Origin: Cheiracanthium punctorium
Taxonomy: Eukaryota; Arthropoda; Arachnida; Araneae; Cheiracanthiidae
Direction of reading: 5' to 3'
Assembly: GCA_038373885.1 (NCBI GenBank)
Contig: JAWZYV010002480.1
Location: forward strand, 62,001-126,000
DNA length: 64,000 nucleotides
This document shows, in pieces, positions 1 to 64,000 of this stretch. The translations under genes were made by a program, and so were the position numbers. Each line of letters begins with the position of its first letter. Position 1 is the first letter of the stretch. Below the pieces are notes generated by a model. The model saw nothing but the letters and a program-made list of their open reading frames with translations, ran no database searches and was not told the DNA's origin.

Positions 1-563
1 ACGGGTGGAGGGTTACTTTACTGTGTTTTTTAAACCTAGCGTTTTTGTGTAATTTGGATTTATAAGTACCCCTACATTTTATTGAAAAAATCATTGCACT
101 TTTATGTAAATAAAACGAACTCTGCATGTGCATTCCTTGTCATTGTAAACTTTTGGGATATTCATCCGTTTAATGCTCTAAAAGAGCAAAAACGGCTTTC
201 AAAAAATGTGTCTGTAATGCATTTTGTTCGCGCATCACGCACGAACGGCTGAAGCGAAAGAAATTGAATGTGGTACCATAATACTTCACTTAATATAAGG
301 TTTGATTTTCCATTTTTTAAATGATTTTAGAGATTTTGTAAAAATATCGTAAATTTTAACTTGCCGAACAGTTGTCACATTTGTCAGTTTTGACATGAGA
401 CTTCAGGGAAAGTGGATCACGGAATCCAGGTAATCTCCGAAAATTTAGATTTTTGTTAATTGAATTTCATTAATCAAGCCTTTTTATTAAAATTTCTACT
501 TTTTCCACCTTTTGGGCTCTCCCCAAAATTTTTTGGGGCTACGTGTCTATAGAACTGCAAATA
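1..563. other. No gene seen (A+T-rich intergenic sequence)
   Basis: No convincing reading frame, RNA or repeat end was found. The stretch is A+T rich with short homopolymers. Near 515-540 there is a small local inverted motif built from CCCCAAAA and TTTTGGGG. Nothing functional is claimed. Confidence 0.5.
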
Positions 564-571
564 CCAATAAG

Positions 572-703
572 CAGTGGCGTAGCCAGAAATTTTTCATGGG
601 GGAGGGAGGGGAGGAGTTACGACTAGTGTAAAGAATATACATTTTGTATGACAAAAAATTCCTCATGGGGGTTGTGACCCCCTTTTCCTCTGCTACGCCA
701 CTG
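572..703. mobile_element. hAT-type MITE, 132 bp, with 8-bp target duplication
   Basis: The sequence starts CAGTGGCGTAGCCAG and ends CTGCTACGCCACTG, giving terminal inverted repeats of about 12-14 bp. It is flanked by CCAATAAG (564-571) and CCAGTAAG (704-711), an 8-bp target duplication with one mismatch, as expected of hAT elements. It has no coding capacity. A second copy lies in the opposite orientation at 50,764-50,882 with its own 8-bp duplication, which supports these boundaries. By family knowledge such elements are moved in trans by a hAT transposase; none is present in this window. Confidence 0.88.
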
Positions 704-837
704 CCAGTAAGGATTCCTGAGCCATTATTGATAAATATCATTTATCTTAGTTACACCATCAACAGAGCTTACGTGATCCCTGAAAATTTCAATAATTTTA
801 TCTGCAGGAATACATTAATACTACTGTTGCCGTAACA

Positions 838-1005
838 GTAGCCGAGCGCTAAGCGCTCTGAACTGGAAAACGGAAGATTCCTGGTTCAAACGCAGGTCGC
901 GTCCGCCGATCTAACAGTTCGGTGTTTTCCGTAGTTTTCTCCGAAACTTAGAGTAAATACGGGTTAGGACCCCTTAGAAAGACCCCCTTCGAAGAGCAAG
1001 TATAG
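838..1005 (+). repeat. tRNA-derived SINE head (Pol III type)
   Basis: A box-A-like motif (TAGCCGAGCGCT, from 839) is followed about 50 nt later by a box-B-like motif (GGTTCAAACGC, from 892), spaced as in tRNA genes. Between them the sequence resembles a class II tRNA (Ser/Leu-like) with an extended variable arm. The T-arm pairs only partly (CCTG with CAGG), so this is not a functional tRNA. A tRNA-unrelated body seems to follow (to about 1,005), which is the SINE layout. No clear tail or target duplication was found, so the 3' limit is a guess. Confidence 0.6.
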
Positions 1006-1384
1006 ATTATTTGGCCGAAATTCCACAACATTAATACCACTATTAATATTCAATTATAAAACCAACTGAAAAGAATTCATATCATGCATGGAAATTAACG
1101 TTTTGAAAATTTTTACTGCACTTAAAAAATCCACTGTAAGAAACGCTTAATTATAATGCAAGCACCTTCGCGAAATAGAAAGGGAAAATATTACTTAAAA
1201 AAACACCAGTTTGTTATGCCCACAATTAATAGAATTAATTATTTTCTACTCCTAGAGAATTAATTAATTCCCATAGAGATTAAAATTTGCGGAACTTTAA
1301 AATTTAACATGAATAGTTAATAATTTCTTAGACGTTAACTACTAAAACTAATTTTAGTTTATCTATAATTATTTTTTCCCTTTG

Positions 1385-2082
1385 CATACCTGCCAACTTT
1401 TACGGATTATCCGTAAAATATACGGATTTTAGTGTTAATTTACTGATGTACGGATATGACGAGTCATTTTACGGATTGTTTGGCGATTTTCGAAGTTCTC
1501 AATTTTTTTCAGTGCAATCTTTTTCCATCCGTCCAGAGAATATATACTTTCCCTTCAACACTCGTTTATTTAAATGTCCAATACCGTAAGAATAAAAATT
1601 GATTCCTATTTTGATTTTAAATGTAATTTTTTACCTCCCCTCCCCCTCATCTCTCGAAGAAACCAATAAAGGGGAAAAAAGCAGCATTGAATAGGGCAGT
1701 ATCTTTTTCCATCCCTCTTGAGAGTAAATATTTTTCCTTTAGTACTCTTTCATTTAAAGCTCCAATTCCGTAAGAATAAAAAGTTATTCCTATTTTAAAT
1801 TTAAATTTTTAACCCCCCCCCCCACCGGAAATCAGTCAGGAAGGAAAAAAAAACTTAAGTAGAGCAGGTTACCTAAAATGTAAATGAAAATGATATTAAA
1901 AATTAAATTTCATTTATGTCAAAAAGAGCATTTTGACAATAAATAAACTTAGTTTAACAAGTGGTAACAAGAGCACTAGTTATTAACAAAAAATGAACTT
2001 AGTTTTACTGATGTGAGATGGGAATTTACTGAAATGAGCACAAGATTTTACTGATGTTAATTTTCCCAGGTTGGCAGGTATG
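1385..2082. mobile_element. Non-autonomous TIR element, CATACCTGCCAAC ends
   Basis: The ends are CATACCTGCCAAC (left) and its reverse complement GTTGGCAGGTATG (right). The direct repeat CCTTTG abuts both ends (1,379-1,384 and 2,083-2,088), giving an apparent 6-bp target duplication. The 698-bp body has no reading frame of note. It contains an imperfect internal duplication of about 182 bp: a block beginning with CTTTTTCCATCC near 1,519 recurs near 1,702. The TIR looks like widespread arthropod MITE ends, but the superfamily is left open because 6 bp is not the usual hAT duplication length. Confidence 0.75.
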
Positions 2083-2088
2083 CCTTTG

Positions 2089-3109
2089 GAATATACACAT
2101 TTTTTTTCCCACATGCAGTTTTGTTTCGTTTCGTATTCTTGAAAGGTTAATAACCTTTCTAAATATATTCTGCCATATTATGTATTAATAGATTGTTGAA
2201 ATAAATGTGCGAAAATCTGGACTATTTCTTTTGGATGCGTTTAGTTTTAATTTTTGTTCTTCGAATTTTTTTTTCGTACTATGGTGGGATAAAATTAAGA
2301 TAAAGCTTTTATCAAAGTAAAGTGCCACTTTAGTTTAAGTTATTTTAATTGTACAGTACGTCTGTGTCTTCCCATTTAGAAAAAAAAAATAAAAGAAAGA
2401 AAGAAAAGAAAGCCTGAACGTTATTTTAAGATTATTTTTTATCACCAATGAAACTATAAATCCTAATTCCATTCTGTTGCTTTTATGAAAAATAAAAATC
2501 TTTGTTTTCTACCAGTCGTAACTGTTTAAAAGTTACTTTTAGTAATTTTTTATAGTTGAAATTTGTCATAAAATTTTCTGTAACCAAACAAACAGTATTC
2601 TAATGGTAGTTGGTTAAAGAATATATAATCGTAAAGAATATAGAGCTATACAATTGCATTGGTTAATTTTCATTGAAAGGGAAAAGATAATATCTAATAT
2701 TTCCTCTTGAATATTTAGAAATAAAACAACTTTTCAAATATATGATAATTTCTTGGCAGTATAATAAAAGCAGGTCTGGTTGCACTGTATTGCACTAACT
2801 GTTGAAATCAGATATCACTTGATTAATAAATCAATATCACAAAATAAAGAAGTATACACATTATAGAATGAAAAAAATTATAATAAATTACAACTTAACT
2901 CTGTGTTATTCATTAACTATTTAAATATTAAAAAGAAATGTGCAGGTAGGTTTTTGACATTCATTTTTTATATAGCTTCAAAGAAAAAAAATAATTTGAG
3001 AAATTCTATGTAAAGTTATTGTGTTATATTGCTAACATTTTCTTTCATATTTAAATCACTGGAATTTCTTTCCTTTTTTTACAATAAATTTATAAATAGC
3101 ATTAATATA
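2089..3109. other. No gene seen (very A+T-rich)
   Basis: Only short frames and homopolymer runs are present, for example a polypyrimidine and poly-A stretch near 2,380-2,410. No repeat ends or RNA motifs could be supported. Confidence 0.5.
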
Positions 3110-3447
3110 ATTTCTTAAATTACAAAATAAGAAGATAAACCTTTGTCTGAAGCAATAAAAATCATGCTTATGCTTTGTTTTACTATACCCACTGAAAAAA
3201 GTATTCAAGTAAAAGCAAAATTAGTCACTTCAGTTTAGTGAGTAACTGATTAGTTTTTGAGATATGCATAGCTTGAAATATATTACTGTTAATTGAAGTT
3301 ATTGTTATTTGTTGCATCATGCTGTTTTTATGAAGAAAAATGCTTTACAAATGAAACCGGTATAGGAAATTTGACTTAAATACATTTTTGGGAGGGTTTG
3401 CATTTCTGTTTGTACAATTTTGTACATTAACTTTATTTTCCTTATAT

Positions 3448-4029
3448 CAGAACCCAATCAAGACAATTGTGGTCCCTGGACAGAAGAAAAAAAATTAGGC
3501 CCCTTGCAAAAAACTCCCCTTAAAAAAAAAAAAAAAAAAAAAAAAACATTATGAGTGGCTTATGTAGAAAGTTTCAAATATTTTACCCCTTCCAAACACA
3601 TATTTTGTTTTAAGTAATCTGAAATCACAGTTGCTAACATGCACGGAATACAACCACTTTTTGTACAGTCATTTATGTAAATATTTATTAAAATGACAAA
3701 TAATTCAAAAATGTCGCTATTTTTTAACATTAAAAATACTCTTTACAAAATGTAGCTAGTTATTTTCTTACATATTGGTATGCTATATCAACTATAGAGC
3801 ATTTCGAAGAATAAAAAATAAGTTTAAATTAATTTATGCACAAACGTAAATTTGAATTATTTTCATTGTTCAAACTTTATAATTAAAAAATCATTTAACT
3901 TTTGAAATTTTTTTATCGTTTGTAATTTTATTGTAAAATTATAAAAGTTTAAGATGTACGATTTTTAGGCCCTAAAATCTGTGGGCCCTGGGCAGTTGAC
4001 CCATTTGCCCTGCCGGTAATATGGCACTG
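3448..4029. mobile_element. Insertion within duplication copy 1 (possible hAT-like relic)
   Basis: Comparison of the two duplication copies shows that 3,448-4,029 is extra in copy 1: copy 2 passes directly from its TTATATAG to its TAATAAAAATTATTA stretch. The segment begins CAGAACCC and ends GGCACTG, reminiscent of hAT CAG...CTG ends, but the flanking 8-mers (CCTTATAT and CTTTATGA) match at only 5 positions. It includes a long poly-A run (about 3,521-3,546). No reading frame of interest. Confidence 0.45.
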
Positions 4030-4203
4030 CTTTATGATAGATATATTTTAATAAAAATTATTACTTATACCTCCGTTTTTTAGGAGGGGAGGGGTCAACA
4101 GTTACATGGATAATGTTTTTTTTTTAAGAAAAGATAAATTTTTTCAAAAAGATATCCATATGTTTTGCTTTACTACATTTCTAGTTGCACGTTTTTGTAC
4201 ATT

Positions 4204-4205
<2 letters not shown>

Positions 4206-4245
<40 letters not shown>
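4206..4245. repeat. (TA)n microsatellite
   Basis: About 20 uninterrupted TA units are visible, with no orientation. The run lies inside duplication copy 1 and is missing from copy 2 at the matching position, so it expanded after the duplication. Confidence 0.95.
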
Positions 4246-4251
<6 letters not shown>

Positions 4252-4909
4252 TTTTTAATGGTATCTCACTTAAGTTTCTATTACTTATAATTTACTAAGC
4301 TAATAATTACTTATTCAAAAGAATATGCAGTAAAAGTTTTTAGAAGCAAATTTATCCATTCATTTATTTTTTGGAGGGCAGTGCCATGTTCCGTTTGTTA
4401 TTTAAACCTTAATTTTATGTTTGTCTATGGTTTGAAGTTTGCATTTTTATAGGTGCAAATTTTTGAGTTCAAGTACCAAACATTTTAATTTTGCCCAATA
4501 AAACCCGGGTTTTTTTTCACCCTAAACAGTGGGGATTTTTTTAATAAAACCCGCCCGGGTTGGACTTTTACAAAAAACCTGGGTTTTTTTTACAACCCTG
4601 TTTAGTATATCACTCTTAAAGGTTTTGTCAGTTAAAAGCTAATTTGTGTTATATGCAGTCCTGAAGTCATTATGTAAATTAAGCATATGCATACATGTAT
4701 TTGTTATTAATTTTTAATGCTATAAATTTGACCCACACAAATCCACTCAATAAATGAACACAAAAAATATATGTATAATGTATTTACCACAAAGCTACGT
4801 GCACATAAACTATGCATTATAACTTGAAGTGTGCGCAAAATATGATTCGCTATAATTTAAAATTATTGCATATTCCCTCCTTTTTTAAAGAAGGGTTAAA
4901 AAAAGTTAA

Positions 4910-5770
4910 TAATTTTTTAGATTATAAAATAGGAAGACAAGCCTTTGTCTAAAGTCTAAGGCAATAAAAATTATCCATATGCTTTGTTTTTCTAAACCCA
5001 CTCAAAAAAGCATTCGATAATAACCAAATTTCTCACTTCAGTTTAGTGAGACTCTAATTAGATTTTGAAATACGCGCAACTCAAAAGATAACAAGTATTG
5101 TTTATGTTCCATCATGCATTTTTCATGAAGAACAATGCTTTACCAAACAAACCGATATAGGAAATACGACTGAAATCAAATAGTGTTTTGGGAAGGGTGT
5201 GCATGTCTGTTTGTACAATTTTGTACATTAGCTTTATTTATATTTTCTCCTTATATAGTCTGATGTGTCTTAATAAAAATTATTATGCACATCACTTTTT
5301 TAGGGGAAGAGGGGAAGGATAAACAATTACATGGATAATGTACTTTTTTTAGAGATAACCCTTCATCCAAGACGACAAATGTTTCCATCTGTTTTGCTTT
5401 ACTACTTTTTTATTTGCAAAATTTTGTACATTAGATAAATACATCTTGATATATTTTAATGGTATGCCACATTTAAGTTTTGTTACTTATGATTTGCTGA
5501 GCTAATCATTATTTATCCAAAAGAATATACAGTGAAAGTTTTTAGAAGCAAATTTATTCATTCATTTATTTTTATTTATTTTTTGGAGGGCATTGCCAAG
5601 TTCTGTTTGTGAGTTAAACCCTAATTTTATGTTTGTCTGTGTTTTTAGAAGTTTACATTTCTACATGTGCAAACTTTTAAGTACAAATGCTAAATATTTT
5701 AATTTTGCCCATATCCCCCCCCCAAAAAAAAAACGGGTATTTCAATAAAACCCTCCAGGGACGGGTTTTA
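4910..5770 (+). repeat. Ancient direct duplication, copy 2
   Basis: This is the second copy of the 3,110-4,560 repeat, without the 580-bp insertion and the TA run. A 91-codon open frame near 5,687-5,962 overlaps its end and the following sequence, but that frame is not conserved in copy 1 and starts in homopolymers, so it is not called as a gene. An (AAT)n run follows at about 5,959-5,977. Confidence 0.7.
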
Positions 5771-5979
5771 TTAAACTCCAAAATACATTTTAGTTCCCAT
5801 GTATTTGTTGTTATTTTTCATTTCATTTTATTTATTTGGGGCGGTGTGTTGTTTTTCGACTATTTAATGCTGCTGTCTGACGTTCTTAACCATTGGGCAA
5901 TTGCGATCTCAGAACCATACCGCTGCAATAAGAATTGCCCTTCCTGCATGAATTTAAAATAATAATAATAATAATAAAG

Positions 5980-6590
5980 GAATCACGTATGCTAAAAGCA
6001 TAATTATATGTTTAGAAAAACACCAAATCATTGAAGCATTTCGTTTATATTTACTCTTAATTATATTAATAAAACTTCCGCATGTGTTTAACACACACGT
6101 AAAAAAAAGGAAGAAAGAAAGGGGGAAAAATAATCCATTAATACTTATTTAGTTTTGTAGGTACTAATCCATTTTAGAGATAAAAATGAATGTTAACTTC
6201 CGAATGCTAAGCTATAAGTCAGTGATTTTATCCAATAAAAAGTCTGAAATAGTTCCGCCAGCCGAAGAAATACTAAATACTATGTCCATTAATCAATAAA
6301 TTTTCTGTAATACGTTTTTCCTGTAATATTTCTTTTCTTTCATGGTACAATCAGAAATGTAATTTTTCCAATATTGAATTCGCCAAATCAAATTAAGACA
6401 TTCTTTTAGTGATTGCGTAAGTATATTTTTTTAAACAAGTAGTAGAGAAAAATATAGGACCGTTACAGCTGAATGCTAAATTAACTTTAAATTACGATTA
6501 TTTACGTTAAGTTTACAGGAATTAAGTATACGAAATCTAGAGAGAGAAAAAAATGGGTCAGAAAAATTGCAGTACTGTCTGAATTGATGT
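5980..6590. other. No gene seen
   Basis: A+T-rich sequence with short homopolymers. No repeats with recognisable ends and no supported coding region. Confidence 0.5.
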
Positions 6591-6591
6591 A

Positions 6592-7235
6592 ACACAAGTG
6601 ATATTTTCAAGAAATCCTTTATTAATTACAAATTACAAACAATGAAAAACAAGAAAGATAAAAAAAAAACATGCCAAACTCCATGCAAAAACAATTTCCA
6701 ACTCAAAAGTCTTAATTGAGTCACATTTGAATACATTTCAACAATATGCCGCCCCCAAATAAATTACATTAAATTAAAAACTACTACAACCAATAAATAA
6801 GAAAAACTGGGGTTTGGAGTTCTAATTGACACAGATATAAAAGATATAGCAGATATTAATGCATTTTTTCCAGATCCTGCAAAGAACTTTAAATCTCATA
6901 TAGGCAACCTGCAGCCCGCGAGTCGGAAGTGGCCCACTCCGACTTTTGTCCGGCCGGCGGAACATTCGAAACTCCATATAAAAACCGTAAAAACCATTCA
7001 AAATCCTAAATAAATCCCAACTATGTGGCACACGACTTCGCTAGCATCAGTTTGACCCCCAACTTTCCAAAAATTGCCCATACCTGCTTGCACATATTGT
7101 ATTGTGCTTGAAATGAATGAATGTCTCTGAACTGCCATAGACCGTAATGCATTGCCATGATTATTCTTTTGAGTGATCGTCTAGAAGACCTGTGAACGCT
7201 ACCAATAAATTATTTCTTGAAATTATCCCTTGTGT
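6592..7235. repeat. Inverted-repeat-bounded segment, about 640 bp
   Basis: About 40 bp at the left (ACACAAGTGATATTTTCAAG onward) is repeated in inverted orientation at the right end, ending near 7,235, with most positions matching by eye. I found no target duplication and no coding region. It may be a foldback or TIR-type non-autonomous element. Within it, 6,905-6,985 is unusually G+C rich compared with its surroundings. Confidence 0.4.
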
Positions 7236-8470
7236 TCGTATTAATTCTCAAACTACTTTAGTTTTGAAAATAATTTTTTAATCGTCTTTTTATGCAAGGT
7301 ATATTAATTAATTTTAATTTCAGTGATTAAAGTAACTGTGAAACATGGCTATTTAATTTGGAAAGTGCTTTGTCGCTTATATATTAATGCGGATTTTTCA
7401 TTGTACACATTATATTGAACTGAATTTGACTAAATATAAAAGCATAAAAGAAGGAGGGTATGTATCGAAGGTTATAATTTTGGCTTTAATTTGCTCACAA
7501 ATAAAAAAGAAAAGTCCTGTTTTCGATAATTTTTTTCCATTATAAATCTGATAAAAGTCTGATAAAAATCGATACTTATCTCCGATTTTAATCGCAAATA
7601 AATATTGCCTGAGGGTCTATTCTATTAAACCGAACTCTAGTTTCCAAAGCTCTGCAGCAACAATCTCTTCTCATTTCATATTGAAGTCAGTGTGAAAAAG
7701 TAAAAAATACAAATTTTCATTATTTAGAACGAATAATCAGTGATTTTAAACATTGAAAAATATTTCCCCTATTTATTGTAACTTCAAAAAAATTATACAA
7801 CTTATTTAGAATTAAATTGTCTTAGTTAATAATTAGTAAATTTGGTTTGGAAAAGTCATAAATATTAAGATACATAAATTTTATTTGAATGAAACGTTAC
7901 AATACCTCCTAAAATAAATGTTTGCTCAATTCTGACCATTTCACTCTCACAATTTTTTTTTTTTTTACATTCACTCTACACCGACAAGCATATTTCTAAG
8001 TGCTTATTTCTCAAAGTCAAGTGCCCATACCTTATTTTGTGTAACGTGTTGCTGTGCGTGCCCACTTGATTTTATTTTAACGCCACTTGCATTATCAAAC
8101 TCCTGCCATTTGCGAGTATCCCCTTTTACCTCACTCATAATTTGTATTTTCCTTGTTAGGACTCTCTCGTCTTCATTGATTGAAAACACGAGGAAAACAG
8201 CGCTGCTCGTTTCTTTCTGATATGCAAAATAGCTTTATTGATTTCGGATAATCTTCACTTTACTATCGTATGCAAAGATTCCAGGCTCAAGACTGCCTTT
8301 TCTAATGGTAATTCCGTGTTTTCAGGGCGGTCAAATATGTCAAAAGCTAATGCACTTCAGGATGCTCGATGAAACACGTTTAAAGTTTTTCAAGAAGTAT
8401 CGCCACTTCGTTATCATCCAGTTCTCTAATATTTCGTGTCGCTTTTAGAACGTCCTATCGAGGATTTTAA
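7236..8470. other. No gene seen
   Basis: A+T-rich sequence without recognisable coding, RNA or element ends. A 61-codon minus-strand frame near 8,004-8,189 has no recognisable motif. Confidence 0.45.
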
Positions 8471-9221
8471 CCCTTTGAAGCTCAAGCATCTTCACGTTAA
8501 AATAGAACGCCTACTGGCTAAACTGCCCAACCCTGAAAAAGTGCAAATCGTTGCCATAGATCCATTTAACTACCAACAACATAGCAGTCGATCAAATCGC
8601 CTATCTAGCGCCACAGAGATAAAGATGTTTTCTGATACAGTTGGCTGTACGGCCGCACACAGATAAAATTTCGAAATTTGAGAAATGTAATTTAAGTTTT
8701 CAGTTATACAGAACTAAATTACCGCATGGTTGATAGAATTAAAAGTGAGTCGATTTGGGCCACCTGTGTACAGTACATACCTTAATCCTTTAACGCGCAG
8801 TGTTCTCGCTCTGGGGACACCAAACTCTGACGTTTTGACTGTTGCCAGTCACAAAGAATAGATTTGATTTCTATAAAAATAGTTGCGGGTGACATAGCTC
8901 CACGTGAATCCTTTACTTTTTAGCATGTCATTTCCCGTAAAAACAATTGTCACGATTATTTTTAACAGCACTGACATCTGCTGAAAAATGGAAGAATGCG
9001 AGAACAGCCGGATAGATTGCCCAGTGCTGAAAAATGGGCAGCCGTTGCCATCGCTCGACTTAACTACCAGCAAGATGGCCGACGATCGAAACGTTCATCG
9101 CGTGCCACAGATCTAGAGACCCATTTTTTACGCAGCTGTCGTCTAAAAATCTTGCTGGTAGTTAAGTCGAGCGATGGCAACAGCTTTTTTCAGCATTGGG
9201 AAAAGGTTGCGCCTCAAAGGG
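8471..9221. mobile_element. Candidate TTAA-flanked (piggyBac-like) non-autonomous element
   Basis: TTAA lies immediately outside both ends (8,467-8,470 and 9,222-9,225). The ends are CCCTTTGAAGCTCAAGC on the left and, as reverse complement, CCCTTTGAGGCGCAACC on the right, matching at 13 of 17 positions. TTAA duplication and CCY-type ends are piggyBac traits. The body holds two diverged copies of a CGTTGCCAT...TTAACTACCA block (about 8,549 and 9,042) and a long hairpin (9,044-9,181). No transposase was seen. Confidence 0.5.
9044..9181. repeat. Perfect 33-bp stem hairpin with 72-nt loop
   Basis: 9,044-9,076 is the exact reverse complement of 9,149-9,181. Partial pairing extends outward to the CAGTGCTGAAAAA and TTTTTCAGCATTGG blocks. 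A transcript would fold into a long duplex. It lies inside the TTAA element, so an internal inverted duplication is the simplest origin; a small-RNA precursor role is only a possibility. Confidence 0.85.
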
Positions 9222-9225
9222 TTAA

Positions 9226-10480
9226 TCATATGATAGAACCGGCCCTAACGAACTGTTCACCTCTCCATTCGTCGTAAAGACAATCGTTACATATTTACGA
9301 TAGAGAACTGACAGATTTACTAACTGGAATTACCAACACATATCCTTTTTCTTTTTTTAAGGGTTAAAAGCTCCATATATTATCCCCACTTTCAAAATTT
9401 TAACACACAAGTATGGCAATTACGAACGCGGCAGCAGTGTAAAAAAAATACATATAAGAAGGGAGTTTAATTCCCAAACAAATGTTGACCATTATCAGAA
9501 AGATCAATGGCATAACTGAGTTAGTACTGGGATTTGTGTGTTGGAAAGAAGGGACCTAGGTTATATCCTCCTACTCCTAGAAATTCATTAGCTCTACCTT
9601 GAAAGATTTGATTGTCTATTCCAAGAATAGGAGATGGAAACTTGTAGGTGGTTGAGGTTGTAGGCCACATCCCTCACTAGAATCGCTCAAAATCGCCCTC
9701 TAGTTGCATAAAAACAAAAATATTAAACTAGGGGGGGAAAGCAATCGGTTGTTTTTGTAGGGACAGCCTGCAAGCCTCTCAAAATACAAGGATCTATAAA
9801 AACTTGTGATTTACAAAATTGGCAAATAAATCTTCTAATAAAAAGTAAGAAAATACTTTGATTTGAAGAAAACAAATGGTAATGAAAAAAAATAACAAAG
9901 AAATGGAAACAATGCAGAATTCTTAAAAAAAAAAAAGAACCATGACAAAAATTGAGACTTGGCAAAGTGTAAAAGTAGTGCATATGAATTTTATTTTCAT
10001 TTTATTAAGAAAAGTACGTGTTAATAATTAGATGGCATTTTCTGCGTTTTTCTATCATATCACAGAAGACGAAAAAAAAAGAAATTGTAAAATACACTTC
10101 TTAAATATCATTAAGATTTTTAAATAGCAGACAGCTATACAATGAACCCTACTGCATATTTCAGGCTAGAGAATTATTTTTGGAAAAGTAATTTCCTGGT
10201 ACATTTGTGGTAGAAATAGCTGCCTTTTAATATACACCCCCGTCGTATCCGTTCTAAATTTAAACCGCTACCACTTTCTCACTCAATGCTTATGATATAA
10301 TAAGAGAGCATAAAAAATAATCGATATTTCTTTTGGTATATTTATATCGATTTAGTATAATTTTGCATAAAACTCCGAATGTTAAAGGCGTGGCTCCAAA
10401 TACACTCGTTTAAAAATACAAATTTTAGAGCAATTTTCAAATTGAAATTGTGATTAAGATCATGCTTTTTTCTTTTTTTT
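9226..10480. other. No gene seen
   Basis: A+T-rich sequence. An 86-codon minus-strand frame (9,723-9,983) is low complexity (F, H and L rich) and is not supported as coding. No other signals. Confidence 0.45.
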
Positions 10481-10534
10481 TAATAAGGGCAGTCAAATGA
10501 AAACGAGACACACGAGAAAAAAAGTGAGTTAAGT

Positions 10535-10850
10535 ATTTATTATTTTAAAAGTAATCACCATAATTGTTAATACATTTATTCCACTCTGAGACAAAACAGT
10601 CAATGACTTCTTGGAAATATGTTTGCTATTGCCTAAATAATCCTTATTCTACCCAGGTTTTGTATGTGCACCTCTTTGTACAAACCAGTCAACGGCCACG
10701 GATGTCTTTTCTCAGGTCCCCATAAATGAGGAAATCACAAACGAAACTCCTACAGAATAGTCGCGGCAACCTTGGCAACATGTAGACAGACATTATCGCA
10801 CAGCATGATGACGCTGTCCGTCAACATGCCTAGGTATTTAGACTTGATGA
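10535..10850 (-). pseudogene. Mariner transposase C-terminal remnant
   Basis: Reading the minus strand, one frame gives SVIMLCDNVCLHVAKVAA, matching the mariner block around the second catalytic Asp (usually HDNARPH). Another frame further on gives FQEVIDCFVSEWNKC followed by INNYGDYF and a stop, the standard C-terminal end of mariner transposases. Between them are in-frame stops and at least one frameshift, and the third catalytic residue region is scrambled. The N-terminal DNA-binding half is missing. The protein would have catalysed cut-and-paste transposition at TA sites; this copy cannot. Confidence 0.72.
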
Positions 10851-10883
10851 TGTGCTTGAATCTTTGCAGTTTCCACTTACCGC

Positions 10884-11043
10884 CATGGGCGCCGGCATGA
10901 ATATTTCCCAGAGGGGGGCAAAGGCTACTTCAACGTATGGTTACCATATTGGAAAGAGCAAAAAAGCAAGGAAAAACACTGCATTTAAAAATCTAGGGGG
11001 GGTGGGCATGCCCCTCCCTTGCCCTATGTCGCCGGAGCCCATG
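10884..11043. mobile_element. 160-bp MITE nested in the mariner relic (8-bp TSD)
   Basis: The ends CATGGGCGCCGGC and GCCGGAGCCCATG form the terminal inverted repeat. The direct repeat CTTACCGC flanks it perfectly (10,876-10,883 and 11,044-11,051). An 8-bp duplication suggests a hAT or P-type mobiliser. It interrupts the mariner relic, so it is the younger of the two. Confidence 0.9.
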
Positions 11044-11304
11044 CTTACCGCTGAACATTAAGTGTCCTTGCGCATATCTTGTTCTTCTGCATTCCTGGCC
11101 GTCATAGCGATGTCGTACGTACACGCGACTCGTTGAAGTCCCCTTGATCGCGTCTTACGCAGACAAAAGGTACAGCAGTGAATGTTCGCACTTTCCTGAC
11201 TGATTTTCAGAAGAGAATACTCCTATATACACACCTACCTACGTTACTAACTTCCACGTCATTTTCGTTTTATCGTTTGTCTTGTTTTCATTTGACTGCC
11301 CTTG

Positions 11305-11903
11305 TATAGTTATTTTTCGTGTATTTGTAGAAAACATGATTCAGAGACCGTTTCCACTGAAAAAGCTCAAAAAATGGGATTTTTACCAGGAAAAACTATA
11401 CTTCCATATTAATGCATTCCTCTGCATTACACAGCACAGACAAGACATAGATAGTGACGGGCGTTGCACTCTATATATCCGCTATACTCAAAATCCCAAA
11501 ACTTAAGCCCACGAATACTGCTTGGGCAAAAAGTATTTTATAAATATCAGTATTATTAGGTACTCTGTACCCTGTGTCAAAAAACAGCAATAGTTTTTTT
11601 TTTTTATCTGTGTTTGAAAGCTGCAGATAAAAAAGTGTCATTTGTAAAGAATATCTAACATGCGTGATTCTGTCGCCAGAAAAAAAAATTATATTTTAAT
11701 GAAAGTTTTTGCTTTTCAGTTTTCGCTCACTCAGAGACTTACAGAATAAAAAGGTATATTCGAGGTTTCTATAATTGATTACTACTTTCGGTGAATAAAT
11801 TGTCATTTTCTTTCCAACATATTTTCTCCATTCACCTTTTTAATCATAGTAGTCTGAACGATTGAACATATCTGTAACAGAGTAATTCCTTTTTTATTCA
11901 GTA
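11305..11903. other. No gene seen
   Basis: No supported coding region or element. A 74-codon frame that begins in the mariner end (11,282-11,506) carries no recognisable motif. Confidence 0.45.
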
Positions 11904-12366
11904 CTAGCTGCGTGCCCGTTCTTCGCACGGTAGGAAACGAAAAATTTCCTCATATGTGTAATTCGAATTAATTCCAGTTTCCAGTGATGTGGAATCTAGA
12001 AAAAACAAAATTATTTCACTCTTGACTTAAAATTTGCGTCATATATGTAATAACCCAAGATCATTGCAATATAATGACACACACAAACACACAAAAAACA
12101 AAAAACCATGTCAACGTCATTCGGTATCAAAAAAGTGAAAATGGACCGTTTGCAGTGAACTTCTCACTTTCAAAATGTCTTATTTCCTCAGACATGCTGT
12201 CTTTTAGGTTCACGTTTTAGCCTTAAATACCTTAGACACTACATGAAATGGAATTCGAATTAATTCCAGTGATGTGGAATTTAGAAAAAGCAAAATTATT
12301 TCACTCTTGACTTAAAATTTGCGTCATATATGTAATAACCTGAGATCATTGTAATATAATGACACA

Positions 12367-12399
<33 letters not shown>

Positions 12400-13392
12400 C
12401 TATGTCAGCGTCATTCGGTATCAAAAAAGTGAAAATGGACCGTTTGCAGTGAACTTCTCACTTTCAAAATGTCTTATTTCCTCAGACATGCTGTCTTTTA
12501 GGTTCGCGTTTTAGCGTTAAATACCGCAGACACTACATGAAATGGACATTTTTTTTATTTTAAAAATACGTCACCCTCTCTTGCAACACTTTACAAAAAG
12601 AAAAGAGATAAAAGATAAGACTGCGCTATTTATAAAGGCTTTAAAATTGTTTTTCTAGATTATGCAGTTTAATTTTTCTTCTCACAAATATATCCAGTAT
12701 TTATAAAAGGAAATCGAGCCAAGCAAAGAAATCGTCTGCTCGCGGGACCCGTTTTTATATATTTTTTTCAACTGGCAATTTTAATCATTGTTACTGTATC
12801 CATGACAACCGAACCGCAAGATATCAAACCGAAACTCATAAGCATGTGCTACTGAAATGAAAATCCTTCTTTACTTAAAAATTCGTAAAAATTCTCCTAA
12901 TTTGTATTTTTCCTCCGTTCTTCTTTTAAAAGTGGGCGAATTGTGTGCTCCGTCTTTTGCCCAAATATAAAAAAGTTACGACAGATAGAATTCAAGATGC
13001 AGCAGTTTTAAAAATATTTTACGAAAGTCAGCGTCAAATTCAATTTTATTTGAAAAATTCCCAAAAATCTGAAAATTATGTTACACAGTCCGAAAACCAC
13101 AGTTTTTAAAAGAAAATTTTCTCCTCTATACGATGATCTAACTATCGTTTTCTTGCGAGTGCAATTACCGGCGTTATTATGTATTACGCAAGAAAAATCG
13201 CTAAAAATCGGACAAAACATAAAATAAAACATTTTCTAATTCGAATTTCGAAAAAATCGCTTCGAGGTGTGTCGAGACCCGTCTTGGAGAATTTCCGTAC
13301 AAAATTTGGTAGGTCTACGATCACCCGTTTCGGAGCTACGCGAGACACAGACAGACAAACGGACAGTTTACACACTGTTTTATTTATATAGA
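11904..13392 (-). mobile_element. Non-autonomous Helitron/Helentron, copy H1
   Basis: On the minus strand the element begins TCTATATAAATAAAAC (at 13,392) and ends CAGCTAG (CTAG at 11,904-11,907). A CCGT...ACGG hairpin lies about 10 nt before the end. The flanks are A and T, the classic Helitron insertion between A and T with no duplication. GACAGACAAACGGACAG lies close behind the 5' end, a motif shared with the other copies here. No helicase or Rep gene is present. Two near-identical copies of a roughly 290-bp unit lie inside. Confidence 0.85.
11958..12541 (+). repeat. About 290-bp tandem duplication inside Helitron H1
   Basis: A unit running from the AATTCGAATTAATTCCAG block to CACTACATGAAATGG is present twice, at about 11,961-12,248 and 12,250-12,541. 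The copies differ by few substitutions and by the length of the (CA)n/(A)n run (expanded at 12,362-12,399 in the second copy). Confidence 0.85.
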
Positions 13393-13633
13393 TTGAACAA
13401 TATATGAGAATGTACCATGTGATTTTGACGTTTCTTGTGAATTATTTGTGCTCGAGGAAAGATGAACAAGTGTCCTTTTGTTTTTGAACGCTTGTAAAGT
13501 TTCCTTTTGTGAAAATATCAATGCTAATTAAATTATATTAAAAATTAACTTTTTTAGTTGATGAACCACAGTTGTGTAACAAATCAGACTTTGCAGGGAT
13601 CGATGCAGGCGAAATTTAGGCCCGTTTTACGTC

Positions 13634-13760
13634 CCCTTCACAAAATTCAATCGATCAAAACGGTCCCTTCACAAAATTATAATCGATTAAAACGGGCCCT
13701 TCACAAAATTGTAATCGATTAAAACGGACCCTCCACAAAATTATAATCGATTAAAAGAAC
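13634..13760 (+). repeat. 32-bp minisatellite, 4 units
   Basis: Four head-to-tail units of 31-32 bp share the core CCCTTCACAAAATTATAATC followed by GATTAAAACGG. Each unit contains an ATCGAT-like core. The array lies in the 500-bp gap between Helitrons H1 and H2. No function is inferred. Confidence 0.9.
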
Positions 13761-13889
13761 CCTTTTTTGGCATTTTACCGTACATTTTAATTTATTTAGT
13801 GAATTATTTTAAGAGAAAAGTGAATTTTAGAAAAATTGGTATGAAAATTCACAGTTGGTGTTGAAATTCTATTCAATTATACTCAAAAA

Positions 13890-15099
13890 CTAGCTGAAGT
13901 ACCCGTCGTTGACGGGTTAGTACTGAATGCAAATTTCCAAAAAGCAAGAACTTTCGTCAGCAGTGTAGGAGTACACAGAATGGATGTAGTATGTTGCCAA
14001 ACTAAAGAAAGCGAAGTTATAATTGCGCATAAATATTTACGCATATTGAAATAATTTTCATAAAATCTCAAAATCTAATCAATATTTTTGAAAAATTGGA
14101 AGCTTAGAATTTAAGTTGAGTGACAACCTATCATTTCACCAAATTTCGTTTCATTCCCTGCACTCTTTATTTCATGATGCTGGAACAAAATTTCAGCATT
14201 TTAAAACGATTTTCACAAATTCTCAAAATGTAATCAAAATATTTTAAAAATTCAACTCCTATAAATTAAGATTAGCAACTACCTATCATATCACCAAATT
14301 TCGTATCATTCGTATTAGTCGTTATTACGTGCGGCTTGAAGAAATATAAACGTATTTTAAGAGAATTTTCACAAAATCTAATAAAAGTGTTTAAAAAATT
14401 GGACATCTATAGTTTATGTTGAGCAACCATCTATCGTGACCAAATTTCATATCATTCGCTTTAGTCGTTATTACGTAATGCGTGAACAAAGATTCACTCA
14501 GTTTTAAACGATTTTCGCAAAATCTCGAAATCTGATCGATTTTTCTTAATTAGATGCTTATAGTTTAAGGTGAGTACCCACCTATCATTTCACCAAATAT
14601 CATTTTTTCACCTTTGCAGTTATTATGTGATGTGCGAACACAAATTTACGCAGTTTGAAACGATTTTCGAAAAATCTGAAAATCTAAAGCGAAGATTTTT
14701 TAAAAATTCGACGCCTATGTTTTAAGTTGAGTAACCACCAATCATGATACCAAATTTCATTTCAATCGCTTCAGTCGTTTCTACGTGATGCTCGAACACG
14801 AATTTACGCAGTTTAAAACGATTTTCGCAAAATCTCTAATGAAGATTTCATTTTAAATCGGCGCCAATGTTTTAAGTTGAGTGACCACCTATCATGACAC
14901 TAAATTTCATATCATTCGCTTCAGTCGTTTTTACGTGATGCTTGAACAAAAAAAGCGTCACGGACAGAATGACAGAACGACAGACAGACGCTTATTTTTT
15001 AGGGTCGCACCGGATTCCCAGGTGCTTGAAACGGATAGAAATCGCAAAATTTTTGAATTCCAAGAAATGTACAGACAAAAGTCTAATTTTATTTATATA
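13890..15099 (-). mobile_element. Non-autonomous Helitron/Helentron with internal minisatellite, copy H2
   Basis: The 3' end on the minus strand is a hairpin CCCGTCAACGACGGG followed by TACTTCAGCTAG (CTAG at 13,890-13,893). The 5' side runs to TATATAAATAAAATTAGAC near 15,099, where H3 begins at once. It belongs to the same family as H4 (22,647-24,285), sharing both ends and the body. The body consists mostly of degenerate tandem units of about 156 bp, each with the pattern CGATTTTCGCAAAATCT ... TATCAT ... CATTCGC ... GTCGTT. No protein gene. The final GA (TC on the minus strand) found in H4 is missing here, as if H3 inserted into the terminus. Confidence 0.85.
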
Positions 15100-15349
15100 C
15101 TAGCTGACCCGGCAAACGTTGTTTTGCCATATAAATTATTCCTAGGATTATTTTAGTAGAAAGAAATGACTAACTCATTGTAAGTGTGTGAAGATGTTGG
15201 TATATGAATGGAAGAGGCATGGAGCGCTGTGAACGATGCTGGAATGCAAAAATAACACAAAACCAAACATTTATACTTTTAATTCATTGTAATTTATTCT
15301 TTATATTTATATATATCGCTAATTACAATAATTTTACTAAAAAATAATA

Positions 15350-15550
15350 TCAATCCCTTAACGGAATAGAGTGAAGAATACTTTTTGTTATCCCATCTTT
15401 AGCTAACACAAACAAACTGCATGGTTTGCCTACTCGAGAGCATGCCACGTATAATTGTCCGTGTAAAAAACATGGTGTGCTCAAATCTAAGCCGCAAACA
15501 GACATAGTTTGGCCTTGAGACTTATTGATAGTCATTCCATAAAAAAAATT
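15350..15550 (-). pseudogene. PIF1-type helicase, C-terminal fragment
   Basis: The minus-strand frame reads [20 protein letters not shown], then [17 protein letters not shown] and LFVLAKDG. This is the C-terminal superfamily 1 helicase block (motifs V and VI, with the SQGQT and YVACSRV signatures) of Helitron-encoded PIF1-like helicases. Only about 65 residues are recognisable; the upstream residues of the 81-codon frame are low complexity and not helicase-like. The ATP-binding Walker motifs and the Rep domain are missing. In a complete element the Rep-helicase protein drives rolling-circle transposition. The fragment lies 250 bp from the element's 3' end on the matching strand, so it belongs to H3. 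Confidence 0.85.
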
Positions 15551-15729
15551 TGTCCCAAAATAAAATAATAATAAAAGGATGAAAATCCGAAACATTTTCA
15601 GATTTTAAATACTCCCTATAGTGCTATATATTAAAATCGTATCATAATTTATGCGTCGTCCCTATTTTTCTTCCATATTCCATTAAGTTGGAAAGTGTAT
15701 CATTATTCATGACTGTGCTGTATTTTTCT

Positions 15730-16725
15730 TTCTTGTTTCGTAAAACCCATCTTTGGAATCGAAATCTATCTTAAAATCGCCTACTAAAACTATTTTACAA
15801 TATTCGCAAAGTATATTACAACTACACTTCATCGTTCTATATATTGTTTCGAATGTGCATCATAATCCATGCGTGTACCATGTTTGTCTTTCTTGGGTTG
15901 ATTCCTACTTTAACGCCTCGATTCTCGCCAAGGTGGCGATCATTAAACATATGCAGTTACCATGACGATATTTTGCATTTATGTGGCAATCCTAATTTAG
16001 AATTAAAATGGCGATTTGGAACAACCTGTAAGTAAAGCATGCCGTTACATTTTTATTTATTTTGGATTGCCAATTAATGTAGTTTTAATAATTTAATGTC
16101 TTCAAATTCCTTAACTGGCGCGTTTACCGCTAGTTTGTTTACTTTAGTTATCACCTAGTTCTTTTGGGTGCGCTGAAACGGTACTTACGTATTATCCCGG
16201 CGGTCACTTCCGCCAAACTAATTTTTCGTAGATTTTAAATACGTTTCCAATCGTATTCCAAACCATCAACAATTTCATGTGTCCGGCATTTATCTTGGTG
16301 AAAAATTGCTTGTCTTGGCGGACTGCTGGGATAATACGTAAGTACCGTTGAAACTTGTGCATAACTCCCAGAGACCCATGACTGCAAAGCTCGCCAAAGT
16401 ACGGGGATTTTTTAGGTTGGCGAGAGTGGGGGCGTTAAAATAGGAATCAACTTTTTCTTGTACCATAAAACACATCTTTGGAATCGAAATCTATCTTAAA
16501 ATCGCCTACTGAGACTGTTTTACAATCTTCGCCAGGCATACTCTTCCTGTAGGCATATTCCAACTATTCCTCAAAGACATTTTAAATGCTGTTTGGAATG
16601 GGCATCATAATCCATGAGTGTACCGTGTTTTCCTTTCTTGTTCCACAGAGCACCTCTTCGGAATAGAAATCTATATTAAAATCGCCTAATAAAACTCTTT
16701 TACAATATACGCCAGGCGTTTTCTA
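15730..16725 (-). pseudogene. Tandem endonuclease-motif fragments inside H3 (three repeats)
   Basis: Minus-strand readings at 15,733-15,808, 16,463-16,539 and 16,641-16,718 give CEYCKIVLVGDFKIDFDSKD, CKTVSVGDFKIDFDSKD and CKRVLLGDFNIDFYSEE. GDFN-type motifs belong to the APE-like endonuclease domain found in non-LTR retrotransposons and in Helentrons. The copies are direct repeats about 175-178 bp apart once the nested MITE (15,896-16,451) is removed. No continuous frame joins them, so this is a repeated exon-like scrap, not a working enzyme. The catalytic Asp of GDF is retained in all three. Confidence 0.65.
15896..16451. mobile_element. 556-bp MITE nested in H3 (9-bp TSD, MULE-like)
   Basis: The left end GGTTGATTCCTACTTTAACG and right end (reverse complement) GTTGATTCCTATTTTAACGC form an inverted repeat of about 35-40 bp. 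The flanks TCTTTCTTG (15,887-15,895) and TTTTTCTTG (16,452-16,460) form a 9-bp duplication with one mismatch, typical of Mutator-like elements. An inner perfect 22-bp inverted repeat (16,177-16,198 with 16,328-16,349) suggests a further nested piece. No coding region. Confidence 0.72.
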
Positions 16726-17101
16726 ACTATACGAAATATATTTATAATAAATTGTCACGTTTTGGCACCACATTTAGCGATCCATTATCAAAAATTGCAA
16801 ACCTTGTGCGACTTTCAACATTTTATTAACGCCCCCACCTTTCCACATTTTCTGGCAAACACATTTGAAAAGTGACTCGACACGCTAATGTCTACACAGA
16901 AATCCTGATTGAAATGAATAGCACTCTGGGGCTAAACATTTTGGATCGGACCGCCCTTATGACTTAGGGGTATGAGACATAGTTAAAAATCTATTCTCAG
17001 ACCTAACGAATATACATAGAAAATTTCAATAAAATTGGTCGAGTGGTTTCGGAGGAGTTAAGTGACTAACACTGTGACAGGAGAATTTTATATGTATTAG
17101 A

Positions 17102-18668
17102 ATATAGTTATTGAAATTCACAAAAATAAACAGTTTTCACGAAAATGGGAGCCTAGAAAGAATTCCTGGATCGACCCTTGCTTTGAAAAATCTAACAAAA
17201 GCAAGAAAGCTATTGAGTTACTATTTATACCCTTGACAGTACTTTTTTTTCTCTCTTTTTTTTCTCTATTGGTGTTGCTATAATAAATTTGCTTCATCAT
17301 TCTTATTTAGTACCTTGATGCTGATGACTTTTGTATTATTTTCTCTACGCCTTTGAATTTTCTTTTTATGTGCAAAACTAACCTTTTAAAAAATTTACCT
17401 TTTTATTTTTTTATTTTTTACATAAAATATTACAATTTTCTAACCATTAAATTTTTGATTAAATGATACCTTAATTTCCTTTTTTTCCCCAACAATCAAA
17501 AATGGTATTGCAAAACAACTAACTCTTGACCAATGTTGAAAATATTTAGAGGATTGGTAGTATCCCATTTGTTAATTGCTTTTCTGCGTTGAACATCACT
17601 AGTGTTGAAGCCGTGTACCACTTCTCTAAAACTCCTTCTAAATTCCTACTAGAACACCTTTCTAGTGATCCAAATGCTTCTCAATTTTGTGAATATCAAA
17701 AAGCATCTCACTGAACAGTACAATAGTGATATTATCTCGAGTAACAAATCAAATACCAATTATTAAAATTCTCTTTTAGTATTTGTTTGTATCCTGAGCA
17801 TAAAGATATCGAGTTTTATTTTGTGGATTATAAAAAAATATTCTTAATCATTTGCCAGTTTTTATATAAAAATATTTTTAAGCGTTGTAAAAAAACATTA
17901 ATACATTTATTTTTATGGCTTTTCCTGCATTATTTTTAACTAAGGGTCGCACTAACGCTTAATATCGATTAATTTGCACATTTTCCCTTAAGATATTGAA
18001 ATCTTTTTAACCTACGATTAGACACCTGTTTTATAAAAGAAGGCATTATCAAAACCACTCAAAAAGCCAATGAAAATGTGTAGTTATGAGAGTAGCACGT
18101 ACGCCCGGACAGTTGATGGTCAGCATGATAGTGTTTTGTATAACTTAATAAGCCCCCCCCCAAAAAAAAGAGAGAGATTAAACATTTTAAACCCTAATAT
18201 TAAGTTGATTCGCAATAATAAAATAACTTAGGAGATTCCTTGGTATAGATCTTACTTGGTGCACTCCAGTGCTCGAAGTAAGTCGCTGCAACCACGGCAA
18301 ATGCCGTGAGATTAGCCCAAAGAGCCAGGAAGGTCAACAGTTCTCGTGGCAAGTTCAGCTGCGAGTATTTAAAACTTTATTAGTGTTTCTTTCTATCTCA
18401 GATGTATTTTACGGTTATATACATGAAAGATTTTTCGTTGTTGTTGTTTTTGTTCTTCTAATTGCATTATTAATTCAATCTTTTAAAAGTTAAGCAAGAA
18501 AAACAGCAACTGTAATTGTCCGTTATTATGAAAATAAGATTTCGTCGTGAGCTAGATAGTTTTTCCTTCCAGCTCCAAAACTCACAGCATTTTATACCGC
18601 GAGCTTCGAAATATTTTGAGCCCTGCTGCACTCGTTCATTACTCGCTCGAGATTATTATCATTACCTC
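17102..18668. other. No gene confirmed; one weak exon-like patch
   Basis: Mostly A+T-rich. Around 17,140-17,185 the minus strand reads GGGTCGATCCAGGAATTC, resembling a hAT-type end, with no partner seen. Near 18,269-18,365 a short frame gives CNHGKCREISPKS and is preceded by an AG and followed by a GT, but it matches nothing I can name and is not called as an exon. Confidence 0.35.
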
Positions 18669-19330
18669 TCTATTCTAAAAAAAAGTTAAGGCCGCTATCG
18701 CCGCCGCTGTCAAAAGCTTGTCAGCGTATCTCCTCCTAAGCCGTGGGGATTTGAGTTTCGACTAAGGTGCCCACAGATTCGAAAAATTCCGAAGAACCTG
18801 CTAAGCTGATTTAAATTTCGAAAATCGAATTATTTTAGAAGATATTAATAAAAAACTGAAAAAATAAACCGAATGGTTGCCAGATTTGGCATAAAATCAT
18901 TCATTCCTTTGCAACTAAGCGTTATCAAGTATCTAGAATCGCGTGAAATTTACAAAGTTATCACAAAAAGCCTAATAACTTTTTTTACAAACATGAGTTA
19001 GAATTACGCCCATTTTACGCCAAAATAAAAACTATATGAAATAAGTAACTCAAAATGTGTTGCACAAAGTCGACAATTTTCAAATAGTAAGTTCGCTTAG
19101 ACAACAGGAGTTTAGAATTAGCGATTATTCGTTTTTCCAAAACAGAATAACTAATATCTTGAAAATGAAAAATAATTAAAATGCAGATTATTTTAAAGCC
19201 GGTTCTCGTCCAGCTGGATTATTTGCTACCAGTAGAAATATTTGGCGGCGTTAACTATGCCATTATAGCAGTTACAGTACACTTTGGATATTTGCTAGCG
19301 CGACGAGATGGTATAATTCCTGGTGCTAAG
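18669..19330 (+). mobile_element. Truncated, diverged Helitron 5' portion, opposite orientation
   Basis: The plus strand starts TCTATTCTAAAAAAAAG at 18,669 and then runs parallel to the reverse complement of the H5-H7 5' ends: the TATCTCCTCC block, GAGTTTCGA, GGTGCCCACAG-like and AATTTCGAA blocks, then GGTTGCCAGATTTGGC and the CGCC blocks follow in the same order. Divergence is high and no CTAG hairpin end was found, so it is an old 5' fragment. It is the only Helitron here on the plus strand. Confidence 0.55.
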
Positions 19331-19584
19331 TACGCCAATCTGCAAACGATTATGTAAATGAAAAAATATGGATAACGGTTTTCTTACATGAACAGTAATT
19401 ATAGGTTGTGAGCATGTGTAAATCGCCAAATAAGGAAAAGTCGCCATTGGTGGCAAGCTATCCTATCTGTTCCGTAGCTTTTATTAACTTTACATGTACG
19501 CAAGTCGCCAAATAATGAAAAATTGCAATGGGTGGCAAATTCGAAGGATGTCCAATAGGTTCTACATTAATAAAAATACAGCTG

Positions 19585-19800
19585 AAACAGATGTTCTGAT
19601 TTTATTATGCTTTAGCTCCTAATTAATATAAATTTTGAATGGCAACATTGAAAATCATTGTGTTTCTGAAGAGTGCAAATAATTTTTCCAGCGATTATAA
19701 GCGGAGTCCGCACTCCAGGTGTAGTATAGCTCAGGACCCGTACAACACGGATTCCCATAACAAAATATCTTCCGTGTTATGAGGGGGGGGGGGTCTACTG
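19585..19800. mobile_element. Tigger/pogo-like MITE, right part
   Basis: The sequence matches the right two thirds of the 50,223-50,552 MITE: TTAGCTCCT, AATGGCAACA, GTCCGCACTCCAGGTG and the terminus CCGTGTTATGAG...TCTACTG followed by TA (19,801-19,802). The left end is not recognisable. A G-run has expanded next to the terminus. Confidence 0.75.
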
Positions 19801-19802
19801 TA

Positions 19803-20822
19803 GTGTGAAGTTTAAATTTTTATGTACCAATGAACATGCAAGAACCAAGCAATGCGTAGCTCAGTAGCATTCTATCTGAACCAATCTTGGGGTTTTGTCT
19901 GTTGAAATTATGTCTTTTTTACGAATAAGCCTGATTAGGGGCCGAATGCCTCATACGAAAAGCGACCGTAGCGAGTCTGGGGGCCTTGGCCCCTAGTTAT
20001 TTACAAAATAATCAGATGCTGGATCAACAGAAAAAGTGATGGTACAAGAAATTTTACCTCGTGTAATTTTTCTCTGTTGGTCATTTTTAGCACTCTCCCG
20101 TTAATGCATGTGTTTGGACATAGTGGCTAAGCAAATCATCATTCTGCTACCTGTCACATCCATGTCACACTCACGCTGACATTAAATGCTTCCGATAGCG
20201 CAAATCAGGTAGCAGCAGTTTGCACTAATCGAACACTACATCTAAAAAGCCTTTTGGCAAAAGTTTACCCAACATATTGAGATTTATTTCGATGCTGATT
20301 TTATCGATCTCATAACCGTATTTGTTTTGACGATGTTTCTTTGTTCTTCTTTTTTTTTTTTTTTTTTTTTTTTTCTTTTCCATTTTTGGTGTTTTCTTCT
20401 TCGCCTATTCCTTCTTGTGCAGCTTTCCGAAGAAATTTTTTGGGTGGCTAATAATTGATTATTGCTTTGGGTTAAAATGCCATCTCATTTCCTGTGCAAA
20501 TATTATTTTTATTCGGTTTTCTGAATACTGACGCAGTGATTGAGTATATGTTGTAGGGTGTTTATTTCTTTTCGCTTAGTGGGTGTCCAATTTATGAGGG
20601 TTTGTGGTTTCGCATCTTCGGATTACATTCTGTGCGAACGGTTGCTGATCGACTTTGAAAAAAAAAAAAAAAAGTTGTATTAAACGATTTCTTTTATTAT
20701 ATTTATTCTTCTATGTAGTTAGTTATTAGTAACTATGATTATGAATTAAAAACTGTTTTTGAAAGAGAATTACGCTGAACAACCCCCCCCCCTTTTTTCT
20801 TTCTTTAAATACTGAGATAATA
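19803..20822. other. No gene seen; poly-T and G/C patches
   Basis: A long T run lies at about 20,350-20,374. A G+C-rich patch near 19,935-19,996 (GGGGCCGAATGCC ... GGCCTTGGCCCC) may be an unrecognised repeat end. No coding region. Confidence 0.4.
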
Positions 20823-20830
20823 ATTTAAAT

Positions 20831-21217
20831 CGGGTCCGTACTGGGTCCTTTGGGGGCCTCGGCCAGAGATTGAAAAGGGGCCCTTACTGAAGAATTTAGA
20901 GGGAATAGAATATTAAGATATGTGATATTTGAAAATTTGCCTTACGTGCCTAACAACCATATTTAACTATTTTAAAGCTGTTGGAGCCCCTGATTCTTTG
21001 GGGGGACCCTTCGCGACGATGGGTCTGTTGGGTCCGCCGCTACGCCACTGTTTTAAAGCGTACTAAAATAATAATCAAACTACTTTGGTATATTACTATG
21101 ATATATATCAAATTACTTTAAAGTAGTATATCCATTTTTGGGAGGCCTCTCTGGGGCCCCCTTAAGCCGGGGGCCCTCGACAATCGCCGCCCAGCCGACC
21201 TAGCCAGTCCGTTCCTG
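20831..21217. mobile_element. 387-bp hAT-like MITE with ATTTAAAT duplication
   Basis: The left end CGGGTCCGTACTGGGTCC pairs with the right end, whose reverse complement is CAGGAACGGACTGGC (about 10 of 14 positions). The palindromic 8-mer ATTTAAAT flanks both sides (20,823-20,830 and 21,218-21,225). The interior is G+C-rich near both ends and includes an internal GCTACGCCACTG, the end motif of the 572-703 MITE, so it may be composite. A related copy is at 62,180-62,506. Confidence 0.72.
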
Positions 21218-21225
21218 ATTTAAAT

Positions 21226-22646
21226 TAACTAGAAATTTTAGTGAACTAGTTAAAACATTCATTTTCAACAGAATAATACACATGTATCCTACAATTTTGG
21301 AAAGTTAATTGAAAGGTGCATAAAATATCTTATTTTTCACGTTGATTCGATTCATTACGACTTAATGCAGGGTGTCCAAATAGGTGGTAACACTCTTTAA
21401 TTCTTTATCTATCAGAGGTAAGTGGCGGGAAATGTAAAATGAAGAAACTTTCAAAATAAGTTAGGAAAAGGGATTCCCCTCGTATTTTTTTTTAAGTTAC
21501 ACATTTTTAAATTTTTGTATGACCCTCCATACAAAAAAAAAACCCAATTAGTAAAATGTGCCCCATACACTTATGTGCTGATGTACAAAATTTCAGCCTG
21601 TTGTCATAAAAAGTCTCACCGATATCTTTAAGCAAAGATGATCAGGGGCTATACATGAATTTGAATGTGTTCGTTTAATTCTAGAGTTCATTAAATTATT
21701 TTCTTCCGTAATTTCTGCAAGACCGGAGAAACGCGATCACCGGACCTGATTTTTTCCCCATCGACAACTGTTGAAACGTAGTTTAAGTCAGCTTATATTT
21801 ATCTTTGATACTTTTTAGGCTATAATCCTCAAATTTTGAATATCACTTCATTAATGTATGGGTCACATTTTACTGATTGGGAATTTTTTGTGCGGGAATC
21901 TTTAAAAAATGTAACTTTTCAAAAATCTACGCAAGAAATTTTTTCTTAACATAGTCACTTTTCCTTCATTATTTTGAACATTTTTTCAATTTGTAAGGCC
22001 CATTTATCTCTAATAGATAACTGTTCGTTTATGCTCAGAAAACTAAGTTGCTTTCATGATATTTCTTAGCAGATTTATCGAAATTTTTTTTGGAAGTTGT
22101 CGTAGTTTTGTGTATTTTGAATTGATATAATGGCTTATATGATATATAGAATTTAGAATTTTTTGTTAAGTGAATTGTATTTTTCATGAGTAATTTTTCA
22201 TGTTCTATAAAAATTAATTCAATACCTTAAGTCCACACTGCGATAGTACTCTTTGTATAACATATTTGTTTTTCCCTCGGACACGTTTTAATCAATGATG
22301 AACTAGTTTCAGGTAAATGAATTTTCAGCTTCATGTATTTACCTTTCATCTTTTATTCCAGTTATCAACATCTGCACATCAGTTAATAAACCAGCCTTTC
22401 CCTTACATTGAAAATCTTAAACGTTTTCCTCTATTCCCCATTGGCAGTATAAGTCGATAAGAAAAAATTAAAATGAGAACGAAATTTTTCTTGAAGCATC
22501 CTAAATCTACAAATGAAAGGGTGAAAATTGTGAGGATCTCAGCTATATGCAAGTAGCTTAATAGTAAAATATCGTACCAGTAATTGTTAATCATTAAACG
22601 TTCCAACAATATATTCATTGATTTTATCTTGCAAATATTTTAGAAA
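21226..22646. other. No gene seen
   Basis: The sequence from about 21,367 (CAGGGTGTCCAAATAGGTGG) to about 21,945 may be an unidentified repeat, but no matching ends or domains were visible. Minus-strand frames at 22,403-22,618 and 22,694-22,909 are not recognisable proteins, and the second is Helitron sequence. Confidence 0.4.
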
Positions 22647-24285
22647 CTAGCTGAAGTACCCGTCGTTGACGGGTTAGTACTGAATGCAAATTTCTAAAAG
22701 CAAGAACATTTGTCAGCATTGTAGGAGTACACGGAATGGATGTAGTATGTTGCCAAAGTAAAGAAAGCGAAATTATAATTTTTATGTATTGTTAAAATAT
22801 TACAGGTTAGGGAGTAACTAAGTAATATCATTTCATTCGCTTTAGTCGTAATTATGGGATGCGCGAACGAATATTTACACATATTGAAATAATTTTCGCA
22901 AAATCTCAAAATCTAATCAACATTTTTGAAAAATTGGAAGCTTAGAATTTAAGTTGAGTGACAACCTATCATGTCACCCAATTTTTGTTTAATTCCCTGC
23001 AGTCTTTATTTCGTGATGCTGGAACAAAAATTTTAGCATTTTTAAACGATTTTCACAAAATTTCAAAACGTAATCAAAATATTTTAAAAATTCAACACCT
23101 ATAAATTAAGATTAGCAACTACCTATCATATCACCAAATTTCGTATTAGTCGTTATTACGCGATGCTTGAAGAAATATAACCGCATTTTGGGAGAATTTT
23201 CACAAAATATCAAAATTTAATAAAAATGTTTAAAAAATTAGACACCTATACTTTATGTTGAGCAACAACCTATCATGTGACCAAATTTCATATCATTCGC
23301 TTTAGTCGTTATTACGTAATGCGTGAACAAAAATTCACTCACTTTGAAGCGATTTTCGCAAAATCCCAAAATTTGATCGGTTTATTTTTAGATGCTTATA
23401 GTTTAAGGTGACCACCTATCATTTCACCAAATACCATTTTTTCACCTTTGCAGTTATTACGTGATGTGCGAACACAAATTTACGCAGTTTGAAACAATTT
23501 TCGTAAAATCTCAAAATCTAATCAAGATTTTTTTAAAATTCGGCGCCTATGTTTTAAGTTGATTGACCACCTATCATGACACCTAATTTCATATCATTCG
23601 CTTCAGTCGTTTTTACGTGATGCTTGAACACAAATTTACGCAGTTTGAAAGGATTTTCGCAAAATCTCAAAATCCAATCAAGATTTTTTAAAAATTCGAC
23701 GCCTATGCTTTAAGTTGAGTGGCCACCTATCATGACATCCAATTTCATATCATTCGCTTCAGTCGTTTTTGCGTGATGCTTGAACACAAATTTACGCAGT
23801 TTGAAACAATTTTCGCAAAATCTGAAAATTTAATCAAGATTTTTTAAAAATTCGACGCCTATGTTTTAAGTTGAGTGACCACCTATCATGACACCCAATT
23901 TCATATCATTCGCTTCAGTCGTTTTTGCGTGATGCTTGAACACAAATTTACGCAGTTTGAAACGATTTTCGCAAAATCTGAAAATCTAATCAAGATTTTT
24001 TAAAAATTCGAAGCCTATGTTTTAAGTTGAGTGACCACTTATCATGTCACTCAATTTCATATCATTCGCTTCAGTCGTTTTTACGTGATGCTTAAACAAA
24101 AAAAGCGTCACGGACAGAATGACAGAATGACAGAACGACAGAATGACAGAATGACAGAAGGACAGACAGACAAACTTTTTTTTTAGGGTCGCATCGGATT
24201 CCCAGGTGCTTGAAACGGATAGAAATCGCAAAATTTTTGAATTCCAAGAAATGTACAGACAAAAGTCTAATTTTATTTATATAGA
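22647..24285 (-). mobile_element. Non-autonomous Helitron/Helentron with 156-bp minisatellite, copy H4
   Basis: It belongs to the same family as H2. The minus-strand 5' end TCTATATAAATAAAATTAGA is at 24,285, and the hairpin CCCGTCAACGACGGG plus TACTTCAGCTAG ends at 22,647. The flanks are A and T. The body is a degenerate tandem array of about 156-bp units (CGCAGTTTGAAA recurs at about 23,639, 23,794 and 23,951), more copies than in H2. A short GACAGAAT/GACAGAAC repeat (24,114-24,172) sits near the 5' end. No coding region. Confidence 0.9.
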
Positions 24286-24634
24286 TTATTTGATATTTTA
24301 TAAATATTTCAAGAATGTCGATACCCCAATATTCGCTTCAGTATTGACAGTTCCCGCTCTAGGGACGGAAAACCTAGGCGGTAGACGTTTGTCCGGGGAA
24401 CTATTTCGGCTGTGCTTGGGAGAATAATTTTGATTTGATAAGTGCCAATTAATTATCGAAATTTTACTAAAAATATACAGTTGGTATTATGAAAGCGGCA
24501 TTTTGGGTTGATTTTTTTCCCTTGGGGAGGAGGGGACATAATTACTAGATAGATCCCCGGTATTAATGGCAAACGTTTAAACAGTATTTTTACTGGTTTT
24601 ACCTCGTAAACTTTTCAGTCAATCTCTTAATATC

Positions 24635-24934
24635 CAGGGACCTTGCTAAAGGGGAAAAGGGGAGAGCTGCCCCTTCCAACACAAGTTAAAATACTACATT
24701 GTTAAAATAACCTAGTTGGCAAGAAAATGTTAACAAAAACTTTAATTTACTTTCTATTTCTGGTACACTTGGCAAAAGTACACAAACCAGTTGGCAAAAG
24801 TAAGAAGTTCGTAATATAATTTATAAAAAAAAATAAATAAGTTGGTAAAAACGGATATCTGACTTGGCACTTTCGCATCCTCCCCCCCCCCCACACACAC
24901 CAAAAAAAAAAAAAAAGTCTTAGCAATGGCCCTC
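24635..24934. mobile_element. 300-bp hAT-like MITE with TTAATATC duplication
   Basis: The left end CAGGGACCTTGCTAA and right end (reverse complement) GAGGGCCATTGCTAA are inverted repeats. TTAATATC flanks both sides (24,627-24,634 and 24,935-24,942), a perfect 8-bp duplication. The interior is low complexity, with (C)n and (A)n runs at about 24,884-24,916. No coding region. Confidence 0.8.
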
Positions 24935-25361
24935 TTAATATCGGATCAATATTTCCAAAATATCAAAATCCCAGTTCTGCCGCAACGTTCAACGAACACT
25001 TTTCTTAATTCTGAGGTTGCCGAATAGCTCCTGAACACTTTTTTTTTCTTAAAAAAACTATCAACGTTATCTTTGTAACACGCACTTTACTCGGATTTTG
25101 TAGTGATTATGTTCTCTCGTGCCTCACGGATTCGTTGACCCATCTTCGAGTTTTTGAAAGATAACTTTACCGATTAGAAGTAGATACTCTTTCTTATTAT
25201 AATGTTGCCTTATTCAAACAGATGTGCTAAATCTTGATCAAACGGCGCAGAATATTTATTTTATTCAGCTTTACAGAGAGCCTCAGAACTCGAAAATAAT
25301 GATTGATCTTCGATAAGAGAAAACGCATTGCATACATTTACTTTCTTTTATCATATATTTA

Positions 25362-25850
25362 CACTGCTGGCCATCGTAAATGCAACACCCTGAAGGAAGC
25401 ATGCAAATAATATGAAATTTACAACATGCATTAGCTGAGGTGAGATATGCAAATGATTAGAATTTCAGCGCAGACGCACATCAAGCGCGCCTGTGGCGCC
25501 ACCTCAAAGCGCTATTTAAGGCTTGGAGATTTCGACGGTTTCAAGTACAGCAATTGTGTTTTTCTTGCTTTTTTTTCAAAAAAAACGATAAATTATGCCT
25601 CGTAGGAAACAAGGATCATCTTTTGATCAAGTATCCGAGTTTGACAGAGGAAGGATAGTGGCATACCGAGATTGTGGGTTATCTTTCAGGGAAATCGGTC
25701 GTCGTATTGGACGAAACCAAACAACTGTGATGCGGATATGTGATCGTTGGGTGCAGGAGGGTACGACGGACAGACGTGATCGACCTCAGTGCACCACGTC
25801 ACGTGATGACAGGCAGATTGTACGCATGGCAGTGACGGACCGCTCAGTCA
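25362..25850 (+). mobile_element. Tc1-like element, 5' fragment
   Basis: After a TA (25,360-25,361) the sequence CACTGCTGGCCATCGTAAAT begins a Tc1-type terminal region, followed by an untranslated leader and the start of a transposase at 25,595. The similarity stops abruptly near 25,850 in a TATATATTTATAAAT tract, and no right end was found. It is therefore a truncated copy. Confidence 0.75.
25595..25850 (+). pseudogene. Tc1-like transposase, N-terminal DNA-binding part only
   Basis: The frame opens with ATG and reads through a Tc1-type helix-turn-helix region: FDRGRIVAYRDCGLSFREIG, then RRIGRNQTTVMRICDRW and RPQCTTSRDDRQIVRMAV. This is the paired-like domain that binds the terminal repeats. 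After about residue 86 the frame runs into unrelated sequence (to a stop at 25,933), so the second HTH and the whole DDE catalytic domain are missing. A Tc1 transposase is usually about 340 residues. The first 85 residues are open, so the truncation, not point decay, is the main lesion. It differs from the 58.7-kb transposase. Confidence 0.85.
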
Positions 25851-26380
25851 CATTATATATATTTATAAATCTGCAGCTCAGCTTTGGAATATTCTGTTGT
25901 AGTATTGTATATTTACGTTATTTACCTTCGTGAACGACTGCTTTATATTGAATGAATTATCATTCATTTAATACTGAATTCGAATGTAAACCCATACTTC
26001 TTTCTATTTTGGTGTTTATTATTTATTTTAATATATATATATATAAGGAACACTCATAAAAGATTTAAGTTTATAGTTCAAGCATGAATGTTTTCACTTA
26101 TGTTTCCATTTTGGCCCTTATTAACTTCGGTTGTTTTTTTTTTTTTTTACCTTCTTTGTTCTTTGGTCTTAGCATGCGTTCAACCAAAATTAGATGATAC
26201 GTTTTATTTTTACAGAAATATGTACTAATATTTAACAGCCGTTTATAGTTCACGCATGCTCAAAACATTTAAATACAATGTAGACATTCAACACTTTGGG
26301 ATACCATTTTGATACTTATAGCAAACGCCCTCTATTTTGCAGACACCAATTAAAAAATGGAGAACTAAGCGCAAAGCCGA
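25851..26380. other. No gene seen
   Basis: A+T-rich with a short (TA)n run (about 26,032-26,044) and a poly-T run. No features supported. Confidence 0.45.
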
Positions 26381-26383
26381 ATA

Positions 26384-27082
26384 CAGTCGATTTCTCTTAT
26401 TTGGACAACCAAATAATCGGATCAGCCAATTATTCGGACCGAATCCTCAAAAAGCCAAAAAAAATCCTATTACATAAGCCTGATTTTATTGTCTTATTTG
26501 GACCAAAATTCCCCTTAATCGGACCATAGAAACCCTATAAGACCGAATCAGTAAAACTGGCCATTAGGTGCTCGTGTAGAGCGGATGTTAAACCTGCTAC
26601 AGTGAGACCCGAACATTGTTGCAAACTATTCAACAGAATAAACGCTAAATCAAGATAAGTTCTTAAAACGTTCACTTTAATATGGCAAGAGCTTTTTATT
26701 GTGCTTTGCATGCCTGAGTATCTTTTAGATTGTTTAGAAAAATGTTTTTAACTTATTTTTCAAAAAATTAAGTTCGTAATCAACTATAGTTTCTATCTGC
26801 ATTTTCACCGGGCATGTGTGTCGTACAAAACTTTTTTGTCTTCTTTCTATTGTATTTGAATTTGAGAGAATACTTTATAGTATAAACTTAATTCGTCTGG
26901 GATTTAGCAGGATTCGTCTGCAGATTTAGAGGGGAGGGCACGCGCCTCCCCTCTAAATCTGCCAATGGACTTGCCTTCTCGGGGAATCTGATCTCGGGGA
27001 ATGTTTGAGTAAATCGGGTCAGCCGGTTATTAGGACTAAAATGATCGTGTCCGGATGTGTTCCGATTAACTGGAATTGACTG
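26384..27082. mobile_element. TA-flanked Tigger/pogo-like non-autonomous element
   Basis: The ends are CAGTCGATTTCTCTTATTTG (left) and, as reverse complement, CAGTCAATTCCAGTTAATCG (right). TA lies outside both (26,382-26,383 and 27,083-27,084). CAGT-type ends rich in ATTTGGA/ATCGGA repeats resemble pogo/Tigger MITEs. No transposase was seen. A strong palindrome lies at 26,920-26,962. Confidence 0.65.
26920..26962. repeat. Palindrome, 18-bp perfect arms, 7-nt loop
   Basis: 26,920-26,937 (GCAGATTTAGAGGGGAGG) is the exact reverse complement of 26,945-26,962, with a 7-nt loop between. It could extrude as a cruciform or form a strong hairpin in RNA. It lies within the TA-flanked element. Confidence 0.93.
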
Positions 27083-27084
27083 TA

Positions 27085-28163
27085 CTTTTGCTTTCTTGTA
27101 AAACATAATAATAACATATAACACAGGTTAAGTTTGAATTCAGTTATAGTTAAAGCGTAAATAGACCATGTAGATTTTATTCTTCCAAGCATTCTTAATC
27201 TTCTCAAGCTACAGGATTACGAACTTTAAGAATCATGACGACATTCCCCCCCCCCCCGCAGAGAGGGAAGAAAAAAAAAACTTTATTAACTTGGTAGTCT
27301 CATAATCGGGGAAAATAAATACGTGAAAAAGACACGAGCCTGATTTATTTATTTAAGAAAAATTTAATTTAAAATTAATACGATTTGCGAATAAGGTTTG
27401 TAAATTTCAACACGTTTCAACTTATTATTTTTCATCTTTCGAAAAAATTTTCCCATGGCTATATTCGAATGTCGTATGAAAATTAATTGGTACTTTTGCT
27501 TGCATTTTTAGGCGTTTTAGTGTTATTTTTCCTGCTTGGATAAATGTAGAATAAAACAAAGGATCAAATTTTCTTTGTGTGCTTACGCGTGTTTTCATGC
27601 ATTATATCTTATGGTAAAGAAAGATAGATAAAATATTTTTGTGCTAAACTATTTGTCAACATTACTGAATAGATATTTTTATGCATAATGTAATTTCCAA
27701 AGAACTTATTGACTATTCTACCTGGCTATTTACAATTTTATTTTATTTTTCACAGAACTGAAAAAATGCCTTACGAATTGCCTAAAAGAGCTGTCCAAGC
27801 TCTTATTTGTAAACTTTATCCCGGTAATTATTGATTTGAAACATGTAATAACTTTCAAAAGCTGTTTTCTAAAGCTACACAAACGCACTTAGGAAATGTG
27901 TTTCGAAATATAGTGAAAAGTTAAGTAAATAATTAATTTCTAACTTATTGGCCATTTTGTGTTTCAAAGTTCTTGAACAAATTTTTTACAGTGTTTACCA
28001 CTGTACAAAATATTTAGTACACATTGGTTCGTATTAATCAGTGAAAAATATGTGTTGTTGCATGATTTTTAGGTTAATTTCTTGCGTAGTATTGCGGGAA
28101 TCACATTTCCAAGGAAAGTTAATTGCAATCAGTTGAATCAATTGTTCTTGTTCGATTTAAGAT
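27085..28163. other. No gene seen
   Basis: A+T-rich with a C-run next to an A-run near 27,245-27,280. No coding region or element ends supported. Confidence 0.45.
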
Positions 28164-28167
28164 TTAA

Positions 28168-29936
28168 CACATTCAGGTCTGAGCTATTTGGACCGCATAT
28201 CTCCCTGTGGACTGGGATGTTTTGGTACTTTTGATGATTTTTTGTTTAAGTACTGAGAAGACATTTTAATATTTTTTAATCATAACTTCACAAATTATCT
28301 TCTTATTTATAATAAAGATACTATTTAAAAGTGCTAAGAATTAAAGGATGCGACAAATTTTTCCCGAATTTTCCAGTAACTCTTTTCCTAATTGAGATAG
28401 CAAAAATTCCACTAAGTTTCGAGAGGTTTCTATTGTGTTTTAAGTAGCCAAGGTCAAGGGGTCACATACTCATTTCATTTGCAACCAAGCCCCGAGCACT
28501 GAACCATCAAGGCCCGAGCACTGAAAACAGGAAATGACAAGATGGCGCATTTCGTAGTCCCAAGTTCTGTAGTTCTTAAGGAGTTAAGAGTGTAACTTCG
28601 CTGAAAACATTATTTAAACTTTTGTTTTCTAACTTATGTTAACCAAGAACATTTAATTTAATCATATCTCCATCTAAATATTTTTTAATTTAATGTTAAT
28701 TTTTAGTGAACTTGAAAGGGTGAACCTTCCTATGGTAAACAAATGTGCCTGATAGAGCAATGATTCTGCAAATACTTCTGTGATGCATACAATAAAAATT
28801 ATTTTGTATTACATATAATACATGATTGTTTCCTTGCAAAACATTTTTTCTTTGGTGCATGTATGATTTTCCTACATCTTAATGTCACAACACACCACTT
28901 TGAGTAAGTAACATTATGTATGATAAATTTGAACATAAACAATCGATAAAGAGTGTATTCTTGTATGAAATAACTTTGAAAGTAGAAGAATTCATTTTAG
29001 GGTGTAACTAAGATTTAATTTGGAAACATTAGGAAGAATAAATTAATTTTGTTCTAGAATAATTTTAAATAGATTATGTGACAGTATCACTTAAAGCTTC
29101 CGTGTGTGTTATGATAATTTTATATGCTAGTTTGAAAAAAAATCTTAAAATGAGTGTTGTAATTTTTTTATGTCTAAAAAAGTACTTTTTTCTACACCCA
29201 AATACAGTAGAAATTTGCATTTTGAATATTTAAACTGGTATGCAATTTTAAAAAAAAAAAAGGTCTGTTTAATATAAAAAAATATCTTTTTCGCTTGCAA
29301 AAAGAGCTGAAATTTTGTTAATTAAATCCTTATTGATTTTTATAGACTAAATATATTCTATAAAATAGTAATACTTTTAGTAAATTAAACCACAAAATTA
29401 ATATGCTTTAGAGAATTTTTCCAATATATAATAACTGAGTTTTGTGTAAATCTGATTTTTCCGCATTTTACATTAGAAAGTTATATTCAGTTAAATAAAT
29501 CCACTTGAAAAGACGTTGAATTTGATGTAATAAATTTATAAAATGGATAATTTTTAATAAAGTGTAGGGAGTTCTTATGAAGAATTTTTCTACAGAGGCA
29601 GTTTCATGTGAATGGATATTTTATTTACAGTTAAAAAAAAAAGGGGGGTTGAGCACTATTTCGGTCAAAACTCATTCAAATGAACGCAGAGCACTGGACT
29701 ACGGAGTCGGCCATTTTGAATCGCTGTGGAGGCCTTTTATTATCAGAGGTGACTATACAACTCACTTTCCCGCAACACGCATCGATGCGGGAGAACAACA
29801 TTATAGTTTTGTAACAACAATGTGACCGTTCATTTTATAACTCGGAGAGTTATAAGTCGACCTCGAGAGACTCGGGCTTGATTCGTTTCATTGAAAATGG
29901 TAACCCGAGTGACGCTCGCATTTAGACCTAAAAGTG
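28168..29936. mobile_element. Candidate TTAA-flanked element, about 1.8 kb
   Basis: TTAA lies outside both ends (28,164-28,167 and 29,937-29,940). The left end CACATTCAGGTCTGA matches the reverse complement of the right end, CACTTTTAGGTCTAA, at 11 of 15 positions. This fits a piggyBac-type target, but the terminal repeat is short and the sequence is A+T rich, so chance is not excluded. No transposase was recognised; an 82-codon frame near 29,577-29,825 has no known motif. Confidence 0.35.
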
Positions 29937-30177
29937 TTAACTCTACCGAATAAGCGTACTCAGTATAAATATTAGTTACGCTAAAGAAACTCTTGTTGCA
30001 TGAGCTTTCTGTTGGAAATGAACTTACTGAACATTTTAAGTGTAAAATTTTACTGACTTACAAAAGAATGTTTATATTGTTGCGGAATTACTCTGCTACT
30101 CCTGGGGTTCGTCGTTCTAAAGTCCAGTGGTGTAAAAAGTTCAAGTAAAAAGTCACTTGTCAGGATGGAACACAAAC

Positions 30178-30183
30178 TTTATT
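30178..30183 (-). promoter_or_regulatory. Poly(A) signal in 3' LTR
   Basis: The minus strand reads AATAAA, about 330 nt downstream of the presumed start site and about 100 nt before the LTR end, where the R/U5 border of an LTR is expected. The same hexamer is at 36,454-36,459 in the 5' LTR. Confidence 0.6.
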
Positions 30184-30511
30184 TCTTCTAGAACTTCGTA
30201 GAACAATCAGCTGCACACAATTCACAAGCACAATCTAGCAGTAACGTGCTTTTAACAATCCGCTTGGATCAGAAGCTCTCACAAATGCTGTATTTCTCAC
30301 ACAAAATAAGTCACTTTTACAGGCAAAAATTCCGTGGAAATATTCAAGGGATATAGTACACTATCCCTTAAGACACAGCAATGAAGAATTTACACACAGC
30401 ACTTTAAAAACAGCTTCACAAAGCAAGCTAAAACACAGCTTCTATAGCACTATCAGTTCACACAAAACAAGCGTACTCAGAGCTCCTCACACATTGAATG
30501 TTCATCTCGCA

Positions 30512-30548
30512 ACTGACTCGCTTCGGGGCGATGCCCGCTTCTATAAAT
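30512..30548 (-). promoter_or_regulatory. LTR core promoter (TATA box and initiator)
   Basis: The minus strand has TATTTATA (30,548 down to 30,541), followed by TCAGT at 30,516-30,512 with its A at 30,514, so the TATA begins about 34 nt upstream of the presumed start. Both spacing and the arthropod TCAGT initiator are canonical. The 5' LTR has the same pair near 36,777-36,813, and that one would drive the element. Confidence 0.7.
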
Positions 30549-30720
30549 AGCCGATGCAGGAGGTACAAGAGGTTTCCAGAAAAGTCAATTTCTCGAGGGT
30601 TCTACATAAAGCGTGAATTTTGATTACGTCATAGAAGAGAAATGTTAGGTTATTATGCGTTTTTAATGCAGGAAAAACAACTTCCAGGCCCCATTGGGAA
30701 AATCGCGCCAAATGACCAAA

Positions 30721-30742
30721 AAGTCGCCAAGCTTGGCGACTT
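30721..30742. repeat. 22-bp perfect palindrome in U3
   Basis: A self-complementary 22-mer centred on GCCAAGCTTGGC lies in U3 of the 3' LTR, followed directly by GGCGAAATATCGCC and CCAAATTTGG, which are also palindromic. The 5' LTR has the same at 36,986-37,007. Palindrome clusters upstream of a promoter may bind dimeric factors. A close relative of this motif is at about 40,550-41,020. Confidence 0.85.
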
Positions 30743-30999
30743 TTGGCGAAATATCGCCAAATTTGGCGCCAAAAATAAGTCCTCAAAAGTGAAGAGATCT
30801 AAGCTCTAGGACTAATATTTCTCGAGATTTCTAGAAGCCCATAGAAAAACATACGGGAAAGCGAAACCTCCGTATCTCCGGTTCTAATTGGCCGATTTTG
30901 ATGCAACAAAAAGCAAAATTTATCTATTTGAAGCGTAGAATACGAATTTTAACCCATTTTAAGCCCCAGAGCAGCGGGTTGCCCCGAAAATTCGTAACA

Positions 31000-31012
31000 T
31001 TGCCCCCTTCCC
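31000..31012 (-). promoter_or_regulatory. Polypurine tract (plus-strand primer)
   Basis: The element strand reads GGGAAGGGGGCAA immediately before the TG of the 3' LTR. This is where an RNase H-resistant purine primer starts second-strand synthesis. A second long purine-rich stretch lies between pol and this site (about 31,257-31,345). Confidence 0.85.
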
Positions 31013-31361
31013 AAGGACTGCACGTCCCGGGCAGTACAATCCCTAGTTAGGAGGTCACACAGGTACCTACACTGTATAACACTTAACAAGATCTTAACAA
31101 CATAATTCAAGCAAGTAATCAATAGCACAATAAGCAAATACACATTAATAATCATCATAATAAACAATTACACTGTAATAAGTAATCAATGTAATAACAA
31201 ATACACATTAATAAAATCCAATATATTACAAATATGTACACTAAACATGGCGTAAGTGGTGAGAGAAAGAGAGTTGAAGAAAGAGGAAGAGAAGGGAAAG
31301 ACAGGAAAGAAATGAGAGTTGAAAGAAAAGAGGAATTACGCCATAGTGACCATGGTCTGAG

Positions 31362-34300
31362 CTAATTACAACCGCGGTAGATGGCAAGCCGATCGTAATG
31401 TACAACTCTTGGCTTCGAGTTTGGTGACTTACGAATCCGTACGATGACGTCATTCAGCCGGTTTAGGACTGTGTAAGGACCGTCCCACGGCGATTGCAGC
31501 TTGGGAGACAGGCCTTTCCGTCGAGTAGGATTCCATAGCCAAACTTTGTCACCTGCGTTGAACTCGTGTCCCGTAGCCTTCGTGTCGTAGCGAGTCTTCA
31601 TCTTTTCCGTGTTCAGGTTGATCCGCTCCCGAGCAAAATGATGTACGTCTTCAAACCGTGCCCGAAGGTTCTCCACGTACTCCTCTGGCGATGAAGGCGC
31701 ATCTGGAGGGCGGCCGAACACTAGATCGGCGGGAAGACGAAGATCTCTGCCGAACAGCATCTGGGAAGGTGTGAAGCCGGTAGTCTCATGGACGGCACTC
31801 CTATAGGCCAGCAGGAACAGGGGGAGTTTCTTGTCCCAGTCCTCTTGATTCCTAGATACCAGGAGCGAGAGGTTGTTCAAAATTGTACGATTGAACCTCT
31901 CCACCATGCCGTCGGATTGTGGGTGTAAAGGCGTAGTCTGGGTTTTGTCCATTCCGAGAAGTTGGCATAGTCCTTTAAAGACTGCAGAGGTAAAGTTCGT
32001 TCCTTGGTCGGAATGAAGTTGCAGAGGGGTTCCATATCTGGAAATCCATTCTTGCACCAGTACCTCTGCTACGGTCGTAGCTTCTTGATCGGGAATAGGA
32101 AACGCTTCGGGCCATTTAGAAAAGTAGTCAATGACAACTAGGATGTATTTGTTGCCATCCGAAGTTCGCGGAAGAGGTCCCAGGATGTCGAGGGCAATCC
32201 TCTCAAAAGGCGCTCCTACATTATAACGATGTAGTCTTCCACGGCTTCGTTTCTTCGGGCCTTTACGGGCGGCACAGGCGTCACAAGCTTGACACCACTT
32301 TTCGACGTCGCCTCGAGCCCTAACGTAGTAGAAGCGCTCGCGAACTTTCTGCAGGGTCTTCATCCTCCTCAAATGGCCTCCAGTGTAGCTATTATGAAGT
32401 TCTTCTAGAACCTTCGGAATCCTCGAGCGAGGGAGTACTAACTGCCATCGGAGCATCTTGCCGTCGTCCGACTCCCATTTACGATACAGGACTCCATTCC
32501 TCAGGCGAAGCGAATCCCATAAAACCCAGAACTGTTTTGTTGCCGGACTGTAAGATGATATTTCTTGCCAACTGGGCTTAGCGCTGGATTTTTCCATAAA
32601 TTCCACAATAGGTTTGATGTCGCTGTCTGCTAATTGATCCGCCCGAACATTTTCGTCACTCCAGGGATCTTGGGATGGTGTCGATGATGTAACTTGGCGG
32701 ACAACGGGATGTTTCAGATGGTAATTTTTCTCTGCCCTGGAGCAATAGCGACAGCTGTCTTTACAGGGCCTTCTTGACAAAGCATCTGCATTTCCATGAG
32801 ATGCCCCTTTCCGATGACGTATCTCGATGTCATATTCTTGTAATCGCTGTATCCACCTGGCTATTTGGCCCTCTGGATTCTTGAAATTTAGAAGCCAGGT
32901 TAAAGAGGCATGGTCCGTTCGGAGCAGGAACTTTTGGCCGTACAGGTAATGATGGAAGTGCTCCACGGCCTTAATGATAGCAAGAAGTTCCTTTCTCGTA
33001 ACACAATAGTTACGTTCTGCCTTTGAAAGGCATTTGCTCCAGTAAGCAATGACGTGTTCTTGGCCATCTATCTCCTGGGACAAAACTGCTCCGACACTCT
33101 CCTTACTCGCGTCTGTGTCCAGGATAAATGGCTTGTCAGGGTGAGGATACGACAAGATCGGCGAAGATGTTAAAGCCGTCTTCAGTTCGTTGAATGCGTC
33201 CTCACATTCCTCAGTCCATAGAAATTTCTGTCCAGTCTCGGTCAATTTGTGAAGAGGTCTTGCAATTTGAGAAAAGCCCTTCACGAATTTTCGATAGTAA
33301 GTACACAGACCGAGAAAACTTCTTAAGTCGTGGATATTCTCGGGACGACTCCAGTTCTGGACTGCGGACGTCTTTTCGGGATCGGTTCGGACTCCGTGGG
33401 CGGATATTATGTGCCCGAGGTAACGTACTTCCCGACGAAACAAATTGCACTTCGATGGACTTAGTTTCAAGTTCGCCTCTTTTAATTTCTGCAGTACCTT
33501 TCGAATGTTCTCGAGATGCTCTTCGAAAGTCCTTCCGACGATGATGATATCGTCCAAATAAACGAGACATGCTTCGTAGGAAAGTCCTCTCAACACTGTC
33601 TCCATTAGTCGCTCAAATGTAGCAGGTGCGTTGCAGAGTCCAAAAGGCATAACTTTGAACTGCCATAATCCTTGTCCCGTGGTGAACGCAGTCTTTTCAC
33701 GGTCGTCGGGATGAATTTCCACTTGCCAGTAACCACTTTTCAGATCCAGAGTGGAAAACCATTCGTTTCCCGATAAAGTGTCCAAAGTGTCGTCTATCCT
33801 GGGAAGAGGGTAGCTGTCTTTCTTGGTAATGTCATTCAGACGTCTGCAGTCAACACAGAACCGGGTGGAACCATCCTTCTTTCGGACCAAAACAATTGGT
33901 GAGGCCCAGGGACTAGTCGACGGCTCGATGACGTCATCACGCTGCATCTCCTCTAAAAGTCTACTCACCTCTTCTTGCTTAGCAAACGGCAGCCGCCTAG
34001 GATGTTGCTTGATGGGAGAATGACTGCCTGTATCTATCCTATGTTGAGTTAAGCTCGTACGGCCAAAGTCACCCGAAGTTCGGGAGAAGAGGTCTTCAAA
34101 TTCAGCTATTACTTTCCCCGCAGCGCTTCTCTGTTCTGCCCTTAACTCCATGTCTTGTATTAATTCCTTCGTCAGGCACTCGGAAGATTTAGCTGTCGTT
34201 TGGCTGATGTTCTTATTAATGCAGGTAACAGGAGTGCATGTCGCCAACACTTCAGTTTTCTTTATCACCTTCGACTTGTCCGTCACATTTACTACTCTAA

Positions 34301-34954
34301 CTGGAATTTCTGTTCTCGACAAGTCCACAAGTGTTGCTCCCACAAGTACTCCTCTGATGGAATCACTATTGCTTGGGTGTTCGATTAATCCAAAACGGAA
34401 TTTATTGCTTTCTTTTACTGTTCCAGAAATTATTGAATCAGTTCTGGGAGGTAGAGTGATATCAGTCTGGGCTATTATTTGCTGTACAGGTAAAATAGTT
34501 TCATTTTTAATATCGAACGCAGCTATTTCTTCTGAGTCCGAACGAAGCTCATTATTCTTAAAGTCCAAGTTAAATTTGTGCGATTTTAAAAAGTCCAGTC
34601 CGAGAATAAAAGAGTCTGTAATATTAGTGACATATACCACATGGTCGTATCTGGCATTTCCAAACGTGATTTCTACTTGCGCTTTTCCGCCCACTTCGAT
34701 CTTGTCACCTGTCACAGTCTGGAGGGTCAGCGAGGGCGGAGTCCAGATAATCTTCAAATTTAATTTCTTGGCCAGATCCGTCCTTATGATGGTTACGTTC
34801 GCTCCAGTATCAATCACCATGTGGCATGGGGAACCATTAACATATCCCAGTACGAAGAGTCCATTACTGCCACCATTCACTGATGAAATCTGCAAGACTT
34901 TTAGGTGGGGCTTTTGACTATATGGCAACCTCCGCCCCGCGAGATGGCCACCTC
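31362..34954 (-). CDS. pol: Gypsy Pol polyprotein: protease, reverse transcriptase, RNase H, integrase
   Basis: This frame supplies the enzymes for copying and integrating the element. No ATG precedes the protease: the first long-frame codon at 34,928 is TTG, and the frame is open upstream across the gag stop, so expression by -1 frameshift from gag is inferred. Numbering from 34,928 (1,188 codons): protease with VIDTGAN (Asp 40); reverse transcriptase with RFCVDCRRLND and YLDD (457-460); RNase H with acidic residues at about 606 (TDAS), 647, 672 and 715; integrase zinc-binding His 845, His 852, Cys 879, Cys 882; integrase catalytic Asp 914, Asp 974, Glu 1010 (DD35E); and a WDGPY motif (about 1148-1152) of the GPY/F module. 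No chromodomain is visible. All catalytic residues are in place and no stop interrupts the frame. There is no env downstream. Confidence 0.97.
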
Positions 34955-36304
34955 CTAGTTTCCCTCTTTCATGTTCTTAGATTTCTCTTGCTGGTCATAA
35001 GACTTTCGACCACAATGCTTTTGTACATGACCTTCGACGCCACACTTCCAGCATTTCACTTTCTTTCGGCCATCTCTCGTTCTATCGGATCTTAATTTTC
35101 GCTCTATGAGATCTTCAATTCTCTTCAACCTGTTCTCGACGCCCTCTGTGTCTTTGTCAGCTTCCTCTTGGACCGTGACCGCTCTAACAGCATGCCGATC
35201 TTTTCTCACGGCCCGCTGGGCTGCCTCTAGCTTCATTGCGAACACCAGAGCAGACTTCAAATCCTGATAATCTTCCAACATAAGTGACTTTTGGGTTTCT
35301 GGATCACGGATGGCTTCAATAAAATGACGCACCGCCATTTCTTCTCGGACATTATCAAGATGGTCCATGTAAGCTAGATGACAAAGCCTATCTATGTCCG
35401 AAGCCAGCTCTTGAAGGGTCTCGCCAGATCTCTGCACCCTTGACTTAAGTTGGATTCTACTATATTCTTTCTGGCACTTCTCTCCGAATTTCATCTCCAA
35501 GGCACTGGCAAGGGCGTCAAAATCTCCTATCTTCGTCGCTCCGATAGTTTGCAATACATTAATTGCATCTCCGCTAAGGGAAGCGGCCAGTTGATTAGCT
35601 TTCTCGGACTCGCTCCAACCATTGGCTCTGGCGACGATTGAAAATTGGGTCTTGTAAGCTTCCCAGGGAGTCTTTCCGTCATAGGCAGTAAGTTTCACTG
35701 CTGGGCGGTGTGAAGATAACCTGATGTTTTCGGGTAACTTTCCCAGCTTTACGAGAGAGTCCAATTTTTCTTTAATTTTAGCTTCACATTCTTCATGTAT
35801 TTTCGAAACTATATTTTCTTTCCAGTCTAGTTTCTCCTCAATTTTATTCTTAAATTCTTCCCGCATTCTGCAAATATCTTGCTGCAATTCCTTAACATTT
35901 TCTTCTATTTTTCCTTCAATTCTTTGTTCATATTTCGTTTGAGTTTCTTCTATGAGTGACATTCTTTTCTCCATTATCTCTTGATTTTCCTGCACACTCT
36001 TTTCGAATTTCTCTAATTTTCCCAAAGCAGTCTCCATTTTCTCCAATCCCAATTTCATTCCTTCTTGTCCGGCTTCAATTTTCTTTTCTAAATCGGTCTG
36101 TCCTGCTTCAATTTTCTTCTCTAAATCCGCCTTCATCTGTTCTTGTCCAGCTTTCATCTCGTCTTGTCCGGCTTTCATCTGTTCTTGTGCGGCTTTCATC
36201 TCGTCTTGTCCGGCTTTCATCTCGTCTTGTCCGGCTTTCATTTCTTGCATCATATTCATGAGCTTTTGAAGTTGTTCTTCCATTTTCTGTCTAGTCAAAA
36301 CCAT
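34955..36304 (-). CDS. gag: Gypsy Gag structural protein
   Basis: A 449-residue frame with an ATG at 36,304, only about 30 nt past the primer-binding site, so it is the first frame on the element RNA. Residues about 10-75 are a long run of variant repeats of the type EMKAGQDEMKAGQ and DLEKKIEAGQ, which should form a coiled coil; such tandem charged heptads are unusual for Gag and probably drive multimerisation. A capsid-like middle (about 215-375) follows, including WEAYKTQFSIVA and ETLQELASDIDRL. Residues about 418-431 are a CCHC zinc knuckle, CWKCGVEGHVQKHC, which packages the RNA. The stop TAG at 34,957-34,955 follows a GGGAAAC slippery site directly, so a fraction of ribosomes should continue into pol. 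No disabling lesion was seen. Confidence 0.96.
   Translation of the reverse strand: MVLTRQKMEEQLQKLMNMMQEMKAGQDEMKAGQDEMKAAQEQMKAGQDEMKAGQEQMKADLEKKIEAGQTDLEKKIEAGQEGMKLGLEKMETALGKLEKFEKSVQENQEIMEKRMSLIEETQTKYEQRIEGKIEENVKELQQDICRMREEFKNKIEEKLDWKENIVSKIHEECEAKIKEKLDSLVKLGKLPENIRLSSHRPAVKLTAYDGKTPWEAYKTQFSIVARANGWSESEKANQLAASLSGDAINVLQTIGATKIGDFDALASALEMKFGEKCQKEYSRIQLKSRVQRSGETLQELASDIDRLCHLAYMDHLDNVREEMAVRHFIEAIRDPETQKSLMLEDYQDLKSALVFAMKLEAAQRAVRKDRHAVRAVTVQEEADKDTEGVENRLKRIEDLIERKLRSDRTRDGRKKVKCWKCGVEGHVQKHCGRKSYDQQEKSKNMKEGN
34958..34964 (-). promoter_or_regulatory. -1 ribosomal frameshift slippery site (GGGAAAC) at gag-pol junction
   Basis: In the gag frame the last codons read GAG GGA AAC TAG, so the heptamer G GGA AAC fits X XXY YYZ and touches the stop. 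After a -1 slip the ribosome reads GGG AAA CTA GGA GGT and stays open into the protease. The pol frame is also closed just upstream by a TAA inside gag, so the overlap is only about 40 nt. Such heptamers are a well-established retroelement signal. A G+C-rich tract follows (34,925-34,954), but I did not fold it. Confidence 0.9.
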
Positions 36305-36333
36305 AAACTGGAAAATTAAAGTCTTTCTTTAGA

Positions 36334-36351
36334 ACCCCAATTCTGACACCA
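36334..36351 (-). promoter_or_regulatory. Primer-binding site
   Basis: The element strand reads TGGTGTCAGAATTGGGGT starting 2 nt after the 5' LTR. TGG pairs with the CCA of a tRNA 3' end, which would prime first-strand synthesis. I cannot assign the tRNA. Confidence 0.8.
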
Positions 36352-36353
36352 AA

Positions 36354-37264
36354 TGTTGCGGAATTACTCTGCTACTCCTGGGGTTCGTCGTTCTAAAGTT
36401 CAGTGGTGTAAAAAGTTCAAGTAAAAAGTCACTTGTCAGGATGGAACACAAACTTTATTTCTTCTAGAACTTCGTAGAACAATCAGCTGCACACAATTCA
36501 CAAGCACAATCTAGCAGTAACGTGCTTTTAACAATCCGCTTGGATCAGAAGCTCTCACAAATGCTGTATTTCTCACACAAAATAAGTCACTTTTACAGGC
36601 AAAAATTCCGTGGAAATATTCAAGGGATATAGTACACTATCCCTTAAGACACAGCAATGAAGAATTTACACACAGCACTTTAAAAACAGCTTCACAAAGC
36701 AAGCTAAAACACAGCTTCTATAGCACACAAAACAAGCGTACTCAGAGCTCCTCACACATTGAATGTTCATCTCGCAACTGACTCGCTTCGGGGCGATGCC
36801 CGCTTCTATAAATAGCCGATGCAGGAGGTACAAGAGGTTTCCAGAAAAGTCAATTTCTCGAGGGTTCTACATAAAGCGTGAATTTTGATTACGTCATAGA
36901 AGAGAAATGTTAGGTTATTATGCGTTTTTAATGCAGGAAAAACAACTTCCAGGCCCCATTGGGAAAATCGCGCCAAATGACCAAAAAGTCGCCAAGCTTG
37001 GCGACTTTTGGCGAAATATCGCCAAATTTGGCGCCAAAAATAAGTCCTCAAAAGTGAAGAGATCTAAGCTCTAGGACTAATATTTCTCGAGATTTCTAGA
37101 AGCCCATAGAAAAACATACGGGAAAGCGAAACCTCCGTATCTCCGGTTCTAATTGGCCGATTTTGATGCAACAAAAAGCAAAATTTATCTATTTGAAGCG
37201 TAGAATACGAATTTTAACCCATTTTAAGCCCCAGAGCAGCGGGTTGCCCCGAAAATTCGTTACA
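36354..37264 (-). repeat. 5' LTR of the Gypsy element (911 bp)
   Basis: Nearly identical to the 3' LTR, shorter by one 11-bp segment. It starts TGTAACGAATTTTCGG and ends CCGCAACA. It carries the working promoter: TATTTATA (36,813-36,806) and a TCAGT initiator further down. The AATAAA is at 36,459-36,454. Estimated layout: U3 from 37,264 to about 36,780, then R, then a short U5. Confidence 0.97.
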
Positions 37265-37268
37265 ATAT

Positions 37269-37930
37269 CTTCATATTGAAATGTACTCATTTAAAACGGA
37301 AAGCGCTTCAAATGTCTGGTGCAAATACGTTAAATGAAAATTCAGTCCTTCTTCAGAGTTAATCAGAATCACCCTGGAGTAAAATTAAGTCGCAAAGCCA
37401 TCTATTGAGGAGAAGCTATATCCTGGGGAATCCCTGTATTCCACCGGGCAAAAAATACTTCTGATGAAATCTTTCTCGTTTTAAGCCACTTTTCTTTTCT
37501 CTTTTCTCCATTCCCTTGCCACTTGCATTCTTCCAAGATTGAAATCCCTGATGTATTGATTTGAGGACAGGGCTGTTTTCGCAGAAACAAAGCGAGAGAA
37601 CCAGGGAGGATTCTCAAAATAAACCACGAGACGTGGAAGGGAACGTGTCCATTTACTCCGGGATGAAAGATAGCATCTGAATTCACTTAACCGGCGTGGC
37701 ATATTTGGCGGAGAGTGAAGATAAAATAAATGAGAGTCCGAAAGACCGGAAAGTTTTGCTTCTCTGACTCTGGAATAGAAAACAAATCAGGATATGAAAT
37801 ACACTTGTTTGAGCAGTCGTAGATACAGAATTTTTTTGAGGGTGGAGGAAGTAATTTTAAAAAAGTGAATTTCCCGTAAACAAAATGGAAAATGAAGCAA
37901 AATATTACGCGGAAGCAAGTCAAATTTTGG
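37269..37930. other. No gene seen
   Basis: Overlapping minus-strand frames at 37,402-37,965 have no recognisable domain. The stretch is less A+T rich than average, but coding is not supported. Confidence 0.4.
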
Positions 37931-37937
37931 GGGAAGC

Positions 37938-38098
37938 CAAGGCCGTACCCAGGGGGTTGAATCATGGGGTCCGGTCCCCCCCCCCTCCCAAAATTTAAAA
38001 TTGTGTTAGCAAAACAATAACGATGCCTTTTTCACCGTTTGGTCCCCCTCCGATATTTTTGGACCCTCCCCGAAATTTTTTTTTTAAGTACGGCCCTG
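37938..38098. mobile_element. About 160-bp MITE with GGCCGTAC ends
   Basis: The left end CAAGGCCGTACCC matches the reverse complement of the right end, CAGGGCCGTACTT. The flanks GGGGAAGC and, two bases further out on the right, GGAGGAGC are similar but not identical, so an 8-bp duplication is only possible. The interior holds G/C runs and GGTCC/GGACC blocks. No coding region. Confidence 0.55.
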
Positions 38099-38570
38099 TG
38101 GGAGGAGCGAAAATATAAAGAAAATATAAAGTTCATTTGACTTAAACGAAGTGTACTGCTATGAATTTTTGTGTGATATGCTCTTTTAGGGATTAAATTA
38201 CGCTAAAATTCATATTGTAGACTTAAAATATTTAAAATTTGTATTTTGGGAGATGTGGGGAGATGTGATATAGGGAGATGTGGGTGTCACCATTAATTAA
38301 CATATGGTTTTCTGGATTTTCGCAAAATATTGACGATATCGCTTAGCTGACTGCAGTTTTGGAACTTATTTTTTGCACCGAATTTGACGATATTTCACCA
38401 AAAATCGTCAACCCTTTTGATATTTGTTGCGTTTTCTTTAATGGAGCGTGTAATGTTTGCTTTCTTGCATTGGTATTAGGCAATAGCATTAAGTCATCAA
38501 TGTGCTAGACCAATGAAAATATTTCCGAAGATGGAATTAATAACGAAAGTTCTAGAAATTTAAGAGAACC

Positions 38571-38625
38571 TCTATAAGAAGAGCAGATCACGCCCCAGCA
38601 GCTCCGTTCAGAGTAGTCAGCTCTC
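38571..38625 (+). promoter_or_regulatory. Possible LTR-type core promoter (old solo LTR?)
   Basis: CTATAAGAAGAGC (TATA at about 38,573) is followed 34-37 nt later by TTCAGAGTAGTCAG, a plausible TATA-initiator pair on the plus strand. Downstream (38,830-39,000) a roughly 105-bp block containing TTCTGTGTTAAGCTGACT occurs twice. No LTR ends or target duplication were found, so this is a suggestion only. Confidence 0.28.
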
Positions 38626-39755
38626 GCTAGCAGAGAAACATTATTCTGCTGAGAACCTACACGTTTTGCATTGCGGTATTATTAGCGACGTTTTCTCACT
38701 TGTTTCGAGAAACTTACTTTTGAATGCTGATTATTGTGTATACTTCATTGTTGTATGCTGAGGAACAGGTGATAGTTTTCCCTCGAGAATTTCCACTAAA
38801 TTTTAGCGTATGGAAGGATTTTATTGTGTTAGAAATGCAGCGTCTGTGAAATCTTCTGTGTTAAGCTGACTTTTATGAAACGGCTAACTTATATAATGAC
38901 TGTTATAATTCACTACTTGTGTGGGAAATACAGTATCTGCGAAAGTTTCTGTGTTAAGCTGACTGTTATAAATCCCGTTACAGTTTATTAATTTCTGTGA
39001 AGTGTGTACATAAGATTGTTCGTCGACTTTCTAGAGCCGATAAAATTTGTCTTTCGCCTTTCAACTGGATTGTTTACTAGAACTTTCCATATACACTGGA
39101 CTTTAAGCTACTATCCCGGAAACTAAGCAGAGTTTTCTGAGATAGTACAATGAAGCAAATATGTTACGCGTAAAGAATGTTTTTTGACTTGGCTGAAGCC
39201 TGCTGGCACTTCACCTAAATTCAGTACTGTACTTGAGTGTATGTATATGTGTGTGAATATTCACAGTGGCAGAACAGAAAGGTTATGTGGGAGAGGGTAA
39301 TAAGTATGCTGAAACATTTCATTCAATGTAGGTCATCCCCCCCCCTTATTTTTTTTTAATCCTGAACACAGGTTTAACCTGTACTTCCTCATCATTGAAA
39401 AGGTGCCGCGAATGTCGATTACCACTCGCCAACTGGCGGTTAAAAAATGCTTACTGGCTGGTAAGAATTTTAGTTCCACTCGCGAAAATTACAAGAGATT
39501 AAATTGCTCCTTCATCCTTTTTACTTCCTTGTACGTAGTATAAGGAAGTAATGTGATCCCGAAAAATTTGGGGGGCCAAATTTCGACAAAAAAAAAACGA
39601 TTTTTACTACATCTAAATTTAATTTAAAGAATTTTTTCGATGCATCTCATCGTAGGCTAGCATGCACGATCATATTAACGCGTCTGCAACTCATTTTGAC
39701 CAGCGGCGAGTCTATTGTGGCCAGTTTTTCCATGCCGTCTGTACGTTTTCCATGC
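38626..39755. other. No gene seen; small hairpin
   Basis: No coding region. A perfect hairpin is present at 39,522-39,550: TACTTCCTT pairs with AAGGAAGTA across an 11-nt loop; it may mark the end of an unrecognised repeat. Confidence 0.4.
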
Positions 39756-39759
39756 CGTC

Positions 39760-41350
39760 TGTGTTTCCATGCCTCCCCTTTTGGTCGCAATCTAATGAAT
39801 AGTTTATGTACAGAACCGCCCAAAAGATTCGAAATACATTACGCTCTATGGGCAGAAATTGATTAAACTCGCCTAACTCAAAAACTATTTGGCGTAGAAT
39901 GTCGAAACTTCATATTTTGGATAATTGTAACATCTAGTTTTGCACCTCCCCTTTTGGTTCCATTCGACTGGATAGTTTATCTACAGGACCGCCCAAAACA
40001 TTCGAAATATATTACGCTCAATGGGCCGAAATTCATTAAACTCGCATATCTCAAAAACTATTAGGCGTAGAATGTTGAAACTTTATATTTAGGATTGTTG
40101 TGACATCTAGTTGTGCACCTCCCCTTTCGGTTCCATCCGACTGGATAGTTTATCAGCAGAACTGCCCAAAAGATTCGAAATACATTACGCTGTATGGGCC
40201 GAAATTCATCAACGCGTTTTTTAGAGGTATTGGGCTATTTCAAACGACTCAGAAGTGATATATGCTGTAAAGAGTTAGAAAATGAATTTCTCCATTAAAA
40301 AAAGTGTCTTTATCATTTATAGTTCTGCTACAGGAACACTCAAAATTGCTACAGGAACACTCCACATCTGCTACAATCCACATCTGCTTCCAATCTGCTA
40401 CAGGAACACTCCAATTTTATTTCCAATACATTACGGTCAATGGCAATTTTAGAGGCAGTCATCCATTTCAAGCACAATACCGTCCTACCACATAAGTTAA
40501 GTAGGTAATGGTTCGACCACGGTCACGTGCCTCCCTCAAGAACTATGCCAAAAGTCGTCAAGCTTGGCGACTTTTGGAATACGTGTGTGCATATTTAACT
40601 CTCAAATCTCAAAAACTATTATGAAATTTCATATATAAGATTGTTGTAACATCCAGTTATGCATCTCGATTTTTGGTTCCAATCTACTGGAAAGTTTATT
40701 TATAGGACCACCGAAAAGAATTTCAGTACTTTAATGTCTATGGACATCTTCAATATAATACAACTGTAGACAGTCATTGTTTGGTACATGCCCAGAATCT
40801 CGCCGACTGTCATCGACCTTGGCGAGTTTTGCCGAAATATCGCCAAATTTGGCGATAGTCATTCATTTGGTCCATGCCCAAAGTATCGCCATTTATCATC
40901 GTTCTTGGCGAGTTTTGGCGAAATATCGCCAAATTTGGCGATAATCTGTCATTGTTTTGTCCATGCTTAAAATCTCGCCAAATGTCCTCGACATTGACGA
41001 GTTTCGCCGAAATATCGCCAAATTTGTCACTAAAAATTATTTCGTATTTTGTAAAACTCTAAAACTTTAACCCGTAGAATTTTGAACTTTTGTATTTAGA
41101 ACTATTGTAATATCTAACTTATTTCAATATCTTTTTTGACAGCAATCGACTGGGAATTTATTTACAGGGTGAGACAAATGACTTTAAATACATTGAGGTG
41201 TATGGATGCAGTCAATTCATTGAAAGTCTGTGGTCAATTACTACTTTGGCTATCCCCAAAATCTCGCAATCTATCTCAAGTTTGTCGGTTTTTGGTGAAA
41301 TATCGCCAAATTAAGAGTCAGAAGGAAATATTTCAAATTGAATTCACCTA
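39760..41350 (+). repeat. Composite minisatellite: about 180-bp and about 86-bp repeat families
   Basis: About 2.5 tandem units of roughly 180 bp lie at 39,769-40,210 (CACCTCCCCTTTTGGTTCC ... GACTGGATAGTTTAT ... ATTACGCT ... TCAAAAACTATT), with diverged units near 40,605-40,760 and 41,045-41,190. Between them are three to four units of roughly 86 bp containing GGCGAAATATCGCCAAATTT (about 40,780-41,030, and 41,235-41,315). A 28-nt stretch in the second of these is identical to the Gypsy LTR U3, and a 26-nt stretch at 40,551 differs from it by one base. Short frames across the array follow the repeats and are not genes. Confidence 0.8.
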
Positions 41351-42100
41351 GGCAATAGCGGAAATATTTGGTTAGAAATCGCTAAACCTTACTATTACTG
41401 CAGTATTTTATCTCTTTCAAGCAAATAAGTTTAGAGGAAGTGCGTCGAAAATGCTTTTGATTTAATAGACGTGCAAGGAACTCATGTGTTGGACACATCA
41501 GATTTTTTATGGATGTAGCTTCTAGATTATTCCAAGTGGCTGGTAAAAAAGAAAGCCTTGCAAGCTGCCTTGGCTGGTAGAATTTTTGTTACTTTGGAGA
41601 AGGTTAACTGTGACCAATGTTGTTTCCAAGCATAGATCTTTGATTCTGTCCAAATTTGCTGTTGCACAATCACTGGGTTCTCTTGCGCAATTCGCATTCA
41701 AAAGCCCATATTGGGAAGCAACACTGGTCACAGAAGAGGAATCTTTCTGCTTCATCTTTTCAGTGATGAGAACGAATTAAAACTTTTCATTTGTGGGTTG
41801 AATTTCCTAATAACTCGACAAAGTTTTATGCTCAAGTGAGAGGCAATCATCAACCCCTTTATTCGTTTTCGAAAATTTACCACAACGTCTGTAGTTTATA
41901 TGAAAACTAAAGGCGCACAAATTCAGATTAATGAAATTTCGTATAGAATTCTGAATAACTATAACTATAAACGTAACTGAGTTACATCTGTCGTTCCCTG
42001 CCAGTGAATCAAACAGTTACTTGAAAAGATGGAAAATTATTATGAATACAAATTTTAATACAGCTAGAATTGAATTTATTTGTTATCAAAATGAAAGTAT
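41351..42100. other. No gene seen
   Basis: Overlapping short frames at 41,522-41,780 on both strands have no recognisable motif. CTGGCTGGTAA-type motifs occur here and near 39,450, possibly parts of a repeat. Confidence 0.4.
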
Positions 42101-42104
42101 TGTA

Positions 42105-42432
42105 TTATTTGTAACCGAATAGTTCCGAATTTTATGGCTATCGTAAACCGAGGATTACTTTAAGCACTACAATAAGTGAACAATAACGAAAGATACCGTC
42201 TCTTTAAAATTTTAGTTTAAAAAAAAAATAATCGGTAAATGATTCTTGTCTATTTTTTTCCAGGATTGTTATTTGTAACCGAAGAGTTCCGAATTTTATG
42301 GCCATCGTAAACCGAGGATTACTTTAAGCACTACAATAAGTGAACAATAACGAAAGATACCGTCTCTTTAAAATTTTAGTTTAAAAAAAAATAATAATCG
42401 GTAAATGATTCTTGTCTATTTTTTTCCAGGAT
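42105..42432 (+). repeat. 164-bp tandem duplication, two units
   Basis: 42,105-42,268 and 42,269-42,432 are almost identical (I see a handful of changes, including the length of an A run). Each unit ends in a pyrimidine tract and CAG (CTATTTTTTTCCAG), which looks like a 3' splice site. The near identity indicates recent duplication. No flanking coding exon was recognised. Confidence 0.92.
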
Positions 42433-43690
42433 TGAAAATTCACCTTTAGAAACACTTTGTGGTGCGTAGATAAAATTTTAAAGATTTTTACGCTAGTCTC
42501 CTTGCGGTCTTTATGTTTGCGTTCTGTCTGAAAGGAAACTCGGGGCATGTTTTCTAATAAATACTAAAAAGACGTGGCTTTGACTCTGATGTCTTCTGGC
42601 TCAGTCTTTTAGCAGTTCCCATATATATATATTTATATTATACGGAGTTCTGATTCTTGATTTTGCTTTTGTGTATTTAAGCTTGTTTTATTTATTTGTT
42701 TTTCAAGAAAATTCATTGGACAAGGAGAGTGTGAAATGGCAAGTCATCAGGTTCAGAGTCATATGCTTACAAGTTTGTTTTCCTTACTGTACAATATCAG
42801 TTCGTTTTTCGTACTATTTTTAAGCTTAGAATGCTTTGACAGACATTCCTCACTTAACACACACCCCCTTCTCCCTAAGTACCTTAAATATAATACTTCT
42901 GATACCTTAGAATGTATACAATTTTTTTTGGAGGGGGGGGGGCATTCTACTGATTAAATGCCTGACAAAATGTTTTAGTTATGTAGTGTTTACAAGCATA
43001 TTTCAACCTTTGACAGGCATGCTCCGTTTCAGAGTTGTCTATTCGAATAATACTCTGTGGGTGCTTCTGTTTCTGTTTTCTGGTTACTTTTGTTAGATAA
43101 ACAATTTTTTTTTCAATGATCCACTTGGAAAGATAAACATAATAATTAAATGGTTTATCGTCGATTTTCTATATTTCTTCCTAAATGCACTATTATTGGC
43201 AAATTCCTGATACACCTTCTAAAAACAAAGTTCCCTTCCTAATGAACAATTTCATGATTATTGGGACTATTTTTCTTCGATAGACTAGACGTTCTTCCAC
43301 TGTCGGAATTCCAGATTTATCGATCCCCAGGAAAAGAAAATTGCTTTTACTCCACGAGCCGATGGCTTATATCTGCCAATATCATGCGAACTGTGGAAAG
43401 AAATAGTCCATGCTCATTGAAAAGAGAGATAGAAGGAACAGTCGAGAAATTCTATCTCTAAAAGATATATTTCCCATTTTGCATCTGCGTAAAACTGTAA
43501 GCGTTGCTGCCGGAATATTCGCAGTTCACGGTTGCGAATAGAATCTTGAAAGGAATGAAACTTTTCGACGAATCGTGACTTAAAAGAAGAGCTGGAGGAA
43601 ATTTTCGCAAAACTTCAGACTGAAATGTTTTGCTCGAGTTGCGATGTTTAGGGAATTTGGTGTTGCAGTGACAAAAAAGTTATTAGTAAC
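42433..43690. other. No gene seen
   Basis: Several short frames (for example 42,736-42,957 and 43,261-43,461) have no recognisable domain. A G-run lies near 42,932. No repeat boundaries supported. Confidence 0.4.
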
Positions 43691-43692
43691 AT

Positions 43693-44172
43693 TCAGTAAC
43701 AAGTTCGTCTATTTATGCAACTTGCAATTTGTATTGTTATCCTTTGCGGGAAAACATGCAGAATCTGCAGTAAACAGAATGAAAAAAGGCAAACATTAAA
43801 ATAAAATTCATAAAAAAAATTTAAATTCTTCCAGATTTTATTTATGCACTCTGCTGGAAGAATTTCAGTTTTTTTTTTTAAATCTATTAAATCATTTCTG
43901 CCATAAAAGGAAAATGATAACTGTAAGTGCTCAGACTCCTGATCGCATAATTTTGTTGCTGAAAAGTTCATCAATTCTTGTTTCGCCCCTAGTGGTGAAA
44001 TCTTTTGGATATGTTTTGGAGTGCGTATTGGAAAATCTAAATTATCCATTTCAGTTATGAAATCGGATCCTTGATCGGAATTTAATTCTATGTTAAAATC
44101 TCTTACTAAAACAGTCTTACAAACATCCTCATTCGGTAACGTTTCGAATATAGCGTCTAATTTATCTTCTTA
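43693..44172 (-). pseudogene. APE-like endonuclease domain, C-terminal part, next to the Helitron array
   Basis: The minus-strand frame, open from about 44,172, reads LDAIFETLPNEDVCKTVLVR, then DFNIELNSDQGSDFITEM and RTPKHIQKIS. It aligns with the H3 endonuclease repeats (CKTVxVGDFxIDFxS). The glycine of GDFN is Arg here. A stop (near 44,175) separates it from a further in-frame stretch, LLLLEYAKFEDRRK, that runs up to the Helitron border at 44,240. Past about 44,000 the residues are not recognisable, although the frame stays open to 43,693. It would be part of a Helentron or non-LTR endonuclease. The N-terminal part of such a domain lies at 52,910-53,291, on the other side of the array. Confidence 0.6.
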
Positions 44173-44240
44173 ACCCATTTGTGCGCAGATATTTTTGCGT
44201 CTATCTTCGAATTTTGCATATTCCAACAATAATAGATGAA

Positions 44241-46915
44241 CTAGCTGCTTACCCGTTCTCCGCACGGTAGGAGACGAATATTTTCCTTACACACATATAA
44301 TTCGAATTAAACCCAGTGATAGGAATCTTTAATAGTGAAAAATTGCTGGAATTCTGACGAAAAGCTGACTCCATGAGTGGAAATTTGAGACGATTGCAAC
44401 ATGATGACACAAAAACTACGTCATTGTCACTGGCGATCAGAAAAGTAAGAACTTTACGGTATGCAGACGAAAATTTTCTCTTTCGAAAAATGCCTTATTT
44501 CTACATCATATAATTCTCTTTTTTAGGTTTAATTTATAGCATTCATACATACCATATGAATAACATTATATGATGTTGAATGCTATTTTATCTTATCTTG
44601 CATTTCGTAAAACGTGGACAATGCATTAGCACAGTTATGTTGCAGATGACTTTATTAAATTTTACCCAAATTTAAAAAACCTACACGAAACAATCGATGC
44701 ACATTGTACGTTCAGAAACCAAAAATGCATCCTGTTTCCGTGAAGATCTTGTCGCTTTCGTAAATGAAAAAAATTTGTGACGTAACTTAAGCGGAAAAGC
44801 TTATTACCCTTACTGAACTCTACATACCTTACTGAACCCCCTTACTACATACCTACATACCTTACTGAACTCTACTGAACTCTCTTAATACAGTACCACA
44901 CTTGTTACATAAAATTAGCGTTGATCACACTGCCAATTCACACTAAATAAATAACTTATTCCATATTTTATTTTTAACATAGATTAATTGCATAGTGTCA
45001 AATTCAATATTAAACAAAATCTGAAATCGTTTCTAGAGCTCTAGGTAACTGGAGTAACTGGAATATATATGAAAAAATAAATAGAACTTTAACATATAAG
45101 TAATTTATATGAAATATTCTAAGCACATTGGATCCCGTTATTCGGAAAGATTCCACAAACGCCATGGGAAGAAAGAGCAATTAATTTCATATTATATTTT
45201 GTATTCCTTTCAAGCGCCTTTGTTATGTACATGAATTCAATATCATTCTCGTACACGATGCTTATCCTATAGTCTCTGGTGATTTATTTTGGATTTTCAT
45301 TTCATATTCCTGACTTTTCATACTTTTGAAATTTTGTTGCTTTGCGCATGTGAATAATCGATTATCATTTCGCATTACGGCTACCAATTAAATAGTTTTC
45401 CATATCGCTTCTTCCACGTTAACCACGTTAATCTGCCTTTTTCTAGTTTAAAAAAAAACGCCTACAATGTTTCATTGCTTCAATTTAGACACACAGAGGG
45501 GTTAGGCAAATACGCACCCGACAAATTGCTTCCTTATGTCCGCCGAAGCAGCACATACGTTAGCGTGTAATGTGCTTCTCCGGATAATCTGACAGCAAAA
45601 CAGAAGACAATGACGTGAAAATGACGTCACACGCGAAGGAAATAAAATGAAAAATATGCAGAATTGCCTGAAAAAACTTCGATTATTTTTAATGCGCAAA
45701 TATGTTAAAATTCTATTTGTTTCATATTTAATGCGTTTTCACTTTTTTGGGTCTTAAGAGATGTAGAAATGAGTGGTTTCACTTAATTATTAAATTGAAC
45801 AACTTAAGTGGCAACAATGGATTCCGTTGCTACGGAAACTGTAGCAGTGTTAAAAATAGAATATGAAATGATTTATTTATGTTTACTTTGCTAGAACTGC
45901 CATTTTGGCGTAATTAACGTCGGCAGTCGATGGCAAATAGCCAAAATGAATCACACATTAAACTTGACAATAAATGCAATAATTTAAAGGCATTACCAGC
46001 TAGTCTAACTGGGTTTAAAAAATATTCTCATTCATCTCAAACAGCATTCGTATTTATAAAGACTTCCTATTTTATTACACCTTGTTTGGCGGGATTAAAA
46101 AATATTATCTATTCATACGCTTGTAACACCAACTCATATCAATCGGGGCATAGAATTAGCAATACAAATGAAAAAGTTTAATTTTCTGAAATTTGGCGGG
46201 GTTTCCCTAACTTAAATCAATTTATTTAACTTGATGAAAATCATTTAAAATCGCCTTAATAACTGCATTATTTCTGAACAGAAAATTAAAATTTCAGGCT
46301 AAATTCTAGTAAAACCTGCACTTGTTTTTAAAAATACTATTTCTTTACGCTCTCAGTAAATTGCGCCAAGCCTAAAATTGTGTGCAAACCACTAGAATCC
46401 ACTTTCTCAAAATCGCCATATAAGCCATTTTTTTTCGCCAAATTATAAGGTTATACACTTTAGTCTCTGAAATTTACAAATCCTTTTTCTTTTGCGTATA
46501 AAAAATATTGAATTCCTGCTCTGATTTCCCACGCAGACGATATTTTAATTAAAAAATAACCTAGCAAATATTCGAAACAGAAAAAAAGTATTATTCCTTT
46601 ATTTTTAATGCAAGAGTGTAAATCATTTAATAAATTCGCCAAACATGGCAACCTCGATGCTTATTTCTCACATTTTCACTACAGGGGTTACAATCGCGTA
46701 GTTGCGGAGAGCAAAAATTAGTGTTTTTGACGGGGTTTTTTATCAATATCTCCTAAACTAATTCGAATTTCGAAATTTAAATTAGCGGAAGACCTTCCTC
46801 GGAATTTTTCGAATAAGTGGACACCTCGATTGAAACTCAACTCCCAGCGGTTTCGGAGGAGATGATGCTACACACAGACAGACAGACAGACGCGCACAGA
46901 TTTTAATAGTATAGA
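44241..46915 (-). mobile_element. Non-autonomous Helitron/Helentron, array copy H5
   Basis: On the minus strand it begins TCTATACTATTAAAATCTGT (at 46,915) and ends CAGCTAG (CTAG 44,241-44,244), preceded by a CCGT...ACGG hairpin. GACAGACAGACAGACGCGC lies near the 5' end. It is followed without any spacer by copy H6 and is very similar to it throughout. No Rep, helicase or other gene is present. A 65-codon frame (45,502-45,699) is shared with H6 but not with H7 and has no known domain. Confidence 0.92.
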
Positions 46916-49525
46916 CTAGCTGCTTACCCGTTCTCCGCACGGTAGGAGACGAATATTTTCCTTACATATATAATTCGAATTAAACCCAGTGATAGGAATC
47001 TCTAATAGTGAAAAATTGCTGGAATTCTGACGAAAAGCTGACTCCATGAGTGGAAATTTGAGACGATTGCAACATGATGACACAAAAACTACGTCATTGT
47101 CACTGGCGATCAGAAAAGTAAGAACTTTACGGTATGCAGACGAAACTTTTCTCTTTCGAAAAATGCCTTATTTCTACATCATATAATTCTCTTTTTTAGG
47201 TTTAATTTATAGCATTCATACATACCATATGAATAACATTACATGATGTTGAATACTATTTTATCTAATCTTGCATTTCGTAAAGCGTAGACAATGCATT
47301 AGCATAGTTATGTTGCAGATGACTTTATTAAATTTTACCCAAATTTAAAAAACCTACACGAAACAATCGATGCACATTGTACGTTCAGAAACCAAAAATG
47401 CATCCTGTTTCCGTGAAGATCTTGTCGCTTTCGTAAATGAAAAAATTTGTGACGTAACTTAAGCGGAAAATCTTATTACCCTTACTGAACTCTTAATACA
47501 GTAGCACACTTGTTACATAAAACTAACGTTGATCTCACTGCCAATTCACACTAAATAAATAACTAATTTCATATTTTATTTTTAACATAGATTAATTGCA
47601 TAGTGTCAAATTCAATATTAAACAAAATCTGAAATCGTTTCTAGAGCTCTAGGTCTTGTAACTGGAGTAACTGGAATATATATGAAAAAATAAATAGAAC
47701 TTTAACATATAAGTAATTTATATGAAATATTCTAAGCACATTGGATCCCGTTATTCGGAAAGATTCCACAAACGCCATGGGAAGAAAGAGCAATTAATTT
47801 CATATTATATTTTGTATTCCTTTCAAGCGCCTTTGTTATGTACATGAATTCAATATCATTCTCGTACACGATGCTTATCCTATAGTCTCTGGTGATTTAT
47901 TTTGGATTTTCATTTCATATTCCTGACTTTTCATACTTTTGAAATTTCGTTGCTTTGCGCATGTGAATAATCGATTATCATTTCGCATTACGCCTACCAA
48001 TTAAATAGTTTTCCATATCGCTTCTTCCACGTTAACGACGTTAATCTGCCTTTTTCTAGTTTAAAAAAAAACGCCTACAAAGTTTCATTGCTTCAATTTA
48101 GACACACAGAGGGGTTAGGCAAATACGCACCCGACAAATTGCTTCCTTATGTCCGCTGAAGCAGCACATACGTTAGCGTGTAATTTGCTTCTCCGGATAA
48201 TCTGACAGCAAAACAGAAGACAATGACGTGAAAATGACGTCACACGCGAAGGAAATAAAATGAAAAATATGCAGAATTGCCTGAAAAAAGTTCGATTATT
48301 TTTAATGCGCAAATATATTAAAATTCTATTTGTTTCATATTTAATGCGTTTTCACTTTTTTGGAACTTAAGAGATGTAGAAATGAGTGGTTTCACTTAAT
48401 TATTAAATTGAACAACTTAAGTGGAAACAATGGATTCCGTTGCTACAGAAACTGTAGCAGTGTTAAAAATAGAACATGAAATGATTTATTTATGTTTACT
48501 TTGCTAGAACTGCCATTTTCGCGTAATTAACGTCGGCAGTCTATGGCAAATAGCCAAAATGAATCACACATTAAACTTGACAATAAATGCAAAATTTAAA
48601 TGCATTACCAGCTAGTCTAACTGGGTTTAAAAAATATTCTCATTCATCTCAAACAGCATTCGTATTTATAAAGACTTCCTATTTTATTACGCCTTGTTTG
48701 GCGGGATTAAAAAATACTATCTATTCATACGCTCGTAACACCAACTCATATCAATCGGGGCATAGAATTAGCAATACAAATGAAAAAGTTTAATTTTCTG
48801 AAATTTGGCGGGGTTTCCCTAACTTAAATCAATTTATTTAACTTGATGAAAATCATTTAAAATCGCCTTAATAACTGCATTATTTCTGAACAGAAAATTA
48901 AAATTTCAGGCTAAATTCTAGAAAAACCTACACTTGTTTTTAAAAATACTATTTCTTTACGCTCTCGATAAATTGCGCCAAGCCTAAAATTGTGCAAACC
49001 ACTAGAATCCACTTTTTCAAAATCGCCATATAAGCCATTTTTTTTCGCCAAATTATAAGGATATACACTTTAGTCTCTGAAATTTACAAATCCTTTTTCT
49101 TTTGCGTATAAAAAATATTGAATTCCTGCTCTGATTTCCCACGCAGACGATATTTTAATTAAAAAATAACCTAGCAAATATTCGAAACAGAAAAAAAGTA
49201 TTATTCCTTTATTTTTAATGCAAGAGTGTAAATCATTTAATAAATTCGCCAAACATTGCAACCTCTATGCTTATTTCTCACATTTTCACTACAGGGGTTA
49301 CAATCGCGGAGTTGCGGAGAGCAAAAATTAGTGTTTTTGAGGGGGTTTTTTATCAATATCTCCTAAACTAATTCGAATTTCGAAATTTAAATTAGCGGAA
49401 GACCTTCCTCGGAATTTTCCGAATAAGTGGACACCTCGATTGAAACTCAACTGCCAGCAGTTTCGGAGGAGATGATGCTACACACAGACAGACAGACAGA
49501 CGCGTACAGATTTTAATAGTATAGA
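46916..49525 (-). mobile_element. Non-autonomous Helitron/Helentron, array copy H6
   Basis: The second copy of the head-to-tail array, with the same ends as H5. Its CTAG (46,916-46,919) touches H5's terminal base. Differences from H5 are scattered substitutions and small indels, for example loss of a CCTTACTGAACTC-type expansion found in H5 near 44,810-44,885. A 9-nt spacer (49,526-49,534) separates it from H7. Confidence 0.92.
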
Positions 49526-50222
49526 ATAGAAAGACTAGCTGCGTGCCCGTTCTCCGCACGGTGGGAAACGCATATTTTCCTTACACATATATAATTCGAA
49601 TTAAACCCAGTAATGAGGAATCTCAAAACGTGAAAAAATATTTGAATCGTGACTAAAAGTTGACGTCATGAGTGCAAATTTTAGACGATTGCAACATGAC
49701 ACAAAAACTACGTCAATGTGACTGGCGATCAAAAAAGAAAGAACTTTATGGTATGCAGACAAAACTTTTCTCTTTCGAAAAATGCCTGATTTCTACATCA
49801 AATAATTCGTTTTGTGAGGTTTAGTATATACCACATTGAGGTTTAGTATATATAGTATATACCACATAAATAATATTACATGATGTTGACAGCAATTTTA
49901 TCTTGCATTTTTCAAAGCGTGGACAATGCATTAGCGCAGTTATGTTACACGCGACTTTATTAAATTTTACCTAAATTAAAAAACCTACAAGAAACAATGG
50001 ATGCATCATTTACGTTTAAAAGCCAAAAATGTACCCTGCTCCCGTGAAAATCATGTCGCTTTTGTAAATGAAAACGTTCGTGATGTAACTTCTGAGAAAA
50101 AGCTTATTACCCTTATTGATCTCTTAATGCAATATCACACTTGTTACATAAAACTGACGTTGATCTCACTGCCAATTCGCCTTAATAAATAACTGATTTC
50201 ATTTTTCATTTTTTACAGATTA

Positions 50223-50552
50223 CAGTTGACCCCTTTATAACATGGGTCTACAACACGAATTCTATAGAACTCGACGAAAACATTACGATCGTTTTCGTGT
50301 AACACGTTAAAAGAGACTCGTACAGTACGGTGAAATGAGACATGTGTTCTGATATTATGACGCCTTAGCTCCTGTAATTAACATATCCTTAGAATGGCAA
50401 CACCAAACATCATTGTATTTTTACGAAGCGCAAATAAGTTTTGCCGCTATTATACCGCGCAGTCCGCACTCCAGGTGGAGTATATCACAGGGCCCGTACA
50501 CTCGGATTCCTATAACACGGAACGTATCTACCGTGTTATAGGGAATCTACTG
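50223..50552. mobile_element. Tigger/pogo-like MITE nested in H7
   Basis: The ends are CAGTTGACCCCTTTATAACA and, as reverse complement, CAGTAGATTCCCTATAACAC, flanked by TA (50,221-50,222 and 50,553-50,554). The uninterrupted site is visible in H5 and H6, where AGATTAATTGCATAGTGTC spans a single TA, so the insertion boundaries are confirmed by comparison. A partial relative is at 19,585-19,800. Confidence 0.93.
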
Positions 50553-50763
50553 TAGTTGAATAGTGTGAAATTCAATAGTTAAGAAAATTCTGGGTTGCCT
50601 TATTTAGTAATATTTCATCTTACCTTGGTGGCCGAAATGTATTAAAACGAAATATTCGAACTGTATCAAAAGTAAAATTTTTAATTTTGTATAACACTCA
50701 GAACAACTTCGGAGTTTGCCACCTACGACGGTTTTTCATGACGTGACAACTGATGCTTGCGTA

Positions 50764-50882
50764 CAGTGGCGTAGCCAAGGAGGAGATAAGGGGTCACAAC
50801 CCCCATGCGGAGTTTTTTGCCATACAAAATGTATATTCTTCACTCCCGTAACATTCCCATGAAAATTTTTCGGTTACTCCTG
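50764..50882. mobile_element. hAT-type MITE nested in H7 (8-bp TSD)
   Basis: It starts CAGTGGCGTAGCC and matches the reverse complement of the 572-703 MITE across the body (GTCACAACCCCCATG, CATACAAAATGTATATTCTT). The right terminus is mutated (GGTTACTCCTG). The flanks CTTGCGTA and CTTGCATA form the 8-bp duplication with one mismatch. Confidence 0.88.
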
Positions 50883-52909
50883 CTTGCATATAATTGATCT
50901 TTTTTTTTTTTTTTCATTTATCAGTGATCAATATACTTCAGGATCGGAATCTCCGCGGTAAAAAAATGCTCTAAAAAATCTGACACCAGAAAATTCTGAT
51001 TTGCACAATGGGGTTACACAAATACGCGCCGGACATACGCTCTGCTTATGTCCGGAGGAGCAAATACATTAGAGGTTATGTGCTGCTCCGGATAATCTGC
51101 CAGCAAAACACCAAAAATTACGTAAAAAATGACATCCACACGCGAGGGAAATAAAATTAAAGATTACAGTTAGTTCTATTTATTTCACGTTTGATGCGTT
51201 TTCACTTTTTCCAGTCTTAAAAGCTGCAGAAATGAGTGGTTTCACTTAATTGTTAAATTTAACAACTTAAGTGGCAACAATGGATTCCGTTGCTACGGAA
51301 ATTATAGCAATGTTAAAAATAGAACATGAAATGAGTTATTCATGTTTACTTTGCTTGAACTGCCATATTGGCGAAATTAACGCCGCCAGTCGATGGCCAA
51401 TAGCTCAAACCACAAATTAAACTTGACACTAAAGTCAATACGCAATACTTTGTTTGGCGGAATTAAAAAAAAAAAATATCTATGCATACGCTAGTGACAT
51501 CCGCTCATATCAATTGTGGAATGGAATAAGTACAGAGCTGCACTACATTTGAATATTTTTCGCCAACTTTGCTAAGAAATGTACTAAAGTAGGAATCAAC
51601 ATACATTTCAATTCGTAAAACAAAAAATATTTTAGACAGTATTAATTACGCCTTTCTAACAGCTTTTAGTAAAAGAAACTTCCGTAGCGCTGCTTTAACA
51701 AATAAGAATCAATTATTTATTACACAGTGCTTCGGTCGCCAAATGCCAACATACACCTTTTTGCAAGATTTTTTTGTTTATAGGGAATCATTCGAAGGCT
51801 TGATTTAACAGCAATCATAATGGGAAATAGTTATCTATCATTTATATGGCTCCATCGCCAAAATTTATTGCAGGCATATTATTGATAAGTAGCAGTTATT
51901 TAAATTATTATTAACTATAACGGGTTTTAATCACCGTTAACTACCATGTACAAAATGCGAGAATTTCAATTTTCTGAAATTTGGCGGAATTCCTCTAACT
52001 TAAATCAGTTTACTTAATTTCGTGTAAATTCTATAGATCGTTTAAAATCGCCTTAATAACTGCATTATTTCTATATGAAAAATCGAAGTATAGCGCCGTA
52101 AAACTTATACTTGTTATTAAAAATACTATTTCGTTACGCTCTCAGTAATTTGCGCCAAGCCCAAAACTATACAAATCGGTAGAACCTACTACTTTCTCAA
52201 AATCGCCAAAAGAGCCATTTTTTTTTTTCGGACAAACTAAAGATATACATGTTAGTCTCGGAAATCTCTCAATCCCTTATTCTTTTACACATAAAAAACA
52301 TTGAATTCCAGCTCTGATTTAACATGAACGTAATATTTTAATTAAAAAATAACTTTGTAAATAATCTAAACAAAAAAAAATCATTATTCTTTTATTTTTA
52401 CTGCAGGAGTCTAAATAATTTAATAAAATAGCCAAACATGGCAACCTCGATGCTTATTTCTCACTTTTTTGACTACAGGGGTTACAATCACGGAATTGTG
52501 GAGAGCAAAAATTAGCGTTTTTGATGGGGTTTTTTATCAATATCTCCTAAACTAATTCGAATTTCGAAATTTAAATGAGCGGAGGTTGTTTCTCGAAATT
52601 TTCCGAATTCGTGGATACCTCATTCGAAACTCAACTCCCAGCCGTTTAGGAGGAGATGATGCTACACACACACACACAGACAGACGCGCACAGATTTTAA
52701 TAGTATAGAAGAAGATTTCTGATGTCAACTTTTTGAACTAGGGACGATTTCTTTTAAAATCGTTATGCATAAAAATTGAAATGTCAACATCCTACTCGGT
52801 CATGTTAAAATATTTTGTGGAGTTGAGGTACAGTACTCGTGAATAAAGGCTAGGAAAAATAAATAACGTCTTCAACTGATAGCGAAAATACCGTCCCAAA
52901 AAAGGGACG

Positions 52910-53291
52910 CTAGGTATTAATGAGATAAAAAATTCGAGGACTAGCGTATGTAACTGCAAATCTCACTTTATCTTGAATATATGCAATGACTATTTGAACA
53001 CCATTGATCTGACTCGTGTAGGCGCGGGTAAAGCGTTTCATATTCTTTTTATAAAGTGATTTTTATAAAGTTTTCTTCTATAAAAATCATAACTCCAAAT
53101 GGCTTTCTGTTTTGGGAACCACTGTCTATCCGTTCGACCAAAGTGAATCCTGGTATTTGAAAATCATCTGAAGGGGTAGTCCATGTTTCCGTTAGCAATA
53201 TCAAATCACTCTGCAGAAAACATGAATCAAACGGAAAAGTGACCATGGCGCTCCGCGTATACAAAAATCCCGTGCTTGAAAGAAATAGCAC
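52910..53291 (-). pseudogene. APE-like endonuclease domain, N-terminal part
   Basis: The minus strand reads SDLILLTETWTTPSDDFQIP, then GFTLVERIDSGSQNRKPFGV and MIFIEENF, followed after a frameshift by NGVQIVIAYIQDKVRFAVTY and ASPR. LTETW with a conserved Glu, the GVMIFI strand and YASPR are typical of the APE-type endonuclease domain of non-LTR retrotransposons and Helentrons. The frame breaks at 53,049 and resumes in another frame down to a stop at 52,910, so it is dead. About 200 bp of unrelated sequence separates it from Helitron H7. The remaining C-terminal part would be expected downstream on the minus strand, and such a piece lies at 43,693-44,172. Confidence 0.7.
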
Positions 53292-53588
53292 CCGAGTGCT
53301 AACAAAGGTTAAACATATCTACCGAAGCATGACACATTTACTAGTCTCCCTCCAGTTTGAAGAGATTACATTTTATATCAGCGCAACTGGCTGACAGGAT
53401 GCTAAATCTATGTTACATCACATAAAATGACCAAAGAAATATATAAATTAATGCAGGTCGCATTTGCGATCATGCATGTAAGATTTGCGAACGCACTTAG
53501 GGAACGCACGTCGCAACTTTCACAGTAGTAGCAACGTTGCAGACCATTTAGATAGATTGTTGTGATTTAAAAACAAGAGCGGGCTTAA

Positions 53589-54803
53589 GATGGGCCTTCG
53601 CAATTAGTAACGGGCCTGCGCGTGTATTTTGATGAGCCATCCAAAGAGGCCTACGGATGCCCGAGTCTTCACGTATACATCAGGCATTTCTCAAGCTTCC
53701 CAGTGCTTTCAAACGTTATTTAATGTAGTTTTAAGTAGTAATTGTGTTACTAATTCAAGTACGAACTCGTGATTAATTTATTTGCTATGATACATATTTA
53801 CATAAAGAAAATAGATGCATATAATTTGAAGGAAAAACAAAGTAGCGCTTACTCTCATGATTCATGATTGCTTATTTTAGTTTCACAAGCGGATATTTAA
53901 TATACTTTAAAATAACTAAATACACAAATGAGAAAGACATTTTATAATGAATATTTCATGAACGTAGTCGTATTTCCTACGTTATTTTAAACAATTCAAC
54001 ATTTATCTTTAACAAATGATATATTAAAGCGCATTTCAGTATTTTCGGGATATCCTGTATATTGGAGAAAATTGATAAAATACGCTCTATAGCGTGATCT
54101 CTGAATTAATTATTCTTTAATAAAGACATTTCATGTAGTATATATTATTCTTTTGTCGCTTTCTCAATCGAACTTAGGAATTGAGCAAGCATAATGAACG
54201 CTTGTACAAAATATTAACTACATTTGAAGTTTCTGTATAAACGGGCAAAAATCAATAATTTATAATTTACTCTATTTCTGCAATGTACCAGATGTAAGTC
54301 TTAATCACATAATCAAGGCATATAACTGATAAATAACATTTTCAACTGGCAAAATTAAATTGTCTAAATAGTATCACAACGTCATGCTTATTTACAAGAA
54401 TAAAAACTACTCAAGTAATACGATTTCTGATTAAAATAATTTATTTATAAATAACACATGAGTAATTATTCACTAAACATATTTACATACATATTTTTAG
54501 AATTTCTAAATACATTATAAGCGTTCACTTACCTTTACATTCAGAGCAAAATGTTCGAATTTTAGGATAAATTTTCATGAAAGAAAATGGCGCAAGATTC
54601 ACAAAACGATTACCTACATCTAAAGTTTTTTAGTACGACAAAAGTATAAAAAAATTTTTTTAAATAATAAAATAATATAACATTTATAATACTTAGAATA
54701 ATAAAATAGAATACTGTAACTGGGAAAAACAGGCCTCAATGATAAACTCATTTTTAGCGATGGCAACTCATAAGCAGGCCCGTTGCTTAGAGATGGCCCC
54801 GGC
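53589..54803. mobile_element. Candidate TTAA-flanked element, 1.2 kb
   Basis: TTAA lies outside both ends (53,585-53,588 and 54,804-54,807). The left side reads GATGGGCCTTCG then AACGGGCCTGC; the right side, reverse-complemented, reads GCCGGGGCCATC then AACGGGCCTGC. The shared inner block and symmetric spacing support terminal inverted repeats of about 35 bp. The interior is A+T rich without a transposase. piggyBac type is inferred from the TTAA only. Confidence 0.45.
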
Positions 54804-54807
54804 TTAA

Positions 54808-55669
54808 GAGTGTAAAGATAATTAGTCTTATTACTCGTAACGTATACTTATGTTCGATGAATTTTATATGAAGTTCCCACTCTGAACCGAAAGCTTAAAT
54901 ATTGTTTTACCTGAATTTAGAACAATTTTTTTTTTCTTAAATGAAGATTAAAATTGATCTCACAGTCTCGAGATATCAGACTTTTTTCAATAAAAAAAGA
55001 TATTTTTATTTGTAGAAGAAAAATAATTTTCATTGATAATAGTATATAGATTTTAATTTTGTTCTTAGTTCGAGAAAACACCTATACTGCTCCTGAGAAA
55101 ATATTATTATAGTGAGATTTCAAAAATTTGAATGGTATTAGTTCAGTGAGCTTGAATAATGCCAAAACTGATACATTTGCCCTTTGGTAGAAATGTTTAA
55201 TAATTTCAAAAATGTTTTTCCCAGAAAAAATAACAGAAATTATGTTTATTTTTGTTTATTTTAAAATGTGCAAGAATGTTTTTTTCAATTCTTTCACTTA
55301 TTTTATAAAAGTGAAAGAATTGAATTTTTTATTCACTTTTTATTTTAAAAATTATGTAACCAAATAATTTTTTATTTGATTTTAAAGTTATTCATATAAT
55401 ACTAAAAAACTATTATTTACTGATTCTTTATTTTTTTTCCTCGAGTTACTATAGCACATGACTTCGAGCACGAAAGCCCCTAAATTCTAAGGCTACTTTC
55501 TAATAATAATTTTAAAATGTACAAATATCTACTTGTTCTCATTTAGTGTATAGCTATTCATTCTTCTGTGTTATATTTGCCTCCAAAAAAAGGGGACTTT
55601 TATATTATAAAGTTTTACACTTTATTCATCCTAAAATACATCTTAATTTTGTGTCACTGTATTTTACCT

Positions 55670-55707
<38 letters not shown>

Positions 55708-57300
55708 CTTACTTGTAACGACATGACAAATGACCCACTTCACCAATTCTATCGTGCCTGCCTCATGGCAAATATGAATCAACTGCAATAGTTGAATTAT
55801 CACCCGTTTAGATTATTAAGTAGTAGAGATAGAAAAACTAACAGTATTAGGATGTTGCTAGGAAACTGTCCTCTCTGATAACGTCACGGTATATCACGGC
55901 CGAAAGCAATAAAAATTGAATTTCGGATTGGAACGATTCCTTTGGGAACGGAGGGTAAGAAGAAAACGAACAATGAAGTTTAGTACCGCTCGTAAAAATA
56001 TTTCGTGTAACGTTTTCGAAGACACACTTTTGCTGTTTGTTCGAATTTTGTGATCTGAGTAATAAAGTTACTTTTAAAACTGTCTGACTGCTCTTGCGTT
56101 CACTTGTCAAGAAATACTTTTTTTTAAATAAAATATATAAATTTTACTTACAGCTTTAGAACTTTTACTAGTTGGTATTTTCTTATTAAAAAAAATGATT
56201 CTCTGTAATCTATGTTTCATTTAGCACTTCAAATAGACATTATAAAGAAATTTCGATTAAAATTTATAAAAATATAAGGATTAAGAATTATTAACACCTA
56301 TGTAAATATTTTTAGAGTATTATAATAAAAATATTTTAGCCTTCTTCAAAGTTGATAGTCAACGTTTGAGTGTTTGAAATCAGAGAGAAGGCAATTAATT
56401 ATTTCACCTTACCAAGTGTTTTTTAAAGCCTCTTGTTTCTTTTCTAGTGGCTCTTGTACCATTTACATTCTTATTTTGAGACGGGGGGAAATTCCCAGCA
56501 ATTTGGAATCCAAGAATTTGCCAAATTCTATCGATATTGCGACAAGCTAAAGGACCAATGCATTCGCAAAAATTACACAGTGTAGTGTGAAAATAATTCC
56601 TCCTGTCATGGCATTTTTCTTAGTCTTATCTGATTCCGATTTGCTGAGAATAGTTCCTCTGAAATGTAAGAACTCTATATATTGGCACCATTTAGAAACT
56701 CCACTAACAACTTTCAAGAGAACTAAAGGTATAATGTGCTTGTTCTGCCCCTTTAGTTTGTTCTTTGTACCGCTTCAAATTGAATACAAACTCTTATATT
56801 TAAATAAATATATTAAAATTTTTGGAATAATAAGAAACTAAGTGGAGGTAAAATCTTGATTGAAACACCGTAACAGATGTTATAAGCATTTCGCCTCTAG
56901 ATAACTAAACTCAGAGAGCAAAGATATCGATTCGACCAGTAGTTTCCTCAAGCATTCTTTGGTTTTCTTACATTTCATATTCCGACAGAATATTTCTTTT
57001 TTCCTTGCCATATATTCTCAACTTCCTAGAACCATGAAGTTGTTAAGTTATAATTTTGGTTAGAGCATCTGAATGACTTACGGGTCATTTGCAAAAAACT
57101 TATTCCTTATATCTGTTAATGTTTTTATTGGTAAACTTTCCGAGTCGAGTCTCTTTTTTCAGTTATAAGTTTTTTTATGGTGCTCTAAGTACAAGTATGT
57201 CAAATCGTAAGAGTTAAGTAAGATTCGTGTATCTTCATTATTTATTTATTTTATCAATATTAAATTAATAGTTAATGTAATGAATGAGTTTGCATAAGAA
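54808..57300. other. No gene seen
   Basis: A very A+T-rich stretch. Frames at 55,546-55,791 (interrupted by the GT run), 55,847-56,110 and 56,587-56,841 have no recognisable motif, and none is supported as a gene. Confidence 0.45.
55674..55704. repeat. (GT)n microsatellite
   Basis: About 15 uninterrupted GT dinucleotides following a T run. Confidence 0.95.
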
Positions 57301-58427
57301 TTACCACATTGTATAAGATCTATTTTTAGCAATCACGCGAACTATCAACTCCACACACACCAAAATCCATGCAGATCATGTGACCGTGACTTTTTATATA
57401 CATATCCAATTTGTGCTCAATCGAATGCTCCGTTCGGACGCTAGCTCACTTTCAAGAATTTCCGTTAAATAGGCCATAATGTAAGAGAAATCTTTTTTGT
57501 AGCCCTGTAAAAAAAAAAAAAAAACACTATAAGTCCTAGACGCACCAAAATCAATACCGTTCCTAGACACACCAAAATCAATACCTATAATTATTTTGGT
57601 AGTATACTATATACATACCAAATTTGAGCTCAATTGAATGCACCTATCATGATGCGTTTAAAACCTATCATGTTCGCACACACATACATACACACACACA
57701 CACACACATACATACATCTCGTAAAGATAGCATAAATGAATTCAGAAGACCTCAAAACGTGTAAATACATCAAAATCTCAAAGTCGAAATTTTTTTTATG
57801 ATTTCGATCCTTTGCTTATATGGTAGACATTCGGAAAGTAAAAATGATTAAAGAGCTCATATGTGATTATCGATAATATACCTTTTAAGAGAAGTTTAAA
57901 GTATTATATAACTTCGTTTACTAAGATTATCATTTTTTTTTTAAGAAATGTAACTTCCACTTTTATTGAAATCATAATATTCCTTATTTAGAAAAGAAAC
58001 TCAAAATATACAATCACTTCTGCTGAGATCATATTTATGACTTTCCGCATGCTTACCATGTGAAGAAAGTACATAATCATAAAAAAAATTCGACTTTGAG
58101 ATTTTGATGAATTTACACGTTCGGAGGTCTTCTGAATTCATTTATACAATTTTTACGAGATGTATAAATTATGTATGTGCGCGTGTATGTATGTGAGTGA
58201 ACACGATAGCTCCTAAACGGTGCATTCGATTGAGCTCAAATTTGGTATACATATTATAGACCTCCGTCACACGGCCGGTATTGATTTTGGTATATATATA
58301 GGACTTAAAGTTTCTTTACTGTGATACAAAAAATGTTTCTTTTAAATTATGGCCTATGGATGAAAATTCTTGAAAGTGCGATAGCGTCTAAACAGTGCAT
58401 TCAATTGCGCACTAATTGAGTATTGTA

Positions 58428-59993
58428 CAGTGCGCGAAAAAAGTATAAGGACACGCGAAAAATCGCCAAAACTAGAAGCCTTGTTTACAGAATCTTATGC
58501 AAATTTTTGCAGCAAAAATAGAAGTAAAACTAAAATATTTCATGCGTAAAGTAATTAAAATTTTCAATTTTAAATCTGCTAAAATTTAAATTTTGATTTT
58601 TAAACCAAAATGACAGCGGAAAAAAGTATAAGGACATTGCTTTTTCCCCAGTAATTATTTAAAAATTTGCATATATGAAAGCATAAAATGACAATTCCGA
58701 GTTAAAAGATTCATTTGCGAAAAGAATTTCCCACTCGGCGACTTTCAGTGTGAATTTTTAACGATGACCAAAGGAACTCAACTTTCTGACTCTGAAAAAG
58801 GAAAAATTGTTGCTTTCCGCGAATGTCGATTAAGTGGATGGAAAATTTCAAAAAGAATCAAGAGATCTAAAACGGTGGTTTATAATTTTCTAAAAAATCC
58901 TGGGATGTATGGTATGAAAAAGCGAACTGGGAGACCAGAAATTCTCACTCGTCGACAAAAAGGAAGAATTGTAAGGAGAGCTTGCGAGAAAAAAGAAACC
59001 GCAAATGAAGTTAGACAAAATTTGAGTTTACCATGCTCAACAAGGACTGTTCAAAATGTTTTGAGTAAACATCCTCAAGTTTCTTATGGGAAATGAGTGT
59101 CACGCCCCCCTCGTACAAATCATCATAAGAAAAGAAGAGTTGACTTTGCCAAAAAATACATTTCTCTTGGTCAAATGTGGGCTGATGTAATTTTTTCGGA
59201 CGAAAAAAAGTTCAATCTTGATGGACCTGATGGTTTTCGTTATTTTTGGTATGATCTGCGAAAGACCAAGGAAGTGTTTTCCAGGCGTCAATATGGTGGT
59301 GACTCGGTTATGGTATGGGGCGCTTTTGCGGTAAATGGGCCCACTCCAATTGTATTTATCAACCGTAAAATGAATTCGGACAGGTATGTTGATATGTTAG
59401 GAGAAAGTTTGTTACCTGAAGCGCCACTAATTACTTCATGGGACTATATTTTTCAGCAGGATAATGCTTTGATACACGTTTCTACGAGCGCAGAACTCTG
59501 GTTTGAAGATAATTCTGTAAATTTACTTGATTAGCCGGCGAGAAGTCCCGATCTTAATCCAATCGAAAACTTATGGGAACTTCTAGCCCGAGAAGTTTAT
59601 AAAAACGGCACACAGTATCAATGCTCACAAGATCTTGTCGTCGCTATCAAAGACGCTTGGGAAAAAATATCTGTGGACATTTTAAAAGATCTTTCAGGAT
59701 CTATGACCTCTCGGCTTATTCAAGTGATTGAAAAAAAAGGTAATTTTCTTGATTATTGAAACATTTTTAAAGTATTTTAGAACATGTCCTTATAATTTTT
59801 TCCGTATTTCCTTTAATGTTAAATTTTGTAAAATCAATATTTTGAAGATAAATTTTGTTTTTTATGTGGTATAAGTGTTATCACAAACTTATGCAGCAGA
59901 AGTAAGAAGTATAAAAATTTCATTTAGGTGAAATGGAAATAAAGCATATTTTAATGCAATTAAATGCTGTCCTTATACTTTCTTCGCGCACTG
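58428..59993 (+). mobile_element. Tc1-like element with IR/DR ends (1,566 bp)
   Basis: It is flanked by TA on both sides (58,426-58,427 and 59,994-59,995). The outer ends are CAGTGCGCGAAAAAAGTATA (left) and, as reverse complement, CAGTGCGCGAAGAAAGTATA (right). A second copy of the GAAAAAAGTATAAGGACA block lies inside the left end (about 58,618-58,638) and a matching one inside the right end (about 59,785-59,812), giving the two-repeat IR/DR layout known from Sleeping Beauty and Tc3. The interrupted host sequence is preserved intact in the opposite arm of the inverted repeat. Confidence 0.95.
58764..59759 (+). pseudogene. Tc1-type DD34E transposase with two nonsense codons
   Basis: A single frame of 332 codons (close to the usual 340) runs from the ATG at 58,764 to a TGA at 59,757-59,759. 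The N-terminal helix-turn-helix region reads LSDSEKGKIVAFRECRLSGW and RSKTVVYNFLKNPGMYG. A basic GRPEILTRRQKGRI linker follows. The catalytic core has DVIFSDEKKFNLD (first Asp), IFQQDNALIH (second Asp) and SPDLNPIENLW (Glu), with 34 residues between second Asp and Glu. Two in-frame stops break it: TGA at 59,094-59,096 and TAG at 59,532-59,534; the TAG falls where the family usually has Trp. No frameshift was seen, so the copy is recent but inactive. It would have cut and pasted the element at TA sites. Confidence 0.94.
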
Positions 59994-59999
59994 TATATT

Positions 60000-60720
60000 A
60001 TAGGTCACGCTCACATGATCTGTATAGATTTTGTTGTGTGTAGAGTTAATAGATTGTTCACCGGATTGTTAAAAATAATTCTTATACATTACGGCCTGTG
60101 GACGCAAATCATTTAAAATGAACTTGCATCTAAATGGTGCATTCGAATACGTTCAGATTGCTTATGTACATTATAGGTCACCGTCACACAACATGTATAT
60201 ATTTTGTTGTATGTAGGACTTATGGTTTTTTGACAGAAAAACAAATGAGTGTTCTTTGGCCTTTTGACGGAAATTCTTGAAAGTTCGCTATGTCTGTATT
60301 GTACAATCTATTGAGCTCAAATTGGGTATATATATTATATAGGTCTCGGTCTCATGACCGGCATAGATTTTGATGTGTGTGGTCCTGATCGTTTGTTCAC
60401 AGGGTTGCAAAAAATATTTCTTATACATTACAACCTAAGGACGCAAATCATTTAAAGAGAAATAGTGTCTATAGTGCATTCGATTGACCTCAATTTAGGT
60501 ATGTTATAGCTGGTTAAAATTATGTGTATTACTGCATAAATTTTAACGAGTGTACAGCGTACGGACTTCAAAGAAGTATTTTTATACATTGCGGCCTATA
60601 CATTCAAATCAATTTAAGTGCACTTGTGCCTGAACACTAGATCGATTGATTTGAATGAAATTTATTTAAACGTATAGTAAAGATCAAGTGTTCGGAAGGT
60701 CAGTGGAGTCACTCCAGATT
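60000..60720 (+). repeat. Degenerate tandem repeats, period about 170-175 bp
   Basis: Units carry in order: TGCATTCGATTGAGCTCAA, TATATATTATAGGTC, a CACATGAC block, ATAGATTTTG, GTTTGTTCACAGGGTTG-like, CTTATACATTA and GACGCAAATCATTTAAA. The GCATTCGATTG anchor recurs at about 58,222, 58,397, 60,140, 60,305, 60,476 and 60,640, with the Tc1 length subtracted between the second and third. The array extends the right arm of the inverted repeat. Confidence 0.75.
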
Positions 60721-62178
60721 TTTTAGGAAAGAAACTTAATGTTTAAAAGCTCTTCTATGATCATTATTATTTATCAAATTATTAAATGACTTCTTCTATC
60801 AAAAATCTGTCCAAAGATGGAAATTTTGGCGTCCCACACACAGCTTTCGCAGGACGTGCTTCCTAAAGCCCCATGAACGGGACCTCCCGGCCCTCAAGGC
60901 AACGATAGGCAACCGGTATATAGACCTTGGGCAACCGTACTTGCAAGGTTTCCCTGCATTGGTCTTGGAATGCACTGTGGGGTATTTAAAATGGGAAACA
61001 GTTTTTGGAGACTTCGAATTCATACGCATTATCATTCGTCATGTCGTTTTTGCAGTTTCGCCTAAGCTTAAAATAGTGAGGCTTGTTCCTAATAAACCCT
61101 TTCATGTTTTACAGATTTATTTAGCTGAACTTATTCTGTTCATTTTTTATCTTTCTTTTGTTAAAAATCTCTGCAGATTATAATCCCCAAAAACTTATCT
61201 GCTTTCGAATCGTTTATCCTGAATAAAACAACAATAAGTGTTCCTTAAATCAGAATTTATATCCCTATGGCGATATTTTACTTTGACAGAACCATCTGCG
61301 TAGTCTTCTTTACTTGACTACGTTCTCTGGAAGCTTACGCGCCGGAGGTACTTTAATGAAGATTTGTTGCTCAAACTATTACCTTGCACTCAGAAACTTC
61401 AATGCCGAGGCTTCCGTTCACATGTGAAGAATAAATCTCTTTGTTAATGAACTTCCACTGCTATCTAAGCCGGGACTTCTGGGTACCTCAACCAATTAAG
61501 TGCGGGGCATACAAGCGGAAAAATCATTATTGTGGGCGTGTATTAGTTGGTGCCCTCTTCCCACGCGCGTAAGGAAAACATATTCTTCTTTGTCCTAATC
61601 TGCGGGTCAAAAACAGAGGAAATGAAACAAGATATTTGCTTAATGTTAGGCAGAATTTAAAACGGAAAATTACTGAAATATATGAGAAATAAATGTGGCA
61701 GTCAATGTAAAAATTGAAAGCTGAAGTTGTTTGTGCGTGTTAGTTGAATCGCAATTAATTGCTCCTCGTGAGAGACATAAATTGAATTCCAAGCAATTGT
61801 GTTATAATTAATGCTCTGAGCCTTTCAAAAGGAAGATTTAAGCTAGCGACACTAATATATGCGCAAAAAAAGATAAAAAGAGAATTTGATATTTAATGGT
61901 ATTTTTGAATTAATTTTTAGAAAAGAGAACGCATTACATCGCGAATTAAAATCTTTTACTGAACACTTATTAAGTTTCACAATTAAACGAATAAAAAATA
62001 TTTTTATAATGTCTAGTCTCCACACTGACTGATAGTATCGTTAGAAGCTAAATACCCTTGAGTGCTTTACTGAAATATTTGTAATTTATAAACAGTACTA
62101 CCTGCATTTAATGCAGTAGTTGTAATCAGCATGCTATATTAGTAGACTGAATACGCTTTTTGTTCAAGTATCACGTAA
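60721..62178. other. No gene seen
   Basis: Overlapping frames at 60,799-61,183 have no recognisable domain. The sequence around 60,840-60,960 is more G+C rich than its surroundings. No repeat ends supported. Confidence 0.4.
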
Positions 62179-62179
62179 T

Positions 62180-62506
62180 CAGGCCCGGAGTGGTTCCTTT
62201 GGGAGCCCTCGGCTCTAGATTAAAAAGGAGTCCCTAACTATCCAATTTAGAGGGACTAGAATATTAGGATGTGCAATATTAGAAAATTAGGCTTACGTGC
62301 CAGAATCCGCATTCAACTATTTTAAAGCTGTTGGGGGCCCCTGCTTCTTTGGGGTGGTTCTCGCGCCGCCGGGTCTGTTAGGGTCCTCCGTGACGCCACT
62401 GTGTAAAGGCGTAAGATTACTGGGAAATAAATGCTCAGATTACTTTGATTCATGTTACTCTGAATATATCAAATTACTAATTACTCTAATTATAAAGTAG
62501 TACATC
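62180..62506. mobile_element. hAT-like MITE, right-truncated relative of 20,831-21,217
   Basis: It starts CAGGCCCGGAGTGGTTCCTT and follows the 20.8-kb copy: TTTAGAGGGA, GAATATTA, TTACGTGCC, TTTTAAAGCTGTTGG, GGGTCTGTTGGG-like and GACGCCACTG, then the ATCAAATTACT and AAAGTAGTA blocks. The matching G+C-rich right end is missing; instead CAGTGGCGGACCGAGCAG begins at about 62,513, perhaps the left end of a different hAT-like piece. No coding region. Confidence 0.65.
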
Positions 62507-64000
62507 GTGGTCAGTGGCGGACCGAGCAGAACTGGCCCCCGGGGCAAAATAACCTTTTTGGCGCCCTCCATCCTATTTTTTTTGTCAAGTTTTCTTTGTC
62601 TCAGAGACGATTTGACACCCCTCTGGTGTGACACCCCTTTCCATTCCTGGAAAATGGCAATGGAGTAGAATGAAATTTAGAATTATGTTAGTCGGTAAGT
62701 TACTTTAAACTATAGATACGAAAATTGTTTTAAATATTTTATAGATTTTGCGTTTTATGAAAATCGTGTTAGCATTTGTTATCGCTTTACTCAAAAACGG
62801 CTTCTGAGAATAGAAGAAATTTGGTAGCATGATCGGCGATGACTGAAAGAATAAATGTAGGAACTTTTTTTAATTTTGATGAATTTTAAAACTCTGCAAA
62901 CAAATTTATGTATTTATTTATTTATTTATTTATTTATTATTTGCTTTTTAGATTGTCTGAAAATTGCGCAAAATTTCTTTGAAGCATAGTACAAAAATAT
63001 CTGCATTGAATCAAACAATATTTAGTAACATTTGAAAAATGACCTTGACTTTAAAAGTTCATTCCACTAAAATAAAACGTTTTCTGGATCGGCAATTTTA
63101 CTCAGCACTTTGTTAATCTCTAAGCTTTACTCTTTTAACAATACACTGAATTTTATCGATTTTTATACTTTTGCCATAATACTTATGGCAAATTATGGCT
63201 TATTATTTTTATACTTATACCATAATTGTAAATTTTTAGCACTTAGGAATATTTTTTTTTGGGGGGGGGGGAATCAAACGACGTTACCATTCCTAAATAC
63301 GTTACGCTAAAAATAAGAATGGGTATTAATTTATCAGGTGCATCACATATCAGTTTTATCAGTTTTTTTCTCTTTAAAATCATCGACGAGTTCTTTTAAT
63401 AACAAAGAGTTAAATTTTGTAATGTGAATTTCACTTTTTATTAACTTTGTAAGCTTTCTCTATCTGTTTAAATGAACTACTTAAATATTCTCCATACTGG
63501 ATATTTTTATGCTTAATTAAAAGTGTTGTCATATTTATCTCAATATTTAATTCTCTGATCTATAATAATGAGCAAGAAAAATGTTTTTCTCTGTTGCTTC
63601 ATGTACTCATGAGGCCTGAAGTTCCTATTTTAATTAGAAACGCATTACAGTGGTGGGGGCTGTGTAATAATCAACTTAGATTTATTCGACCTTTTTGCGA
63701 TCTTATTTCCTTTGTTTAGCATGCTCGCCTTTGGCACCGTGCGACTGCTTACGTTTAATAAATGATTGCGCATGATATGAATGCATTGTAATCAGGAAAT
63801 TATAAGATTATGGTAGGAAATTAAGCATTAATAATTTACCAAACACCCATGTAAATCCATGCATCATTTCTGTTTCATACGTTACTAAATTTTCGTTATT
63901 ATTAATAAGCATTTTTACATTTTCTAAATAAAATTAAAATTTGTTATTTTAAGTATTACATGGAAAAAGCAAAGAGCTTCCATAAATTAATCCTTAACTT
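62507..64000. other. No gene seen; possible hAT end and low-complexity runs
   Basis: CAGTGGCGGACCGAG near 62,513 and a G+C-rich stretch to about 62,575 look like one end of an unpaired hAT-type MITE. A (TTTA)n run lies at about 62,909-62,940 and a G-run near 63,258-63,271. No coding region supported. Confidence 0.4.

Follow-up and report, generated by a model that had tools for sequence, protein, structure and literature searches.

Tandem arrays of Helitrons are known from Myotis, Bombyx, maize, rice, Drosophila and plant centromeres (PMC4067079, PMC5148889, PMC12628747), and such arrays have been cited in support of rolling-circle transposition (PMC5876387). Like the array described here, they consist of Helitrons placed head-to-tail. 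The plant arrays are described as built from truncated copies, many of which combine several 5′ ends with a single 3′ end. Unlike the arrays as those sources describe them, the ones reported here have mostly two-ended units, number 933 junctions, mix subfamilies and are associated with a target motif that resembles the left end (LTS) of the element itself. Dissimilar Helitrons lying side by side have been described in bat and maize (PMC4067079). The Helraiser transposase cuts the top strand of the LTS between the flank and the 5′ TC, cuts the RTS at the transposon end, and inserts preferentially at A|T where the 3′ flank is AT-rich (PMC4778049). Helraiser and Helibat share with the present family the 5′ TC, the CTAG 3′ end, the A|T target and the AT-rich 3′ flank, and their circle junction is a precise head-to-tail joint, as are the junctions here (PMC4778049, PMC5876387). 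The insertion section of the Helraiser paper names no LTS-like target motif (PMC4778049), and 701 re-transposition sites showed no clustering near the donor (PMC4778049, PMC5876387).

Two fungal cases are also known. In Fusarium, a FoHeli copy is inserted 2 bp upstream of the partial 5′ end of another copy, and for three tandem copies in Metarhizium both a double insertion at the 5′ end and rolling-circle replication have been proposed (PMC5148889). Unlike the family studied here, FoHeli has Helitron2-like ends and targets, the cases are single, and no target motif is given where they are described (PMC5148889). Finally, dimers of Drosophila transposable elements were attributed by McGurk and Barbash mainly to insertion-site preference (as cited in PMC12628747), which is also what we propose; in our proposal, the preferred site would be the element's own end. 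In the literature searched, which covered few subscription papers, we found neither an LTS-like target motif nor its use to explain arrays.

The array analyzed here lies in a 64,000-nt window, that is, the whole stretch of Cheiracanthium punctorium DNA under study. It is composed of three non-autonomous Helitrons, all on the minus strand: H5 (44241..46915) and H6 (46916..49525) of subfamily A, and H7 (49535..52709) of subfamily B. Read in their own direction, the order is H7, H6, H5, with H7 5′-most and H5 3′-most. The ends were read directly, with CTAGCTGC at 44241, 46916 and 49535, and AATAGTATAGA ending at 46915, 49525 and 52709. H5 and H6 are in contact as GA|CTAG, where the 5′-TC of H5 lies against the CTAG-3′ of H6 with a spacer of 0 (46915..46916, a junction without strand). 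H6 and H7 are separated by ATAGAAAGA, a 9-nt interval on the minus strand (49526..49534) that reads TCTTTCTAT in the Helitron direction. The first-pass annotation had described three Helitrons in one direction with spacers of 0 and 9 nt, and we recovered the same coordinates, ends and junctions. The 9-nt interval is probably a variant 5′ extension of H6, not host DNA, because it begins with T in the Helitron direction like all 15 non-zero spacers among 100 listed junctions (of 933 in the genome), none of which exceeds 9 nt. The 5′ end of H7 may reach 52715 if TCTTCT is part of the element (A|TCTTCTTCTATACT). The LTS of H5 carries the motif ATTAAAATCTG (46897..46907, minus strand), which resembles the target motif of single copies described below, and the same motif lies in H6 at 49507–49517 and in H7 at 52691–52701. 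The right end (RTS) of H5 (44241..44280, minus strand) combines the CTAG-3′ terminus with the GC-rich stretch CCGTGCGGAGAACGG. Repeats in direct orientation, as long as 300 nt, recur across the array at a spacing of 2.6–3.2 kb, and the 19-nt 5′ end has three matches in the window when up to three mismatches are allowed, all of them exact, against 0.06 expected.

H5, H6 and H7 are non-autonomous canonical Helitrons. All three have the 5′ TC terminus (TCTATACTATT) and CTAG as the 3′ CTRR terminus, and the target of the family is A|T. Among 65 listed 5′ ends lying away from other copies, 34 have A before TC and 12 have A before a (TCT)n extension, and 19 fit neither A|TC nor A|(TCT)nTC. Judged from these flanks, insertion takes place between A and T, apparently without target duplication. 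The TT (or TTTT|T) target of Helentron/Helitron2 elements is not what most flanks show, which is A|T. As for the 3′ hairpin 10–15 nt before the end, the predicted fold of the last 40 nt of two right ends is no better than that of shuffled sequences (z of 0.09 and −0.27). Inside H5, open frames all fall short of 120 aa, and in the three longest array members they do not exceed 162 aa. Helitron Rep genes are abundant in the genome, with at least 150 matches to PF14214 (150 of the 150 scored, from 1269 candidates) and ORFs of up to 1609 aa. At L059, the one full Rep locus that was read, the LTS and RTS of this family were not found.

The three elements were then compared in pairs. H5 and H6 differ at 49 of 2605 aligned sites, in addition to a 64-bp and small indels, whereas H7 differs from H5 at 650 of 2534 sites and from H6 at 659 of 2536 sites. 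H5 and H6 are thus far closer to each other than to H7, as had been noted from inspection. The divergence of H7 from both is about 26%; the ends are about 10–18% apart and the middles are barely alignable. The same division is seen among 28 complete array members, which fall into two subfamilies, A with units mostly of 2.6–2.8 kb and B with units mostly of about 3.2 kb, a few members being longer or shorter than usual. The first-pass annotation had also noted two extra MITEs in H7, given without coordinates. A reading of these as later insertions was not borne out, since the extra segments are largely common to the sampled subfamily-B relatives. H7 forms one end-to-end alignment block with six of the eight other subfamily-B members, and therefore nearly all of its excess over H5 and H6 is a property of the subfamily; the extra MITEs most likely arrived with subfamily B. 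Compared with C182a.2, H7 has 54 extra nt (H7 positions 851–904), and C7035.4, also of subfamily B, is interrupted relative to H7. The best other copies of H7 show 93% identity over 1.8 kb, and one shorter match reaches 95% (40 scored of 3875 candidates). H5 has many copies at 98–99% elsewhere (40 scored of 3322 candidates). Growth of the array in at least two steps is supported. That H7 was inserted first gains some support from its divergence and none from the MITEs.

To place the array in the context of the genome, we searched the assembly (2.53 Gb in 15,171 contigs) with a pattern consisting of the 5′ end, at most 30 nt, and the 3′ end. The search for further arrays and junctions, which had been suggested as a check, gave 933 head-to-tail junctions and 0 with the reversed-pattern control; with so many like junctions, the array in the window is unlikely to be a one-off assembly error. 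Inverted head-to-head junctions with 0–12 nt between the ends number 0 genome-wide (reversed control 1+1), which sets a 95% upper bound of 0.3% relative to the 933. Self-targeting at any A|T regardless of orientation is excluded by this count. The genome holds 3317 exact 3′ ends. The forms of the spacer were counted by eye in 100 listed junctions (of 933, in contig order), where 85 have a spacer of 0, that is, an exact CTAG|TC junction, 9 have a TCT spacer and 6 have other stretches of 1–9 nt. Approached from the 5′ side, 35 of 100 listed 5′ ends adjoin the 3′ end of another copy, 33 of them without a spacer. One array could be followed to both ends: it is made of four units, with A|TC ... CTAG|T outside. 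Another has at least six.

The 3′ flanks show where single copies insert. T follows directly after all 100 listed 3′ ends, of which 21 run into the LTS of the family and 6 into another LTS-like end. The first flank list (73–74 single-copy flanks, typed by hand) forced position 18 not to be G; thus, a longer list was made, which forces position 23 not to be G, and this removes most flanks that are the family's own LTS. The two lists share loci and are not independent. In the longer list, 89 of 100 ends run into neither the own LTS nor another LTS, and the 87 of these that start with T form the final flank set, the other two being left out on that ground. The pattern TAAA.{1,4}[TC]G occurs in 33 of the 87 single-copy flanks. 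From the frequency at A|T sites in the window, 3.6 would be expected, and none of 2000 shuffles gave more than 12. Matching the single-copy flanks to the LTS position by position, with no shift, gave z of 0.9 against shuffles and was set aside; the match rises to z of 8.0 at a shift of 2 and 5.0 at a shift of 4, and a motif with free offset was therefore fitted. With the LTS flanks excluded from the fit, this motif is WWTAAAATTTG, its G lying mostly 16–18 nt past the point of insertion. In the LTS of the element itself, ATTAAAATCTG has the G at 19, so that the spacing there exceeds that of the commonest targets by about 2 nt. The own LTS has a motif score of 10.42, which is equalled by a fraction of 0.0003 of 12,337 A|T sites, all taken from the 64-kb window and including its own LTS copies; the few sites that equal it are probably these copies. 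Over six half/half splits, held-out targets are separated from A|T sites with an AUC of 0.842–0.890, and the LTS ranks in the top 0.0007–0.0020. By motif score, the junction site is a preferred target of single insertions, except at the 9-nt H6/H7 junction, where the spacing is off the preferred one. The outer flank of H5 scores poorly, being equalled by 26% of A|T sites. The LTS-like motif is a target preference and not a rule, since 54 of the 87 flanks lack the strict motif (34 lack the loose one) and the spacing is offset by about 2 nt.

In this family, then, junctions are common, were found in one orientation only, are mostly exact CTAG|TC and often bring unlike subfamilies together. Single copies, for their part, tend to have an LTS-like motif on their 3′ side. 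A single assumption would account for the exact junctions and their one orientation, for the mixed subfamilies and for the LTS-like sequence next to single copies, namely that the transposase picks its target by the same recognition with which it locates and nicks the LTS. We infer this mode of target choice for the present family. The recognized LTS would be A|TC followed by WWTAAAATYTG, and if target recognition is LTS recognition, the 5′ ends of resident copies would serve as landing pads. The LTS of a resident copy would be nicked and receive a new copy, which, being inserted at the resident's A|T, would take the same orientation, with its CTAG abutting the TC of the resident. An array would gain units through one oriented insertion after another, mostly on its 5′ side, and a minority of near-identical neighbours may come from insertion of concatemers (by read-through or from a circle) or from unequal exchange. 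We consider it probable that the arrays arose in this way, by LTS-targeted serial insertion with concatemers or exchange in the minority. That the transposase targets through recognition of its own left end, and that tandem Helitron arrays are mainly records of serial self-targeting, we hold with slightly better than even confidence. The target is recognized through, or resembles, the element's own end in IS608/IS200-IS605, in IS91 HUH transposons and in AAV at AAVS1. These systems are prokaryotic or viral, and their likeness to the proposed mechanism would be by analogy only. If arrays are mainly the result of self-targeting, the support that they lend to rolling-circle transposition weakens. 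The proposal, if true, would also provide a new rule of Helitron target choice that can be tested on published insertion sets, and suggest how Helitrons might seed satellite-like blocks.

The origin that the first-pass annotation had put forward for H5 and H6 is rolling-circle read-through, in which the 3′ terminator is overrun during replication, or by a joined circle, and several units enter the target together. The exact CTAG|TC contact is the same as the circle junction of Helraiser (PMC4778049), and the single orientation at all junctions found is also as expected of concatemers. A read-through dimer should, however, consist of mutual nearest relatives. We scored relatives of H5 in bits against a 1801-nt piece of it, using local BLAST for H6 (the self-score is 3249 in both procedures). 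H6 reaches 3067 bits and is surpassed by at least 11 copies from other contigs (3070–3144 bits), with one more tied; this count is a lower bound, as 40 of 3322 candidates were scored, and H6 is absent among those listed. Read-through is thus unsupported for H5 and H6, unless, which is less likely, H5 gave rise to all those copies once the pair existed or conversion has altered H6. The description of H5 and H6 as twins, drawn from a set of 39 copies, was dropped after the genome-wide search showed closer relatives of H5. Beyond this pair, different subfamilies meet at 16 of the 43 junctions classified on both sides, and such junctions cannot arise by read-through of one element. The junction table holds 52 junctions, L001 being the window, with 9 unclassified on one side; L002, L004 and L005 were left out as duplicates and 3-kb loci were swapped for longer ones. 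In a list-order subset (the first 30 listed junctions and one more of the C182 array, 22 of the 31 being classified), 10 of 22 are mixed, and 11.4 would be expected under independence. Likeness between neighbours was calculated as identity × coverage for 39 copies from 11 arrays, four of them chosen by likeness to the H5/H6 junction (window included), two that have three listed junctions each, and the first five arrays for which at least two are listed. Among the 17 complete adjacent pairs, 8 score at least 0.96, H5/H6 included (permutation mean 0.85; never more than 5 in 5000 permutations), and the compared piece of C732.1 and C732.2 shows only 5 differences over 1801 sites. The other 9 pairs have a mean of 0.756 and are no closer than copies of different arrays (0.759). 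Since these pairs are unlike and subfamilies are mixed as by chance, many junctions unite copies that arrived separately. Some near-identical pairs, such as that of C732, may be concatemers or products of unequal exchange, and given the 8 close pairs, local duplication may also be at work. As the general source of the arrays, concatemers appear unlikely.

The close pairs could also be the product of exchange between copies, through unequal crossing over or gene conversion, which would then have made or reshaped the arrays. Crossing over alone, however, offers no way to the first exact junction of different subfamilies, and the mixed neighbours among the 39 copies mostly find their best match, at full coverage, in their own subfamily, unlike reciprocal chimeras; we regard this origin as highly improbable. 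Mixed arrays could also have come from recombined or multi-element circles, or from composites co-transposing past an inner 3′ end. Bypass of the end and circles are both known for Helraiser (PMC4778049; PMC5148889 citing it), and composites would account for a B-then-A order such as H7–H6, but the LTS-like target motif of single copies would be left unexplained; we regard this route, too, as highly improbable. Several junctions lie on contigs of only about 18–22 kb, as might be the case if the arrays were produced by the assembly; junctions are also found on contigs of up to 2.7 Mb, however, and many neighbours are too divergent for collapse or duplication error, so that we give an artefact almost no credence.

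If arrays grow by self-targeting, younger units are expected at the 5′ side. In 11 of 16 neighbouring pairs of one subfamily, the 3′ copy lies farther from the subfamily consensus than the 5′ copy does (one-sided p = 0.105), with the consensus framed on one member, which it may favour (H5 for subfamily A), and with partial copies included. The count becomes 8 of 9 without the seven twin pairs, a subset chosen post hoc, and 7 of 8 when C756.1/2, which also scores at least 0.96, is taken out as well. The trend for 5′ units to be younger is thus weak. The window itself runs opposite to 5′-side growth, as H7 is 5′-most and yet seemingly the oldest, judged by the 93% identity to its best scored relatives. 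This order could have arisen if new copies entered where the 3′ end of a resident is nicked (CTAG|T), an old B copy might have moved later, or H5 and H6 might have entered the 3′ host flank of H7 at an A|T eight bases off. The same order, B then A, runs counter to 5′-side growth at 5 of the 16 mixed junctions, while A precedes B at the other 11 (two-sided p = 0.21), and subfamily A looks younger than B by divergence from its consensus.

A second LTS-like end (...TATATAATAAAATCCGAGAG), where LTS denotes the 5' end of a Helitron, is also a target of the Helitron family to which the three head-to-tail copies H5, H6 and H7 belong, and the insertions into it use more than one of its A|T sites. This target was found in C203, C235, C600 and C660 in the first list of 3' flanks, in C161, C203, C523, C600 and C604 in the second, longer list, and in the outer flank on the 3' side of L052 (C190). 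In seven of the eight such insertions in the longer list, the G of the target motif WWTAAAATTTG lies 16–18 nt from the insertion point. At L053 (C732, 2066–2195), three or more units form an array that apparently begins about 125 bp within the 5' end of another copy, and the array and this outer copy seem to share the same orientation. Genome-wide, a (TCT)n extension directly follows the host A in 12 of the 65 listed 5' ends that do not adjoin another copy.

Within the window, the right end of a fourth family member (CTAGCTGCGTGCCCGTTCTTCGCACGG) lies in the region 11904–12546, adjoined by a segment of about 300 bp that is duplicated in tandem (11957–12546, 90% alike). Two arrays (14031–14952 and 22824–24102) consist of tandem repeats of about 150 bp that belong to one family, about 70–88% alike. 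An LTR retrotransposon on the minus strand (31362–36328) carries protease–RT–RNaseH–integrase and a gag-like frame; since its LTRs (30078–30999 and 36354–37264) are 98.6% alike, its insertion is of fairly recent date. Lastly, a Tc3-like transposase on the plus strand (58692–59534), with HTH and DDE_3 matches, is split into two frames by a stop codon.
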